Assembly (NCBI GenBank): GCA_002238645.1
Contig: MPMT01000010.1
Span: 1-64,000 of the forward strand
Length of the DNA stretch: 64,000 nucleotides
Direction: 5' to 3'
From: Alphaproteobacteria bacterium bin52
GTDB taxonomy: Bacteria > Pseudomonadota > Alphaproteobacteria > Thalassobaculales > Thalassobaculaceae
Shown here: positions 1 to 64,000 of the stretch, piece by piece
How the letters are laid out: each line of letters starts with the position of its first letter
Numbering within the stretch: position 1 is the stretch's first letter
Position numbers and translations under genes: made by a program
Notes under the pieces: model-generated
The model's database searches: none
The model's input: only the letters and a program-made list of their open reading frames with translations
Told to the model about the DNA's origin: nothing

Positions 1-360
1 ATTCCGAAGACACAATCCAGACACCGAAAACACGGTCCCAACAGAGCCCGTCCTGCGCCATGGTGACCACCAACAAAGGCAGACACCATCACGCGTGTAC
101 TTCACGGCACACCCAACAAACCAATCCCGAGAACACACACTCCGCTCACCAGTACCGGAACACCAGATGCGCCGCTGCGATACGACGGACTGATCATCAT
201 GACCTCACACCTCGGGCCACAACGCCGTCCGCGCATCCCTTCCTCTACATCACAATGTCAAACAACAGGACCGCACTCACTGGGCGCGGCGCGAACCAGC
301 AGTTCTACATGGCACGCAGGGTGAAGGCAAGCCTCATGATGGGCACGGCTCGCATCCCCG
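1..360. other. Intergenic stretch downstream of ptsI, A/C-biased
   Basis: No convincing gene is seen. The first ~250 bases of the plus strand are unusually rich in A and C with few T, unlike the coding DNA that follows. A short plus-strand frame (60-377) gives a protein dominated by His, Thr, Asn and Arg with no recognisable domain, which fits translated low-complexity DNA. No hairpin followed by a T run was found for the minus-strand PTS operon ending at 361. Confidence 0.5.
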
Positions 361-2139
361 CTACAGGTCCCGGTTGAAGTCGTCGAGCATCCGTGCAACC
401 TGGCTCTCCTCGCCGAGTTCCAGGATCGCCTCGGCGCTGCGGCCCGCCGACTTCAGGCAGGTGACCCGAACGCGCTGCTTCACCCGGGGAACGCTCTTGC
501 TGGTCATCGAGAGTTCGCGGACCCCGAGACCGAGCAACAGCGAGGTGAAGCGGGGGTTACCGGCAATTTCACCGCACACGCTCACCGGCTTGCCCGCACG
601 GTTCGCCGCGGAGACGGTCATCCGGATGAGCCGCAGGACCGCCGGGTGGAGCGGATTGTAGAGAGGTGCGACCTGTTCGTCGCCGCGATCGATCGCCAGC
701 GTGTACATGGTGAGGTCGTTGGTTCCGATCGCAAAGAAATCAATCTCCCGCGCCAGTGCCTCGGCGATGAGTGCGGCGCCGGGCACCTCGATCATCACTC
801 CGAGCGGCGGGATCGCGACCGGCGACCGGTCCTTGATGCGGGCGGCAACCTCGCAGACGATCTCCCGGACTTCGCGCACCTCATGCACGCTCGAGATCAT
901 CGGCAGCAGGAGCCGCACCGGCCCGTGGGCGGCAGCGCGAAGGATTGCGGCAACCTGGATGTGAAAAAGCTCCGGGTGGCGAAGCGACAGCCTGATCGCC
1001 CGCATCCCCAGCATCGGGTTCGCTCCCTCGGACCTGCCCTGGTGGACTCCGTAGACCTGCGATTCACCACCGGTATCGAGCGTACGGATCGTGACCGGCC
1101 TTCCCTTCATGCCGTCGACGACCGAGCGAAGCAGCGCGTACTGCTCGTCTTCGCCGGGCGGCACGTCCCGGTTCATGAACATGAACTCGGTCCGCAGGAG
1201 GCCAACGCCTTCCGCCCCGCTCTCGAGCGCGGTGTCGACATCGCGGGCAAGTTCGATGTTGGCCTGCAGTCCGACAATGGTCCCGTCTGTGGTTTCCGCC
1301 GGCAGTGAACGCAGGCGTGCCAGCTGTCGGCCAAGCCGACGCTGCGCTGCGGACCTGCGCCTGTACTCGGCCAGAACCGCCGCGTCCGGGCGCACCAGTA
1401 CGAGACCCTCCTCGCCGTTGACGACGATCCGGTCATTCGTGCGAACGGTGTCCATGATCCCCGCAACCCCGAGGACGGCGGGCAGTCCCATGGACCTTGC
1501 CAGGATCGCCGTGTGGCCCTCCGGGCCTCCCGAGGCGGTCACGATCGCTGCCACATGTTCCGGGTCCAGCAGGGCGATGTCAGCCGGGCTGAGTTCATCC
1601 GCCACCACCACCACGCCCTTCGGAAGCCCGGCGACCCGGGGAGACGGGGCCCGCACGAACTGGCGGATGATCCGGGACCCCACGTCGCGGACATCGTGGA
1701 CCCTGGCCGCGAAATACGGATCCGCAATCCCCTCGAAACCGCGTGCAATGTCACTGATGACCAAGCTGACCGCCGCCTCGGCGTTGATTCGCTCCTCCCG
1801 GATCCGGCTCTTGACCCCGGCCACCATCCGGTTTGATGCCAGCAGGGCAAGGTGGGCGTCGAGCAGGAAGCCGAGTTCCTCGCGCGCGGACGCGTTCAGG
1901 CTCTCGCCCTTGCTCCTGAGTTCCGCCACCTCGGCTCTCGCCCGGTCGAGAGCATCGGCAAACCGCCCGGTCTCGCGCGAGACGGCGCGATCCGGGATAC
2001 GGTATTCGGGTACGTGCGCGAGACCGGAGTCGATGACGTGCACCGAGCCGACGGCAATTCCGGCCGACACACCCACACCGCTGAATTCCTGCCCGCCCGA
2101 CGCCGCCCCTGCATCGGGATCACGCGCGTCACTCTTCAT
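361..2139 (-). CDS. ptsI: Phosphoenolpyruvate-protein phosphotransferase (PTS enzyme I)
   Basis: Cytoplasmic enzyme I autophosphorylates from PEP and passes the phosphate to HPr. The 592-residue product has the full family layout: the N-terminal HPr-binding and phosphohistidine domain with active-site His209 in GGPEGHTAILAR, then the PEP-binding barrel with LRTEFMFM, NPMLGMRAIR and the catalytic Cys522 in VSVCGEIAGNP. The start chosen is ATG at 2139, giving MKSDARDPDAG; an upstream in-frame start would lie inside ptsH. The gene overlaps the end of ptsH by 11 bp, so it is last in a regulator-kinase-hprK-EIIA-ptsH-ptsI run. No GAF domain is present, so this is ordinary EI rather than PtsP. With no EIIB/EIIC in the window its job is probably regulatory. 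Confidence 0.95.
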   Translation of the reverse strand: MKSDARDPDAGAASGGQEFSGVGVSAGIAVGSVHVIDSGLAHVPEYRIPDRAVSRETGRFADALDRARAEVAELRSKGESLNASAREELGFLLDAHLALLASNRMVAGVKSRIREERINAEAAVSLVISDIARGFEGIADPYFAARVHDVRDVGSRIIRQFVRAPSPRVAGLPKGVVVVADELSPADIALLDPEHVAAIVTASGGPEGHTAILARSMGLPAVLGVAGIMDTVRTNDRIVVNGEEGLVLVRPDAAVLAEYRRRSAAQRRLGRQLARLRSLPAETTDGTIVGLQANIELARDVDTALESGAEGVGLLRTEFMFMNRDVPPGEDEQYALLRSVVDGMKGRPVTIRTLDTGGESQVYGVHQGRSEGANPMLGMRAIRLSLRHPELFHIQVAAILRAAAHGPVRLLLPMISSVHEVREVREIVCEVAARIKDRSPVAIPPLGVMIEVPGAALIAEALAREIDFFAIGTNDLTMYTLAIDRGDEQVAPLYNPLHPAVLRLIRMTVSAANRAGKPVSVCGEIAGNPRFTSLLLGLGVRELSMTSKSVPRVKQRVRVTCLKSAGRSAEAILELGEESQVARMLDDFNRDL

Positions 2140-2416
2140 CGAACTTGTTCTCGACCAGCTGTACCATCCGGCAGACCGCATCGGCAGCATCAGGACCGCG
2201 CGCAGTCAGCCGTATGACAGACCCCGTGGCAGCCGCAAGCATCATCAGCCCCATGATCGAACGGCCCGACACGGTCTCGCCATCCTTCGAAACCTCGATC
2301 TCGCTTTCGAACAGGTTCGAGAGCTTCACGAACCGGGCGGCTGCGCGTGCATGCAGCCCACGTCGGTTGAGGATCGTGACGCTTCGTTCATGTACCGGGC
2401 CCGGTGGTCCGATCAC
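2129..2416 (-). CDS. ptsH: Phosphocarrier protein HPr
   Basis: HPr relays phosphate from enzyme I to EIIA proteins. The 95-residue product carries the active-site His22 in RRGLHARAA and the regulatory serine Ser53 in VSGRSIMG; their spacing of 31 matches His15/Ser46 of classical HPr. The start is GTG at 2416, which overlaps the EIIA stop codon as GTGA and is preceded by GGGAG; the longer frame upstream would run far into the EIIA gene. A phosphorylatable serine together with hprK two genes upstream indicates control by serine phosphorylation. Confidence 0.93.
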   Translation of the reverse strand: MIGPPGPVHERSVTILNRRGLHARAAARFVKLSNLFESEIEVSKDGETVSGRSIMGLMMLAAATGSVIRLTARGPDAADAVCRMVQLVENKFDEE

Positions 2417-2847
2417 GACGGCTCCCTCAGGACTTCGGATGCAACCTTGATGTATTTCTGTCCGGCGTTCGTGACTTCCCGGACCACATCCTCCAGGCAC
2501 TCGTGTTTTCCAAGGCTCGCGAACCGGACCAGCATCGGCAGGTTGACCCCGGCAATGACCTCCACCCGGTCGCGCTCCATGATCGATATGGCCAGATTTG
2601 ACGGTGTGCCCCCGAACATGTCGGTAAACACGATCACCCCCGCACCGCGATCGACCTCGTTGATGGACTTCACGATGTCGTCGCGTCTCTGCTCCATGTC
2701 GTCCTCGGGCCCGATGCAGACCGTCGCTGTCTGTTCCTGGGGACCAACGACATGTTCCAGGACTTCGCGGAGACCGTCCGCCAACAATCCGTGGGCCACG
2801 ACGACCATGCCAACCCGTACCGATTTGTCTGATTCAGCCATGGACAT
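2413..2847 (-). CDS. PTS EIIA component, mannose/fructose (EIIA-Man) family
   Basis: A 144-residue single-domain protein of the mannose-type EIIA fold. The phosphoacceptor is His19 in MVVVAHGLLADG; FTDMFGGTPSNLA is the second conserved family loop. ATG at 2847 is preceded by GGGAG at good spacing. In alphaproteobacteria this soluble EIIA (often called ManX or PtsM) lies between hprK and ptsH and, lacking a permease, is believed to act as a phosphorylation-dependent regulator. No IIB or IIC domain is fused or adjacent. It overlaps ptsH by 4 bp, so translation is probably coupled. Confidence 0.9.
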   Translation of the reverse strand: MSMAESDKSVRVGMVVVAHGLLADGLREVLEHVVGPQEQTATVCIGPEDDMEQRRDDIVKSINEVDRGAGVIVFTDMFGGTPSNLAISIMERDRVEVIAGVNLPMLVRFASLGKHECLEDVVREVTNAGQKYIKVASEVLREPS

Positions 2848-2924
2848 GTCCACTCCCTGCGATCCGGGAGCCACCCCTCGGCGGGGACCCGGTGACACAG
2901 ATCAGAACGCGCACGCAACCCGTA

Positions 2925-3356
2925 TCACGAAGGGCTGGACCGCGCGCCGGGCAAGACCCCGAACCGGACCTTCGCTACCGCAGACGCCTCGAATGGCGCA
3001 AGGCGCAGGAGCGGGACCGTGATTCCAAGGTACCGGCAGGACGCAGGCTCCGGAAGCCGGGGGATCTCTTCAGGTTCGACCAGGTCGCATACCGCGACAA
3101 GCTCGGCACGATCAAGCGAAGGTGCCGGGCATATCCCCACTCCCCGGATCTCGATCTGACCGGCTATGGCTTCCGGGCATCGCGCGATGAGCTGTTCATC
3201 GTGACGCTCGAGAATCGTGCGGTCGTCCGCGACCAGTCTCCCGCCCCGCTCAATGAGACGCAGGGCGAGATCCGACTTTCCCGACCCGGCCGGCCCGCGA
3301 AACAGAACGGCCCTCCCGTCGACGGCGACGCAGGTTCCATGTACCGTGCAGTTCAT
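2925..3356 (-). CDS. hprK: HPr kinase/phosphorylase, short alphaproteobacterial form
   Basis: The 143-residue product corresponds only to the C-terminal kinase domain of HprK. It has the P-loop GPAGSGKSDLA at residues 21-31, followed by LVADDRT and a segment resembling the family signature (IEIRGVGI). Known family role: ATP-dependent phosphorylation, and dephosphorylation, of the regulatory serine of HPr. The ATG at 3356 overlaps the kinase stop as ATGA. Loss of the N-terminal domain is normal for alphaproteobacterial HprK. The gap to the EIIA gene is 77 bp. Confidence 0.9.
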   Translation of the reverse strand: MNCTVHGTCVAVDGRAVLFRGPAGSGKSDLALRLIERGGRLVADDRTILERHDEQLIARCPEAIAGQIEIRGVGICPAPSLDRAELVAVCDLVEPEEIPRLPEPASCRYLGITVPLLRLAPFEASAVAKVRFGVLPGARSSPS

Positions 3357-5386
3357 CCCGCTCCCTTGCCCGACCGGTCCGGCGCCCGTGGATGGCGCAC
3401 GACAAACCGCACTCCCGTTACCGTTTCATCCGTACCAGTCACATTTTCCGCGTGTATTGTTCCGCCAAGCGACCTGATGATCTCCCGACAGCCTGCCAGA
3501 CCGATGCCGTGATGGCTGTGCTCCGGTTCGCCCGGCCGAATGGACCGAAACGGATCGAAGATCCTTTCCATGTCTTCCTGCTCGATGCCCGTGCCGCTAT
3601 TCTCTACCGAGATGCGAACAAATTCCGGTTCCTTGAAGAACACCATACGGAGTGCGCCCCTTTCTTCAACAAAATTCTGCGCATTCGCTACCAATTCGTC
3701 AAAAATCATGTCAAAGAATCGCCAGCATGTACATAACTGTACCCCAGACATGTCATCCGCCTCAATTACAGAAAATGACACCCTGTTCATTTTCGTCTTG
3801 TTGAGACGATACAGTTCAATCCATTGTGTGACAGTTCTTGTTTCACGTTCCTCCGCATTTATATCTGCCTCCAGGGACTCAAAACTCACGACCCTCTCGG
3901 CTATGCGCCTCATGTTGTTCAAGGATGCCTTGAGCCGATTGATGTTCCTGCCTGCCCTTTCGTAATCCTTGTGCCCGATATCCTCTTCCACCAGCTCGGT
4001 GCAAATGGCCATACCCTCGATCGGGGACTTGAAGCTGTGAAACAGGGTGCTCGCGTACATCTTCCTGCGCTGAATCCTGCCCTCGAGTTCGCTGGTCATG
4101 TCCGCCAGTGACCTGGCCAGCACGCCAATTTCGTCCGGACGTTCCGCCACGGTCTTGAACACTCTCGCCCGGTCCGGCGCGTTCTGAGTTTCCAGCGCTG
4201 CGCCCGCCAGTTCGTGAAGCGGATGCGCAATCGTACGCGCCAGATACAATGCCAGAACTCCAAAACACACGACAATGAGCAGGAATCCCCCCACCGTGAT
4301 GCTGAGGAACACACGGGAATACGGTTCGATCTTCAATTGTTCCTTGATCAACAACACATGGCCAACTGTCTCAGAATCGTTTATCAGAACAGGATGGTAG
4401 AACAGATCAACTGGTTGATCATTTATTTTGTACTCATGCCAAATTGCACCCGACTCATTTTGATGTGTCACATAGGGTACACCTTTTCTGATCTCAGGGC
4501 AGTTGTTCCCTGGTTCTTCTTCCGGAGACGGAAACGGGAGCAGCAACGCAGCTGGAACCGGTGGTGGTGCATGTCGAGGAATGTGATTCAGCCAGTTTTC
4601 CGCGCCTTCACTCACTCTGATTGTTTCTACATTCCAACTCGTCTGCACCTTGTTAAATGTTCTGCCATTTCTATATTCAATTACATTTAATTGATATGGT
4701 ACATTATTCGTAGACTTTATTGCCTTGGTTTCATGTCCTGTTTCCATCCGGAAGCGGTCGGGAAGCACTCCGTGCACGCTCGTCCGGACCCGCGGGCCCG
4801 AGAACGTCATCAGGACAGCACCATACCCTTCGATGAACCGGCCCCACGCAGCCGGGGCCCTGCCCCTGAGGACTTGCATCACGTGATAGTGGCCTGACGC
4901 TTCCCTGCTGCCGGGTTCGGGCGGGCGTGGCCGGGACTTCCGCGTCAGCAGCCCTCCATGAGCATCGTAGATGCAGACAGTGGTCGGAACGCCTCCGGTA
5001 CCGACCTCACCCCTGGTGTGCTCACTGCTGCGGAACCTCTCCTCGGCAAGGAACCGGCCCACGGCATCGGCAATCCCGCTTACCGTTCCGGCATGAAGTC
5101 TGCTTGCTCCTTGCCCGCCCGGATCAGGATCCGATGCAAAGGTGTCGGCGACAAGCTGCGCGATGAACCTGGCGGAATCCTGGTTTCTGCGCAGCGCCTC
5201 TTCCCTCTCACCAGGCTGAAGCACTACGAATGCGAGCATGGCGCAGAGGAAGAGCGTGACCGGAACCAGTGCGGTCAGGACGAACTTGTGGGAAACGCGT
5301 GCGGTCTTCAGCCACGACGTGCCAGCATTCACAACCGATCGGGCGTTTCGAAGAATTCCTGCACGTTCTGCCATGTGCTCTTTCAT
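3353..5386 (-). CDS. Membrane sensor histidine kinase at the ChvG position
   Basis: A 677-residue inner-membrane kinase. Transmembrane segments lie at about 35-57 and 359-382 with a ~300-residue periplasmic domain between, then a HAMP-like linker, a phosphoacceptor helix with His450 in FHSFKSPIEG, and an ATPase domain with N box (DELVANAQNF), G1 (NSGTGIEQEDMERIFDPF) and G2 (HHGIGLAGCREI). Position next to hprK matches ChvG/ExoS of alphaproteobacteria, but the H box (HSFKSP, not HELKNP) and the periplasmic domain are divergent. DNA coding the second half of the periplasmic domain and the H-box region is clearly AT-richer than the neighbours. Starts at 5386 or 5374 are both possible. The 3' end overlaps hprK by 4 bp. 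Confidence 0.85.
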   Translation of the reverse strand: MKEHMAERAGILRNARSVVNAGTSWLKTARVSHKFVLTALVPVTLFLCAMLAFVVLQPGEREEALRRNQDSARFIAQLVADTFASDPDPGGQGASRLHAGTVSGIADAVGRFLAEERFRSSEHTRGEVGTGGVPTTVCIYDAHGGLLTRKSRPRPPEPGSREASGHYHVMQVLRGRAPAAWGRFIEGYGAVLMTFSGPRVRTSVHGVLPDRFRMETGHETKAIKSTNNVPYQLNVIEYRNGRTFNKVQTSWNVETIRVSEGAENWLNHIPRHAPPPVPAALLLPFPSPEEEPGNNCPEIRKGVPYVTHQNESGAIWHEYKINDQPVDLFYHPVLINDSETVGHVLLIKEQLKIEPYSRVFLSITVGGFLLIVVCFGVLALYLARTIAHPLHELAGAALETQNAPDRARVFKTVAERPDEIGVLARSLADMTSELEGRIQRRKMYASTLFHSFKSPIEGMAICTELVEEDIGHKDYERAGRNINRLKASLNNMRRIAERVVSFESLEADINAEERETRTVTQWIELYRLNKTKMNRVSFSVIEADDMSGVQLCTCWRFFDMIFDELVANAQNFVEERGALRMVFFKEPEFVRISVENSGTGIEQEDMERIFDPFRSIRPGEPEHSHHGIGLAGCREIIRSLGGTIHAENVTGTDETVTGVRFVVRHPRAPDRSGKGAG

Positions 5387-5422
5387 GTCGTGCTCAGCTC
5401 ACAGACAGTATAACATGTACCT

Positions 5423-6250
5423 TTATTTTATCCACTTATAACCCTGAGCATGAACAGTCTTTATTTTATCAAACTCCGGGTCAACATTTACAAATGCCTT
5501 CCTGATTCTCTTCATGTGATCCTTGATGTGATTGTTGGAGTTCGCCATTCGTCCTGGTCCCAGGGCTTCGGCAAGCTGGCTCCGTGAGAGGGTGTGATCC
5601 GGATACCGCGCAAGTGAATGGACGATCTGGTAGGCGTCCGGAGTCAGAGCGACATGTTTTCCTTTCCACGTTACACTTCTGTCATCCTCCTGCAGTATCA
5701 ATCCCTCAACTTGCAACACCTTGTCTTTGGTTGTTCTTACAGTTGTTTCGACTAATCCCTTCCTGTGTCGAACAATCAATGATGATGCCATGTCTCTTAT
5801 GGATTTCAACGAGGTTTCCTTTGGAACAAATGACAAGGAGTAACTTCTAAACTCTTCCGCCCTCAATTCTCTATCAAATTCACTCTCAATAATTGTCGGC
5901 ATGGGATTGAAGCTGGGATCCTTCGGAACATGCGTGTTTGCACCACTGTCAATAGATCTCTGATGGTATTCGAGATCCGTATAGGCTGACAGTGCCATGA
6001 TTGGAGCATTACTCTTTGTTCTATAGTATTTAATGAGTTTGTATCCGCTGTCAGGTTCATCCAGCCAAATATCCTGAATGATCAAATCAATTCCGGTGTA
6101 CGTTTGATTGAATGTTTCTTTCGCATCCTTGTAAAACTTGCACTCCAGGACCTCGTAGCCCATGCGGCACAACCCTTCAGCCAATGGAATACGAAAATCT
6201 GCCGAGTCATCAACCAGCAGAATGCACCCCTTGTCGCCTGACCGAGCCAT
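5423..6250 (-). CDS. OmpR-family-like response regulator at the ChvI position
   Basis: A 275-residue protein with an N-terminal receiver domain (acidic pair Asp14/Asp15, phosphoacceptor Asp60 in IIQDIWLDEP, Ser88 and Lys110 as the switch residues) and a C-terminal winged-helix DNA-binding domain (LTPDAYQIVHSLA, LSRSQLAEALG, HIKDHMKRIRKAF and a final VHAQGYKW). ATG at 6250 follows GGGGAG by six bases. It is 36 bp upstream of the kinase and is the presumed partner. Sequence is far from canonical ChvI, and hand-counted G+C for 5881-6060 is 43 percent against about 70 percent in pckA, suggesting separate ancestry. Divergent from pckA. Confidence 0.85.
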   Translation of the reverse strand: MARSGDKGCILLVDDSADFRIPLAEGLCRMGYEVLECKFYKDAKETFNQTYTGIDLIIQDIWLDEPDSGYKLIKYYRTKSNAPIMALSAYTDLEYHQRSIDSGANTHVPKDPSFNPMPTIIESEFDRELRAEEFRSYSLSFVPKETSLKSIRDMASSLIVRHRKGLVETTVRTTKDKVLQVEGLILQEDDRSVTWKGKHVALTPDAYQIVHSLARYPDHTLSRSQLAEALGPGRMANSNNHIKDHMKRIRKAFVNVDPEFDKIKTVHAQGYKWIK

Positions 6251-6561
6251 GGTGATCTCCCCGTCGAGACCAGGTTCCGCGCTCGATACTCTGCCATGAA
6301 AGTGGCAAGTGAGCCCGGCCTGCTGCCACAATTGTCGCCGCGTGCACCGGGTTGTCCCGTTGGCTCGGGGTCACCGACGCGCGTGTGTCACGGGCCACGC
6401 TGTCCGGACCCGGAGCCCGTGCGGGCCCGAGGCTGCCCTCCCTCCGCATCGACCTTCCGTCAGCGGTTGATTTTCGTGCGCCGATAAACCAAACAGTCAC
6501 ATTCGCGCGAACGATCCGGTACCCTCGCAGCGCGACAGTCTGTTGTGGAGGATACCATACC
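6251..6561. other. Divergent promoter region between the response regulator and pckA
   Basis: About 310 bases without a supported gene. It must hold promoters for the minus-strand regulatory operon and for pckA. The pckA side ends with GGAGGA just before the start codon. No clear -35/-10 pair or palindromic operator could be assigned by eye. A long frame here is only the upstream extension of pckA. Confidence 0.5.
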
Positions 6562-8163
6562 ATGGTCCGCGAACCCGCCGACCGCGCGCCTTTGGCAACG
6601 CACGGGCTGTTCGACCTTGCGCGCGTCAATCGCAATCTGTCACTTCCGGCACTCTACCAGCATGCGATCCGGCGCAACGAGGCCACTGTCGCGCCGGGCG
6701 GAGCCCTTGTCGTCAATACCGGCGAACATACCGGTCGCTCGCCCCGTGACCGCTTCATCGTCAGGACCCCGGGGGTGGACGGGACCATTGACTGGGGTGC
6801 TGTGAACCAGCCGCTCGAACCCCGGGTCTTCGACGACATGCACAGGCGGGTGGCTGCGCATTTCGCCGACCGGGAAGTCTTCGTGCAGGACTGCATCGCC
6901 GGTGCCGACCCGTCCTACGGCATCCGGGTGCGCGTCGTGACCGAACTGGCGTGGTGCGCACTGTTCTCGCGCAACATGTTCATCCGGCCGCCGACAGGAG
7001 ATGCCGCCGGGGCGGAGCCGGACTTCACCATCCTGCACGCCCCCGGTCTGCGGGCCCGGGGACAGTCCGACGGCCTCAACTCCGAGACCTTCATCCTGAT
7101 CCATCTCGAGAAGCGCCTGGTGCTGATCGGCGGCACCGGATATGCCGGTGAGATCAAGAAATCCATCTTCGGTATTCTGAACTACCTGCTTCCCGACCGG
7201 AACGTACTGCCGATGCACTGTTCGGCCAATGTCGGGCTCCGGGGTGATACCGCCATCTTCTTCGGCCTGTCAGGAACCGGCAAGACCACCCTGTCGGCCG
7301 ACAGCAGCCGCAGGCTGATCGGCGACGACGAGCACGGTTGGTCGGAATCCGGCGTCTTCAACTTCGAGGGCGGCTGCTACGCAAAGGTGATCAACCTCTC
7401 CGCAGAGGCCGAGCCCGAGATCTACGCGACCACCTCACGGTTCGGCACCGTGCTCGAGAACGTGGTGTTCGATTCGGTCACCCACGAACTCGATTTCGCC
7501 GACAATTCGCTGACCGAAAACACACGGGCCTGCTATCCGCTCGATTATGTCGGGAACACGGCCGACGGGTCCGGCGATCATCCCCGCAACGTCGTCATGC
7601 TGACCGCAGACGCCTTCGGGGTACTGCCGCCGATCGCCCGCCTGTCACCGGAACAGGCCATGTACCACTTCCTGTCCGGCTACACCGCCCGTGTCGCCGG
7701 AACGGAACGCGGTCTCGGTCGCCAGCCCGAAGCCACCTTCTCAACCTGTTTCGGTGCTCCGTTCATGCCAAGACAGGCAACGGTCTACGGCGAGATGCTG
7801 CGCCACAGGATCGCGGAGCACGGAGCAACCTGCTGGCTGGTCAACACCGGATGGTCCGGGGGCAAGGCCGGAGACGGCGGCCGGCGCATGCCGCTCGGGT
7901 ACACACGGGCCATGGTCCGGGCCGCCCTTGACGGCGTTCTCGAGACGGTGCCGATCCGCGAGGACCGGCGTTTCGGTCTCCAGATACCCGAACACTGTCC
8001 CGATGTCCCGGAAGGGATTCTCCAGCCACGAGCCGCATGGCACGACAAGTCACACTACGATGTGACGGCAGCAGACCTCTGCAGCCGGTTCATCGAGAAC
8101 TTCCGGCCGTTCGAGAACCAGGTCAGCGAAACCGTGCGCGCGGCCGGTGCCCGCGCCGTCTGA
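6562..8163 (+). CDS. pckA: Phosphoenolpyruvate carboxykinase (ATP)
   Basis: Gluconeogenic enzyme converting oxaloacetate and ATP to PEP, CO2 and ADP in the cytosol. The 533-residue product is the usual length and contains the ATP-type signature with P-loop GLSGTGKTT (residues 235-243), followed by LIGDDEHGW and FNFEGGCYAK. ATG at 6562 has GGAGGA in front; the frame extends upstream but without family similarity. In alphaproteobacteria pckA commonly sits divergent from the chvI/chvG/hprK/pts locus, as here, which links PEP supply with PTS-based sensing. Confidence 0.97.
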   Translation: MVREPADRAPLATHGLFDLARVNRNLSLPALYQHAIRRNEATVAPGGALVVNTGEHTGRSPRDRFIVRTPGVDGTIDWGAVNQPLEPRVFDDMHRRVAAHFADREVFVQDCIAGADPSYGIRVRVVTELAWCALFSRNMFIRPPTGDAAGAEPDFTILHAPGLRARGQSDGLNSETFILIHLEKRLVLIGGTGYAGEIKKSIFGILNYLLPDRNVLPMHCSANVGLRGDTAIFFGLSGTGKTTLSADSSRRLIGDDEHGWSESGVFNFEGGCYAKVINLSAEAEPEIYATTSRFGTVLENVVFDSVTHELDFADNSLTENTRACYPLDYVGNTADGSGDHPRNVVMLTADAFGVLPPIARLSPEQAMYHFLSGYTARVAGTERGLGRQPEATFSTCFGAPFMPRQATVYGEMLRHRIAEHGATCWLVNTGWSGGKAGDGGRRMPLGYTRAMVRAALDGVLETVPIREDRRFGLQIPEHCPDVPEGILQPRAAWHDKSHYDVTAADLCSRFIENFRPFENQVSETVRAAGARAV

Positions 8164-8219
8164 CTGCACGCGACCCTCCGGCAGCGCGGCCCTCCCCCCT
8201 CCTCAGAAGGGACCTGCAC

Positions 8220-9764
8220 ATGAACGGTGCCGAATCACTCGTCCGCACACTGGTGCGAAGCGGCATAGACACCAGCTTCACCAATCCCGGCACATCGGAG
8301 ATGCACTTTGTCGCCGCGCTTGATCGCATTGGCGGCATGCGGTGCGTCCTCGGCCTGTTCGAGGGGGTGGTGACGGGCATGGCCGACGGCTACGCCCGCA
8401 TGATGGACCGCCCGGCCGCAACCCTGCTCCACCTCGGTCCGGGCTTCGGGAACGGCATCGCCAACCTGCACAATGCCCGCAAGGCGCATTCGGGCATCGT
8501 CAATATTGTGGGTGATCACGCCACCTATCACGTCCGCCACAACGCGCCACTGACTGCCGATATCGAAGGCCTGGCCAGGCCTGTTTCCCACTGGATCCGG
8601 ACGTCACCGTCGGCCCGTGATGTTGCGCGCGACGGTGCACGGGCGGTGCAGGCCGCGCGGACGGGAGCAGGGCGGATCGCCACGCTGATCCTGCCGGCCG
8701 ATACGGCGTGGAACGAGGCCGGGAGCGATGACCCGGCACCCGTGCCGGTCCCCCGGCGGACCGGTGCCGCGGCCGACGCGATCAGGACCGCCGCGGGCGC
8801 GCTCGCATCGGGCGAGAACACCCTCATCCACATGACGGGACGGGCCCTGCGCGAGGACGCGCTCAGGCTGGCCGGACAGATCCGCAGCAAGACCGGATGC
8901 AGGCTCTCCTGCATGACGGCAAATGCGCGATGGCAACGCGGAGCCGGGCGGGCGTATGTCGAACGCATCCAGTATCCGGTCGACGTGGCTCTTCGCCAGT
9001 TGCATGACGTCCGGCACATCATCCTTGTCGGAACCGATGCTCCGGTTGCCTTTTTCGCCTACCCGGACCGTCCGAGCGTGCTGGTACCCGAGGGCTGCCG
9101 GGTGCACCGCCTGGCCGACATCAACCACGACCACCTGGCTGTGCTGCAGTCCCTCGTTGACGAACTCGACGCGCACGACGCGCCCGAGCTCGAGAACCGC
9201 GATCCTCCTGACCTGGCAACCGGCGCCCTGACGACGGAAGCGATCGCACGCGCGCTGGGACACCACATGCCGGAAAACGCGATCCTGGTGGACGAGTCCG
9301 TCACCTCCGGTCGCGGTTTCATGCCCTTTACCCGCAACGCGGCTCCCCACGACTGGCTGGCGCTGACCGGCGGGTCGATCGGCTACGGGCTTCCGTGCGC
9401 CACCGGCGCCGCCCTCGCCTGTCCTGACCGGAAGGTGATCTGCACCGAGGGCGACGGATCGGCGATGTATACGATCCAGGCCCTGTGGACGCAGGCTCGC
9501 GAAGGGTGCGACGTGGTGACAATCCTGTTCAACAATCGCAGCTACGCGATACTGAAGGGCGAACTCGCCAACGTCGGTGCCGGAAACCCCGGGCGCACCG
9601 CCCTCGACATGCTCGACCTCGACCGCCCGGATCTGGACTGGTGCCAGCTCGCCGGTTCCATGGGAGTACCCGCGACCCGGGCGACGACCGCCGAGGAGTT
9701 CAATGGCCAGATGGCACGCGCAGTCGCCGAACCGGGTCCGCGGCTGATCGAGGTTGTCCTGTAG
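8220..9764 (+). CDS. Thiamine-diphosphate enzyme, acetolactate synthase/benzoylformate decarboxylase-like
   Basis: A 514-residue protein with three-domain TPP-enzyme architecture: N-terminal pyrimidine-binding domain with catalytic Glu48 in GLFEGVVTG, a central domain, and the C-terminal pyrophosphate-binding motif starting at TEGDGSAMYTIQ and ending at NNRSYAIL. It belongs to the short group annotated acetolactate synthase large subunit, but no small regulatory subunit is adjacent, so a decarboxylase or carboligase acting on a 2-oxo acid is as likely. ATG at 8220 follows pckA by 56 bp; possible co-transcription. Substrate unknown. Confidence 0.8.
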   Translation: MNGAESLVRTLVRSGIDTSFTNPGTSEMHFVAALDRIGGMRCVLGLFEGVVTGMADGYARMMDRPAATLLHLGPGFGNGIANLHNARKAHSGIVNIVGDHATYHVRHNAPLTADIEGLARPVSHWIRTSPSARDVARDGARAVQAARTGAGRIATLILPADTAWNEAGSDDPAPVPVPRRTGAAADAIRTAAGALASGENTLIHMTGRALREDALRLAGQIRSKTGCRLSCMTANARWQRGAGRAYVERIQYPVDVALRQLHDVRHIILVGTDAPVAFFAYPDRPSVLVPEGCRVHRLADINHDHLAVLQSLVDELDAHDAPELENRDPPDLATGALTTEAIARALGHHMPENAILVDESVTSGRGFMPFTRNAAPHDWLALTGGSIGYGLPCATGAALACPDRKVICTEGDGSAMYTIQALWTQAREGCDVVTILFNNRSYAILKGELANVGAGNPGRTALDMLDLDRPDLDWCQLAGSMGVPATRATTAEEFNGQMARAVAEPGPRLIEVVL

Positions 9765-9857
9765 TGGACGGCCACTGCGAACCGCTTCCATGCGGCAATG
9801 ATGTCCGACCAGCGACGCAGGCGGAAAAGCCGGGATCCGCTGCCCGCGGCAGGCGGC

Positions 9858-10604
9858 TCAATGGCGATAGTCGGGCTCGAGCCGGTCAAGCACCCTGCGC
9901 AAGGCCGTGAAGTGACGATCGGCAATCTTGGGCGCCTCGGCCGCAAACTGCTGGCGTGAAACCGCCCTGATCCGGTCCGACACCCGCCGCAGCGGCCCGC
10001 CCTGCGCTCGCGCCAGAACCTGGAACATTGCGGCGCGCTCGAGGTAGTAGAGGTCGTTGAACGCATCGGCGACCGTCGGACCGGTCACCACGACACCGTG
10101 ACTGGCCATGAACAGGATGGTGCCGTTTCCCAGTTTCCGGGCCAGCCGGTCGCCCTCGTCGGTGGACAGCGCCAGCCCGGTGTAGTCATCGTCGTAGGCA
10201 ATGCGTCCGTCGAACAGCAACGCGTTCTGCTCGGCCATCTCGAGCCTGCCGTCCTCGATCAGGGTGATCGATGTGGCATAGGGCATGTGGGTGTGGAGCA
10301 CGCAGGCCGCATGGGGCGCTCCGACATGAATACGGCTGTGAATGCAGAAAGCGGTATCCTCAACCGTGTTCTCGCCCTCGAGCACGGCGCCCGTCTCATC
10401 GCACAGGACCAGCGAAGACGCGGTGACCTCCGACCAGTGCCAACCGTACGGATTGATCAGGAAGCGGTTGCCGCGTACGACGCCGTCGCTGTCCGGCACC
10501 ACCAGGGAAAAGTGATTGTCCACACCCTCGTGCAGGTTCAGCCTCGCCGCCCAGCGCAACGCACACGCAAGGTCAACCCGCAGGTGTTCGAGATCGGCAT
10601 TCAC
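9858..10604 (-). CDS. Class II aldolase/adducin family protein
   Basis: A 248-residue protein of the fuculose-phosphate-aldolase fold. It has the early VDNHFSLVVP segment and the zinc-binding HxH region in IHSRIHVGAPHAACVLHTHM, with a further histidine in FMASHGVVVTG. Family members cleave sugar phosphates or act as decarboxylases, and many are of unknown substrate. The start is a GTG at 10604. It lies 60 bp downstream of the formyl-CoA transferase-like gene on the same strand, suggesting co-transcription. Confidence 0.85.
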   Translation of the reverse strand: MNADLEHLRVDLACALRWAARLNLHEGVDNHFSLVVPDSDGVVRGNRFLINPYGWHWSEVTASSLVLCDETGAVLEGENTVEDTAFCIHSRIHVGAPHAACVLHTHMPYATSITLIEDGRLEMAEQNALLFDGRIAYDDDYTGLALSTDEGDRLARKLGNGTILFMASHGVVVTGPTVADAFNDLYYLERAAMFQVLARAQGGPLRRVSDRIRAVSRQQFAAEAPKIADRHFTALRRVLDRLEPDYRH

Positions 10605-10664
10605 GGGCCTGAACCTCCCCTTGACCAGAACCGACGGTTCAATCCCTTCGGACGGTCCAACGGG

Positions 10665-11942
10665 CTATTCGGCTGCAACCGCAGTCACGTTGCCCACGGC
10701 CCCCGACGCGACCACGCGGTCGAACTCGGCCCCGGAGTATCCCAGCACCTCGCCCAGGACTTCGGCCGTGTGCTCGCCGAGCAGCGGTGAACGGACAACC
10801 TCGGCCTCGCTGTCAGAAAGCTTGATCGGACAGCCAACCGTCAGGTAGGGGCCACGTTCCGGATGATCCACCTCGACGATGGTACCGGTTTCCCGAAGCG
10901 ACGGTTCCTCCGACAGTTCCTTCATCGACAGGATCGGACCGCACGGAATGTCCAGCGGATTGCACGCATCCATCACCTCGAACTTGGTCCGGGTGCGTGT
11001 CCACTGCTCGATCCGGTCGAAGACCTGCGGGATCTTGTCGAGACGGGCCGCCGGCGTTGCGTACTCCGGATCGTCCTTCCAGCCCGGCTCGCCGATCAGA
11101 TCACAGATCCGGCCCCAGGCGGCCGCCTGGGTAATGAAGTAGACATAGGCATCAGGGTCGGACTCCCAGCCCTTGCACTTGAGAATCCACCCTGGCTGTC
11201 CGCCCCCGGAATCATTGCCGGCGCGCGGCGTTGCCTCACCGAACGGTATGCCCTGGCCAAACTGGCTGTATTCCTTGAGGGGACCGCATTCCAGGCGCTG
11301 CTGATCCCGCAGCTTCACGCGGCACAGGTTGAGGACACCGTCCTGCATCGCGGCAAGGACCTTCTGGCCCCGACCGGTCTTCTCGCGCTGGAACAGCGCG
11401 GACACGATGCCGAGCGCCAGATGCAGACCGGTTCCGCTGTCACCGATCTGGGCTCCGGTCACCATTGGCGGACCATCAAGAAACCCGGTCGTCGACGCGG
11501 CGCCGCCAGTGCACTGGGCCACGTTCTCATAGACCTTGCAGTCCTCGTACGGACCGGGACCGAAGCCCTTGACCGACGCCAGGATCATGCGCGGATTGAT
11601 CTGCTGGATACGCTCCCATCCGAACCCCATCCGGTCGAGTGCACCGGGTGCGAAATTCTCCACCATGACGTCACAGGCGCGAATCAGGCGTTCCAGCACC
11701 TCCTTGCCGGTCTCGTGCTTGGTGTTGATCTCGATCGAGCGCTTGTTGTGGTTCAGCATGGTGAAGTAGAGCGAGTCCGCCCCGGGAACATCGACCAGCT
11801 GCTTGCGGGTGGCGTCCCCGACCCCTGGCCGTTCCACCTTGATGACATCCGCTCCGAGCCATGCCAGCAGCTGAGTGCAGGTCGGACCGGACTGGACGTG
11901 TGTGAAATCCAGGATCCGTACCCTGTCCAGCGCCTTGCCCAT
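10665..11942 (-). CDS. frc: Family III CoA-transferase, formyl-CoA:oxalate CoA-transferase-like
   Basis: A 425-residue class III CoA-transferase. The N-terminal [20 protein letters not shown] block, catalytic Asp168 in [10 protein letters not shown], and the region beginning [15 protein letters not shown] closely follow formyl-CoA transferase of oxalate metabolism (usual length 428, Asp169). The start at 11942 is preceded by GGAGGT at ideal spacing; earlier ATGs in frame are not. The expected partner oxalyl-CoA decarboxylase is not adjacent, but a related 2-hydroxyacyl-CoA lyase-like gene lies at 38.5 kb. Substrate choice within family III cannot be settled by eye. Confidence 0.85.
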
Positions 11943-12123
11943 CGCGACCTCCATCCTGTCTGCCACGCCCACGTACCGTCCCGGGTGCCTGTCTATACAG
12001 ACCGCACCCGGCACTGGCAAACCTCCGCACGACACCGCACCGGCTTCCGCAGAATCAGGCGCCTTGCCACCGCCACACCCGACGGAAACGCTCGCCTCGT
12101 GGCGTCCGGGAACCCCCGTTCGG

Positions 12124-13224
12124 TCAGGCCGCCGCCCGTGCGTGCTGGGCCAGTCGCGGCATGATCTCCTCGGCTAGCATGGTCATCGACCGGCGGCAGA
12201 ACACCGGATCATCCCACTCGTGCGCCATGGCGGTCAGGACACCGAACGGCCCGACGCGATCACGCAGGGCTACCAGCTTGTCCATCACCGTGCCGGGCGA
12301 ACCGAAGGCGACCTGGGATTCGGCAATCTCGCTCCAGGTCACGTTGTCGGGATCGGGGTGATCATCCGGCGCGGCAAACCTTGCGATGCCGCGTGCACGA
12401 ATGGAGCTCTCGAAATAACGGAACCAGAAGGCCATCGGGCCGTCGGGATCCAGCACGTAGTCCCGTGCCTCCTCGTCCGACTGTGCGACGACGATGCTGC
12501 GCGAAACCCGCCAGATCGACGGGTCCGGACGCCGTCCTGCCCGTTCGCACCCCTCGGCATACCGCTCCCAGTGGCTCGCCGTGTAGCGCGGCTGCAGGAA
12601 GGCCGCGCCCGAAATCGGAATCCACCCGTTTTCCCCGGCCATCAGTGCACTTCCGGATCCCGGAGACATGATTGAAATCGCGATCGGGGGATGTGGTTTC
12701 TGGTACGGCCTGATGAAGTGACCGACGCCGAACTCCGAGCGGTCCATGTCCTGTATCCGCACCGCCCACTGTTCTCCCGCACGGTCATACGGCGGTTCCT
12801 GCTGCCATATGGCCAGGATGTGCTCGATCGACTCGCGGACCAGGGCGCCGCGATCGGTGTCGCCGCCGACCTCGAAGAGCTCGACGTCGGAGGACAGGCT
12901 CCCGGTTCCGATCCCCATCAGGAACCGTCCGCGGGAGAGATGGTCGAACAGCGCGGCCTGCCCCGCGACCTGGGCCGGATGTTGATTGGGCAGGCAGAAC
13001 ACCCCGGTCCCGAGCTTGATGGTGCGGGTCTCGTTGAGCAGGGTCGCGAGGAATACGAGCGGTGCCGTGATCGGCTCGACCGTTGCACTGGCATGCTCGC
13101 CGATCCAGCACTCCTCGAACCCCAGCCTGTCCGCCAGGATGATGGTCTCGCGATCTTCTTCGAGAACCTGAGTCAGGTCCCTGGCCGGATCGTGCACCGG
13201 CTGCATGAATAGTCCCAGACGCAT
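12124..13224 (-). CDS. Luciferase-like (LLM) flavin-dependent oxidoreductase
   Basis: A 366-residue bacterial-luciferase-fold protein. The opening [13 protein letters not shown], the EECWIGEHA strand, [12 protein letters not shown] and [12 protein letters not shown] are typical of FMN/F420-dependent monooxygenases and reductases. ATG at 13224 is preceded by GAGGGAGAGG. The C-terminal part ([14 protein letters not shown]) is the usual substrate-end helix. Substrate is not predictable. It sits 181 bp downstream of the formyl-CoA transferase gene's 5' side on the same strand. Confidence 0.85.
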
Positions 13225-13598
13225 CGTCCTCTCCCTCGCGACATGGCCACACCGACCGGATAGTAGCGTATCACCCCGCCCGCTTCCACGCCGGTCGGTC
13301 GGAAGGCGCGCGTGTTGTGGTGAGCCCGGCGTGCGGACCGGATCAGGACAGCATCGGTCTGCCGCCACAAAACGCATTTCACCGGGTCGTCGGCCGCCTG
13401 ACACCGGTCGTGTTCCGTCCCCAGGGCAGGGCCCTGTGAAAACAGGCGACGCAGACTGATCTGCCGTTCGTCACGCTGGAGAAATCGGACAGGGACTACT
13501 CTTTCGCGACACTGTGTGCCGACAACCCGGTCTCTCCGGCCCTGTTTCACCGGGAATCCCGGAACTCCGCGTCACCGGATGTCCCGCAATCCGGTCCG
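13225..13598. other. Intergenic region upstream of the LLM gene
   Basis: About 370 bases between two minus-strand genes. The frames crossing it are shadows with no domain similarity. It presumably carries the promoter of the LLM gene, but no clear promoter, operator or terminator hairpin with a T run was seen. Confidence 0.4.
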
Positions 13599-14477
13599 TC
13601 AGCCGGTTGGTGGCACCACACGAAGCAGGAAACGGATCACCGACTGCGCGAACAGGTCGTTCCTGTCGCCGGCCACCATGTGCGCCGCGTTCCCCACACG
13701 GGCGTACTCGGCATGCGGCACCTGTTCGAGGAAGGCGCGGGCACCCTCCTCGCTCAGCACGTCCGACATACCGCCACGGACCAGCAGCACCGGCAGGTCC
13801 AGGCTGTCGGCCGCGTCCGAGAGGCGCTGCCGGTACCCGGGGTCACCGACCTGGGACAGGCGGCGCGCCGGGTCCCAGTGCCAGACGTACTTTCCGTTCG
13901 CGGCCAGCCTGACGTTCTTCGCCAGTCCGTCGAGGGTGCGCGGGCGCTTGCGGTGCGGCTGGTATTGCGCGATCGCCTCGGCAACCTCCTTCAGACTGTC
14001 GAACCCTTCCGGCTTCTGGTCCATGAAGTGCCGAATCCTGGCGCGTCCGTCCGCCTCGATCCGGGGCGCAATGTCGACCATGACCAGGGCCCGTGCCTCG
14101 ACCCGCCGCTCGCCGACAGCAACCAGGGCGGTGGCACCTCCCATGGACGCTCCCACCAGTACCGGGGGGAAGGTCTCCAGTTCACCGATCACGCAGCCAA
14201 GATCGGCAACCATCCGGTCGACGCCGTAGCCGTCCCTTCCCGCCCAGTCGGAATCACCGTGGCCGCGCGCGTCGAAGGCGATCGCGTGGTACCCCGCAGC
14301 TCCCAGCCGCTGACCGGCGCCCCGCCAGGAGTGCCGGGTCTGGCCGCCGCCGTGCATCAGGATCACCGGCGGGCCGTCCGGATTTCCCCAGCTGTCGGCT
14401 GCAAGACGAATTCCCCCGTGACCCGTCCACACGTGCCGGGGTTCCGGGGTTCCGGGCAACCGTTCGCCTGCGCTCAT
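13599..14477 (-). CDS. Alpha/beta hydrolase
   Basis: A 292-residue alpha/beta-hydrolase-fold protein. The oxyanion-hole region is VILMHGGGQTRHSW, the nucleophile elbow is LVGASMGGAT (Ser), the acid follows in LVRGGMSDVLS, and the catalytic His is in VGNAAHMVAGD. These mark a serine hydrolase of the epoxide hydrolase/haloperoxidase/esterase group. ATG at 14477 has a GGAG/AAGGA site upstream. It is divergent from the enolase-superfamily gene. Substrate unknown. Confidence 0.88.
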   Translation of the reverse strand: MSAGERLPGTPEPRHVWTGHGGIRLAADSWGNPDGPPVILMHGGGQTRHSWRGAGQRLGAAGYHAIAFDARGHGDSDWAGRDGYGVDRMVADLGCVIGELETFPPVLVGASMGGATALVAVGERRVEARALVMVDIAPRIEADGRARIRHFMDQKPEGFDSLKEVAEAIAQYQPHRKRPRTLDGLAKNVRLAANGKYVWHWDPARRLSQVGDPGYRQRLSDAADSLDLPVLLVRGGMSDVLSEEGARAFLEQVPHAEYARVGNAAHMVAGDRNDLFAQSVIRFLLRVVPPTG

Positions 14478-14669
14478 TGCGGTTCCTTCTCCGGTCAGGA
14501 TCGAGCGCGCGAAGCTTGCCGCGAGTCCCCGCCACGTCAAGGGGCGTGACGCCACCCCGGACACTGGTTCATGATCCATCCAGGCGGCGCGGTGCGGAGC
14601 ACCGGGATGTCGATCGGACAGAACGAGGGGGGGCCGCCGGGCAGGCACCCGGTTTCAGGGGCGCAGACA

Positions 14670-15779
14670 ATGATCATCGACAGTATCGAAGCCGTGCCGC
14701 TACGCATCCCGCTTTCGCGGGACTTCGGCGGCAGTGTCTACACAGTGACGTCCCGGTGCACGGTGGTCACGCGGCTTCAGGTTCGCGATGGTCCGCTGGC
14801 CGAGATCTACAACGGTGACAATCGCAGTCACGGGGTCGGGATCGCAAGCCTGATCAACGACCGGCTTGCACCCCTGGTGACGGGCGGTGACGTGCGCGAC
14901 TGGCAACGCCACGCCGCGCGCCTCGAAGCGGAGATACCCGGTGCCGCCATGTCTCCCGAACTGATGATGCAGGCCATCGCCTGCGTCGACTGCGCCATCT
15001 GGGATGCAGCCGCACGTTGCTACGAGACCAGCGTGTCACGGCTGCTCGGCGGTTACCGCCGGGAAATGCCGATCATTTCGATCGGCGGATACTACCAGGA
15101 CGGCAAGACCGCGTCCGACCTCGCCCGGGAAATGCGTCTCCTGCGTGACCGCGGCATGGCTGGCTGCAAGGTGAAGGTCGGCGGGATGTCGCCTCAGGAG
15201 GATGCAGAGCGGGTAAGGGCGGCACGTGACGGCGCAGGACCCGACTTCATGCTCGCGGTCGACGCCAACCGAGGGTGGTCGTGGCGTGACGCCGCGCGGT
15301 TTGCCGGTCTCGTGGAGCATCTCGACATCGCCTGGTTCGAGGAACCCTGTCACTGGTTCGACGACATCGACGGCATGCGTGAACTGCGCGGACGGACCTC
15401 GATACCGATCAATGCCGGCCAGAGCGAAATCACCGGCCAGGCGATGCGCCGGCTGATCAACTCCGGCGCCGTCGACATGGTCAACAATGACGCTTCGGAG
15501 TCCGGCGGGGTGTCAGGCTGGTTGCGTGTCGCCGGACTGGCAAGACTTGCCGGTCTGACGATGACCCACCACGAGGAGCCACAGATCGCGCTCCACCTGC
15601 TGGCGGCACATCCTCACGGGTACTGCGTCGAGTGCTTTGCAGACCCGGAACGCGACCCGCTGTGGAACGGGATGCTCAGCACCGGACCGGAAATCGGCGA
15701 CGGGGTCATCCGGCTTGTCGGTGAGGCCGGTTTTGGGGTGACGATCGATCCCGATGCGGTTACACGCTACAGAATATGA
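14670..15779 (+). CDS. Mandelate racemase/muconate-lactonizing (enolase superfamily) enzyme
   Basis: A 369-residue enolase-superfamily protein with an N-terminal capping domain and C-terminal barrel. Catalytic features: Lys167 and Lys169 in KVKVG, metal ligands Asp198 (VDANRGW), Glu224 or Glu225 (WFEEPCHW) and Glu253 (NAGQSE), and His300 in MTHHEEPQ. The pattern fits the mandelate racemase-like subgroup (acid-sugar dehydratase or racemase) more than muconate cycloisomerase, but the substrate is not determined. ATG at 14670 gives the usual MIIDSIEAVPLRIPL opening. Confidence 0.88.
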   Translation: MIIDSIEAVPLRIPLSRDFGGSVYTVTSRCTVVTRLQVRDGPLAEIYNGDNRSHGVGIASLINDRLAPLVTGGDVRDWQRHAARLEAEIPGAAMSPELMMQAIACVDCAIWDAAARCYETSVSRLLGGYRREMPIISIGGYYQDGKTASDLAREMRLLRDRGMAGCKVKVGGMSPQEDAERVRAARDGAGPDFMLAVDANRGWSWRDAARFAGLVEHLDIAWFEEPCHWFDDIDGMRELRGRTSIPINAGQSEITGQAMRRLINSGAVDMVNNDASESGGVSGWLRVAGLARLAGLTMTHHEEPQIALHLLAAHPHGYCVECFADPERDPLWNGMLSTGPEIGDGVIRLVGEAGFGVTIDPDAVTRYRI

Positions 15780-15816
15780 ACGGGGACACCTGGCGCGGGG
15801 TGATGGTGGACAGGCA

Positions 15817-16554
15817 ATGAGCATCTGGGGAAAGGTCATTGGCGGGGCGGCGGGGCTCGCACTCGGCGGGCCGATCGGCGCACTGCTGGGCGCCGTTGCC
15901 GGCCATGCCGTCGACCGGATGACCACGTCGCAGCCGGATGTCCCCGACGAGGAGGCATCGACCCACAAGGTCGCGTTCACCATCGGGGTGATCGTGCTGT
16001 CGGCAAAGATGGCCAAGGCCGATGGTGTCGTCACCCACGACGAGGTCAGGGCGTTCCGCGAGGCCTTCCACGTACCGGAAAGCGAGGCAGGCAACGTCGC
16101 CAAGGTCTGGAATCAGGCGCGTCGCGACGTCAGCGGGTTCGAAACCTACGCCAGGCAGATCGCGCGGCTGTTCAGCGCCGGCTCGCCGGTACTCGGGGAA
16201 CTGCTCGTCAGCCTGCTGCACATCGCCAAGGCCGACGGGATCGTCCACGAGAACGAGCTTGCCTACCTGAAGCGCATCGCCGAGATCTTCGGCTTCGACC
16301 CCGACGCGTTCCAGAAGCTGCTCGCCATGCACGACGCTGCCCCCGACGAGGATCCCTACCAGGTGCTTGGAGTCACGACTCGCACCTCCGATGACGAGAT
16401 CAAGGCCACCTACCGGCGCCTGATCCGCGAGCACCACCCCGACCGCCTGGTCGCGCAGGGCCTGCCGGAGGAATTTGTCCGCCAGGCAAACGACAGGATG
16501 GCGGCGATCAACGCAGCCTACGACAGGATCACGCGGAGTCGTTCCCTGGCGTGA
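15817..16554 (+). CDS. TerB-like and DnaJ domain protein (DjlA-like)
   Basis: A 245-residue co-chaperone-type protein. The N terminus (about residues 3-30) is a glycine-rich hydrophobic zipper that may insert in or contact the membrane, then a helical TerB-like domain (SAKMAKADGVVTHDEV, HIAKADGIVHENEL, two similar metal-binding-like motifs), then a C-terminal J domain with the HPD tripeptide at 207-209. The architecture matches DjlA, which stimulates DnaK. It starts 37 bp after the enolase-superfamily gene. Its specific role here is unknown. Confidence 0.88.
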   Translation: MSIWGKVIGGAAGLALGGPIGALLGAVAGHAVDRMTTSQPDVPDEEASTHKVAFTIGVIVLSAKMAKADGVVTHDEVRAFREAFHVPESEAGNVAKVWNQARRDVSGFETYARQIARLFSAGSPVLGELLVSLLHIAKADGIVHENELAYLKRIAEIFGFDPDAFQKLLAMHDAAPDEDPYQVLGVTTRTSDDEIKATYRRLIREHHPDRLVAQGLPEEFVRQANDRMAAINAAYDRITRSRSLA

Positions 16555-16734
16555 CGGTTCCGGGCCGTTCGCTGCGGGTGTGGCCGTCCCGCAGGAGCGC
16601 CCAGCCGCCACCTGCCCCGGTCCCGGAGTGACCGGAACGATGCCCGGGCCGGCAGGGGGAGCGACGCCGGGATCCTCCGCGGCCGGACCCCGTACCCGCA
16701 TGCCCGGACAGTCTTGCCACGCGTCTTGACGACC

Positions 16735-16755
16735 GATCATGAACAAATCATGATC
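16735..16755. promoter_or_regulatory. Perfect palindrome upstream of imuB, candidate operator
   Basis: The arms GATCATGA (16735-16742) and TCATGATC (16748-16755) are exact reverse complements separated by five bases. The element lies 33 bp before the preferred imuB start in an otherwise intergenic stretch. It does not match the alphaproteobacterial LexA half-site pattern (GTTC repeated with a 7-base gap). That it is a repressor site is inferred from symmetry and position only. Confidence 0.45.
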
Positions 16756-16787
16756 ACAAAATGAACAATGATTGCCGGGTTTCATGC

Positions 16788-18320
16788 ATGACATCGCTGC
16801 CGGCCGTGCCCCGGCGGATCCTGTATCTCTGGCTGCCGGGCCTGGCGCTCGAGCGGCTCGACACTGCATTCGGTGCCGGCCCGACAGTCATCGTGCATGG
16901 CGCGAGCGGCCGCCGCGAGGTCATCGCTGCCTGTCCCCTGGCACTGGCAGCCGGTATCACCCCGGGTCGGTCGGCCGCGGACGCCCGTGCCCTTGTACCG
17001 GGCCTGCACATGCTTCCGGCGGACCCGGATGGCCAGCGGGCAACACTCGAGACCCTCGCCGACTGGTGCGGCCGCTATTCTCCGACGGTGTCCACCGACC
17101 CGCCGGCGCAGATCCGCGGTGACGGCGGGATGTGGCTCGACGTGACCGGTTGCGCACACCTGTCCGGCGGCGAGACGGCATTGTGCCGCGATATCCATGC
17201 CCGGCTGACCGGGCTCGGCTGGACCGCCCGGATCGCTCTTGCCGACACCCCCGGTGCAGCCTGGGCAGTTGCCCGGTTCTCGAGCCCCGACCTGGTGGTG
17301 GTGCTCCCGGGCGCCCAGCGGGCCGCGATCAGCCCGTTGCCGGTCGCGGCACTGCGCCTGCCGGCAGAAACCGCCGAGGCCCTCGGAAAGGTCGGAATGC
17401 GCCGCATCGGAACCCTGTTCGAGGTTCCCCGTGCATCGATTGCCCCGCGTTTCGGCAGGGAGGTGACGCTCCGGATCGACCAGGCCCTGGGCACGGCGCC
17501 GGATCCGCTGCCGCATCGCCCCTTTGCCGTGCCGCACCGGGTGGGGATGTCCGTGCCGGAACCGGTGGGCACCCGCGATGCTCTCGAGCACCTGGCCCGG
17601 AACCTGCTGCAGCGGCTGATCGCACGCATGGCACGCGCAAGTCTCGGGATCCGCCGGCTCGAACTGGTCTTTCGCCGGGTGGACGGATCGGCACAGTGCC
17701 TTGCGGTCGGCACCAGTCGGTGCTCACGCGACGTCGCCGCCCTCTGGCGGCTGTTCGCGCAGCACCTCGATACGGTCGATCCCGGCTTCGGCATCGAGGC
17801 CGCATTCCTCGATGCCGTCATCGTCGAACCGTTCCTGGCAGAAACCCCGGACTTCTCCGGCAGGGGCGATGGTGTCGGACTGGCCGACCTGCGCGACCGG
17901 ATCACCAACCGTCTCGGCACTGCAGCGGTCACGCGGGCAGTCCCGCAATCAAGCCACCTGCCGGAACTGGCGGAAGTCCGGACCCGGGCCTGCCGGTCCG
18001 GCTGGCCGGCCGACGCGCCGGGGCCCCGCCGCGACCGGCCGCTGCACCTGCTGCATCCGCCGGAACCGGTGACGGCGGTCGCGCTTGTCCCCGACCATCC
18101 ACCGGTCCGGTTTCGCTGGCGCGGGACCGATATCCGCGTCGTCTGCGCAACCGGACCGGAACGACTGGCACCGGAATGGTGGCGGGAAACCCGGCGGATC
18201 CGGACCCGCGACTACTTCCGGGTCGAAGACGGGGACGGCCGGCGCTACTGGCTGTTCCGCGAAGGTCTTGCCGAGCGCGGTGAAACACCAGCCTGGCACC
18301 TGCATGGCCTGTTTGCCTGA
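16788..18320 (+). CDS. imuB: ImuB, Y-family polymerase-like mutasome protein
   Basis: A ~510-residue Y-family-like protein. The opening RRILYLWLPGLALERL replaces the metal-binding aspartate segment of active Y polymerases, and GGMWLDVTGCAHLSGGE stands where the catalytic DE pair would be, so it is predicted to be catalytically inactive, as in known ImuB. ImuB joins the beta clamp and DnaE2 in damage-induced translesion synthesis. The start is uncertain: ATG at 16788 (preferred, just before the conserved block) or 16761. dnaE2 follows after 2 bp. No imuA is found upstream; the preceding gene is the DnaJ protein. Confidence 0.9.
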   Translation: MTSLPAVPRRILYLWLPGLALERLDTAFGAGPTVIVHGASGRREVIAACPLALAAGITPGRSAADARALVPGLHMLPADPDGQRATLETLADWCGRYSPTVSTDPPAQIRGDGGMWLDVTGCAHLSGGETALCRDIHARLTGLGWTARIALADTPGAAWAVARFSSPDLVVVLPGAQRAAISPLPVAALRLPAETAEALGKVGMRRIGTLFEVPRASIAPRFGREVTLRIDQALGTAPDPLPHRPFAVPHRVGMSVPEPVGTRDALEHLARNLLQRLIARMARASLGIRRLELVFRRVDGSAQCLAVGTSRCSRDVAALWRLFAQHLDTVDPGFGIEAAFLDAVIVEPFLAETPDFSGRGDGVGLADLRDRITNRLGTAAVTRAVPQSSHLPELAEVRTRACRSGWPADAPGPRRDRPLHLLHPPEPVTAVALVPDHPPVRFRWRGTDIRVVCATGPERLAPEWWRETRRIRTRDYFRVEDGDGRRYWLFREGLAERGETPAWHLHGLFA

Positions 18321-18322
18321 TC

Positions 18323-21300
18323 ATGGCCGACTACGCCGAACTGCAGATGACCAGCAATTTCAGCTTCCTGCGTGGAGCGTCACACCCGGGCGAGCTGATG
18401 GAGACCGCCGCGGCACTCCGGTACCGGGCTGCGGCACTTGCCGACCGCAACAGCCTGGCCGGCATCGTCCGCGCCCACGAGGCCGCCCGGGCAACCGGCA
18501 TTCGCCTGATCGTCGGGGCCCGGCTCGATCTCGAGGACGGCGCGAGCCTGCTCTGCCTGCCCCGCACCCCTGCCGCCTATAGCCGGCTGACCCGGTTGCT
18601 GACCCGCGGCAAACGGCGTGCGGCCAAGGCCGCCTGCCGGTTGTGGCGCACCGATGTCCGGGACTGTGCCGACGACCAGATCCTGATCGTCCTGCCCCCG
18701 CCGCTCCATGCAACACTCGGCTTCGCGAACGAACTGTCGGACTGGAGCCGCATGGTTCCGGGGGCGGTCTACCTCGCCGGCAGCATCCGGCATGACGGGG
18801 CTGACGCCGACCGGCTGGCAGACCTGGCCTTGCTTGCCAGGGACTGCGGAACACCACTGGTGGCAACCAACGACGTGCTCTACCACCGCGCGGACCGGCG
18901 GCCGCTGCAGGACGTTCTGACCGCGATCCGGCTGCGCTGCCCGGTCAGCCGGGCGGGGTACCGGCTCCACGCCAATGCCGAACGGTACCTGAAGCCTCCC
19001 GAGGAAATGGCGCGGCTGTTCAGGCACCATCCGGATGCACTGGCCCGCAGTCTCGAAATCGCCGATCGCTGCCGGTTTTCCCTCGACACCCTTCGCCACG
19101 ACTACCCCGAGTCACCGGTCGCCCCGGGCCGCACGCCGCAGCAGGAACTCGAGGCCCGCACACGCGCCGGCGCGGCGCACCGCTATCCCGGCGGCGTCCC
19201 GCAGAAGGTCCGGCGCCAGAACGAACACGAGTTGACCCTGGTCGGCCGTCTCGGCTACGCACCGTATTTCCTGACGGTTCACGATATCGTCACCTTTGCC
19301 CGGCAACGAGGCATTCTCTGCCAGGGGCGCGGCTCGGCCGCGAACTCCTCCATCTGCTACTGTCTCGGCATCACCGCCGTTGACCCCGATACCTCCGACC
19401 TCCTGTTCGAACGGTTCATCAGCGAGGAACGCAACGAACCGCCGGATATCGACGTGGACTTCGAGCATGAGCGGCGCGAGGAGGTGATCCAGCACATCTA
19501 CGCGACCTACGGCCGCGACCACGCGGCACTGGTCGCCACGGTCATCCGGTACCGGCTCCGCTCGGCACTGCGAGATGTCGGCAAGGCCATGGGGCTCTCA
19601 CCCGACGTCACCAGCAGTCTGGCCGGCCAGATCCGCAACTGGGACGACCGCAGCGGGCTGCGCGCGCAGGTCCGCGAACTCGGGCTGGACCCGGCCGATC
19701 GCACTCTGCAGCAGGTCCTGGTCCTCGCCCGGCAGCTTGCCGGTTTCCCGCGGCACCTCTCGCAGCATGTCGGCGGCTTCGTCATCACCCGGGGCCGGCT
19801 CGACGAACTGGTGCCGATCGAGAACGCGGCCATGCCGGAGCGGACCGTCATCGAGTGGGACAAGGATGATCTCGAGGCTCTCGACATCCTGAAGATCGAC
19901 GTGCTCGCGCTCGGAATGCTGACCTGCCTGCGCAAGGGGTTTGACCTGGTCCGCCGCCATCACGGGCGCGACCTCGATCTCGCCAGTGTTCCGACGGACG
20001 ATCCGGCCGTCTACGACATGCTGTGCGCCGGTGATTCCCTCGGTGTGTTCCAGATCGAGAGCCGGGCCCAGATGGCCATGCTGCCGCGGCTGAAGCCGCG
20101 CTGCTTCTACGACCTGGTGATCGAGGTTGCCATCGTTCGGCCCGGACCGATCCAGGGCGACATGGTCCACCCGTACCTGCGGCGGCGCAACGGCGAGGAA
20201 CCGGTCAGCTTCCCGTCCGCCGATCTCGAATCCGTCCTTGGCAAGACCCTCGGCGTGCCGCTGTTCCAGGAACAGGCCATGCGGATTGCCATCGTCTGCG
20301 CCGGTTTCACGCCGTCGCAGGCCGACCGCTTGCGAAGGGCCATGGCAACCTTCCGCGCCCCCGGCAACATCGGACAGTTCGAGGAGAAGATGGTCAGCGG
20401 AATGGTGGCGCGCGGCCATGACCGTCGCTTCGCCGAACAGTGTTTCCGGCAGATCCGGGGGTTCGGAAACTACGGGTTTCCGGAGAGCCACGCGGCGAGC
20501 TTCGCGCTCCTGGCCTACATCTCGAGCTGGATGAAATGCCACGTGCCGGCGGCCTATGCCGCCGCTCTGCTGAATTCGCAGCCCATGGGGTTCTATGCCC
20601 CGGCACAGATTGTCGGCGACGCCCGGGAGCACGGGGTGACCGTCCTGCCTGCGGATGTCAACCGGATCGGCTGGGACTGCGATCTCGAGCCGGACCGCCC
20701 CGACTGGCCGGCGCTGCGCCTCGGGCTGCGCCTGGTCAAGGGATTGCGGCAGCAGGATGCGGACACCATCGTCCAGCACCGCGGCTCCGGCTACCGCACA
20801 CCGCTCGAGCTTGCCCTGCGAACCGGTCTCGATGCCCCGGTTCTCGAGAAACTGGCCCGCGGTGACGCCTTCGGGTCCATGGGCCTGTCCCGGCGCGATG
20901 CCTTCTGGGCCATTCGCGGCATTGCCGCCGCATCGGGGGGCGCACCCCTGCCACTGTTTGCGGCCACGGGCCTGCACCCGGTCGGGCAGGAACCCGACAT
21001 CAGCCTGCCGCCCGCCCCGCTCGGCGAAGAGGTGGTCGATGACTACGAGGCGCTGCGGCTGTCGCTGAAGGCCCATCCCCTGGCCCTGCTGCGGGGTCAC
21101 CTTGCGGCCGCCGGCTACCGGCCCTGCGAACGGCTCACGACGATCGAGGCCGGCCGCCGCATCCGGGTCAGCGGCCTGGTTCTCGCCCGGCAACGGCCCG
21201 GGACCGCCCAGGGCGTGGTCTTCATCACGCTCGAGGACGAGACCGGGACCGCCAATCTCGTTGTGTGGCCGGACCGGTTCGAGCGGTTCCGGCGCACCGT

Positions 21301-21514
21301 CATTTCAGCACGGCTGCTCGGCGTCACCGGCACGGTGCAACGCGAGGGACTGGTGGTCCATGTCATCGCCGATGGCCTCGATGACCTCACCGCGGAACTC
21401 GAGCGGCTGACCGATGCGGCCGGCCCCGCCACCGGGTCAACGACCCAGCCACTGCGGGTACATCCACGCAGGATGCGGCCGGGCCTGCGGGTAACCAGCC
21501 GGGATTTCCACTGA
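18323..21514 (+). CDS. dnaE2: Error-prone DNA polymerase DnaE2 (ImuC)
   Basis: A 1063-residue C-family polymerase of DnaE2 length. It starts with a PHP domain (AELQMTSNFSFLRGASHPGEL), has the palm motif GRGSAANSSICYCLG, two catalytic aspartates in PDIDVDFEHERR (about residue 374-378), and the third in LDILKIDVLALG (about 523), then a helix-hairpin-helix region and a C-terminal OB fold (VSGLVLARQRPGTAQGVVF). It lacks the long C-terminal tau-binding region of replicative DnaE. The known role is mutagenic lesion bypass with ImuB. It starts 2 bp after imuB, so the two are co-transcribed. Confidence 0.96.
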   Translation: MADYAELQMTSNFSFLRGASHPGELMETAAALRYRAAALADRNSLAGIVRAHEAARATGIRLIVGARLDLEDGASLLCLPRTPAAYSRLTRLLTRGKRRAAKAACRLWRTDVRDCADDQILIVLPPPLHATLGFANELSDWSRMVPGAVYLAGSIRHDGADADRLADLALLARDCGTPLVATNDVLYHRADRRPLQDVLTAIRLRCPVSRAGYRLHANAERYLKPPEEMARLFRHHPDALARSLEIADRCRFSLDTLRHDYPESPVAPGRTPQQELEARTRAGAAHRYPGGVPQKVRRQNEHELTLVGRLGYAPYFLTVHDIVTFARQRGILCQGRGSAANSSICYCLGITAVDPDTSDLLFERFISEERNEPPDIDVDFEHERREEVIQHIYATYGRDHAALVATVIRYRLRSALRDVGKAMGLSPDVTSSLAGQIRNWDDRSGLRAQVRELGLDPADRTLQQVLVLARQLAGFPRHLSQHVGGFVITRGRLDELVPIENAAMPERTVIEWDKDDLEALDILKIDVLALGMLTCLRKGFDLVRRHHGRDLDLASVPTDDPAVYDMLCAGDSLGVFQIESRAQMAMLPRLKPRCFYDLVIEVAIVRPGPIQGDMVHPYLRRRNGEEPVSFPSADLESVLGKTLGVPLFQEQAMRIAIVCAGFTPSQADRLRRAMATFRAPGNIGQFEEKMVSGMVARGHDRRFAEQCFRQIRGFGNYGFPESHAASFALLAYISSWMKCHVPAAYAAALLNSQPMGFYAPAQIVGDAREHGVTVLPADVNRIGWDCDLEPDRPDWPALRLGLRLVKGLRQQDADTIVQHRGSGYRTPLELALRTGLDAPVLEKLARGDAFGSMGLSRRDAFWAIRGIAAASGGAPLPLFAATGLHPVGQEPDISLPPAPLGEEVVDDYEALRLSLKAHPLALLRGHLAAAGYRPCERLTTIEAGRRIRVSGLVLARQRPGTAQGVVFITLEDETGTANLVVWPDRFERFRRTVISARLLGVTGTVQREGLVVHVIADGLDDLTAELERLTDAAGPATGSTTQPLRVHPRRMRPGLRVTSRDFH

Positions 21515-21647
21515 AAGGCTCCCGTCGATCCCTGTCGCGCGGGATGCAGATCGGGTACCGGGACCGGACCTTCCGCACCGGGCTGGAACGGCAAGACCGT
21601 GGCCTGTAGCCTGCCGCGCCGGCAGGAACGGTGACGGAGACAGATGG

Positions 21648-22967
21648 ATGCAGACCCGTCATGGCCGGACGGCAGCCCCGTCCTGCGGGTCAACACCGCA
21701 GCCGACCACCTGGTACCACGCCAGCGCCCGCCCGTTCGCTGCCCTGGCCCCGCTTGACGAAACGGTCGATGCCGACGTCTGCGTGGTCGGCGGCGGCCTG
21801 ACCGGTGTTTCGGCGGCACTCGCACTGGCCGAGCGCGGCTACCGGGTGATTCTGCTCGAGGCCGGTCGGATCGGGGACGGCGCATCGGGCCGCAACGGCG
21901 GCCAGCTGGTTACCGGCTTCAGCTGCGACATGCGCGAACTCCGCCGCCACGCCGGACTGGCCGCTTCTCGCGACATGTGGGACATGGGGATCGAGGCCAT
22001 GGACCTGGTCCGTTCCAGGGTTGCGCGTCACGAGATCGACTGCGACCTGCGGCGCGGCTACCTGTTCGCCGCCGGAACCCCGAGACAGCGTGCCGATCTA
22101 GCCGGGACGGCCGAGGACTGGGCGTCGGTGTACCGGTACACGGGACCCCGTCTGCTGGCTCGTCCTGACCTCGCCCGGCTTGTCGGAAGCGACAGCTACG
22201 TCGCCGGCCTTGCCGATCCCGGAGGCGGCCAGATCCATCCCCTGGAATATCTGCGCGGCCTTGCCGCCGCCGCGCGCCTGGCCGGGGCCGCAATGTTCGA
22301 GCACAGCCGGGTCCTGGCCGTCGAACGCACGGGCGCGCGCAGTTGCGTGCGCACCGCGCGGGCGGAGGTGCGGGCCCGGTTCGTCGTGCTGGCGGGCAAT
22401 GCCTACCTCGAGGGGCTGCACCCGCCGCTGCACGCCCGGCTGGCGGCGGTTGCAAGCCACGTCGCGGTCACGCCGCCACTGCCGGCAGACACCCTTCGGC
22501 GTATCATGCCGGGCAATGTCGCGGTCTGCGACTGGGCGCCGGCACCGGACTACTACCGGGTTACCGGGGACGGCCGGCTGCTGTTCGGGGCCGGTGCGCG
22601 CTACCGTCCGGGCGACAACGGCGGCAGGGACCGCTTCCTGAAACGGCGGATCGCCCGGGTCTTCCCCTCGCTCGATCCGGTGGAGCTGGACTGCTCGTGG
22701 ACCGGGCTCATCGGAGTGACCAGGACCCGGATCCCCGACATCGGCCGAAGCGGTCCCGACCTGTTCCACGCTCAGGGATTTTCCGGGCACGGGGTGGCGC
22801 TCACCGGGCTGGCCGGCACCCTCGTCGCCGAGGCGGTGGCCGGGACTGCCGAGCGGTTCGATGTCTTCGCGGCACTCCGGCACCGGCCGTTTCCGGGCGG
22901 GGTGATGCGAGGGCCGCTGCTGGCGCTGGCCGTGAACTGGTACCGGCTGCGCGACCGGCTCGGCTGA
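21648..22967 (+). CDS. FAD-dependent oxidoreductase (DAO family, PuuB-like)
   Basis: A 439-residue DAO-fold flavoprotein. The dinucleotide-binding motif is VCVVGGGLTGVSAALALAER near residue 45, followed by SGRNGGQL, a segment characteristic of gamma-glutamylputrescine oxidoreductase relatives, and a C-terminal GFSGHGVALTGLAG. Such enzymes oxidise amines or amino acids. ATG at 21648 gives an N-terminal extension of about 40 residues with a TTWYHASA block as in PuuB homologues. The substrate is uncertain. It is convergent with the LLM operon. Confidence 0.85.
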   Translation: MQTRHGRTAAPSCGSTPQPTTWYHASARPFAALAPLDETVDADVCVVGGGLTGVSAALALAERGYRVILLEAGRIGDGASGRNGGQLVTGFSCDMRELRRHAGLAASRDMWDMGIEAMDLVRSRVARHEIDCDLRRGYLFAAGTPRQRADLAGTAEDWASVYRYTGPRLLARPDLARLVGSDSYVAGLADPGGGQIHPLEYLRGLAAAARLAGAAMFEHSRVLAVERTGARSCVRTARAEVRARFVVLAGNAYLEGLHPPLHARLAAVASHVAVTPPLPADTLRRIMPGNVAVCDWAPAPDYYRVTGDGRLLFGAGARYRPGDNGGRDRFLKRRIARVFPSLDPVELDCSWTGLIGVTRTRIPDIGRSGPDLFHAQGFSGHGVALTGLAGTLVAEAVAGTAERFDVFAALRHRPFPGGVMRGPLLALAVNWYRLRDRLG

Positions 22968-22970
22968 CCG

Positions 22971-23977
22971 TTACAGCCGGGGGACGACCTCGGCGGCAAA
23001 CCGTTCCATTTCCCGCTTCTGGGCCTCGGCATCATCGCCCCGGTAGCGCACGATCACCGTTCCGATCCCGGCGTCGAGAATCATCCGCAGGTCGCCGAGG
23101 ATCTCGTCGGGGGAACCGCTGCCGATGTCGCGGCCACCCCAGGGACCCGGACGCGCTTTGCCCGGGGCGATGAAGATCTTGAAGGCAAGGTCGAGGCTGC
23201 CGGGATCCCGGCCGGCATCGGCGGCAAGTCGACGCAACGCGGCCAGCCGCTCGGTCAGCATGGGCCGGTCGAGTGCCACCGCCAGCCACCCGTCACCGTG
23301 GCGGACCACCCGGCGCAGGGCCGGGTCCGACACACCGCCCACCAGGATCGGCGGGTGCGGGCGCTGGACCGAACCCGGGTTTGAATGCACCGGATCGAAC
23401 CGCGTGGTCTCGCCCAGGTAGGAAACCTCGCCCCCGGCACAGACGGCCTTGAACACCTCGAGCGCCTCGTCGGTCGCCCGGCCTCGCCGCGCGTGGTCGG
23501 CCCCAAGCGCCTCGAATTCCTCCCTGAGCCAGCCGACACCGGCGCCGAGTGTCACCCTGCCGCCGGAAAACCTGTCGATGGTGACAAGCATGCGGGCGGT
23601 CAGCAGAGGATGGCGGTACGGCATGATCAGGACCGCCGTTCCGAGTCGGACCCGGCGGGTGGCGCCCGCCAGCACACCGAGAGGGGCGAGCGGCTCCGAC
23701 AGACGGCTCGGCAGCGCGGCCCGGGGCCGCCCGCCAGCACACCGAGAGTGGCGAGCGGCTCGAACAGCGCTTCGGAGACCGGCGCCGGGAACCCGCCGTC
23801 GGGACTGTAGGGATAGCGCGAGGCGAACCTCACCGGCATGGCGACGTGATCGGCAAGCCAGATCGACCCGAAGCCGGTATCTTCGGCAAACAGAGCGAGA
23901 TCGATGATGGTACCTGGCTCGGCCAGGCTGCCGTAGATCCCGACATCGAGGCCGAACCGCTCCAGTCCGGCCATCAT
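22971..23977 (-). pseudogene. LLM flavin-dependent oxidoreductase, frameshifted by a 65-bp duplication
   Basis: Luciferase-like oxidoreductase split across two frames. The N-terminal part starts at ATG 23977 (overlapping the FAH stop as ATGA) and reads RFGLDVGIYGSLAEPG through FEPLATLGVLAGG; the C-terminal part reads EPLAPLGVLAGATRRVRLG to VVPRL at 22971. The junction contains a tandem duplication offset by 65 bp, not a multiple of three, repeating the LGVLAG-coding segment. The 1007-bp span minus 65 is 942, exactly 314 codons, so removing the extra copy restores one frame. It is last in a four-gene operon. A true mutation or a sequence artefact are both possible. Confidence 0.85.
23664..23761. 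repeat. 65-bp imperfect tandem duplication inside the LLM gene
   Basis: A 33-base segment beginning GCCCGCCAGCACACCGAGAG occurs at 23664-23696 and again at 23729-23761 with one mismatch (GGGG versus GTGG). The 65-bp offset shifts the reading frame of the LLM gene. Confidence 0.85.
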
Positions 23978-24909
23978 CCGCTCTCCGGCGCATGCTTCCC
24001 GGTCAGCTGCGGGGTCGGGGTGGCATGCCCCTGGTTGGCCCTGTCAAGCCTGGTTTCCCGCGCCCAGGTCCGCCCGAGCGCGTCGCTGACGGAGATCTTC
24101 AGCGTACCGATACGGGCGATCTGAAGCCGGATCCGGTCGCCGTCCTGGAAGGCGCTGAGGCCGCGGTGGTTGGTTCCCGTGGCCACCAGGTCGCCGGGCT
24201 CGAGTACGTGGATCGAGCTCAGCCAGGCGATGATCTCCGGGATCCTGTGGGCCATGTCGCTGGTGTTGAAGTCCTGCTTGAGTTCGTCGTTCACCCACAG
24301 CCGGACGTCCAGGTCCTGGGGGTCATCGATCTCGTCGGCGGTGACGATCCAGGGTCCGATCGGTGCGAAGGTCGCGCGTGACTTGACCTGGAAGAACACG
24401 TTGCGGTCCGGCGGAAGTCCGCGAGCGGACCCGTCGATGAAGTTGGTGTAGCCGAACACGTGCGACATCGCGTCGCCTTCCGAGACCTGCCAGGCACGCC
24501 TGCCGATCACCAGCGCCAGTTCGGCCTCGCCCTCGAAGATGGTTGCCGGGACATCCGGCAGGACCATGGTATCGCCAGGACCGATGATTGCGCCCGGCGT
24601 CTTGTGGAAGCCGTTTCGGGGCGGCTTCTCCGACAGGGTTCCGTCCTCCATGTAGTTGACCGCCATGCAGTCGATGGCCCCGGGGCGCGGCAACGGCGGC
24701 CTGAGCCGGACCTGGTCAAGCGGCACCGCCGGACCGTCCGCGGCGCGGGTCTCGAGCCGGTCCCGGTAGGCGTCGAAGCGGGCGATCAACCCGTTCATCA
24801 GATCGCCGGGTCCGGTGTGCGGGATTTCTCGAACGATGTCGGACACGTCGACGACGCCGCGCCCGGTCACCACGGAAGGGACAAACTCATCGTGAAAGGC
24901 CAGTTTCAT
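23974..24909 (-). CDS. Fumarylacetoacetate hydrolase family protein
   Basis: A 311-residue FAH-fold protein. Conserved blocks: DCMAVNYMEDG, the metal-binding acidic residues in TIFEGEAELALVIGR and the GYTNFIDGSARG and LEPGDLVATGTNHRG loops. Family members cleave or decarboxylate beta-diketones and 2-oxo-dienoates, often at the end of aromatic or sugar-acid pathways. ATG at 24909 has GGGAGG six bases upstream; the alternative at 24915 would abut that site. It overlaps the Ldh2 gene by 23 bp and the LLM gene by 4 bp. The substrate is unknown. Confidence 0.9.
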   Translation of the reverse strand: MKLAFHDEFVPSVVTGRGVVDVSDIVREIPHTGPGDLMNGLIARFDAYRDRLETRAADGPAVPLDQVRLRPPLPRPGAIDCMAVNYMEDGTLSEKPPRNGFHKTPGAIIGPGDTMVLPDVPATIFEGEAELALVIGRRAWQVSEGDAMSHVFGYTNFIDGSARGLPPDRNVFFQVKSRATFAPIGPWIVTADEIDDPQDLDVRLWVNDELKQDFNTSDMAHRIPEIIAWLSSIHVLEPGDLVATGTNHRGLSAFQDGDRIRLQIARIGTLKISVSDALGRTWARETRLDRANQGHATPTPQLTGKHAPESG

Positions 24910-26035
24910 CGGCATCCTCCCTGGAGTGCGGGGCATCTCGACGCCCGTCGAGCAGATACGGCACGCCGGCCGCCCCGGCAAGCCGGCGCACGATGTCGCA
25001 CAGGGCATCGGGGAGCGGAATGCCATGACGGAGCCTGTCCTCACGGGTCAGGCGTTCGGGTTCCCCGGCCACCAGGACAGGCAGGTCGGGGTCCGCGGGT
25101 CGGGAGGCCTTCAGCGTGTCGATCACCTCATCGACATCGGCGCGGAACTCGTCCGCCGGGCGGAACGCATCCGGGTTGATCGCCTGAAACCAGTGACCGA
25201 GCCGGTCCGGGTCCTCCCGCTTCTGGGTCCGGACCCGGACCGGCGAGAACGACGCGCCCGGAAGCGTTCCCCCGAGAAGGTGCGAGAACAGCGCCAGCCC
25301 GTACCCCTTGTGGCCGCCGAGAATCTCGCCGGCACCGCCAATCGGATTGAGGCCGCCGCCCGAACGCCGGGTGAAGATTTCCAGCGCCTCGCCGGCGTCG
25401 CGAACCGCACGGCCGTCGCCGTCCACAACCCAGCCCTCGGGCAATTCGAGACCGCGCAGGTGACGAACCCGCACGCGGTTGACGGCGGCCACGGTGGTCG
25501 CGAAGTCGAGAACCAGCGGCGGGTGACGCCCGGCCGGGGCCGCAAGTGCGAACGGATTGGTACCCAGCACCGGTTCGAGACCGCGGGTGGGGACCATGGT
25601 AATGCTTCGGCTCGAGGTGGTGACCAGGCCGATCATCCCCGCCCGTGCCGCCAGCTCGGCATAATGGCCCGCTGCCCCGAAATGATGCGAGTTCACCACG
25701 CACACCATGGCGATGTCGCACGACTTCGCCTTCTCGATGGCGCGCGTCATGGCCTCGACCGATACCGGGTGGCCGAGGCCGTGGCCGGCATCGAGCAGGG
25801 CGCTGGCCGGTCGGTCGCGCAGCAGCTTCGGACGCGCACGCACGTCGAGGGCGCCGCGCCGGAAGGTCTCGTCGTACTGGCGCAGCATGTTGATGCCGTG
25901 GGAATCCACGCCCCTGAGGTCGGTCTCGACCATCACGCCCGCGGTGGTCTCGGCGAGGTCGCCCGGCATGCCCCAGGCCGTCAGGACCGTGAGGATCTGG
26001 CGATGGACCAGTTCGGCCGGAACCCGCACGGTCAC
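24887..26035 (-). CDS. Malate/L-lactate dehydrogenase family (Ldh2) oxidoreductase
   Basis: A 382-residue NAD(P)-dependent dehydrogenase of the Ldh2/YiaK/AllD family. Diagnostic blocks: DLRGVDSHGINML, the catalytic-His region VVNSHHFGAAGHYAELA, PVLGTNPFALAAP and the GGHKGYGLALFSHLLGG segment. Family members reduce 2-oxo acids (ureidoglycolate, diketogulonate, sulfolactate and others). The start is GTG at 26035, forming GTGA with the stop of the upstream TPP-enzyme gene; a second GTG lies at 26029. It is second in the four-gene operon. Confidence 0.9.
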   Translation of the reverse strand: MTVRVPAELVHRQILTVLTAWGMPGDLAETTAGVMVETDLRGVDSHGINMLRQYDETFRRGALDVRARPKLLRDRPASALLDAGHGLGHPVSVEAMTRAIEKAKSCDIAMVCVVNSHHFGAAGHYAELAARAGMIGLVTTSSRSITMVPTRGLEPVLGTNPFALAAPAGRHPPLVLDFATTVAAVNRVRVRHLRGLELPEGWVVDGDGRAVRDAGEALEIFTRRSGGGLNPIGGAGEILGGHKGYGLALFSHLLGGTLPGASFSPVRVRTQKREDPDRLGHWFQAINPDAFRPADEFRADVDEVIDTLKASRPADPDLPVLVAGEPERLTREDRLRHGIPLPDALCDIVRRLAGAAGVPYLLDGRRDAPHSREDADETGLSR

Positions 26036-27717
26036 GGCAGCACCTCGCCGCCCTCGTAGCGCCGCCACGCGTTCATCTGCAGCTGCGAAGTGTGGCAGTG
26101 TACCACCACCGGCCGGGTCCGGACCGCGAAGGCCGACGCGATCACCTCCTCGACCTCGTCCTCGCTGCGGATCGTGAACCCTTCCGCACCGAAGCTCCTG
26201 CCCCAGTCCGCGAAATCCGGATTGGTCAGCCGCGTCCCCTCGAGAATCGGTCGGTCGGGATAGCGTGTCAGACCGTGCATCGCGATGGTGCCGTAGACCG
26301 AGTTGTCCGCGATGATCATGACCGGGTTGACCCCGTACTGGCGGGCGGTGGCGATCTCGTTGCCCATCATCAGGGCGCCCCCGTCTCCGATGAAGCAGAC
26401 CTGCTGGGTTCCGGGGCGACGCAGACCGGCGGCAACCGCCATCGGCATGCCCGATCCCATGGCCCCGACCACCGAGGCGAGGAACACGTGGCGCTGGCCG
26501 AAACCGATATGGCGGTGCACAAAGCTTCCGAAGTTGCCGGCGTCGGTCGTCACCGTTGCGTCCGGCTCGAGGTGACGCTCGACGGCACAGACCACGGCCG
26601 CGAAGTTCACGCCGTCCTCCGCGCTCTCCCATTCCGGAGCCAGCAACCGGCGATGCAGGCCGTTCAGTCCGGCAATCCACTCCGCCCGTCCGGCAGGCGC
26701 CGGCGGCGGTGTCTGCGCAAGCAGGCCGCGCACGACCTCGTGTGGACTCGCGGGAATGCCGAGATCGGGTCGCCATACGCGGCCGACCTCGTCTGCATCC
26801 GGCCAGACGTGCACCAGTGGCACCTGCGGCGCCGGAGCCGCCGGAAAGCTGTAGGACTGGCTGACGGTGTCTGTCAGTCGTTCGCCCAGTGCCAGCAGCA
26901 GGTCGGCCCGCTTCATCTCGGTGATCAGGACAGGCGGGACGCGGATGCCCATGTACCCCCCGAAGTTCGGGTGGCGTGCGTCGAACAGCTGCGGACGGCG
27001 ATGGGTCGGGCTGATTGGCAGCGACCAGCGTTCCGCAAGGCTGCACAGGTCCGCAAGGGCCCGGGGGTCGCGTACCGCATCGGCGAGCATCGCGCCTCCC
27101 ACCAGCACCAGCGGTCTCTCGGCCTCGGCCAGCATCCCGACCAGCCGGTCGAGGTCGCCCGCACGGGGCCCGGGAGTGACCGCGGGCCGGGGCGGGTCCA
27201 CCGGCGCCGCGGTGACAGCATCGAAAAGGTCTTCCGGCAGGACCACGGCGACCGGACCGGGTGTGCCGCTCTCGGCCACGTGGAATGCCCGCGCCAGGGC
27301 CTCCGACGCCGTGTCGGGCTGGTTGACCTCGATTACCAGCTTGGTGATGTCGGCCAGCAGCAACGAGTAGTTCTGTTCCTGCAGCGCCTGGCGACCGAAT
27401 TCGGCGCGCTCGACCTGGCCGATCAGCATCACCAGCGCAGTGGCGTCATGGTAAGCGGAGTGAACCGCGACCAGGCCGTTGGCGAGCCCGGGACCGCGGC
27501 TGACCACCGCGACACCCGCCCGGTCGCGCAACCGCCCGTCGGCCGCCGCCATGAAGGCGGCACCGGCCTCGTGCCGGCAGACCACGATGCGTACGGTGTT
27601 CCGCGCAACCAGCACGCTGGAGAGGCCGACGTAGCTCTCGCCCGGTACACAGAAGATCTGGTCGACGCCATGCGCCTCGAGACTGTCGGCGAGCAGCCGG
27701 GCTACGGTTCGTGTCAT
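26032..27717 (-). CDS. Thiamine-diphosphate enzyme, acetolactate synthase-like
   Basis: A 561-residue TPP enzyme of large-subunit acetolactate synthase length. The catalytic glutamate is in VCRHEAGAAFMAA, GPGLANGLVAVHSAYHD follows, and the diphosphate-binding motif runs from FIGDGGALMMGNEIA to IIADNSVYGT. ATG at 27717 has CGGAG upstream. It is first in a run with the Ldh2 dehydrogenase, FAH hydrolase and LLM oxidoreductase, suggesting that it makes or cleaves a 2-oxo acid for that pathway rather than branched-chain amino acids. Confidence 0.85.
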   Translation of the reverse strand: MTRTVARLLADSLEAHGVDQIFCVPGESYVGLSSVLVARNTVRIVVCRHEAGAAFMAAADGRLRDRAGVAVVSRGPGLANGLVAVHSAYHDATALVMLIGQVERAEFGRQALQEQNYSLLLADITKLVIEVNQPDTASEALARAFHVAESGTPGPVAVVLPEDLFDAVTAAPVDPPRPAVTPGPRAGDLDRLVGMLAEAERPLVLVGGAMLADAVRDPRALADLCSLAERWSLPISPTHRRPQLFDARHPNFGGYMGIRVPPVLITEMKRADLLLALGERLTDTVSQSYSFPAAPAPQVPLVHVWPDADEVGRVWRPDLGIPASPHEVVRGLLAQTPPPAPAGRAEWIAGLNGLHRRLLAPEWESAEDGVNFAAVVCAVERHLEPDATVTTDAGNFGSFVHRHIGFGQRHVFLASVVGAMGSGMPMAVAAGLRRPGTQQVCFIGDGGALMMGNEIATARQYGVNPVMIIADNSVYGTIAMHGLTRYPDRPILEGTRLTNPDFADWGRSFGAEGFTIRSEDEVEEVIASAFAVRTRPVVVHCHTSQLQMNAWRRYEGGEVLP

Positions 27718-27884
27718 CGCGGTCTCCGGGTCGGGAACATGCGGCTCGTCGACGGCGTCATACCACCACCTGCGTTCCGCACCCATCGCAACGGTGATGA
27801 TGCCGGTGTGCGGGGCGCGCATGCAGGCACCGGGCTTGGTATAGTGACTGCGCGCCACACTAGACAAAAAATTGGGGACGGTTC

Positions 27885-28721
27885 ATGGATATCGGTGTTT
27901 TCATCTTCGATACGGACTACAGCATCAGGGCGGACGAGCTTGCCCGGGAACTCGAGGACCGGGGATTCGAGTCCCTGTTCGTGCCGGAGCATACCCACAT
28001 TCCGACCAGCCGGAAGTCGCCGTTTCCGGGCGGTGGTCCGCTTCCCAAGCAGTACTCCCACACTCTCGACCCGTTCGTGACCCTGTCCTGGGCGGCGGCG
28101 GTGACCAGCAGGCTAAGGATCGGGACCGGGATCTGCCTGGTGCCGCAGCGTGACCCGATCGTGACCGCAAAGTCGATCGCCAGCCTCGACATGATGTCGA
28201 ACGGGCGATTCGTCTTCGGCATGGGCGGCGGCTGGAACGTCGAGGAGATGGAAGACCACGGTGCGACCTACCGGACCCGGTTCGCGATGCTGCGTGAGCA
28301 TGTACTGGCGATGAAGGCGTTGTGGGGCGAGGACGAGGCCTCCTTCAGCGGCGAGCACGTGTCCTTCGAGCCGACCTGGTCCTGGCCCAAGCCGGCACAG
28401 CAGCCGCACCCGCCACTGCTGCTCGGCGGCGAGAGCGATCACACGCTGCGCCGCGTGGTCGAATACTGCGACGGCTGGTTTCCGCGCGGTCGGGGCGGCT
28501 TCGACCCGGCCGTGGGGATGGACCGGCTTCGGCGCACCGCCGACGCTGCCGGCCGGGATATGGCAAGCCTGACTGTCAGCGTGTTCGGAGCACCGGCCGA
28601 TGCCCAGACACTCGAGAACTACGCCCAGGCCGGGATCGACCGCGCCATCCTCCCGCTGCCGTCGGAAGGGCGCGACCAGGTGCTGTCGCTGCTGGATCGC
28701 TACGGTGCGCTGCTCGGTTGA
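27885..28721 (+). CDS. LLM flavin-dependent oxidoreductase, F420-type subgroup
   Basis: A 278-residue luciferase-like protein. MDIGVFIFDTDYS, FESLFVPEHTHIPTS, GTGICLVPQRDP and GRFVFGMGGGWNVEEM resemble the subfamily commonly annotated as F420-dependent, although these proteobacterial forms may use FMN. ATG at 27885 has GGGGACGG upstream. It is divergent from the TPP-enzyme operon, 167 bp apart, and shares the same enzyme class as the last gene of that operon, so joint regulation is possible. Confidence 0.87.
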   Translation: MDIGVFIFDTDYSIRADELARELEDRGFESLFVPEHTHIPTSRKSPFPGGGPLPKQYSHTLDPFVTLSWAAAVTSRLRIGTGICLVPQRDPIVTAKSIASLDMMSNGRFVFGMGGGWNVEEMEDHGATYRTRFAMLREHVLAMKALWGEDEASFSGEHVSFEPTWSWPKPAQQPHPPLLLGGESDHTLRRVVEYCDGWFPRGRGGFDPAVGMDRLRRTADAAGRDMASLTVSVFGAPADAQTLENYAQAGIDRAILPLPSEGRDQVLSLLDRYGALLG

Positions 28722-28767
28722 GCCGGGCTGACATACGGCTGTCACACTCGCGGGGTTTTCTGCAGAC

Positions 28768-30177
28768 ATGCGCCGGTACAGGAATACCAAGATCGTCGCC
28801 ACCCTCGGCCCCGCGACAGCGGACCGTGTCCGCGAGCTGGTCGAGACCGGGGTCGATGTCTTCCGGCTAAACTTCAGTCACGGAACCCACGACGATCACC
28901 GCGCGATCTACCGGAGCATCCGCGAGACCGAGCAGGCCCTTGGCCGGCCGATCGGCATCATGGCCGATCTGCAGGGGCCCAAGCTTCGGATCGGCACCTT
29001 TCCGGACGGAGGGATCACGCTCGAGCCCGGGGATACCTTCCGGCTGCACCTGGACCCGGTCGAGGGCAGCCGGAACCGGGTGCAGCTGCCGCACCCGGAG
29101 ATCTTCGCGGCCGCGCGGGCGGGAACCGAACTACTGCTCGACGACGGTCGAATCAGGCTCAGGGTCGATCAAAGCACCGCCCGCATGCTCAAGACCGAGG
29201 TAATCACCGGAGGCAGCCTGTCGGACCGCAAGGGAGTGAACGTGCCGGGCGTGGTCCTCGACCTGTCGCCGCTCAGCGACAAGGATCACCGCGACCTCTC
29301 CTTTGCCCTCGACCTCGGCGTCGACTGGGTTGCCCTGTCCTTCGTCCAGCGTCCGGAGGACGTGGCACAGGCCCGCCGGCTCGTCGGCGGCGCTGCCAGC
29401 CTGCTGATCAAGCTCGAGAAACCCGCCGCGATCGAGCACCTCGAAGAGCTGGTCGAGATGACCGACGCCGTGATGGTCGCGCGCGGCGACCTCGGCGTCG
29501 AACTGCCGCCGGAACAGGTACCCGGGCTGCAGAAGCAGATCGTCAAGCTGTCGCGGCAGCTCGGAAAGCCCGTGATCGTCGCGACCCAGATGCTCGACTC
29601 GATGGTCCATGCACCCGCACCGACCCGGGCCGAAGCGTCCGATGTCGCCACCGCCGTCTTCGACTCGGCCGACGCGGTCATGCTGTCGGCCGAGACCGCG
29701 ACCGGTGCCTGGCCGGTCGAGGCGGTGGCCATGATGGACCGCATCATCCGCGCGGTGGAGAGTGACCGGTTCTACCACGCGCTTTCCGCCGCCAGTCATG
29801 AAGCTCCCGAACCGACCGTGTCGGACGCCATCACGCTTGCGGCACGCCAGGTGGCGGAAACCGTCAGCGCGTCCTGCATCGTCACCTACACGGTTTCCGG
29901 TTCGACGACACTGCGGGCCGCCCGGGAGCGGCCACCGGTTCCTGTCCTGTGCATCACCTCTTCCCTGCGCACCGCCCGGCGGCTGGCCATCACCTGGGGC
30001 GTGCACGCGGTCCACATCCCTCGCGAGGAACGGTTTTCCGCCGTTGTGGTTCGTGCCACTGAAAGCGCACTTGCCGAGGGTTTTGCGCGGTCGGGCGACA
30101 AGATCGTCGTTACCGCCGGCGTCCCGATGGGAACACCGGGGTCGACCAACGTGCTCAGAATAGAAAGAGTGCCGTAG
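28768..30177 (+). CDS. pyk: Pyruvate kinase
   Basis: Glycolytic enzyme transferring phosphate from PEP to ADP. The 469-residue protein has the N-terminal RNTKIVATLGPAT, substrate-binding FRLNFSHGTHDDH, catalytic Lys and metal Glu in IKLEKPAAIEHL, MVARGDLGVELPPEQVP, and the ATQMLDSM plus SADAVMLSAETATG blocks, then the C-terminal regulatory domain. Length is usual. ATG at 28768 is 46 bp after the LLM gene. It draws on the same PEP pool as PckA and EI elsewhere in the window. Confidence 0.96.
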   Translation: MRRYRNTKIVATLGPATADRVRELVETGVDVFRLNFSHGTHDDHRAIYRSIRETEQALGRPIGIMADLQGPKLRIGTFPDGGITLEPGDTFRLHLDPVEGSRNRVQLPHPEIFAAARAGTELLLDDGRIRLRVDQSTARMLKTEVITGGSLSDRKGVNVPGVVLDLSPLSDKDHRDLSFALDLGVDWVALSFVQRPEDVAQARRLVGGAASLLIKLEKPAAIEHLEELVEMTDAVMVARGDLGVELPPEQVPGLQKQIVKLSRQLGKPVIVATQMLDSMVHAPAPTRAEASDVATAVFDSADAVMLSAETATGAWPVEAVAMMDRIIRAVESDRFYHALSAASHEAPEPTVSDAITLAARQVAETVSASCIVTYTVSGSTTLRAARERPPVPVLCITSSLRTARRLAITWGVHAVHIPREERFSAVVVRATESALAEGFARSGDKIVVTAGVPMGTPGSTNVLRIERVP

Positions 30178-30329
30178 CCGCGGTTGCCTTCCGACCCAGT
30201 CTTTGTCAAGCTTGTTCCATGCACGGCTTCCGGCGAGGCTGGGCGCACCGCACCCTCACTCGCGGGGATGGAACCGTGCCAGAGCCGTCGCGAACGCGCC
30301 GGTTCCACGTTCAGTACGGAACAAGGTAA
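30178..30329 (+). other. Leader region of the cold-shock gene
   Basis: About 150 bases between pyk and the cold-shock gene with no gene of their own. Cold-shock mRNAs often have long structured leaders, so this may be a regulatory 5' untranslated region; no specific structure could be assigned by eye. Confidence 0.3.
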
Positions 30330-30542
30330 ATGCCTGTAGGAAAGATCAAGTGGTTCAACCACGCCAAGGGGTACGGATTCATTCAGCCCGACGAAGGCGG
30401 CAACGACGTGTTCGTACACATCACCGCCCTGCATCGCTCGGGCATCCAGGGAGTCAACGAGGGCGACAGCGTCAGCTATGACCTGGTGGCCGGCAGGGAT
30501 GGCCGGTCCGCAGCGGACAATCTCTCGCTCGTCGACACCTGA
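30330..30542 (+). CDS. Cold-shock domain protein (CspA family)
   Basis: A 70-residue single cold-shock domain, a small beta-barrel that binds single-stranded RNA/DNA. Both RNA-binding motifs are intact: KGYGFIQP (RNP1) and VFVHITAL (RNP2), with the opening GKIKWFNHAKG. Length is typical of CspA. ATG at 30330 follows AAGGTAA-like sequence. Convergent with cobT, 13 bp between stop codons. Which Csp paralogue it is cannot be told. Confidence 0.95.
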   Translation: MPVGKIKWFNHAKGYGFIQPDEGGNDVFVHITALHRSGIQGVNEGDSVSYDLVAGRDGRSAADNLSLVDT

Positions 30543-30555
30543 CGACGCGGTTGCG

Positions 30556-31584
30556 TCAGTCGCGTTCGGAGACGCCCGCCTCCGCAAAGGTGGCCATGCC
30601 CTGGTGGCATGCGGCAGCGGCCTGCAGCAGGCCGATGGCCAGGGTCGCGCCCGAGCCCTCGCCAAGGCGCATCGCGAGGTCAAGCAGCGGTTTCCTGTCA
30701 ATGCGCTCAAGCAGGCGTCGGTGACCGGGCTCGACGGAACAGTGGGCGACCTGGCAGTGATCGATGGCGCGCGGGCATACCGCATGCAGGACTGCCGCGG
30801 CCGCAGTACAGGCAAATCCGTCGAGCAGCACGGGAACCCGGGCCATCCGGGCCGCAAGCACCGCTCCGGCGATAGCGGCCAGTTCCAGTCCGCCGAGAGC
30901 CGCCAGGATGCCGAGCGGATCACCCGCCCGATCGCGATGACGGGCGGCGGCGTGTTCGACGATCCTGATCTTGCGGCGAAGTGTCTCCCCCGCCACTCCG
31001 GTGCCGGTGCCGGTCCAGTCGGCCGCGGTCCCGCCGTGGAGCGCAAGGCACAGTGCGGCGGCCGAGGTGGTGTTGCCAATCCCCATCTCGCCGAGGCATA
31101 TCAGGTCGATACCCGGTTCCACCGCCGTCATCCCGTAGGCGATCGCGGTGACACATTCCTGCTCGCTCATGGCCGGGTTCTCGACGAAGTCCGCCGTCGG
31201 TCTGTCCAGTCCGAGTTCGTAGACGCGAAGATCGGCATCGAACAGCCGGCACAGCTGGTTGACCGCCGCGCCTCCTGCCACGAAGTTGGCGACCATCTGC
31301 GCGGTGACCTCGGGTGGATAGGCCGACACACCGCGTGCCGCCACCCCGTGGTTGCCGGCGAAGACCGCGGTACGGGGGTGACTGATTGCCGGAGGATGCC
31401 GGCCCTGCCATTCGGCCATCCAGCAGGCGAGGTCTTCCAGCCGGCCGAGGGACCCCTCGGGCTTGGTCAGCACCCGCTCGCGCGCCGCGGCCGCGGTGCC
31501 GGCCTCGAGATCGGCACCGGGCAGGTTGCCGATCAGCGTGCGGATCTCGTCGAGCGAGGAAACCGCTCCTGCCACGTGGTTCAT
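30556..31584 (-). CDS. cobT: Nicotinate-nucleotide-dimethylbenzimidazole phosphoribosyltransferase
   Basis: CobT makes alpha-ribazole phosphate, the lower ligand precursor of cobalamin. The 342-residue product has the family blocks TKPEGSLGRLEDLA, FAGNHGVAARGVSAYP, CLGEMGIGNTTSAAAL and the catalytic Glu309 in RLGEGSGATLA. ATG at 31584. It is divergent from cobS-cobC, so the three genes for nucleotide-loop assembly face each other across a 131-bp promoter region. No cobalamin riboswitch was recognised there. Confidence 0.95.
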   Translation of the reverse strand: MNHVAGAVSSLDEIRTLIGNLPGADLEAGTAAAARERVLTKPEGSLGRLEDLACWMAEWQGRHPPAISHPRTAVFAGNHGVAARGVSAYPPEVTAQMVANFVAGGAAVNQLCRLFDADLRVYELGLDRPTADFVENPAMSEQECVTAIAYGMTAVEPGIDLICLGEMGIGNTTSAAALCLALHGGTAADWTGTGTGVAGETLRRKIRIVEHAAARHRDRAGDPLGILAALGGLELAAIAGAVLAARMARVPVLLDGFACTAAAAVLHAVCPRAIDHCQVAHCSVEPGHRRLLERIDRKPLLDLAMRLGEGSGATLAIGLLQAAAACHQGMATFAEAGVSERD

Positions 31585-31715
31585 GATCACCCCTGCCAGA
31601 CCGCGCGCGGAACGGGCCCGGCGCCACCGGTCGCGCCAGCCTATACGCCGGGACGGCGGCGTTGGAAACCCGCCGCGGTGCAGGTGCGTTCCCGAAGGCA
31701 AACACCAGGCCGATC

Positions 31716-32525
31716 ATGCGGCCCGAACCGCTGACCGACATGTCGTCCCCGCGCCGCGTGCTGCGTGATCTCGCCACCGCAACGGCATTCCTGACCCGCA
31801 TCCCGCTCGCCCTCGAAGAGCCGCCGCAGTTGATGCGCACGGCCTGGTGCTTTCCGGTGGTCGGAGCGGGGATCGGGCTGTTCGCGGGTCTGGTCCTGGC
31901 GCTCGCCGCGTGGCTCGGATTGCCGCCACTGGCCTGCAGCCTGTGTGCGCTGGCGGCGGCGGCGGCGGCGACCGGCGCCCTGCATGAAGACGGTCTCGCC
32001 GACCTCGCCGACGGTCTCGGCTGTCCCGACCCCGAACGACGGCTGGCGGCGATGCGCGACAGCCGTATTGGAACCTGGGGTGTCCTGGCGCTGGTGCTGA
32101 TGATCGCGCTGAAGTCTGCCGCCGTCGCGGCGATCCTGCAGGGTGCGGGCGCACTCGCAGCCCTGCTGGCATTCGTCTCTGCCCTTGCCGCCGGCCGGGC
32201 CGCCATGGTGGCCGCGGCATCGGTGCTGGAACCGGCATGCGACGACGGGCTCGCTCACGCCGCCGGGCACCCGGAACACAGAACCGCGGTCTTCGGGCTC
32301 GCCTGCGCTGGAGGACTGCTTGTCGTCATGCTTCCCGTCCCCGCCGCGGCCGTGGTGCTGGTGGCGGCACTCGTCGGCGCGGCAGTCGTGGCCGGTGTGG
32401 CGTCGCGGACCCTCGGCGGGTATACAGGCGATGTCCTCGGCGGCATGGAACAGGTCGCCGAGATCCTTGCGCTGCTGGCGCTGGCGGCGTGGTTCGGAGC
32501 AGATCCGGGCATGGGACCGACATGA
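31716..32525 (+). CDS. cobS: Adenosylcobinamide-GDP ribazoletransferase (cobalamin synthase)
   Basis: Inner-membrane enzyme joining adenosylcobinamide-GDP and alpha-ribazole. The 269-residue protein is largely hydrophobic with five or six predicted membrane segments and has the acidic signature HEDGLADLADGLG followed by RLAAMRDSRIGTWG, both diagnostic. The start is ATG at 31716; 31740 (MSSPRRVL) is an alternative. Its stop overlaps cobC as ATGA. Confidence 0.93.
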   Translation: MRPEPLTDMSSPRRVLRDLATATAFLTRIPLALEEPPQLMRTAWCFPVVGAGIGLFAGLVLALAAWLGLPPLACSLCALAAAAAATGALHEDGLADLADGLGCPDPERRLAAMRDSRIGTWGVLALVLMIALKSAAVAAILQGAGALAALLAFVSALAAGRAAMVAAASVLEPACDDGLAHAAGHPEHRTAVFGLACAGGLLVVMLPVPAAAVVLVAALVGAAVVAGVASRTLGGYTGDVLGGMEQVAEILALLALAAWFGADPGMGPT

Positions 32526-33142
32526 ACGAGACACGCTGGCATATCGTGCGCCACGCCCCGGTCCCGAACCCGGGCCAGCGCATCTACGGCGCGTCGGACC
32601 GACCGGCCGACACGTCGGACGATGACGCGTTTCGCGTCCTGGCCGGCCGGCTGCCGCCCGGATCGGTGAGCGTGACCAGCCATCTGATGCGGACGCGCCA
32701 GACACTCGATGCGATCCGCGCCGCCGGTCTCGGCCTGCCCGACCCGGTGATCGATGCACGCCTCGGTGAACAGGACCTCGGGGACTGGACCGGACGAACC
32801 TACGACGAGGTCCGGGCGCTCCAGGGCGATGGTTGGAACAGGTTCTGGCTGGCTCCGGCGGACGAGGTTCCGCCCGGCGGCGAGAGCTTTGCCGGCCTGG
32901 CGATGCGGGTGCACGAGTGCCTGGACCAGCTGAGCGAGCGCTGGCGCGGCCGCAACGTGGTCTGTGTCGCCCACGGCGGGACCATCCGCGCCGCCCTTGC
33001 CCTTGCACTCGGCATCGAACCGGCAAACGCACTCGGTTTTTCGGTCGACACGCTTTCAACCACCCTGATTGACAGGCTTCATCCGGAATCCGGGTTCGAT
33101 GGCGGCTGGCGTGTCAGGGGAACCAACCTCCCCGCCCGCTAG
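32522..33142 (+). CDS. cobC: Histidine phosphatase family protein, probable alpha-ribazole phosphatase
   Basis: A 206-residue phosphoglycerate-mutase-like phosphatase. The catalytic RH pair is in WHIVRHAPVP, with conserved SHLMRTRQT, the acid-base LGEQDLGDWTG and the second His in CVAHGGTIRAAL. In this context it most likely removes phosphate from alpha-ribazole phosphate in cobalamin assembly. ATG at 32522 overlaps the cobS stop by 4 bp, supporting a coupled cobSC operon. Confidence 0.85.
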   Translation: MNETRWHIVRHAPVPNPGQRIYGASDRPADTSDDDAFRVLAGRLPPGSVSVTSHLMRTRQTLDAIRAAGLGLPDPVIDARLGEQDLGDWTGRTYDEVRALQGDGWNRFWLAPADEVPPGGESFAGLAMRVHECLDQLSERWRGRNVVCVAHGGTIRAALALALGIEPANALGFSVDTLSTTLIDRLHPESGFDGGWRVRGTNLPAR

Positions 33143-33183
33143 GCGCGGTCGGGCGGCAGTGCCGTCGGTCGCGGAGTGAGGCG

Positions 33184-34404
33184 ATGGCGCGCCCGTTGTC
33201 CCTGAAGGCCGAGGGGTTCCGCACCGCGAGCCTGTGTGCCGCGCTGGCCGTGTTTGTCCCCGCCGGATTGCTGGCCAAGATCACACTGGTCCCCGTGTTC
33301 GGACTGCTCGCGATCTCGCTGCTGGGCGCAACCGCGCTCACCCGCACGGCGCAGTTGCGACCCATGACCCTGCCGGGCGTGGTCACCGTGGTCCTGGTGG
33401 TTCACATGACCGGTGTCCTCGGCCTTCTGTCCATCTGTTCGGGCTGCAGCGGATGGGCGGCCGGGAAGGCGCTGGCGCTCGCGCTCATCGTGTGGACCGC
33501 ATCCTGCGGCGCCGCCGCCGGACTTGGCGTGTGCGCACGCCGGCGGATCGCGTACTGGCTGATCGGCGGTCTCGGCGCCGCGGTGGCGCTGCTGTTGTTC
33601 GAGAACACGACCGGCGGGATGATCTCGCTCAGGCTCGCGTCCGACCCGGCCAACCAGGGCTGGCCGCTGGTCCGCTACAACCGCGCGACCAGCGCGCTGG
33701 TCCTGCTTGCCTGGCCGGCTGCCGGGTGGCTGTGGAGCCAGCACCGGCGCGGCGCGGCGTGGCTTCTGATCGCACTCGTGACGGGTGTTGCCTGTATCGG
33801 TGATTCTGCGTCTGCCGCGACCGCCGCCCTGCTCGCCACCGGCGTCTTTGCACTAGCCTGCCTTGCGCCGCGTGCCGTCATGTGGTGCGGAATCGGGTTC
33901 ACGGCAGGACTGGCCGCGACCGCGCCCTGGCTGTTCCTTGCCCTGCCGGACTGGCTGGAACCGCTGGCGGACACCGTTCCGGCCACCGTGCTGCACCGCG
34001 TCGAGATCTGGCACGCGACCGCGACCGCGATCCTGGACCGGCCGCTGCTGGGCCACGGTGTCGACGCGACACGAGAACTCGACCTGGTGACCATCGGCGC
34101 ACGGCCGTACCGGCTGCTCACGGCCAATCCCAGTCATCCGCACAGCCTGGTCCTGCAGCTGTGGCTCGACCTCGGCCTGATCGGAGTGGTGTCCGCGGGA
34201 CTGCTGCTGTGGTGCATCATCCGGCACGTCACCGCCCTGCCGGACCCGTGGCGCGGCGCCGCGCTTGCCGCCGCGGCGGCCGGGGTGTTCACTGCACTGG
34301 TGTCATACGGCATCTGGCAGGAAACCTGGCTCTGCATTGCCGCAATCACCGTGCTGGCATTCCGGGCGCTGACCGGGGATGCGGACCCGCAGGGGAGAGG
34401 ATGA
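33184..34404 (+). CDS. O-antigen ligase/polymerase-like membrane protein
   Basis: A 406-residue protein with about ten hydrophobic segments and one larger loop near residues 260-325. That loop holds HRVEIWHATATAILDRPLLG, then NPSHPHSLVLQLWLDLGL, the hallmark of the O-antigen ligase (WaaL/Wzy) family, which moves polysaccharide between lipid carriers at the periplasmic face. No glycosyltransferase or LPS gene is adjacent. It is 41 bp after cobC and its stop overlaps the following dehydrogenase start (ATGA). Confidence 0.8.
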   Translation: MARPLSLKAEGFRTASLCAALAVFVPAGLLAKITLVPVFGLLAISLLGATALTRTAQLRPMTLPGVVTVVLVVHMTGVLGLLSICSGCSGWAAGKALALALIVWTASCGAAAGLGVCARRRIAYWLIGGLGAAVALLLFENTTGGMISLRLASDPANQGWPLVRYNRATSALVLLAWPAAGWLWSQHRRGAAWLLIALVTGVACIGDSASAATAALLATGVFALACLAPRAVMWCGIGFTAGLAATAPWLFLALPDWLEPLADTVPATVLHRVEIWHATATAILDRPLLGHGVDATRELDLVTIGARPYRLLTANPSHPHSLVLQLWLDLGLIGVVSAGLLLWCIIRHVTALPDPWRGAALAAAAAGVFTALVSYGIWQETWLCIAAITVLAFRALTGDADPQGRG

Positions 34405-35351
34405 TGTCTGACTATCCGGACCACACACAGGTGCGACGGATCGCGGTGCTCGGGACGGGAACCATCGGCGCGAGCTGGGCCGCGTGGTTCCTGGCACGTG
34501 GCTACGCGGTCGACGCCTGGGACCCTGCCGGCGGCTGGGAACAGCGGCTGGCATCGTTCATCGAGACTGCCTGGCCACACCTCGAGGCGCTGGGGCTTGC
34601 CGACGGTGCCGACCGCGCTGCAGTCACCCTTCACCCCACGGCGGCGGCAGCCGTCGCGGGCGCGGACTTCGTGCAGGAAAGCGCACCGGAACGGCTCGAC
34701 GTCAAGCGGGCGCTCTACCGCGACATCGATCCGGCCCTGCCCGCGGGAACCATCCTGTCGTCGAGCACCTCGGGACTAATCATGAGCGAACTGCAGGAGG
34801 GTCTCGACTCGGCCGGTCGGTTCGTTGTCGGCCATCCCTTCAATCCTCCCCACCTGATTCCGCTGGTCGAGGTGGTGGCCGGCAGGCGGACCGATCCGAA
34901 CGCCGCCGACTGGGCCATCGGGTTCTATCGCCATGTCGGCAAGCACCCGATCCGGATCCGCAAGGAAGTTCCGGGCCATCTCGCCAACCGTCTGCAGGCG
35001 GCGCTGTTTCGCGAGGCCGTGCTCGCGGTGCAGTACGGCCTGGCGTCGGTCGAGGACATCGATGCCGCGGTAAGCCGCGGCCCCGGTCTGCGCTGGGCGC
35101 TCATGGGGCCGCACATGACCATGAACCTTGCCGGCGGAGCGGCCGGTTACAGGGGAATGCTCGGGCACTTCGCGCCAGGGATGCAGGCCTGGTGGGAAAC
35201 CATGACCGAAAACCCGGTACTGGCCGGCGAGCTCGCGGAGACGATTGTCGCGGGCGTGGAGGAGGAAGCCGGCGAGCGCAGCATCGAGGAACTCGAAGCC
35301 GAACGCGACGCGCGGCTGATCGGCATACTCGGCGTTCTGGGTCGCGGGTGA
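34401..35351 (+). CDS. 3-hydroxyacyl-CoA dehydrogenase family protein, carnitine dehydrogenase-like
   Basis: A 316-residue NAD-dependent dehydrogenase. The Rossmann motif is IAVLGTGTIGASWAAWFLA, then QESAPERLDVKRAL, the family signature HPFNPPHLIPLVEVV, and a C-terminal domain with GPGLRWALMGPHMTMNLAG, a block shared by L-carnitine 3-dehydrogenase and L-gulonate dehydrogenase. It is too short for a fatty-acid oxidation enzyme. The start is ATG 34401 or the adjacent 34404, after AGGGGAGAGG. It is coupled at both ends with its neighbours. Confidence 0.85.
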   Translation: MMSDYPDHTQVRRIAVLGTGTIGASWAAWFLARGYAVDAWDPAGGWEQRLASFIETAWPHLEALGLADGADRAAVTLHPTAAAAVAGADFVQESAPERLDVKRALYRDIDPALPAGTILSSSTSGLIMSELQEGLDSAGRFVVGHPFNPPHLIPLVEVVAGRRTDPNAADWAIGFYRHVGKHPIRIRKEVPGHLANRLQAALFREAVLAVQYGLASVEDIDAAVSRGPGLRWALMGPHMTMNLAGGAAGYRGMLGHFAPGMQAWWETMTENPVLAGELAETIVAGVEEEAGERSIEELEAERDARLIGILGVLGRG

Positions 35352-35362
35352 GACCGACCGCC

Positions 35363-36628
35363 ATGGCATCCGCACCGCGGCGCGTGATCGTCGTCGGCGC
35401 CGGGATCGTCGGGGTGAGCGCGGGGCTCTGCCTGACCCGGGAGGGGCACGAGGTACTGATCGTTGACCCGAGGGCTCCGGGACGCGCGACGTCGTTCGGC
35501 AATGCCGGATCGATCGCCGTGGACAGCATCTGGCCGGTCAGCACGCCAGGCGCATGGATGCAGGTACCGCGCATGCTGCTTGACCCGGCGGCGCCACTGC
35601 GCATCCGCTGGCCCTACCTGCCCCGGATGTCCCCGTGGCTGTTCCGGTTCCTGGCGGCGGGGCTCCCGTCGCGGGTCGAGCGCATTGCCTCGGAAATCCA
35701 TGCGCTGAACCGGGACGCGATGGCGGCCCACGAGGCGCTGATGGCGGAGAACCGGATCAACGACATTGTCCGCCCCACCGGGTGGCTCAAGGTGTACGCA
35801 TCCCGGGCCGCGTTCGACGCCACCGCAGCGGAACGCGCGGCGCTGAAACGCAACGGTCTCGCGGCGGAGGAACTCGGACCGGACGAGATCCGGCAACTCG
35901 AGCCGGGGCTCGCCCACCACTTCACCCGCGGCATCTTTCAGCCGGCCAACGGTTTCGTCACCCAGCCCTCGGCACTGACAGATGCCTACGCCGAAGCGTT
36001 CGTTCGCCGGTCCGGACGGATCCTGCCGGAGCGCGCAGTGCGCTTCGAGTTCGAAGGCAACCGGCCGGTCCGGCTGGTGACCGACCTCGGCATCCATGCC
36101 GCCGACTGTTTCGTGATCTGCGCCGGCGCCTGGTCCCGACCGCTGGCAGCCATGCTCGGCTCCCGCGTGCCGCTGGATACCGAGCGGGGCTACCACCTGA
36201 ATCTCGGTCTCGAGGCCGGTCCCGGGCTGCGCCGGCCGGTCGTGGTCGGGGACCACGGGTTCGTGCTCGCGCCCATGCGCGACGGACTGAGGCTCACGTC
36301 GGGCGTCGAGTTTGCCGGGCTCGCCGCACCGCCGGACTTTCGCCGGATCTACCGGATGCTGGCCCTGGCGCGCAAAGCCCTGCCGGGGCTCGGCGAGACG
36401 GTCAGCCGCGAATGGATGGGGTTCCGTCCATCGTTTCCGGACAGCAAGCCGGTGCTGGGCGCCTCGCCGCACCACGACAACGTCTTCTTCGGTTTCGGCC
36501 ACGGACATCTCGGGCTGACCCTGTCCGCCCGCACGGGGCAGCTGATCGCCGACCTGGTTGCCGGACGCGATCCCGGAATCGATCTGGCGCCATACCGGGC
36601 CGACCGGTTCGGGGGCCTCGGCGCATGA
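35363..36628 (+). CDS. FAD-dependent D-amino-acid dehydrogenase-like protein
   Basis: A ~421-residue DAO-family flavoprotein of DadA type. RVIVVGAGIVGVSAGLCLTR binds the FAD ADP moiety; TSFGNAGSIAVDSIWPVSTPG and PTGWLKVYAS follow, with the C-terminal GFGHGHLGLTLSARTGQLIA. Such enzymes deaminate D-amino acids or hydroxyproline to 2-oxo acids. ATG at 35363 is preferred; an in-frame GTG at 35348 overlaps the upstream stop (GTGA) and could be the real start. It follows the carnitine dehydrogenase-like gene. Confidence 0.87.
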   Translation: MASAPRRVIVVGAGIVGVSAGLCLTREGHEVLIVDPRAPGRATSFGNAGSIAVDSIWPVSTPGAWMQVPRMLLDPAAPLRIRWPYLPRMSPWLFRFLAAGLPSRVERIASEIHALNRDAMAAHEALMAENRINDIVRPTGWLKVYASRAAFDATAAERAALKRNGLAAEELGPDEIRQLEPGLAHHFTRGIFQPANGFVTQPSALTDAYAEAFVRRSGRILPERAVRFEFEGNRPVRLVTDLGIHAADCFVICAGAWSRPLAAMLGSRVPLDTERGYHLNLGLEAGPGLRRPVVVGDHGFVLAPMRDGLRLTSGVEFAGLAAPPDFRRIYRMLALARKALPGLGETVSREWMGFRPSFPDSKPVLGASPHHDNVFFGFGHGHLGLTLSARTGQLIADLVAGRDPGIDLAPYRADRFGGLGA

Positions 36629-36655
36629 GATCGGAATGGTTGCGATTCTATCGTG

Positions 36656-36685
36656 TTGCGTTGCGATGCTCCCAGCGCGTATTCT
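36656..36685 (+). promoter_or_regulatory. Possible sigma-70-type promoter for the OmpA-like lipoprotein
   Basis: TTGCGT (36656-36661) and TATTCT (36680-36685) are separated by 18 bases, 41 bp before the start codon, which itself follows GGAGGT. The match to consensus is moderate and judged by eye only. Confidence 0.3.
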
Positions 36686-36726
36686 GTTTGCCGTGTTCGA
36701 GCCCGTTGCATTATTCGGAGGTTGGA

Positions 36727-37596
36727 ATGCCCTGGCACGCACTGAAGGCGGCCCTGGGGACAGGCGCCGCAGCCATGCTCCTTACAGGATGCGTCGGGCT
36801 GCAGCTCGAGGTAGCCAAGGATACCGCCGGGACAGGTGATCCGTTCGGCAGCCAGCTCTACAAGGGCTATGTCGCGCTGTCCCAGTCGGAATATGACGAA
36901 GGCGACCACATCGACTCCGACTACTTCGCCGACCGCGCCATCGCAGCCGCGGGCGGCGCCACGACTGGTCCGCAGCCGGTCGCCGAACGGCGAATTCCTT
37001 CGGAGCACGTCGGCGAGTTGATGTCCGCGCACCGCGAGCTCAGCGAAATGCTGGCCGAGGGTTCGGAGAAGTTCCCGAAACTGGCCGCGATTGCCCAGCT
37101 GTCGCTTGACTGCTGGCTGCAGGAACTCGAGGAAAACCGACAGCCCGACCACATCGCGAAGTGCCGCAATGACTTCGCGTTTGCCAAGGACGCGCTTGCC
37201 GCGGCGCTCACTCCGCCGCCGCCGCCGCCCAAGCCGAAGGGCCCGGTTGCGCGCCTGTTCGAGAAGTTCACGGTGCTGTTCGACTTTGACTCCGCCGAAC
37301 TGACCGCGGACGGAATGCAGGCGGTCAACAAGGCGGTGATGTCCATCGATCAGCATGGCGTGCGACGGGTGACGATTTCGGGTCATGCCGACCGTTCCGG
37401 CCCGCGCAAGTACAACCAGACGCTCTCGCAGCAGCGTGCCGAGGCGGTCGCCAACGCCCTTGACGCCAATTCCTCGACCGACCTGCAGGGCATGATCGAG
37501 ATCATGGCCTACGGCGAGACACGGACAGTGGTCCCGACGAAGGACGGTATCCGGGAAGCCAAGAACAGGCGGGTTGATATCGGCGTCATTCGCTGA
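36727..37596 (+). CDS. OmpA-family lipoprotein
   Basis: A 289-residue predicted outer-membrane lipoprotein. The signal peptide ends in a lipobox, LLTGC, with lipidated Cys22. A central unassigned region (about 30-165) is followed by a PPPPPP-KPK linker and a C-terminal OmpA peptidoglycan-binding domain: VLFDFDSAELTADG, ISGHADRSGPRKYNQTLSQQ and NRRVDIGVIR. It probably ties the outer membrane to peptidoglycan, in the Pal/YiaD group. It is monocistronic, with its own promoter region and a strong terminator hairpin after it. Confidence 0.9.
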   Translation: MPWHALKAALGTGAAAMLLTGCVGLQLEVAKDTAGTGDPFGSQLYKGYVALSQSEYDEGDHIDSDYFADRAIAAAGGATTGPQPVAERRIPSEHVGELMSAHRELSEMLAEGSEKFPKLAAIAQLSLDCWLQELEENRQPDHIAKCRNDFAFAKDALAAALTPPPPPPKPKGPVARLFEKFTVLFDFDSAELTADGMQAVNKAVMSIDQHGVRRVTISGHADRSGPRKYNQTLSQQRAEAVANALDANSSTDLQGMIEIMAYGETRTVVPTKDGIREAKNRRVDIGVIR

Positions 37597-37628
37597 CCCG
37601 TCCCCTGCCGGGACCCGGTTTCGACGAC

Positions 37629-37660
37629 GGGCCGCACCCTGTGCGGCCCGGTTTCGTCTG
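37629..37660 (+). terminator. Intrinsic-type terminator after the OmpA-like lipoprotein gene
   Basis: A perfect 9-bp stem, GGGCCGCAC (37629-37637) and GTGCGGCCC (37641-37649) with loop CCT, is followed by a T-containing tail GGTTTCGTCT. The tail is weak, but position 33 bp after the stop supports termination. Confidence 0.65.
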
Positions 37661-37697
37661 ACCCCTCCGTTTCGCGCAACCGGAACGCAGCAGCGCC

Positions 37698-38396
37698 ATG
37701 CCGATCAACAAGATCGTCGAGAGTTTCGAAGATGCAGTGTGCGGTATCCGGGACGGTGCGACACTGCTGGTCGGAGGGTTCGGCGGTGCCGGAATGCCGA
37801 CGGAACTGCTGGACGCCCTGCGTGACCAGGGGTGCCGGGATCTCGTCATCGTGTCCAACAATGCCGGTGTCGGCCATCGCGGCATCGGCGGGCTGCTCGA
37901 GGCCGGACGGGTCCGCAAGGTGATCTGCTCCTACCCCAGGTCCGGCGGTTCGGTGGTCTTCGAGCAGATGTGGGCGAAGGGCCAGGTCGAACTCGAGGTG
38001 GTACCGCAGGGAACCCTGTCGGAACGCATGCGGGCGGCGGGCGCCGGTATCGGCGCCTTCTACACGCCGACCGGCGTCGGGACCCGGCTGGCTGAAGGCA
38101 AAGAGACCCGCGAGATAGACGGCCGCCCGCACGTGCTCGAGCATGCGCTGCACGGCGACGCCGCCTTTGTCTTCGCCGAGTGCGCCGACCGGTGGGGCAA
38201 CCTGACCTACAGCAAGTCGGCGCGGAATTTCGGACCGGTCATGGCCGCGGCCGCCCGGCTCACCGTTGCGCAGGTCCGCCGCATCGTTTCCCTGGGCGAC
38301 CTTGACCCCGAGATCATCGTCACGCCGTCGATATTCGTTGACCGGGTGATCCGGATCGAGGGCCCCGGCTCGGGAGAAACCGTCACGGAGCCCTGA
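37698..38396 (+). CDS. 3-oxoacid CoA-transferase subunit A
   Basis: The 232-residue alpha subunit of a family I CoA-transferase (succinyl-CoA:3-oxoacid or beta-ketoadipate type). Signatures: DGATLLVGGFGGAGMPTEL near the N terminus, IVSNNAGVGHRGIG, VPQGTLSERMRAAGAG and GDAAFVFAECADRWGNLTY. It needs a subunit B carrying the catalytic Glu; the only candidate here lies 3.3 kb away at 41661, with two opposite-strand genes between. Either ScoA or PcaI naming would be plausible. Confidence 0.92.
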   Translation: MPINKIVESFEDAVCGIRDGATLLVGGFGGAGMPTELLDALRDQGCRDLVIVSNNAGVGHRGIGGLLEAGRVRKVICSYPRSGGSVVFEQMWAKGQVELEVVPQGTLSERMRAAGAGIGAFYTPTGVGTRLAEGKETREIDGRPHVLEHALHGDAAFVFAECADRWGNLTYSKSARNFGPVMAAAARLTVAQVRRIVSLGDLDPEIIVTPSIFVDRVIRIEGPGSGETVTEP

Positions 38397-38487
38397 CCCG
38401 CGGGGAAGGATCCCGCAGCACGCCCTGCTGCCGGGAGGGGCCCCGTGCACCGTGCCCTTGCGCGAACACGGTGCATCGGGCCTGGCC

Positions 38488-40143
38488 TCAGGTGGTCAGC
38501 CAGCGGAACTGCTGCGGCTTGCGGCCCGCCTCGGGGTGGAGAATGACATTGACCAGCGCCGGTCCGTCATGGGCGCTCGCGGCGTCGAGTGCCGGCCCGA
38601 GATCGGCCGGATCCTCGACGTGGAATCCCTTGCCGCCGAACGCCTCCATCATCCGGTCGTACCGTGCCCCGATGGTGAGTGCGAACGGCGGGATCTGCTC
38701 GCCTTCATTGAATTCGGCGACCCCCCGGCCGATGCCGCCGTTGTTCAGGACCACGATCTTGATCGGCAAACCGTAGCGGCAGGCGGTCTCGATCTCCATT
38801 CCGGAGAACCCGAGCGCCGAGTCACCCGAAACGGAGATGATCGGCCGGTCGGGGTGCACCGCGGCGGCGGCAATCGCAAACCCCATGCCGATGCCCATGG
38901 TTCCGTAGCTTCCCGCGTCCAGGCGAAGCCGCGGCTGCGCGTTGGGCAACTGGGTCCGTCCGATGTCCATGGTGTTGGCGCCTTCGCCGATGATCACCGC
39001 CGACTCGCCTGCCCAGGCACGGATGTCCCTGAGTGCGCGGTAGTAGTTGGTTGGCGTCGAGTCATCCTCGAGCATCGGCCTGATCTGTTCGGCATTGGCT
39101 TCCGCCTTCTCCCTTAGCGCGGAGCGCCACGGCGTGTCGGCGGGATAGAACCACTGCCGGTTCTCGAGCGCCCTGTTCAGCTGTCCGGTGATCGCCCTGC
39201 CGTCCCCGACCAGCGCGACTTCTGCCGGAACGTTGTTGCCGATCGCCTCGTGGGCAATGTCGAGCTGCACCACCCGCACGTTCTCGCTGAACCGGGGCTT
39301 GTGTCCGAAATGCATGATCCAGTTGAGCCGCGCACCCATGAGGAACACGACATCGGCCTCGCGCAGCGCATGGCTGCGCGCCGCCCCGACCGACAGCGGA
39401 TGGGAGTCGTCCATCACGCCCTTGCCCATCGGCGAAGCCAGGAACGGCACCTGCGTACGTTCGATGAAGGCGCGCACCTCGTCCTCGGCGCGGGCCCATG
39501 CCATGCCCTTGCCGATGATGGCCAGGGGTCGCTCGGCGGTTTCAAGTGCATCCAGCGCTGCTTCGACACTTTCCGGCAGCGCCTGGCTTCGCGGCGGATC
39601 GGGGATCCGCGCCACCTGCACCGCGTCCTCCTCGTCGACTTCGCCCTGGATGATGTCATCGGGCATGTCGAGGTAGGCGGCTCCGGGCCGACCGTAGATA
39701 GAGTGACGGACGGCCTGTTCGACGTAGAACGGGATCCGGTAGGTGTGTTCGACCGCATGCGCATACTTGCAGAACGGCTCGGCGATCCGGACCTGGCGCT
39801 CCTCCTGGAACGCCCCCATGCCATTCTGGTATGTCGGCGAGGCGCCGCCGATCAGGATCATCGGCCAGCAGTTCTGCTGCGCATTGGCCAGTCCGGCCAG
39901 GCCGTGCACCACTCCCGGGCCGGATACCACGAGACAGGCGCCGGGTCGCCCGGTCAGGTATCCCACCGCCTGGGCAGCGTAGGATGCCGCCTGCTCGTTG
40001 CGCATCCCGATATAGGTGATGCCCTGTTCCAGGGCGGCCGCCGCGATCGGCTGGACGGGAAACCCGACCACGCCGAACATGTACTCGACACCCTGTTGCC
40101 TGAGCGAGCGCACCATGAGCTGGGCGCCTGTAACCGTGGCCAT
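38488..40143 (-). CDS. Thiamine-diphosphate enzyme, 2-hydroxyacyl-CoA lyase/oxalyl-CoA decarboxylase-like
   Basis: A 551-residue TPP enzyme. The N-terminal YIGMRNEQAASYAAQAVGYL (catalytic Glu), CLVVSGPGVVHGLAGLANA and NCWPMILIGGAS follow 2-hydroxyacyl-CoA lyase (HACL) and oxalyl-CoA decarboxylase closely; the TPP motif begins SVSGDSALGFSGMEIETA and ends NNGGIGRG. HACL cleaves 2-hydroxyacyl-CoA to formyl-CoA and an aldehyde. Choosing between lyase and oxalyl-CoA decarboxylase needs a tree. A serine-glyoxylate-type aminotransferase is upstream; a formyl-CoA transferase-like gene lies at 10.7 kb. Confidence 0.85.
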   Translation of the reverse strand: MATVTGAQLMVRSLRQQGVEYMFGVVGFPVQPIAAAALEQGITYIGMRNEQAASYAAQAVGYLTGRPGACLVVSGPGVVHGLAGLANAQQNCWPMILIGGASPTYQNGMGAFQEERQVRIAEPFCKYAHAVEHTYRIPFYVEQAVRHSIYGRPGAAYLDMPDDIIQGEVDEEDAVQVARIPDPPRSQALPESVEAALDALETAERPLAIIGKGMAWARAEDEVRAFIERTQVPFLASPMGKGVMDDSHPLSVGAARSHALREADVVFLMGARLNWIMHFGHKPRFSENVRVVQLDIAHEAIGNNVPAEVALVGDGRAITGQLNRALENRQWFYPADTPWRSALREKAEANAEQIRPMLEDDSTPTNYYRALRDIRAWAGESAVIIGEGANTMDIGRTQLPNAQPRLRLDAGSYGTMGIGMGFAIAAAAVHPDRPIISVSGDSALGFSGMEIETACRYGLPIKIVVLNNGGIGRGVAEFNEGEQIPPFALTIGARYDRMMEAFGGKGFHVEDPADLGPALDAASAHDGPALVNVILHPEAGRKPQQFRWLTT

Positions 40144-40269
40144 GACAAAGTCTCCATCTGTCTCGATCGCGCAATGGCGTGCACGCTAGGCACGCCGGTC
40201 AGTCGCGGCAAGTCCGCACGCCGTCACGACATGCGGAATTACCGTTGTGATTATGTCCGAAGCGCCGGA

Positions 40270-41478
40270 TCAGTAGGTGACCGGCGCCGACGCCTCCTTC
40301 TTCGCCCGGGTCACGTGGTCGATCGCGGCACTGACGCCGCCCGAGGCGAAGGGAATGTCGAGGTAGCCGCAGGTCGTCTCGACGGCAGCCAGCGCCCCGA
40401 ACAGCATGGGTGCGTTGAGGTCACCCATGTGGGCGATGCGGATCGCCCTGCCGTCCAGCTTTCCGAGACCTCCCCCGAGTGCCGCCATCATCTCGTCGCG
40501 ACACACGGCACGCATCCTGTTGGCGTCGATCCCGTCTGCCGTCAGCACGGTGGTCACCCCCGGGGAGCGTTCGCGCGGATCCTCGATGTTGAGGCTCATG
40601 GTCCCGGCCTGGCTCCAGACCTCGACCGCCGCATGGGTCGCTCCGGCCAGCACCCGGTGGCGTTCGAAGATGGTCTCGAGACCCTCCTCGAAGATCATGT
40701 CCAGGGCTTCGCGCAGCCCGAAGACCATCAGCTGCGGCGCGGTGCCGCAGAACTTTCGGTAGTGTTCGGCCTCGAGCCGGGTGCGCCAGTCCCAGTAGCG
40801 CCGCGGCAGCGCAGCCCGTTCATGGGCGCGCAACGCCTTCTCGCTGGCCGCGATGATCCCGATCCCGGGCGCCATCATCAGCCCCTTCTGCGACGCGGCG
40901 ACGGTCACGTCGACCCCCCACTCGTCCATCCGGTACTCGGTGGTGCCCAGTGCCGCGATGGTATCGACCAGCAACAGGGCATCGTGGCCGGCGGCATCGA
41001 TGGCGCCGCGCACACCGGCGACATCGCACAGCGAGGAGGTGGCGGTATCCGCATGCACGAGGAGGATGCCCTTGATAATTCCTCCCGCATCCTGCCTGAG
41101 CGCAGCCTCGATCGCTTCCGGGCGCGCCGGGCGGCGCCAGTCGCCGGGAACGGTCTGAACCTCCAGACCGAGGGCCGTCGCCATGTCCTGCCAGGCGGCG
41201 GAGAAGTTGCCGCTTTCCGGCACCAGCAGCCGGTCGCCCGGCGAGAACAGGTTGGCGAGCGCCGCCTCCCACACCCCGTGTCCATTGCTGGCGTAGAGAA
41301 AGACCTCACCTTCGGTCAGGATGACCCGTCGCATGTCGCGGAAGCACGAGATGGAGACGTCCAGGAACTCCGGGTCCGAAAGGTCGAGCGTCGGACGATG
41401 CATGGCATTGAGCACGCGCTCGGGCACGTTGGTCGGACCCGGTGTGTTCAGGAACTTGCGACCGCGCTTGAGCGACAT
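40270..41478 (-). CDS. Class V aminotransferase, alanine/serine-glyoxylate type
   Basis: A 402-residue PLP enzyme. FLNTPGPTNVPERVLNAM is the class opening, FLYASNGHGVWEAAL contacts substrate, LLVDTIAALGTTEYRMDEW precedes the PLP Lys198 in AASQKGLMMAPG. The order fits serine-glyoxylate or alanine-glyoxylate aminotransferase, making glycine and hydroxypyruvate (or pyruvate). ATG at 41478 has GGAGAG upstream. It lies 126 bp upstream of the HACL-like gene. The hydroxypyruvate product could feed the hydroxyacid dehydrogenase at 43.5 kb. Confidence 0.88.
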   Translation of the reverse strand: MSLKRGRKFLNTPGPTNVPERVLNAMHRPTLDLSDPEFLDVSISCFRDMRRVILTEGEVFLYASNGHGVWEAALANLFSPGDRLLVPESGNFSAAWQDMATALGLEVQTVPGDWRRPARPEAIEAALRQDAGGIIKGILLVHADTATSSLCDVAGVRGAIDAAGHDALLLVDTIAALGTTEYRMDEWGVDVTVAASQKGLMMAPGIGIIAASEKALRAHERAALPRRYWDWRTRLEAEHYRKFCGTAPQLMVFGLREALDMIFEEGLETIFERHRVLAGATHAAVEVWSQAGTMSLNIEDPRERSPGVTTVLTADGIDANRMRAVCRDEMMAALGGGLGKLDGRAIRIAHMGDLNAPMLFGALAAVETTCGYLDIPFASGGVSAAIDHVTRAKKEASAPVTY

Positions 41479-41660
41479 GCGGGCTCTCCGGAAACTGTCG
41501 ATGCGGGGAATGTCGTCATGGATCGCCGCTGCCACCACGACGGGGGCGGAGCATACGCGCGGGCCTGCCCAATTGAAAGCCGGTGATGTCGCTTTCGCCA
41601 CGGCGTGGCACTGCCTAGAGTAGCGGCATCGGCTCCCTCCTTCCGCGTGGAATTTCCGCC

Positions 41661-42362
41661 ATGAACCTTGCACCCGACCTTGCGACCTGCCGGCTGTCGC
41701 GCCAGCAGATGGCATGGCGCGCCGCGCGCGCGATACCCGACGGCAGCTACGTCAACCTCGGGATCGGCATTCCGACGCTCTGCGCCGATCATCTGCCACC
41801 GGACCGGGAGATCGTCCTGCACAGCGAGAACGGGGTTCTCGGCTTCGGGCCACGCCCGGAACCCGGCCGCGAGGACCCGGACCTCGTCAACGCGGGAAAG
41901 CAGCCTGTCACCATGCTGCCGGGCGGCAGCTACTTCGTGCATTCGGACGCGTTTGCCATGATCCGTGGCCGCCATCTCGACATCGCGATCCTCGGCGCCT
42001 TCCAGGTCTCCGGGACCGGCGACCTCGCGAACTGGACCACCGATGACAACCGGTTTCCGCCCGGGGTCGGCGGAGCGATGGACCTGGCGGTCGGTGCCCG
42101 GCAGGTGTGGGTCATGACCACCCACGTGACCGGCAGCGGTGCGCCGAAGATCGTGGAGGAATGCAGCTATCCGCTGACCGCGGCCGGCTGTGTCGCCCGC
42201 ATCTTCACCGACCTCGCGGTGATCGCGGTCACCCCTGGCGGACTGGTGGTGCTGGAGAAGGTCGCCGGCCTGTCCATCGACGAACTGCAGGCCCTCACCG
42301 GGGCGCCGATCGTTGCCGGGGCCGACTGTCGTGACCTGACCGCGCCCGAACCGGCGTCGTGA
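41661..42362 (+). CDS. 3-oxoacid CoA-transferase subunit B
   Basis: The 233-residue beta subunit of a family I CoA-transferase. GSYVNLGIGIPTLCADHL, the catalytic glutamate in HSENGVLGFGP, GGAMDLAVGARQVWV and the EECSYPLTAAGCV block are diagnostic. It should pair with subunit A at 37698. Normally A and B are adjacent and overlapping; here they are separated. Convergent with the cytochrome gene, with no spacer between stop codons. Confidence 0.92.
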   Translation: MNLAPDLATCRLSRQQMAWRAARAIPDGSYVNLGIGIPTLCADHLPPDREIVLHSENGVLGFGPRPEPGREDPDLVNAGKQPVTMLPGGSYFVHSDAFAMIRGRHLDIAILGAFQVSGTGDLANWTTDDNRFPPGVGGAMDLAVGARQVWVMTTHVTGSGAPKIVEECSYPLTAAGCVARIFTDLAVIAVTPGGLVVLEKVAGLSIDELQALTGAPIVAGADCRDLTAPEPAS

Positions 42363-42818
42363 CTATCTCTTGCCTTCCTGCGCACCCGAAGCGAAGGGTT
42401 CGAGGAAGGCGACAAGGTTCTCGATGTCCGCCGGTTTCTTCAGACCCGGGAACACCATCTTGGTCTTCGCCTTCTTCTTGCCGATCATCGCCCCGATATA
42501 GGGCTTGGGATTGGCGATGTAGGCCGCAAGCACCTCGGCGGACCAGACCAGCCCGGCCTCCCCGGCCGCCTTCATGTCCTTGGAATGCCTGAACGTCTTG
42601 CCCTTGGAATCGACGAAGGTTCCGGCCTGGCGCCCGTAGACACCGTGCAGCGACGGGCCGGTTCGACGCTTGCCCGCCTTCAGCGAATGGCACGCCTGGC
42701 ACTTCTTGAACACCTTGGCGCCGGCATCGGCATCGCCCGCCCGGGCATCGGGTCCGGGGAACAGCAACAGGGCGCCGGCCACCAGCGCTCCCTTCAGCAC
42801 GATTCGCAGCAGTGTCAT
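42363..42818 (-). CDS. Class I cytochrome c (c2-like)
   Basis: A 151-residue periplasmic cytochrome. The N terminus is a signal peptide with a likely cut after PDARA, followed by DADAGAKVFKKCQACHSL, whose CQACH binds haem; KTGPSLHGVYGR-like sequence (here RRTGPSLHGVYGR) and MVFPGL supply the axial Met. It is a soluble electron carrier of the c550/c2 class. The start is ATG at 42818 with GGAG six bases upstream; an upstream TTG is less likely. Confidence 0.92.
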   Translation of the reverse strand: MTLLRIVLKGALVAGALLLFPGPDARAGDADAGAKVFKKCQACHSLKAGKRRTGPSLHGVYGRQAGTFVDSKGKTFRHSKDMKAAGEAGLVWSAEVLAAYIANPKPYIGAMIGKKKAKTKMVFPGLKKPADIENLVAFLEPFASGAQEGKR

Positions 42819-42990
42819 CGCCAACTCCGGGGGTCACGGACGTTTCCGGCGCCCTCTGTATCACACGCCCACGGTCCGGGTACAGGCGACATTCGGGGCG
42901 GACAGAGCAGCGCGTCCCGTGCTCTATACTGGCCTGTCGGCACGCGCAGGCGGTGCCGGTTCCGGACAGCGGGGACGGGTCGGAGAACAC

Positions 42991-43458
42991 ATGACGGTCA
43001 GTGACGGTTTTGCGGCGACGGAGCGCGGTTCCTACCGGGTGTGGACCCGGGAATCCCTGCGGTACGCGGATCTCGACCCGGTGGGTCACGTCAACAACAC
43101 CGCCTATTCCGTCTACATCGAGAATGCGCGGACCATGCTGTTTCACCGGGTCATGCAGCAGTCCGGTTCCGGTGACGGGTTTGGCAATCTCGACTGGATC
43201 CTGCGCCGGATCGAACTCGATTTCCTGCGCGAGATCCGCTACCCGGGCGAGGTCGAGGTCGGGCTTTCGATCACCCGCATGGGCACCTCGTCGATGATCC
43301 TGGAGATCGGCGTCTTCACCGCGCACTACTGCGCGGCGACATCACACGGTGTCAGTGTGTGTTTCGACACTGTCGCGCGCACATCGCGCCGGATCCCCGA
43401 CCGGCTGCGGCACGCACTGTGGGAAACCGGCGGATATGCGGGCGATCCGGTCAGTTGA
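42991..43458 (+). CDS. Acyl-CoA thioesterase, hot-dog fold (YbgC/4-hydroxybenzoyl-CoA type)
   Basis: A 155-residue single hot-dog domain. The signature is YADLDPVGHVNNTAYSVYIE, where the Asp is the usual catalytic residue, followed by LDWILRRIELDFLREIRYPG and a GTSSMILEIGV strand. It is likely to hydrolyse an acyl- or aroyl-CoA. The 3' end overlaps the opposite-strand hydroxyacid dehydrogenase gene by 8 bp. Substrate unknown. Confidence 0.87.
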   Translation: MTVSDGFAATERGSYRVWTRESLRYADLDPVGHVNNTAYSVYIENARTMLFHRVMQQSGSGDGFGNLDWILRRIELDFLREIRYPGEVEVGLSITRMGTSSMILEIGVFTAHYCAATSHGVSVCFDTVARTSRRIPDRLRHALWETGGYAGDPVS

Positions 43459-44395
43459 CCGGGGTGATGAGCCTGCGTCCGTCCAGCCATGCCCTGAGAT
43501 TGTCGTGGAGCACCATGCCCATGGCCATGCGGGTGTGGTGCGTCGCACTGGCGATATGGGGTGTCAGGGTCAGGTTCGCGGTGATGTCGAGGAGTGCGCG
43601 CGGAATGCGCGGCTCGTCGGGGTAGACGTCGAGCGCGGCACTGCCGAGCCGTCCGTCGTTCAGGCAGCGCACCAGCGCATCGGTGTCGATCACGCTGCCT
43701 CGGGCGACATTGACCAGGTGGCCCCGCGGCCCCAGCGCCGCCATCACCTCCTCGCCCACCAGGTGCCTGGTCGCATCGCCGCCCGGCACGATGACGACCA
43801 GGATGTCGCACTCGCGCGCCATCCCGACCAGGTCGGGATGGTGCGTCCACGGCACATCGGACCGGGGCGTGCGCTGGTGATAGCAGATCTCCATCTTGAA
43901 GGCGGCGCAGCGCGCGGCGATCTCCATGCCGATCCGCCCCAGCCCGACGATGCCGACCCGACACCCGGTGACGTGCAGCGTATAGGGGTAGTCGCCGTCC
44001 CGTTCCCACCTGCCTTCGCGGGCGTAGCGGTCCGCCTGTACCACCTGCCGGCGTCCGGCGAGCACCAGGGCCATGGCCAGGTCCGCCACGCAGTCGTTCA
44101 GCACCGAGGGCGTGTTCACCACCCGCACGCCGCGCCTGGTGGCCTCGGCGACATCGACCCCGTCGTAGCCGACACCGAAGGTCAGGATCAGTTCGAGGTT
44201 GGGGACCGCGCGGATCAGGCTTGCCGGGCAGACCTGGAATGTCCCGATGATGCTGCAGCGCGGGCCGACTTCGGCGAGCAGGGCATCGGGGTCCGCTGCC
44301 TGCCAGAGATGGTGGGTCACGCCCAGTTCGTCGAGCCTGCACATCGCAGGCTCGTACCAGGGGGACTGGATCAGGATTTCGGGCTTCGCTGTCAC
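43451..44395 (-). CDS. D-isomer-specific 2-hydroxyacid dehydrogenase (glyoxylate/hydroxypyruvate reductase-like)
   Basis: A 314-residue NAD(P)-dependent dehydrogenase. FGVGYDGVDVAEATRRGV is the substrate-domain block, VGIVGLGRIGMEIAAR binds the cofactor, and the catalytic Arg, Glu and His are in VNVARGSVIDTDAL, DVYPDEPRIP and LTPHIASATHH. Length and sequence fit glyoxylate/hydroxypyruvate reductase. The start is GTG at 44395; longer frames run into the DUF924 gene. It may receive hydroxypyruvate from the class V aminotransferase and pass glycerate to the kinase at 50.1 kb. Confidence 0.88.
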   Translation of the reverse strand: MTAKPEILIQSPWYEPAMCRLDELGVTHHLWQAADPDALLAEVGPRCSIIGTFQVCPASLIRAVPNLELILTFGVGYDGVDVAEATRRGVRVVNTPSVLNDCVADLAMALVLAGRRQVVQADRYAREGRWERDGDYPYTLHVTGCRVGIVGLGRIGMEIAARCAAFKMEICYHQRTPRSDVPWTHHPDLVGMARECDILVVIVPGGDATRHLVGEEVMAALGPRGHLVNVARGSVIDTDALVRCLNDGRLGSAALDVYPDEPRIPRALLDITANLTLTPHIASATHHTRMAMGMVLHDNLRAWLDGRRLITPVN

Positions 44396-44432
44396 GGTTG
44401 TGTCCTGTCGCTGCTCTGACCGGTTTCCGGGG

Positions 44433-44996
44433 TCAGAATCCCGACCCGGGTTCCTGCAGGAAGTCGCGCTCCTGCGCCGTGCTCTCGCGTCCCAGCACCG
44501 CGTTTCGATGCGGGAACCGGCCGAAGCGCTCCACGATCTCGAGGTGGCGCCGGGCATACCCGACGCTCTCCTCGTCGCAGAACTCGCGCATCAGCTCCAC
44601 GCCCAGTATCTGATCATCGAGCGCCTCGCTGTGTTCGAACGGCAGGAACATGAACTTGCGCTGATCAAGCGTCAGGGCCCGGTGATGGTCGGCGGCGACC
44701 GCCCGCCTCGCGATCCCGAGCGCCTTCGCATCCGCCCGGTAGGCGCGGGGGTCCTCGCGGAACATGTTTCGCGGAAACTGGTCAAGCACCACCACCAGGG
44801 CCAGGCAGGCCTGCGGATCTTCCTCCCAGTGGTCGTAATCACCGGCGAGAGCCCGGTCGTGGGTTTCGGCGAACCGTTCCCGAATCAGGGCATCGAACTC
44901 CGGCAGCTTGGAGAACCAGTGCTCGGGTCCGCTGTCGTCAAACCAGAAACGGACGATGGTCGAGGCGAGCTCGTGGTCACGAACCGGGTGCGGCAT
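44433..44996 (-). CDS. DUF924 family protein
   Basis: A 187-residue member of DUF924, a helical tetratricopeptide-like family of unknown function. Typical blocks: VRFWFDDSGPEHWFSK, ALVVVLDQFPRNMFRED, KFMFLPFEHSEALDDQ and FGRFPHRNAVLGRES. Cytoplasmic, no signal peptide. It precedes the hydroxyacid dehydrogenase by 37 bp on the same strand. Confidence 0.9.
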   Translation of the reverse strand: MPHPVRDHELASTIVRFWFDDSGPEHWFSKLPEFDALIRERFAETHDRALAGDYDHWEEDPQACLALVVVLDQFPRNMFREDPRAYRADAKALGIARRAVAADHHRALTLDQRKFMFLPFEHSEALDDQILGVELMREFCDEESVGYARRHLEIVERFGRFPHRNAVLGRESTAQERDFLQEPGSGF

Positions 44997-45084
44997 CGCG
45001 GGTCGGACCTCCGCTCATGTCCTGGTGGTCGTGGTGCCGGCGGAGCCGGACCCGGCGGTACGCGGGTGCGTGTCGGCGCCTGGC

Positions 45085-45288
45085 CTAGTAGCCTTCGCGC
45101 TCCAGGCGCTTGCGCAGCAGCTTGCGGTGGCGGCGCATCGCTTCCGCCCGTTCGCGCGAGCGTCGTTCAGAGGGTTTCTCGTAGCTCCGGCGAAGCTTCA
45201 TCTCCCGGAACATCCCTTCTCGCTGCATCTTCTTCTTCAGCGCCCGAAGCGCCTGGTCAACGTTGTTGTCACGGACGGTCACATGCAC
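45085..45288 (-). CDS. rpsU: 30S ribosomal protein S21
   Basis: A 67-residue basic small-subunit protein. [19 protein letters not shown] and [20 protein letters not shown] are near-invariant in S21. The start is taken as GTG at 45288, preceded by AGGAGG nine bases away; an upstream ATG at 45315 would add nine residues absent from homologues. Divergent from the def-coq9 operon. Confidence 0.93.
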
Positions 45289-45445
45289 GGAACTCGGCCT
45301 CCTGTTCTGCTTCATGCGGTCATTACGCGCCTGCGGGCCATGGCTTGCGCGGACCGTTCTGGATACCACAGCTTCACGCCGGGGCGCAATTCGTCGACCC
45401 CGGCCCGCTGTTTACCGCAACCGCGCGGGTGCCTACTATCCCGTC

Positions 45446-45970
45446 ATGGCGGTCAGGCCGATCATCAGGATGGGGCATCCCGTATTGCGCCGGCGGGCGG
45501 CTGCGGTGACGGCGGATCATGCGGCCCTGCTGCCAGACCTGGTGCGCGACATGGTCGAGACCATGTACACCGCCCGCGGCATCGGGCTCGCCGCGCCCCA
45601 GGTTGCCGAGAGCCTGCGCGTCATCGTCTTCCTCGACATTGCCTGCCGCGAGACCGACGAGGCGGCACCGCTGCAGGTGCTGATCAACCCCGAGGTCGTG
45701 CCCGTCGGCGCCGACACCGCGCTCGACTGGGAAGGCTGCCTCTCGATCCCGGGCCTGCGCGGCGAGGTGGCGCGCCATGCACGGATCCGCTACAGCGGCA
45801 TTGACGGGACGGGACAGCACGTCGAACGCGAGGCGACCGGGCTCGCGGCCCGCGTGGTGCAGCACGAGGTGGACCATCTCGACGGCATTCTCTACCCGGA
45901 CCGGATGACCGACATGCGCCGGTTCGGCTTTGTCGAGGAACTCGATGACAACGAGGACATGGACCAATGA
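45446..45970 (+). CDS. def: Peptide deformylase
   Basis: A 174-residue metalloenzyme removing the N-formyl group from nascent peptides. All three motifs are present: GIGLAAPQ (residues 45-52), EGCLSIPG, and the metal-binding HEVDHLDG. ATG at 45446. Its stop overlaps the coq9 start as ATGA. No fmt follows, so this may be one of two deformylases. Confidence 0.95.
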   Translation: MAVRPIIRMGHPVLRRRAAAVTADHAALLPDLVRDMVETMYTARGIGLAAPQVAESLRVIVFLDIACRETDEAAPLQVLINPEVVPVGADTALDWEGCLSIPGLRGEVARHARIRYSGIDGTGQHVEREATGLAARVVQHEVDHLDGILYPDRMTDMRRFGFVEELDDNEDMDQ

Positions 45971-46614
45971 CCGGTGAAACCGGGGCGGCGGGGCGGATCC
46001 AGGCACTGCGCGATCGCCTGATCGAGGCGTCGCTCCCGCATGTGCCGTTCGACGGCTGGTCCCTGCGGGCGCTGGCGGCGGGCGCAGCCGACATCGGGCT
46101 CGGCGTCGGAGAGGTTCACGCAGCCTTTCCCGATCCCGCGCGCAACAGTGTGAGCCACTTCGCCGCATGGACCGACCGGCGCATGCTCGACCGCTTCGCC
46201 GGAACCGACCTCGACAGCCTCCGGACCCGGGAAAGGGTGTCTCTGGCAATCCGCCTGCGCCTTGACGTCCTGGCCGCTCATCGCGAGGCGGTGCGGCACG
46301 CGATCGGATACCTCTCGCTGCCCGGCAACCAGCTGCTCGGGTTCGGGTGCGCGTGCCGCAGCGTCGACGAGATCTGGCACGCCGCCGGAGACCGGTCGAC
46401 GGACTTCAGCTACTACACGAAACGCGGCCTGCTCGCCGGCGTGCTGGTGTCGACGACGCTGTTCTGGCTTGACGACGACTCGGACGGGTTCGCCGACACC
46501 GCGGCATTCCTCGAAAGACGCATTGCCGACATCATGCGCATTCCGGAGATACGCGGGCGCCTCCGCCGCATGGTCCCGAAACCCCGGTTCAGGCGGTCCT
46601 CGCGACGCGGTTGA
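45967..46614 (+). CDS. COQ9 family protein, ubiquinone biosynthesis
   Basis: A 215-residue COQ9 homologue. The diagnostic C-terminal stretch LFWLDDDSDGFADTAAFLE is intact, preceded by a TetR-like helical N-terminal part. COQ9 is a lipid-binding partner in ubiquinone synthesis and is typical of alphaproteobacteria and mitochondria. It is translationally coupled to def, and its 3' end overlaps purK on the other strand by 26 bp. Confidence 0.93.
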   Translation: MTGETGAAGRIQALRDRLIEASLPHVPFDGWSLRALAAGAADIGLGVGEVHAAFPDPARNSVSHFAAWTDRRMLDRFAGTDLDSLRTRERVSLAIRLRLDVLAAHREAVRHAIGYLSLPGNQLLGFGCACRSVDEIWHAAGDRSTDFSYYTKRGLLAGVLVSTTLFWLDDDSDGFADTAAFLERRIADIMRIPEIRGRLRRMVPKPRFRRSSRRG

Positions 46615-47668
46615 CGTGCCCCATCTTGCGTCCCGGCCGGGTCTCGGACTTGCCGTAGAGATGCAGCCGTGCACCGGGCTCGTCCAGGACGTCGGCCCAG
46701 GTGTCCGCCGCCTCGCCGATCAGGTTCTTCATCACGGTCGGATGCAGGAGTTCCGCAGGCCCGGGCGCATGTCCGGTAACCGTGCGCACCAGCTGCTCGA
46801 ACTGGCTCGTGGCCGCGCCATCGATGGTCCAGTGCCCGGAGTTGTGGGGGCGCGGCGCGAGCTCGTTCATCAGCAGCGAGCCGTCGGCGAGCAGGAACAT
46901 CTCGACAGCCAGGACCCCGACCAGCCCGGCGGCCTCGGCGAGCGTCACCGCGATGCCGCGCGCCGCGGCCGCCGCATCCGCCGGAACGTCGGCCGGCGCG
47001 ATGGTGGTGTCGAGAATGTGGTTCTCGTGCCGGTTCTCGACCACGCAGTAGGGGACCGGCCGGCCGTCGAGACCCCGTGCGACGATGACCGAAACCTCGC
47101 GCTCGAAGCCCACGAACCCCTCGAGGATCGCATCTCCGGTGCCAAGCGCCGTCCAGGCCGGTTCCAGGTCCTGCGGTGCGCGAAGGACCGCCTGTCCCTT
47201 GCCGTCGTAGCCGAACCTGCTGGTCTTCAGTACCGCGGGAAAGCCGATGGCGTCGGCCGCGTCGGCCAGCGTGGATCGGTCGGTCACGTGACGCCAACGG
47301 GCAACCGGAACACGGTTCGCGGCCGCGAATTCCTTCTCGCGGACCCGGTGCTGTGACACCGCGAGCAGGGCGGAGCCGGGACGGACCGGAACCCGTGCCT
47401 CGAGCAGGCGCACCGATGCGAGCGGGATGTTCTCGAACTCGTAGGTGACGACGTCGACGGCGCCCGCGAAGGCGTCAAGCGCGTCACTGTCGCCGAACTC
47501 CGCCACCGTCACGCGATCGGTGACCTGGGAGGCCGGGCTGTCGGCCTCGGGCGTGTAGACATGACACCGGTACCCGAGACGCGCCGCGGCCAGGGCGGTC
47601 ATGCGGCCGAGTTGCCCGCCGCCCAGGATGCCGATCACGCTGCCCGGGCCGAGCGCTGCGGTCAGCAC
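46589..47668 (-). CDS. purK: N5-carboxyaminoimidazole ribonucleotide synthase
   Basis: ATP-grasp enzyme of purine synthesis that carboxylates AIR to N5-CAIR. The 359-residue protein has [33 protein letters not shown], the ATP-grasp loop [13 protein letters not shown] and [18 protein letters not shown]. The start chosen is GTG at 47668, overlapping purE by 7 bp; a longer in-frame start lies within purE. purE-purK is the normal pair. Confidence 0.94.
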
Positions 47669-48168
47669 GGGTCTTCCGGCACCTCGCCCACCGCCTCCGC
47701 CTGCGCGTTCCGCCACGCGTCGAGCCGCCCCGCAAGGCCCTCGTCGCCGATTGCGAGAATGGCGGCCGCCAGCAGGGCCGCATTCGCCGCCCCGGCGGCG
47801 CCGATCGCGAGCGTGCCGACCGGGACGCCGCGGGGCATCTGCACGATCGACAGCAGGCTGTCGAGACCGCTCAGCGCCCGGCTCTCGACCGGGACGCCGA
47901 GCACCGGCACCGAGGTCTGGGCCGCGACCATTCCCGGCAGGTGAGCCGCTCCCCCGGCACCTGCGATGATGACCTGGAGCCCGCGGCCGCGGGCTTCGCG
48001 TGCGTAGGTCGCCAACCGGTCCGGCGTGCGGTGCGCGGATACCAGCCGCGCCTCGTAGTCGATCACAAGTTCCTCGAGAATGGCCGCGGCCTGCCGCATG
48101 GTCGGCCAGTCCGACTGGCTTCCCATGATCAGTCCGACACGGGGGCGGGAGGGCGCCTGCTTTCCCAT
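47662..48168 (-). CDS. purE: N5-carboxyaminoimidazole ribonucleotide mutase
   Basis: A 168-residue class I Pur[15 protein letters not shown], the catalytic [10 protein letters not shown], and [16 protein letters not shown] are all present. It converts N5-CAIR to CAIR. ATG at 48168 follows GGAGAACGCC. It precedes purK in the same operon and is 40 bp downstream of a DUF465 gene. Confidence 0.95.
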
Positions 48169-48208
48169 GGCGTTCTCCGGTGCGTCTCGCGGCTGTTCGA
48201 CCTGCCGC

Positions 48209-48415
48209 TCAGGCGATGATGTCCGGCAGCAGGTCGCTCTCGATCTGGGCGATCTGGTCCCTGAGCGCCAGCTTTCGCTTCTTCAGCCGCGTCAGGCGCA
48301 GCTGATCGAATCCGGTCGGGCGGGACAGGCTGTCGATCACGCTGTCCAGGTCTCGGTGCTCCTCGCGCAGCTGGTGCAGGCGCGCCTTGATTTCCTCCCG
48401 GTCCCGCATGCTCAC
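48209..48415 (-). CDS. DUF465 (YdcH-like) small protein
   Basis: A 68-residue charged helical protein with the DUF465 core [16 protein letters not shown] and [13 protein letters not shown]. Function unknown; predicted coiled coil. The start is GTG 48415 (better-spaced GGAAG) or ATG 48409. A shorter paralogue is encoded divergently 181 bp away. It lies upstream of purEK on the same strand. Confidence 0.85.
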
Positions 48416-48596
48416 GATGCTCTTCCCGCCCGTGTTCAGGATCGCGGGTCATAGCAAGGTTCGCAGTGCATGAACAGCGACAACGGCGGTGCGCGCGCAG
48501 TGCATTCCGGTTCATCCGGATTGCGCCCGGCGGCGCCGCGCAATAGACTTTGAGCGTTGGCTCGACCGACCAGTCCAGTGCAGACGGAGGACACAG

Positions 48597-48773
48597 ATGA
48601 CGGATACGGCACGTACGGACGAACTGCGTGCACGCCACGCCGAACTGGATCGCCTGCTGGCAGAGGAACAGGCGAGACCCATGCCGGACAGCGGTATCCT
48701 GTCAGACCTCAAACGGCGCAAGCTTGCGCTCAAGGACCAGATCGCCAGTGCCGAAGGGGCCGTCGACGCCTGA
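48597..48773 (+). CDS. Small DUF465-related protein
   Basis: A 58-residue helical protein. RARHAELDRLLAEEQ and LKRRKLALKDQIAS align with the DUF465 core of the divergent gene. ATG at 48597 has CGGAGG upstream at good spacing. Function unknown; possible partner in a heteromeric coiled coil with its paralogue. Confidence 0.85.
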   Translation: MTDTARTDELRARHAELDRLLAEEQARPMPDSGILSDLKRRKLALKDQIASAEGAVDA

Positions 48774-48789
48774 ACGGCGCCGCGATGCG

Positions 48790-49365
48790 TCACGGCTCGA
48801 AGAAGACCGTCTCGCGCTCGCCCCTGAGATGGATGTCGAAGAGGTAGACCCCGTCGCGCGAACCGGGTGCGGCAAGAAGGGTGCCCCGGCGCTCGGGCGG
48901 AACGGTTGACAGCACCGGGTCCGAAGCATTGGCCTCGGCCTCGTCGGCAAGGTAGATCCGGGTGAATGCGTGGCGTGGCATTCCCCGCATGAACAGGATC
49001 ACGTTCAGGTGCGGTGCCTGGCCGTCGCCCGGCGGACCCGGCCGGATCGTCTCGAACACGAACCGGTGTTCGGGATCGGTACCGGTTCCGCATCGCCCGA
49101 AACCGGCAAACCCGGTATTGCTCCTGCCGTCGGGGTAGCGGCCGGTGGCATCCGCCTGCCAGATCTCGACCATGGCGTCGGGCACCGTCTCGCCCCCGGC
49201 ATCGAAGACCCGGCCCTCGAGGCGAAGCCTCCGGCCGGGCGTGTCGGGTCCCGCCATGGTCCCGTCCGCGATACTGGAGAGCGCGGAATAGCCGTACTGA
49301 CCGGGGGTCAGTCCGAAGGCGAAAAACGGTCCGACGGTCTGCGACGGTGTCTGGCGCCTGCGCAC
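48790..49365 (-). CDS. pcaG: Protocatechuate 3,4-dioxygenase alpha subunit
   Basis: The 191-residue structural subunit of the intradiol ring-cleaving enzyme. TPSQTVGPFFAFGL, AMVEIWQADATGRYP and LNVILFMRGMPRHAFTRIYL are family blocks. The start is GTG at 49365, three bases after the pcaH stop. The iron ligands come from PcaH. No other pca gene is adjacent. Confidence 0.94.
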   Translation of the reverse strand: MRRRQTPSQTVGPFFAFGLTPGQYGYSALSSIADGTMAGPDTPGRRLRLEGRVFDAGGETVPDAMVEIWQADATGRYPDGRSNTGFAGFGRCGTGTDPEHRFVFETIRPGPPGDGQAPHLNVILFMRGMPRHAFTRIYLADEAEANASDPVLSTVPPERRGTLLAAPGSRDGVYLFDIHLRGERETVFFEP

Positions 49366-49368
49366 GGT

Positions 49369-50091
49369 TCAGTCCTCCAGCGGCGTGGCACGGCGGCCGC
49401 GGAGTACGATGTCGAACCGGTAGCCCAGCGCAAAGCCCTCCTCGGTTACCTCCGGGTCGTAGTCCATGACCAGAAGGTCGCGAAAGGGCACCGGCGTACC
49501 CATGTAGATCGGGTCGTGCGCGAGCAGGGGGTCTCCCGGAAAGTAGCTCTGGGTCACAAGCCGGGTCACGAAGGCCGGGCCGAACAGCGAGAAATGGATA
49601 TGCGCCGGACGCCAGGCGTTGGGATGGTTGCCCCAGGGGTAGGCCGCAGGCTTGATGGTGATGAAACGGTAGCGTCCCTGCTCATCGGTCACGCAGCGCC
49701 CGCCGCCGAAGAAGTTGGGGTCGGTCGGCGCGTCGTGCCGGTCGGCAGTGTGTATGTATCGCCCGGCGGAGTTGCACTGCCAGATCTCGATCAGGGTGTC
49801 GGGCTGTGCACGCCCGTCCTCGTCGAGCACCTGGCCGGTCACGATGATGCGCTCGCCGAGTGGCGCGCCGTCAGTGACCCCGTTTCGTGTCAGGTCGTGG
49901 TCAAGCGGCTGCACGGCGCCGTGCCCGTACACGGGTCCGGTCAGTTCCGAAAGGGTCTGGACCAGCGGGATCGCCGGTCGGCCGGGGCTTCGGGACGCGC
50001 TCGAGTGGTAGTCGGGCACCACCCAGTTCGGCTGGGTTTCCGGATCGAACGGTGCGTATCCGGGCAGGTCCCGGCTGCTGGTATCGGACAT
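49369..50091 (-). CDS. pcaH: Protocatechuate 3,4-dioxygenase beta subunit
   Basis: The 240-residue iron-binding subunit. IEIWQCNSAGRYIH gives one tyrosine ligand, and AAYPWGNHPNAWRPAHIHFS supplies the second tyrosine and the two histidines of the Fe(III) site. It opens protocatechuate to 3-carboxymuconate. ATG at 50091 has GGGAGG at six bases; the upstream GTG is not well placed. pcaHG form an operon after the glycerate kinase gene. Confidence 0.95.
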   Translation of the reverse strand: MSDTSSRDLPGYAPFDPETQPNWVVPDYHSSASRSPGRPAIPLVQTLSELTGPVYGHGAVQPLDHDLTRNGVTDGAPLGERIIVTGQVLDEDGRAQPDTLIEIWQCNSAGRYIHTADRHDAPTDPNFFGGGRCVTDEQGRYRFITIKPAAYPWGNHPNAWRPAHIHFSLFGPAFVTRLVTQSYFPGDPLLAHDPIYMGTPVPFRDLLVMDYDPEVTEEGFALGYRFDIVLRGRRATPLED

Positions 50092-50105
50092 CGGCACCCT
50101 CCCTG

Positions 50106-51413
50106 TCAGCGTGCGGCCTCGATCAGGATGGCCCGGAAATCGTTGACATTGGTCAGGGTCGGACCGCGCATCACCAGACCGTCAAGACGCGAGAAAAACC
50201 CGAATCCGTCGTTGCGCGCAAGGAATTCCGCTGCCCGCAGTCCGGCGTCTGCGGCCCGGGCCAGGGTCTGCGGCAGGTAGATCGCACCGGCATTGTCACA
50301 GGTCCCGTCGATACCGTCGGTGTCGCAGGCAATCGCGGAGATCCGGTCCAGGCAGTCGGTCGACCGTTCGGCCAGAGCGACGGCAAGGCCGAGCAGGAAC
50401 TCCGCGTTGCGCCCGCCCTCGCCGTTGCCGGTGACGGTGACGGTGGTCTCGCCGCCCGACAGCAGCACGCAGGGAGGCGGCACCGGCTGGCCGCGCCGCG
50501 CCACCTGGCTGGCGATGCCGGCATGCACGCGTGCGACCTCGCGGGCCTCGCCCTCGATCGCGTCACCGAGAATGAACGGCGTCACCCCGGCCAAGCGTGC
50601 CGTCTCCGCCGCCGCGACCAGCGCCTGCTGGGGTGTGGCGACCAGCCGGGCTTCGGCCCGTCGCAGACGGGGATCGCCCGGCTTCGGGGTCTCGCTGTCC
50701 GGGCGCGCCAGATGCGCGGCCACTGCCGCCGGTGGCGTGATGGCGTAGCGTTGCAGCACCTCGCGCGCCTCGGCGAGGCTGGTCGGGTCCGCGACCGCCG
50801 GGCCCGATGCGATGACATCGAGCGCGTCGCCCGGAACGTCGGAAATCGCCAGGGTCACCAGCCGGGCCGGCGCTGCGGCGAGCGCCAGGCGGCCTCCCTT
50901 GCTGGCCGACAGGTGCTTGCGCACGCAGTTCATCTCGTGAATGGTCGCCCCGCACGCCAGCAGGTCTTCGGTCACCCGCTGCTTGTCCGCAAGCTCAAGC
51001 CCCCCGGCCGGCAGCGACAGCAGCGACGACCCGCCACCCGAGACCAGGAACAGTGCGAGGTCGTCGGCACCGAGGCCCCGCGCGAGATCGAGCAGGCGCG
51101 CGGCAGCCGCAAGCCCGGCTGCGTCCGGGACCGGGTGGGCGGCCTCGACCACCTCGATGTGCCGGCACGGGACCGCGTGGCCGTACCTCGTGACCACCAG
51201 CCCCTCGAGCGGCCGGCCGGGCCGGTTCAGGTCCCACCAGGTCTCGACCCCGCGCGCCATGGAGCCGCCGGCCTTGCCCGCGCCAACCACCACAACCCGG
51301 CCAGCGGGCGGGTCAGCCAGGACCTGGTCGAGATGCGCCGCCAGGCACCGTTCGGGATCGGCGGCCGCGACCGCGGCGTCGAACATGGCGTTGAGCAGGT
51401 CGACGGGATCCAT
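50106..51413 (-). CDS. Glycerate 2-kinase (GckA/MOFRL family)
   Basis: A 435-residue class II glycerate kinase. VVVVGAGKAGGSMARGVE, FLVSGGGSSLLSLPAGGL, AISDVPGDALDVIASGPAV and the MOFRL-domain blocks LLSGGETTVTVTGNGEGGRN and AIACDTDGIDGTCDNAG are all present. It phosphorylates D-glycerate at C2 for entry into lower glycolysis. Length is usual. It lies 14 bp upstream of pcaH on the same strand, an unexpected operon partner. Confidence 0.92.
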   Translation of the reverse strand: MDPVDLLNAMFDAAVAAADPERCLAAHLDQVLADPPAGRVVVVGAGKAGGSMARGVETWWDLNRPGRPLEGLVVTRYGHAVPCRHIEVVEAAHPVPDAAGLAAAARLLDLARGLGADDLALFLVSGGGSSLLSLPAGGLELADKQRVTEDLLACGATIHEMNCVRKHLSASKGGRLALAAAPARLVTLAISDVPGDALDVIASGPAVADPTSLAEAREVLQRYAITPPAAVAAHLARPDSETPKPGDPRLRRAEARLVATPQQALVAAAETARLAGVTPFILGDAIEGEAREVARVHAGIASQVARRGQPVPPPCVLLSGGETTVTVTGNGEGGRNAEFLLGLAVALAERSTDCLDRISAIACDTDGIDGTCDNAGAIYLPQTLARAADAGLRAAEFLARNDGFGFFSRLDGLVMRGPTLTNVNDFRAILIEAAR

Positions 51414-51548
51414 GGCTCACCTTCCCGGCAGGGGCGACGGGTCCCGATGTAGCCCGGACGAGGGGGGTCGGGCAATGTCCGGGACCGGTCTTGATTCCGG
51501 CCCCGCTCCCGCGCAGGGTCCACTCGAACCGCCGAAGGACAGTTTTCC

Positions 51549-52082
51549 ATGGCCCACGGGAACACCGCCCCGGAGATTGTCACCGAACGTCTGAGGCTGC
51601 GCTCCTTCAGGGCCGATGACTTCGAGGAGTACGCCCACCTTGTCGGACACCCGCTGGTCGCACGGCATGTCGGCGACGGGACCCCCCTCGACCGGGCCGC
51701 GGCCTGGCGCCACCTGGCCATGGTTCTGGGACACTGGATCCTGCGTGGTTGCGGCATGTGGGCCGTCGAGCACCACGGCCGCATGGTCGGCCGGGTCGGC
51801 CTGCTGCACCCCGACGGCTGGCCGGAGCTCGAACTCGCCTGGGCCCTGCACCCGGAGGTCTGGAACCACGGGCTGGCGACCGAGGCGGCGGCAGCGGCCA
51901 TGGACTGGGCGTTCGATGTCCATGGTGCCGACCGGCTGATCAGCATGGTCCGGCCCGACAACACCACATCGATCAGGGTGGCGGAGAAACTCGGCATGCA
52001 CCGGGAGGACAGCCTGGTCCTGCTGGGTCAGCCGGCCCTGGTCTACGCGCGCGGGCGCGACATCAGGCAGGCGTCTCCGTAG
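51549..52082 (+). CDS. GNAT family N-acetyltransferase (RimJ/RimL type)
   Basis: A 177-residue acetyltransferase. The N-terminal IVTERLRLRSFRADDFEEY and the acetyl-CoA-binding region around EVWNHGLATEAAAAAMDWAF are typical, with IRVAEKLGMHRE near the end. It resembles enzymes acting on ribosomal or small-molecule amines; the substrate is unknown. Its last 40 bp overlap queA on the opposite strand. Confidence 0.87.
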   Translation: MAHGNTAPEIVTERLRLRSFRADDFEEYAHLVGHPLVARHVGDGTPLDRAAAWRHLAMVLGHWILRGCGMWAVEHHGRMVGRVGLLHPDGWPELELAWALHPEVWNHGLATEAAAAAMDWAFDVHGADRLISMVRPDNTTSIRVAEKLGMHREDSLVLLGQPALVYARGRDIRQASP

Positions 52083-53080
52083 GACAGGAATCGGTAACCC
52101 GCGTCGATGGCATGGCGATAGGCGGCCATCACCCGTTCGTGCCCGGCAAAGGCGCTGACCAGCATCATCAGGGTCGAGCGGGGCTGGTGGAAGTTCGTGA
52201 GCAGCAGGTCCACCACCCGGAAACGGTACCCCGGGGTAATGAACAGTGCGGTCTCGCCGTCGAACGGCGCCGGTCGGCCGGTTGGCGCCGCGGCGGTTTC
52301 GAGAATCCTGAGTGTGGTGGTCCCCGCTGCCACCACCCGTCCGCCGGCATCGATGGTACGCCGGATCTCCGCGGCGGTGGCGGCACTGACCGACCCCCAC
52401 TCGGCGTGCATCGGGTGATCGTCGGTGTCGTCAACGGTCACCGGCAGGAAGGTTCCGGCACCGACATGCAGCGTGACCGTGACCCGCCGCACGCCGCGGA
52501 GCTCCAGTGCCCCGACCAGGCGCGGGGTGAAGTGCAGGCTCGCGGTGGGAGCGGCAACGGCCCCGTCACGGGCTGCGAACAGGGTCTGGTAGTCGGAGCG
52601 GTCGCGGGCATGGTCCGAATCCGGACCGCGCCTGATGTAGGGCGGCAGAGGCATGCGCCCGGTCTCGTGCAGTCGCGCGCGCAGGGTCGCGTCGTCGATA
52701 CGGAAGTCGAACTCGACCTCCCCGGCCTCGCGCGAGAGCACCACCGCGTCCAGTCCGCCCGCAAACCGGACCGTATCGCCGGACCGCAGGCGACGGGCCG
52801 GCCGGGCCAGTGCCTTCCAGCGGCCGGGTCCGGCGGGCCTGTGCAGGGTGGCCTCGATGCGCGCGTCGCCACGCCGGCCTTCGAGCCGTGACGGGATCAC
52901 CCGGGTGTCGTTGACCACCAGCAGGTCGTCGGGCCCGAGCAACGAGACCAGGTCCCCGATCGAGCGGTCGGCGAGCCGGGCGCCCGTCATGTCGAGCAGG
53001 CGCGCCGCGTCCCGCGGACGCACCGGGTGGTCGGCGATAAGCTCCCTCGGCAGGTCGTAGTCGAACAGGTCGACGCGCAT
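52043..53080 (-). CDS. queA: S-adenosylmethionine:tRNA ribosyltransferase-isomerase
   Basis: QueA moves the ribosyl group of SAM to preQ1 in tRNA, giving epoxyqueuosine. The 345-residue protein has LFDYDLPRELIADHPVRPRD at the N terminus, LVVNDTRVIPSRLEGR, HVGAGTFLPVTVDD, HAEWGSVS and DLLLTNFHQPRSTLMMLV. Length is typical. It is 6 bp from the queT gene on the same strand and faces tgt-queG. Confidence 0.95.
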   Translation of the reverse strand: MRVDLFDYDLPRELIADHPVRPRDAARLLDMTGARLADRSIGDLVSLLGPDDLLVVNDTRVIPSRLEGRRGDARIEATLHRPAGPGRWKALARPARRLRSGDTVRFAGGLDAVVLSREAGEVEFDFRIDDATLRARLHETGRMPLPPYIRRGPDSDHARDRSDYQTLFAARDGAVAAPTASLHFTPRLVGALELRGVRRVTVTLHVGAGTFLPVTVDDTDDHPMHAEWGSVSAATAAEIRRTIDAGGRVVAAGTTTLRILETAAAPTGRPAPFDGETALFITPGYRFRVVDLLLTNFHQPRSTLMMLVSAFAGHERVMAAYRHAIDAGYRFLSYGDACLMSRPRA

Positions 53081-53086
53081 GCCGGT

Positions 53087-53641
53087 TCACCCGGCGGTCC
53101 CGTGCCGGCGGTCCCCGTTCGACCTGCCGGCAGCCGCCACGATGGCACGGAACGGCCCGAGCAGGACCAGGGCCATCGCGAGCTTGGCGCCGTAGTCACC
53201 GATTGCGAGCGTTATCCAGGGCACGTCGGTACCGGCGAAGGCGAGAGAGAAGAACAGGGTGGTATCGACCGCGGAACCCGCGAGCGAGGAGACCAGGGGA
53301 GCCTTCCACCAGGTCGCGCGCCGCAGGCGGTCGAAGATCGCGACATCGAGCAGCTGTGCCATCAGGAAGGCGGTGCCCGACGCGAGTGCGATACGCACGT
53401 CGGCAAGCGACAGCGACAGCACCACCCCGACCGCGAACCCGGCGTACACCACGCGGCGCGCCGGTGCGCTCCCCAGCAGGCGGTTGGTCACATCGGTCAC
53501 CAGGAACGCCACCGGATAGGTAAAGGCGCCCCAGGTCAGCCAGTCGCCGAGCTGGTACTCGACCGCGATGTTTGACACCAGCACCACGATGCCCATGGCG
53601 CACACGGCCAGCACGGTTGCCTTCGTCTCGGACCGTCGCAT
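53087..53641 (-). CDS. Queuosine precursor transporter (YhhQ/QueT family)
   Basis: A 184-residue inner-membrane protein with about six hydrophobic segments. The VUT/YhhQ signature is seen in WGAFTYPVAFLVTDVTNRLLG and AFLMAQLLDVAIFDRLR. Known members import preQ0 or preQ1. ATG at 53641 gives MRRSETKATVLAV. It lies directly upstream of queA, consistent with salvage of an external queuosine precursor. Confidence 0.9.
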   Translation of the reverse strand: MRRSETKATVLAVCAMGIVVLVSNIAVEYQLGDWLTWGAFTYPVAFLVTDVTNRLLGSAPARRVVYAGFAVGVVLSLSLADVRIALASGTAFLMAQLLDVAIFDRLRRATWWKAPLVSSLAGSAVDTTLFFSLAFAGTDVPWITLAIGDYGAKLAMALVLLGPFRAIVAAAGRSNGDRRHGTAG

Positions 53642-53798
53642 GCCATCCCTGCCGACGCGAGTGGGAACACGAACCCGCTGTTTAGGCGGAACCCGGCCGT
53701 GCCGCAACAGGATGCCCGGGAGAGGACGGGCTCGCTTGCGCCCGGTCAGGCCGTCTCCTAAGTTTGGTTCCGGAACGCAACCCAGGGAGAATCCGGAC

Positions 53799-54617
53799 AT
53801 GGCCAACCGGGTCGTCGACGAGAGGATCGTCATCGCCGACACCGTGACCAAGCTCGGCGCGGAGTGCGCCGGACGGGTGGTGCTCGGAGGATCGCACGGC
53901 GGGGTCTACGCCGCCTACTGCGCGGTCAAGGCCCGGGCCAGGGGCGTGATCCTGAACGACGCCGGACGCGCGAAGGACGACTCGGGCATCGGCGGCGGCG
54001 TCTACTGCCAGGAACTCGACATTCCCTACGCCACCGTTGAAACCATGTCGTGCCGCATCGGCGACGGGGAAAGCGCGTTTCGCGACGGGATCATCTCCCA
54101 TGCCAACCCGCTCGCGGCCTCGCTCGGCGTCGCACCGGGCATGCCGGCGCGCAAGGGTGCGGACCTCATGTGCCGGGCGGCGCTGTCGGACCGGCCGGTC
54201 CCGGCCTACGCGGAGGCACGCACCGAGCTGCCGTGCCCGCCGGGCACCCGCATGATCGTGCTGATGGATTCGGCCTCGCTGATCGTCGACGAGGACGTCG
54301 GCCGGATCGTGGTCACGGGCAGCCACGGCGGCGTGCCGAGCCCGGATCCGGCAGCAGCACTCAGGGTCGACGCGCATGCCGGTTTCTTTCATGATGCGGG
54401 CGTTGGCAGGGACCGGGCGGCGCTCGGTCGGCTGGCGCCGCTCGACGACCGGGGCATCATCGCCGCCACCGTGGCCTGCATGAGCGCACGGATCGGCGAC
54501 GGCGCCTCGATCTACCATGACGGGGTGCTGAGCCACGTCAACCGGACCGCGGCCGCGGCCGGTGCCGCGGCCGGCAGGCCGGCACGCGACTTCATCGACA
54601 CTCTCGCCGGGAACTGA
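53799..54617 (+). CDS. Unassigned protein with two internal repeats
   Basis: A 272-residue soluble protein that I do not recognise. It consists of two related halves (about 10-122 and 152-269). Each has a strand ending in GSHGG (31-35 and 174-178), a DAG (54-56 and 199-201), the pentapeptide RIGDG (86-90 and 231-235) and an SH followed by N (100-103 and 245-248). No signal peptide or membrane segment. ATG at 53799 follows AGGGAG. It stands between queT and tgt and is 3 bp before the next gene, so the two are likely co-transcribed with tgt-queG. Confidence 0.8.
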   Translation: MANRVVDERIVIADTVTKLGAECAGRVVLGGSHGGVYAAYCAVKARARGVILNDAGRAKDDSGIGGGVYCQELDIPYATVETMSCRIGDGESAFRDGIISHANPLAASLGVAPGMPARKGADLMCRAALSDRPVPAYAEARTELPCPPGTRMIVLMDSASLIVDEDVGRIVVTGSHGGVPSPDPAAALRVDAHAGFFHDAGVGRDRAALGRLAPLDDRGIIAATVACMSARIGDGASIYHDGVLSHVNRTAAAAGAAAGRPARDFIDTLAGN

Positions 54618-54620
54618 GAC

Positions 54621-57614
<2,994 letters not shown>

Positions 57615-59026
57615 GGACGTCGCGGACCTGCCGGTCCGCGCCCAGGTCCCGCCCGGTGCGATCGCGAACAGCCTGCCGGTCTCGCCGCCGAGACGCGGCG
57701 AGGACATGGAGACGATCTTCAGCGACTTCCGCGACATCGTCCTGCCGGGCATCACCCATTGGCAGCACCCGGACTTCTATGCCTACTTCCCGGCCAATTC
57801 GAGCCCGCCGTCGGTGCTGGCCGAAATGCTGACCGCCACGCTCGGTGCGAACTGCATGCTGTGGCAGACCAGCCCGGCGGGAACCGAGATGGAAACCCGG
57901 ATGACCGACTGGCTGCGGCAGATGATCGGCCTGCCGGACGGATTTCATGGTGTGATCCAGGACACGGCGTCGTCCGCCATCCTCTGTGCCCTGCTGACGG
58001 CACGGGAACGCAGCACCGGCTGGCAGGCCAACAGGCAGGGACTGGCCGGGCGGGAACCGCTCATCGCCTACACCTCGGCCGAGGCACACAGCGCCACCGT
58101 GAAGGGTGCCGGTATCGCCGGCTACGGTCGTGACAACGTGCGCCTCATCGAGGTGGACGAGGCATTCGCCATGCGCCCCGACCGTCTCGAACAGGCCATC
58201 CGCGCCGACCAGGAGGCCGGGCTCCATCCGGCCTGCGTGGTGGCATCGCTGGGGACCACCGGCGTCGGCGGCTGCGACCCGCTCCGCGCCACTGCGGAAA
58301 TCTGCGCCCGGTACGGGCTGTTCCTGCACGTCGACGCCGCCTGGGCCGGATCGGCTCTGCTGCTGCCGGAACACCGGGCCATGGCCGACGGGCTCGAACT
58401 TGCGGACAGCCTGGTCTTCAATCCGCACAAGATGCTGATGACCAACTTCGACTGTTCGGCCCATTTCGTGCGCGATCGCGACGCGCTGGTCCGCACCTTC
58501 TCGATCCTGCCGGAATTCCTCAAGGGCCGGGAGGGTGACAGCGTGATCGACTACCGCGACTGGGGCGTTGCGCTCGGCCGCCGGTTCCGGGCACTCAAGC
58601 TCTGGTTCGTGATCCGCTCCTACGGGATCGAGGGTCTGCAGGCGATCCTGCGCCGGCATATCGCGCTTGCGGTCGAACTCGAGCAGATGATCGCGCAGGC
58701 CGACGACTTCGAGCTCATGGCGCCGCGTTCGCTGTCGCTGCTGAACCTGCGCTACCGACCGTCCGGGATGACCGACGAGGCCGAACTCGAACGCACCAAC
58801 CGGACGCTGCTCGAGCGGCTGAACGACTCGGGCCGGGTCTACTTCACCCAGAACCTGGTGAAGGGGCGGTTCGCCATTCGCTGGTCGATCGGCCAGACCC
58901 GGACCGAACGTCATCACGTCGAGGCCGCCTGGGCCCTTGTTCAGCGGATGGCCCGGTGCGCCTGACACGTGAGCACGACGCACGGGGGGCGGGGCCGCGC
59001 CGCGTGCCAGCCACCGGAGGGCCCGG

Positions 59027-60730
59027 ATGACGGGCCAACCGTACGAGGGTGACGCCGGTGTCAGCCGCGCCGCGCTCTACGAGACGGTGGAGGCCGCAGA
59101 CCTCCACTCCTGGCTCGAGCCCTGGCTGCCGGAGGCCCCGGCACTGGTACTCGACGTCGGAGCCGGTTCCGGGCGTGACGCCGCCTGGCTTGCCAACGCC
59201 GGTCACGAGGTCGTCGCCGTCGAGCCGTCGGCGACCATGCTGTCCGAGGCCCGACGGCGGCATCCGCAGTCGACGATCTCCTGGATCCGGGACAGCCTGC
59301 CGGCACTCGAGCGTGTCTACAGGCAGGCATTCGCCTTCGACCTGGTGCTGCTGAGCGCGGTCTGGATGCACGTCCGCCCCGAACACCGACAGCGCGCGTT
59401 CCGCAAGCTGATCGGCCTGCTGAAGCCGGGCGGACGGCTGGCGATCACCTTTCCGCAGGGCACAACCGACCGGGCGCGGGGACAGCATCCCGCACGTGTC
59501 GAGGAGATCGAGAGCCTGGCGCGCCGCCACGGCGCGTTCCTCGCCTTCCAGGACCAGGACGCGGACAGGCTGGGACGGACCGGTCTCGTGTGGGCCCGCC
59601 TCCTGGTGCACCTGCCGGACGACGGCACCGGCGCGCTGCCGCTGCTGCGCCACGTGATCCTGAACGACGCCAAGTCGTCGACCTACAAGCTCGGACTGCT
59701 GCGCGCAATCGCGCGCGCATCCGACGGAGCGCTCGGCATGGCCGCCCCTGCGGACCGTGATGTCAGCATCCCTCTGGGCCTGGTCGCGCTGAACTGGCTG
59801 CGCCTGTACAGGCCGCTTGTCGACGGCGGTTTCCCGCAGCGCCCCAAAAACCGCGGGCCCGACGGTCTCGGCTTCGCCGGGAAGGGGTGGCGCCGGATCG
59901 GTGACCTGAACCCGCCCGAGCTTCGGGTCGGGGCCCTGCTCTCGGGCAAGCGTGCCGCCGGACTGCACCAGGCGCTCGCAGAGGTGGCGAGAACCATCGC
60001 CCGGATGCCTGCCACCCACACCACCTGGCCCGGTTCCGCCGACCCCATCTTCCGGGCCGTACCATCGGCCGCCGGTCGACCGCCGTCCCGGATCCTGATC
60101 GACCGGGACTATCTTGCGCGGTTCGGGGAACTCCGGGTCCCGCTGCACCTGTGGCGCGCGCTGTCGCGGTACAGCTGCTGGATCGAACCGGCGGTCACGG
60201 CGGAATGGATCCGGCTGATGGACGGCTATGCCGTGGGGCAGAAGCGGTCGCTCGACCGCGCGGATCTCGCCCGGGCCATGACGTGGTCGGAGCCGTCACG
60301 CGACGTGCACGCGTCGCGTTCCCGGGCGCTCGAACTCGCCGGGCAGGGAGCGCTCTACTGCGTGTGGTCCGGACGGCGCCTGCGCGAGGCGAGCTTCGAC
60401 ATCGACCACTGCATCCCGTGGGCGGCGTGGCCCTGCGACGACCTGTGGAACCTGCTGCCGAGCGCCTCGGCCGTCAACCAGCAGAAACGCGACCGGCTGC
60501 CCTCGGCAGGCGCGCTTGCCGCCTCGCGGGAGCGCATTCTCGACTGGTGGGAGAGTGCCTATGTCCGCCGTGAGGAGATGAAGGAGCGGTTCTTCATCGA
60601 GGCCCGATCGTCGCTGCCGCTGTTCGACGAGCCGGAGGCGAAGGTCGAGGTGCTGTTCGACGGGCTCGGTGCCCGGCGCCAGTCCCTGGTCACCGACCAG
60701 CGCGTGGACGAGTGGGCGCCGAGGACCTGA
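59027..60730 (+). CDS. SAM methyltransferase-HNH nuclease fusion protein
   Basis: A 567-residue two-part protein. Residues ~20-150 form a class I methyltransferase with the SAM loop VLDVGAGSGRDAAWLA (41-56), the acidic EPS at 66-68 and LLKPGGRLAITF. After a middle domain (~190-430, including DYLARFGELRVPLHLWRALS, typical of a known HNH-protein family) comes an HNH nuclease: Cys445, DIDH at 458-461, Asn475 and NQQKRDR from 484. A strong GGAGG precedes the start at 59027. It stands alone between a decarboxylase and a broken sulfurtransferase. Function is unknown; nucleic-acid modification/cleavage or defence is an inference. Confidence 0.85.
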   Translation: MTGQPYEGDAGVSRAALYETVEAADLHSWLEPWLPEAPALVLDVGAGSGRDAAWLANAGHEVVAVEPSATMLSEARRRHPQSTISWIRDSLPALERVYRQAFAFDLVLLSAVWMHVRPEHRQRAFRKLIGLLKPGGRLAITFPQGTTDRARGQHPARVEEIESLARRHGAFLAFQDQDADRLGRTGLVWARLLVHLPDDGTGALPLLRHVILNDAKSSTYKLGLLRAIARASDGALGMAAPADRDVSIPLGLVALNWLRLYRPLVDGGFPQRPKNRGPDGLGFAGKGWRRIGDLNPPELRVGALLSGKRAAGLHQALAEVARTIARMPATHTTWPGSADPIFRAVPSAAGRPPSRILIDRDYLARFGELRVPLHLWRALSRYSCWIEPAVTAEWIRLMDGYAVGQKRSLDRADLARAMTWSEPSRDVHASRSRALELAGQGALYCVWSGRRLREASFDIDHCIPWAAWPCDDLWNLLPSASAVNQQKRDRLPSAGALAASRERILDWWESAYVRREEMKERFFIEARSSLPLFDEPEAKVEVLFDGLGARRQSLVTDQRVDEWAPRT

Positions 60731-60736
60731 GGCCGC

Positions 60737-61637
60737 TTACCCGGTCTCCATCGGCAGGGTGTCGTCGCGCGACCATTCCGACATCGAGTTGTCGTAGAGC
60801 CCCACGTTCTCGTGACCGAGCATGACCAACAGCATCGCGGTCGCGCTCGCCGCAATCCCGCCGCCGCAGTAGGTCAGGACGCGTTCGGCGCTGTCCGCCC
60901 CGATATCCGCGAACCGAGCCGCGATCTGCCCGGCCGGCAGAAAGGCGGTGGTCTCGGGATCAAGCAGTTCCGCGGTCGGCACGTTCACGCTGCCGGCAAT
61001 GCGCCCGACCCGGCCGTAGGCCCGCCCGCCCCGCCCCCCCCCCGCCGGTCCCGGCATGCTGCTCGCGCGCCAGCGCGTTGACCGTGCACACCGTGCCGTT
61101 GCCGACAGCCGACAGCACCTCGTCCCTGCCCACGATCAGGCCCTCCCTGGGACGCGGCGTGAAGATGGCCGGGGAATAGGATGCGGGTTCGGTGGACACA
61201 GCGCGGCCCTCCCGCGCCCACTTGGTGAAACCGCCATCGAGCACCCGGGCCCGGTCGAAGCCGAAGGCCCGCAGCATCCACCAGACACGCGTCGCCCACT
61301 GCGGCGAGGTCGTGCTATAGAGCACCACCGAGGCGTCATCGCCGAGCCCGCGGCGGCCGACCGCATCGGCGAACCGGCCGGCATCGGGAAACGTGAAACG
61401 ATACTGGCTGTCGCTGTCGGAGAGCTCCCCCTGCAGATCCAGAAAATCGGCACCCGGTACATGTCCGCGGTCGTAGTCGGCCCTGCCGCTCTCCACCGTG
61501 TAGGGCAGGGTCGGGTGCGGAAGCAGGTGGGTGGTGCAGTCGTAGAGCCGCAGGTCCGCATCACCGAGACGGGCTTCCAGCTCCGCGGTATCGATCAGGA
61601 AGTCGGGGTGCCGGTAGCCGGCCGCACTGGCGGTCAT
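60737..61637 (-). pseudogene. Thiosulfate/3-mercaptopyruvate sulfurtransferase, frameshifted at a C10 run
   Basis: Two-domain rhodanese-type sulfurtransferase. The N-terminal frame from ATG 61637 reads through LYDCTTHLLPHPTL, GHVPGADFLDLQG and VLYSTTSPQWATRVWWMLRA; the C-terminal part with VGRIAGSVNVPTAELLD and the active Cys in VLTYCGGGIAASATAML is in another frame. The break lies at ten consecutive Cs (61034-61043). The 901-bp span is 3x300+1, so one base fewer gives an intact ~299-residue enzyme. A homopolymer sequencing error or phase-variable tract are the leading explanations. Confidence 0.8.
61034..61043. repeat. C10 homopolymer at the sulfurtransferase frameshift
   Basis: Ten consecutive Cs on the plus strand, next to other C-rich triplets, at the point where the two sulfurtransferase frames meet. 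A single-base length change would restore the frame. Confidence 0.85.
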
Positions 61638-61693
61638 GGACATGCTCCTCGTACTGGCGCCGCACCGGGCGGCCACGGCGGTTACTCTACCTG

Positions 61694-62602
61694 ATGTGGC
61701 AGGTCGCTCAAGTCACCCGGCTGTTCTCGGGCGTGTCCGACACCGTCCGCGGCATGCTGTGGATGGCCCTGGCGGGGCTGATCTTCGCGTCGTTCATGGC
61801 AATCGTGCGTCATGTCGGGACCACGATGAACCCGATCCAGGTCGCGTTCATGCGCTACGCCATCGGCCTCGTGTTCATGCTGCCGTTCTTCCTGAGCGTC
61901 ACCCTCGCCGATCTTCGAAGCGCCCGGTTCGGACTGCACGCGACCCGCGGCGTCATGCACGCGCTCGGCGTGATGTGCTGGTTCTACGCCATGAGCCGCA
62001 TTCCGATCGCCGAGGTGACCGCCATCGGGTTCACGGCCCCGGTGTTCGCGGTGATCGGTGCGGCCCTGTTCCTCGGTGAACAGGTTCGGGTCCGACGGAT
62101 CCTCGCCGTCGTCGCGGGGCTGTTCGGCGCCGTCGTGATCCTGAAGCCCGGAGCCGGGAGCATGGACCCGGGCGTACTCGCGATGCTGGTTGCCGCTCCG
62201 GTGTTCGCCGCCGCCGACCTGGTCTCGAAGGTCCTGACCCGGCGCGAGACGGGTGCCGCGGTGGTTGCCTATCTCTCGGTCTTCGTCACGCTTACCATCA
62301 TGGGTCCGGCGCTCTGGGTCTGGCAGGCGCCGACGCTGCAGGAATGGGTCCTGATGACACTGACCGCCGGGCTGGCCACCCTCGGGCACCTGTGCATGGT
62401 CAGGGGCGTGAAGATCGCCGAGGTCTCGGCCCTGCAGCCGATCAAGTTCCTGCAGCTGTTCTGGGCAGCGCTCATCGGCTACCTGGTGTTCGCCGAGGTG
62501 CCCGAGGCCACCACCTGGATCGGATCGGCCATCATCGTCGCCAGCGCCACCTACATCGCCCACCGCGAGGCCGTCGCCCGCAGGACACGCCGGACGCCCT
62601 GA
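61694..62602 (+). CDS. DMT superfamily transporter (EamA family)
   Basis: A 302-residue inner-membrane protein with about ten hydrophobic helices in two EamA repeats. [20 protein letters not shown] begins the first helix; [16 protein letters not shown] and the matching [20 protein letters not shown] of the second repeat are typical of metabolite exporters such as RhtA/YdcZ relatives. Substrate unknown. Divergent from the sulfurtransferase gene. Confidence 0.88.
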
Positions 62603-62690
62603 TCCGCCCCGACGGGCGGCTACCGCAGGTGGCAGGAGACACCCAGTGCCCGGGTGCGCGCTCGGACAGACGGGGCGTCTGTTCCCGGCA

Positions 62691-63002
62691 CCGCTGCTCC
62701 GGCTCCGGAATCCCGACCAGCCGGAGCAGGTCGATCGCACGGGCAAGCGCTTCCTTCCTGGACAGTTTCTGGTGCAGCACCAGTGCCTCGCCGATCTGTG
62801 TTCCGATCGTCATCACCGGGTTGAGCGATGTCATCGGCTCCTGGAAGATCATCGAGATGTCGTTGCCGCGCACGTCGCGCATTTCCTCTTCCAGGAGCGC
62901 GGTCAGATCGCGTCCGTCGAGGACCACCGTGCCGGAGATGATCCGGCCGGGCGGGTCCGGCACCAGTCTCATCAGCGACAGCGCCGTCTTGATCAGGTTG
63001 TC
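62691..63002 (-). pseudogene. Remnant of a DppD/OppD-type ABC transporter ATPase
   Basis: About 104 residues of an oligopeptide/dipeptide ABC ATPase. The piece starts just after the Walker A region ([19 protein letters not shown]), includes the Q loop in [19 protein letters not shown], and stops at [13 protein letters not shown], before the LSGGMRQR signature and Walker B. Both ends are lost, with no start codon of its own, so it cannot make a working ATPase. No permease or binding protein lies nearby. The surrounding 62603-63044 region holds no other gene. Confidence 0.8.
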
Positions 63003-63044
63003 GGTCGCGATACAGTCCAGGCCAGGGACTCGCACCCACCGTCA

Positions 63045-63596
63045 TCACATAGGTGCTGAAGTCTCCCGGGCAGGGCCGGAACCGGCCAGGACGCCGCGGA
63101 TGCGGTCGTGCAGGTTGCCGCCGGCAAACGGGTACCCGCGGATCCCTGCCGCCACCGCCGCCTCCATGTCGCTCGCCCTGTCGCCGACCATGAACGAACG
63201 GGCCAGGTCGACCGACCAGCATTCCGCGAGGTCGAGCAGCATGCCCGGCGCCGGCTTGCGCCAGTGCGCGCGGTCGCGATACCGGCCGTCATCGAAGTCG
63301 GGGTGATACGGGCTGTAGCGAAAGTCGTCGATCCGGGCGCCGCGCTGCGCCATCTCGCGGTTCATCCACTCGTGCAGCCGTTCGACGTCCCCGCACCCGT
63401 AGAGCCCGCGGGCAATGCCCGCCTGGTTGGTCACCACCAGGACCAGGTAGCCGGTCTCGTTCAGCAGCCTTACCGCTTCGAACGCGCCGTCGACCCAGCG
63501 GACCTGGTCCGGGCGGCTGACGAATCCGACGTCCAGGTTGAGCACTCCGTCGCGGTCGAGGAACGCCGCCGGCTTCGCTCCGCCCGCATCGCTCAC
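63045..63596 (-). CDS. gmhB: D-glycero-D-manno-heptose 1,7-bisphosphate phosphatase-like HAD protein
   Basis: A 183-residue HAD phosphatase. The nucleophile motif is AAFLDRDGVLNLDVGFV, motif II VVTNQAGIARGLY, then WRKPAPGMLLDLAE and the acidic motif FMVGDRASDMEAA. It fits GmhB, which makes heptose 1-phosphate for LPS core. The zinc-loop cysteines of E. coli GmhB are replaced (YSPYHPDFDDGRYRDRAHW). The start is GTG at 63596, overlapping the hydantoinase stop as GTGA. Confidence 0.85.
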   Translation of the reverse strand: MSDAGGAKPAAFLDRDGVLNLDVGFVSRPDQVRWVDGAFEAVRLLNETGYLVLVVTNQAGIARGLYGCGDVERLHEWMNREMAQRGARIDDFRYSPYHPDFDDGRYRDRAHWRKPAPGMLLDLAECWSVDLARSFMVGDRASDMEAAVAAGIRGYPFAGGNLHDRIRGVLAGSGPARETSAPM

Positions 63597-64000
63597 AAGC
63601 TGATCACGATGTTGCCGAACCGATCACGCTCGCTCCGTGCTCCGGGAGGGACCAGGCAGGTCGCGTCGTACTCCTCGATGATGACCGGGCCCTCACGCGG
63701 TGTCGAAAGGTCGCCGCGGCGCAGAACCGGGGTTTCGAGCCAGCCGGCATCGCGCCCGAAATAGGCCTGGCGCGCCGCCACGGTTCCGTCCATCTCCGCC
63801 AGCCGGAGACGCTCGGGCACCCGGTTGACCTCGGACAGGCCCCGGCCCACCACCGCGATGTTGACCAGCTCGACCGGTTCCTCCGGCCCGGCCCTGTGGC
63901 CGTAGACGGTCTCGTGCTCCTGGCCGAACCGCTCGGCAAGATCCGAGAGCTTGTCCTGATCAAGCACCCCGTCGGGGGCCGACACCGAGAGCTCGTAGAT
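63593..64000 (-). CDS. N-methylhydantoinase A/oxoprolinase family, C-terminal part (runs off the window)
   Basis: Only the last ~135 codons are in the window. YELSVSAPDGVLDQDKLSDL, ERFGQEHETVYGHR, VELVNIAVVGRG and the final GPVIIEEYDATCLVPPGA match the end of HyuA-type ATP-dependent hydantoinase/5-oxoprolinase A subunits. The open frame continues beyond base 64000, so the true start is outside. It overlaps gmhB by 4 bp. Confidence 0.88.
   Translation of the reverse strand: MYELSVSAPDGVLDQDKLSDLAERFGQEHETVYGHRAGPEEPVELVNIAVVGRGLSEVNRVPERLRLAEMDGTVAARQAYFGRDAGWLETPVLRRGDLSTPREGPVIIEEYDATCLVPPGARSERDRFGNIVISL

Follow-up and report, generated by a model that had tools for sequence, protein, structure and literature searches.

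The gene at positions 59027-60730 on the forward strand of the window, the 64,000-nucleotide stretch of contig MPMT01000010.1 analyzed here, joins a class I methyltransferase, a middle domain and an HNH nuclease in one chain. Its open reading frame, its domain profiles and the conservation of the fusion all identify it as a genuine gene. We consider that the product may be a self-contained, single-protein type IV-like restriction enzyme directed against foreign DNA, from a hitherto unnamed family, belonging to an HNH clan linked to phosphorothioation (PT) and carrying an added methyltransferase; we put the probability of this reading at roughly 0.45. If it is true, a widespread, unnamed protein ties SAM-dependent methylation to the HNH nucleases of PT loci in one testable chain.

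The frame runs unbroken from an ATG at 59027 to a stop codon at 60730 and encodes 567 amino acids without an internal stop. Three parts can be delimited, all on the forward strand: the methyltransferase domain (amino acids 15-197; 59069-59617), the middle domain (amino acids ~198-421; 59618-60289), which starts near the motifs LPDDGTGALP and SSTYKLxLLRA, and the HNH (beta-beta-alpha-Me) nuclease domain (amino acids 424-560; 60296-60706). AlphaFold2 modeled the whole chain with a pLDDT of 88.7 and the HNH half, middle domain included, with 89.5. A sequence-only reading of this DNA had described a single 567-residue methyltransferase-HNH frame; the frame is real, Pfam places both domains above its curated cut-offs, and the HNH residues singled out in that reading (C445, DIDH at 458-461, N475 and NQQKRDR at 484-490) are all in place.

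The fusion is strongly conserved. Contigs scanned with the HNH half yielded 42 loci, and a methyltransferase was encoded directly upstream in all 40 for which enough contig was present; 37 of these are a single open frame and three contain a frame break (L035, L065 and L069). In nine further plasmid records, the match covered 80% or more of the query. According to record titles, the hosts of the fusion are Alpha-, Beta- and Gammaproteobacteria, Nitrospirota/Leptospirillum, Rhodothermota and Bacteroidota, at least four phyla. The sequence-only reading had allowed that homologues might always be split, or that a sequencing error had joined two genes. Homologues are instead overwhelmingly fused, and because the same fusion is conserved at 40 loci, in independent assemblies and on closed plasmids, an artefact of two genes run together by a sequencing error is ruled out, with a residual probability that we regard as negligible. 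Comparison of the window gene with a same-genus relative gave omega values of 0.20 for the methyltransferase, 0.20 for the middle domain and 0.50 for the HNH domain; every part of the protein is under constraint.

The gene also behaves in the accessory, defense-like manner that had been proposed for it: it is patchy, it is found on plasmids, and defense genes occur among its neighbors. A match to the HNH half was present in 18 of 398 genomes of the phylum and in 8 of 192 relatives. Degraded copies were seen in genomes G047 and G418 (debris or frame-shifted), and a C-terminal piece remains in Roseomonas (L091). Orthologues of the genes that flank the window copy are unlinked in other genera. 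The gene tree mixes phyla, with the window gene in a supported set together with Nitrospirota genes and one Nitrospirota gene inside a proteobacterial clade, which suggests transfer between phyla; because bins may hold foreign contigs, transfer is suggested rather than proven.

The N-terminal domain has both the motif I and the Rossmann fold of a class I SAM-dependent methyltransferase. Pfam Methyltransf_25 matched amino acids 41-136 (E 7.7e-17; 62 bits against a cut-off of 27), Methyltransf_11 was matched as well, and the fold matches are SAM methyltransferases, e.g., 3h2b, TehB and CmoM. In the SAM-binding motif I, LDVGAGSGRD (amino acids 42-51; 59150-59179), D43 and G45 are invariant among 33 aligned members of the fusion family, and G47, G49, E66 and D89 of the SAM site are at least 90% conserved. 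The family matches are small-molecule or RNA-type class I methyltransferases, in agreement with the type first assigned. No DNA-methylase family (DPPY/NPPF types) was matched by the protein in Pfam, NCBIfam, PHROGs or PADLOC, and the earlier view that this is no type II restriction-modification layout is borne out. In PADLOC-DB 2.0.0, mad2 matched the methyltransferase part with an E value of 2e-18, which is comparable to generic methyltransferase models, and one mad2 match was found in the control genes, too. Phage phi458 carries a relative of the methyltransferase only, without the HNH half. A methyltransferase-only copy in G015, 52% identical, adjoins an HNH_2 nuclease gene with a helicase close by. 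Separately, a neighborhood that recurs in the same bacterial family (L005-L018) combines a methyltransferase of 33-45% identity with genes for an enoyl-CoA hydratase and an RraA-like protein; these methyltransferases are likely to be metabolic cousins.

At the other end of the chain, HNH_4 matched amino acids 451-492 (E 3.3e-07; 30.6 bits against a cut-off of 22). The core, C445...DIDH 458-461...N475...N484xxK487 (amino acids 445-492; 60359-60502), is intact, and C445, W447, D460, H461, N475, N484 and K487 are invariant across the 33 aligned fusion-family members, so that the catalytic histidine and the metal ligands of an HNH nuclease are present. Structural matches of the domain are Cas9 HNH domains (VIA Z up to 7.6); a PDB profile search also matched Cas9 (E 2.2e-06), and PADLOC-DB 2.0.0 gave a weak Cas9 HNH match for this part. 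In the viral structure library, the matches listed included only weak HNH-domain matches. Cyanobacterial, Deinococcus and Hymenobacter plasmids also encode the HNH half as a stand-alone protein of ~385 amino acids that is 21-24% identical to the window sequence; the small open reading frames 5' of the stand-alone copies are mostly without kinship to one another.

The middle domain may be related to sulfur-binding domains, a resemblance seen in structure only. Its best non-HNH fold match was the sulfur-binding domain of SprMcrA on PT-DNA (7cc9; VIA Z 6.5 over 133 residues, rmsd 3.6) and a second such domain, from ScoMcrA (5zmm), matched with a VIA Z of 5.4; on the tool's own scale, both scores fall where chance matches occur. 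When the fused-family middle domain was compared with an alignment of sulfur-binding domains, profile-profile tests gave no significant match (P 0.16-0.34), nor did a two-segment test, in which 0.12-0.23 of the shuffles were equally good. NF045808 (PT-DNA_restrict) was absent from the NCBIfam matches of the HNH half up to an E value of 1. The sulfur pocket described for ScoMcrA and SprMcrA is formed by H/Y116, R/K117, Y/M164 and P165 in ScoMcrA numbering (PMC6224610, PMC7470945). Conserved Y220-K221 and M327-P328 of the window protein could match these pocket positions in a register that was set by eye and that automatic alignments do not settle.

A link to PT loci comes from relatives of both halves. 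The HNH proteins of G436, an Allochromatium plasmid, a Sinorhizobium replicon and a Hymenobacter plasmid aligned with the fused-family profile over its whole length (hhalign probability 97.9, E 3.5e-13), and on this profile similarity the PT-locus-type proteins are best placed as a third subfamily of the window HNH family; the N-terminal parts of the fused and PT-locus groups, compared alone, gave no significant match (P 0.13). Close relatives of the methyltransferase (model E 1e-52 to 1e-61) belong to the dnd loci of R. phaseoli, G436 and G453 and to phage phi458. In G453, one stretch holds a small methyltransferase (E 3e-53), a 203-aa protein, TIGR04096 (dnd_rel_methyl), a frame-broken HNH relative, DndB, DndC, DndD and DndE. 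G436 has dnd genes, assigned through a DndC match and sequence resemblance to the G453 genes, together with a 381-aa HNH protein and a fusion of a membrane part to the methyltransferase (methyltransferase model E 9e-61). Both halves of the fusion thus recur as separate neighbors in PT loci, since the G436 and G453 loci hold both; methyltransferase and HNH relatives occurred together in two of about five complete dndBCD-type loci examined. On the Hymenobacter plasmid (L210 7971-17056), the Cas9-type HNH protein lies by a cysteine desulfurase, a DUF4007 protein, a large hypothetical protein and a PAPS reductase; we take the set of cysteine desulfurase, DUF4007 protein and PAPS reductase to be an ssp-like PT locus. 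This link and the possible sulfur-binding-like nature of the middle domain are additions to what had been read from the sequence.

In R. phaseoli and G436, the methyltransferase relative carries a membrane-type segment at its N terminus, and phi458 encodes a relative of this segment in the gene just before that of the methyltransferase. At L149 2290-3309, L197 17209-18252 and L086 2336-3519, the same methyltransferase subfamily either shares a chain with a membrane-type segment bearing the motif LNQLMWQIP...GGLW... or is encoded behind it; the segment had no significant Pfam match. The dnd loci at L194 2022-15018 and L197 7154-18252 carry a small class I methyltransferase, a ~200-aa protein of no assigned family, TIGR04096 or a protein of similar size, and a Cas9-type HNH protein, an accessory set that looks undescribed as a set. 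The fusion directs attention to two unstudied dnd-locus parts, the small methyltransferase (sometimes joined to a membrane segment) and the Cas9-like HNH protein; a single purified protein could allow their roles to be addressed directly.

No fused gene was sited in a dnd locus, and for this reason we treat PT dependence as a hypothesis rather than a result. DndC was present in one of 20 fusion-bearing genomes, there on another contig, which is so close to the background of 13 in 329 that co-occurrence is uninformative. The neighborhoods of the fused gene were richer in defense genes. PADLOC models (E 1e-10) matched among the 130 genes flanking 18 copies numbered 38 and 107, compared with 12, mostly promiscuous, among 113 control genes from nearly the same genomes; the sample was modest, genes were called with a simple script, and because one protein can match many models, the counts overstate the contrast. 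Single-gene scans confirmed defense genes at five loci (DdmD/DdmE, PDC-M65, two mREase_IV helicases and a DpdE-like helicase), and the proposed enrichment of such genes near homologues was upheld. At L119 6034-9225 and L120 11132-14269, a PADLOC type IV mREase protein directly adjoins the fusion copy, the L119 neighbor having PLD, helicase and DUF3427 domains by Pfam, and mcrC lies near one plasmid copy. Pooled clustering of the neighbors found no family common to diverse loci except the gene itself and shadow frames, and no system model in PADLOC-DB 2.0.0 was matched as a whole by the window protein.

Taken as a single-protein restriction enzyme, the window protein would cut DNA with its HNH domain, as the intact catalytic core implies. 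The middle domain would bind DNA and probably read a mark on, or the structure of, the backbone, given its fold similarity and its PT-locus relatives; the sulfur-binding domains of PT-dependent HNH enzymes serve as the model for such reading. The N-terminal SAM methyltransferase may control the nuclease or modify a substrate at the same site. The fused enzyme would act on incoming DNA alone and not as the partner of a resident dnd system. Because most fusion hosts are without dndC, it is probably self-sufficient and type IV-like; low dndC presence fits with an enzyme that works without a resident dnd system, and is no proof of it. A methyltransferase that targets the DNA backbone itself, e.g., the PT sulfur or a neighboring phosphate, would make the chain a writer, reader and cutter of a backbone modification, a possibility that we think very improbable.

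Other explanations share some of this evidence. It is rather unlikely, in our estimate, that the protein is an abortive-infection effector in which the methyltransferase senses the SAM level or a phage product and restrains the HNH domain until infection leads to degradation of cell or phage DNA. The SAM site is conserved without a known methylation partner, the system is a single gene with an accessory distribution, and in R. phaseoli, G436 and phi458 a membrane-type segment accompanies the methyltransferase subfamily, either in the same chain or as a companion gene, as if one sensor served several effectors. However, that segment, having no significant Pfam match, is not supported as an effector, and the HNH module needs no control by the methyltransferase because it exists alone. 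The same stand-alone relatives speak against single-chain restriction-modification of a type IIG-like kind, with the methyltransferase protecting host DNA, the HNH domain cutting unprotected DNA and the middle domain setting the target. The presence of a modification and a cleavage domain in the same chain, a central DNA-binding-like part and an HNH domain that is the fastest-evolving part would all suit such an enzyme, but the methyltransferase resembles small-molecule or RNA enzymes and has no DNA-methylase family match, and family member L031 has an intact HNH domain but a partly eroded motif I; we judge this explanation distinctly improbable.

A role outside defense, as a mobile-element or homing-type HNH protein with a passenger methyltransferase whose substrate would be RNA or a small molecule, also seems unlikely. 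The metabolic neighborhood of the methyltransferase cousins and the position of plasmid copies near IS elements could point that way, but the HNH half had no copy in phage records or in the viral contigs of IMG/VR, the fusion has been retained across long divergence, and defense neighbors exceed those of the control. As for what had been inferred from the sequence, the fusion, its difference from type II restriction-modification and its accessory-like character stand, whereas modification of DNA by the methyltransferase and self/non-self discrimination were not established.

No description of a methyltransferase-HNH fusion was found in the literature searched, and no profile library names it. 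The fusion is nonetheless not a new category; it belongs with known HNH restriction nucleases that have a link to DNA modification. Similar in layout are the SBD-HNH PT-dependent restriction enzymes such as SprMcrA and EcoWI (PMC7461809, PMC7470945; NCBIfam NF045808), which place a DNA-reading N-terminal domain before a C-terminal HNH domain, an order proposed for the middle and HNH domains of the window protein too, and include, in the SprMcrA sulfur-binding domain, the best non-HNH fold match of its middle domain. The window protein differs from them in having no significant sequence match, an HNH core of Cas9 type (HNH_4), an extra N-terminal methyltransferase and a middle domain clearly longer than their 163-residue sulfur-binding domain. 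ScoMcrA is an SBD-SRA-HNH protein (PMC6224610); its sulfur-binding domain gave the second such fold match of the middle domain, but it has an SRA domain and no methyltransferase. The HNH proteins of dnd/ssp-like loci ("HNH endonuclease domain-containing protein") are of the same family as the window protein over their whole length, yet they have no fused methyltransferase and some, unlike the fused form, lie beside PT genes. TIGR04096 is, like the relatives of the window methyltransferase, a class I-type methyltransferase of dnd loci, but it is a distinct family, which adjoins the small methyltransferase in G453 and is absent from the matches of the window domain. Type IIG enzymes share a nuclease and a SAM methyltransferase in one chain; the DNA-adenine methyltransferase motifs and target-recognition domain expected of them have no family match in the window protein. 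Cas9 has the HNH_4 core in common with it, whereas RuvC and the guide-RNA parts are missing from the window protein.

The window gene lies between a decarboxylase gene upstream and a sulfurtransferase gene downstream, neither of which is a defense gene. These surroundings had been called unrelated and decayed, which is only partly right: the decarboxylase gene is intact, whereas the sulfurtransferase gene carries a frameshift here and is intact in the same-genus relative. The latter, sulfurtransferase-like gene (60737-61676, reverse strand) is split over two frames; in that relative (L030, about 8034-7111) it occupies one, which points to a frameshift or a sequencing error near 61000. Just 5' of the decarboxylase gene, at 55312-57614, lie tgt and a queG-like gene of the queuosine pathway, which we regard as housekeeping.
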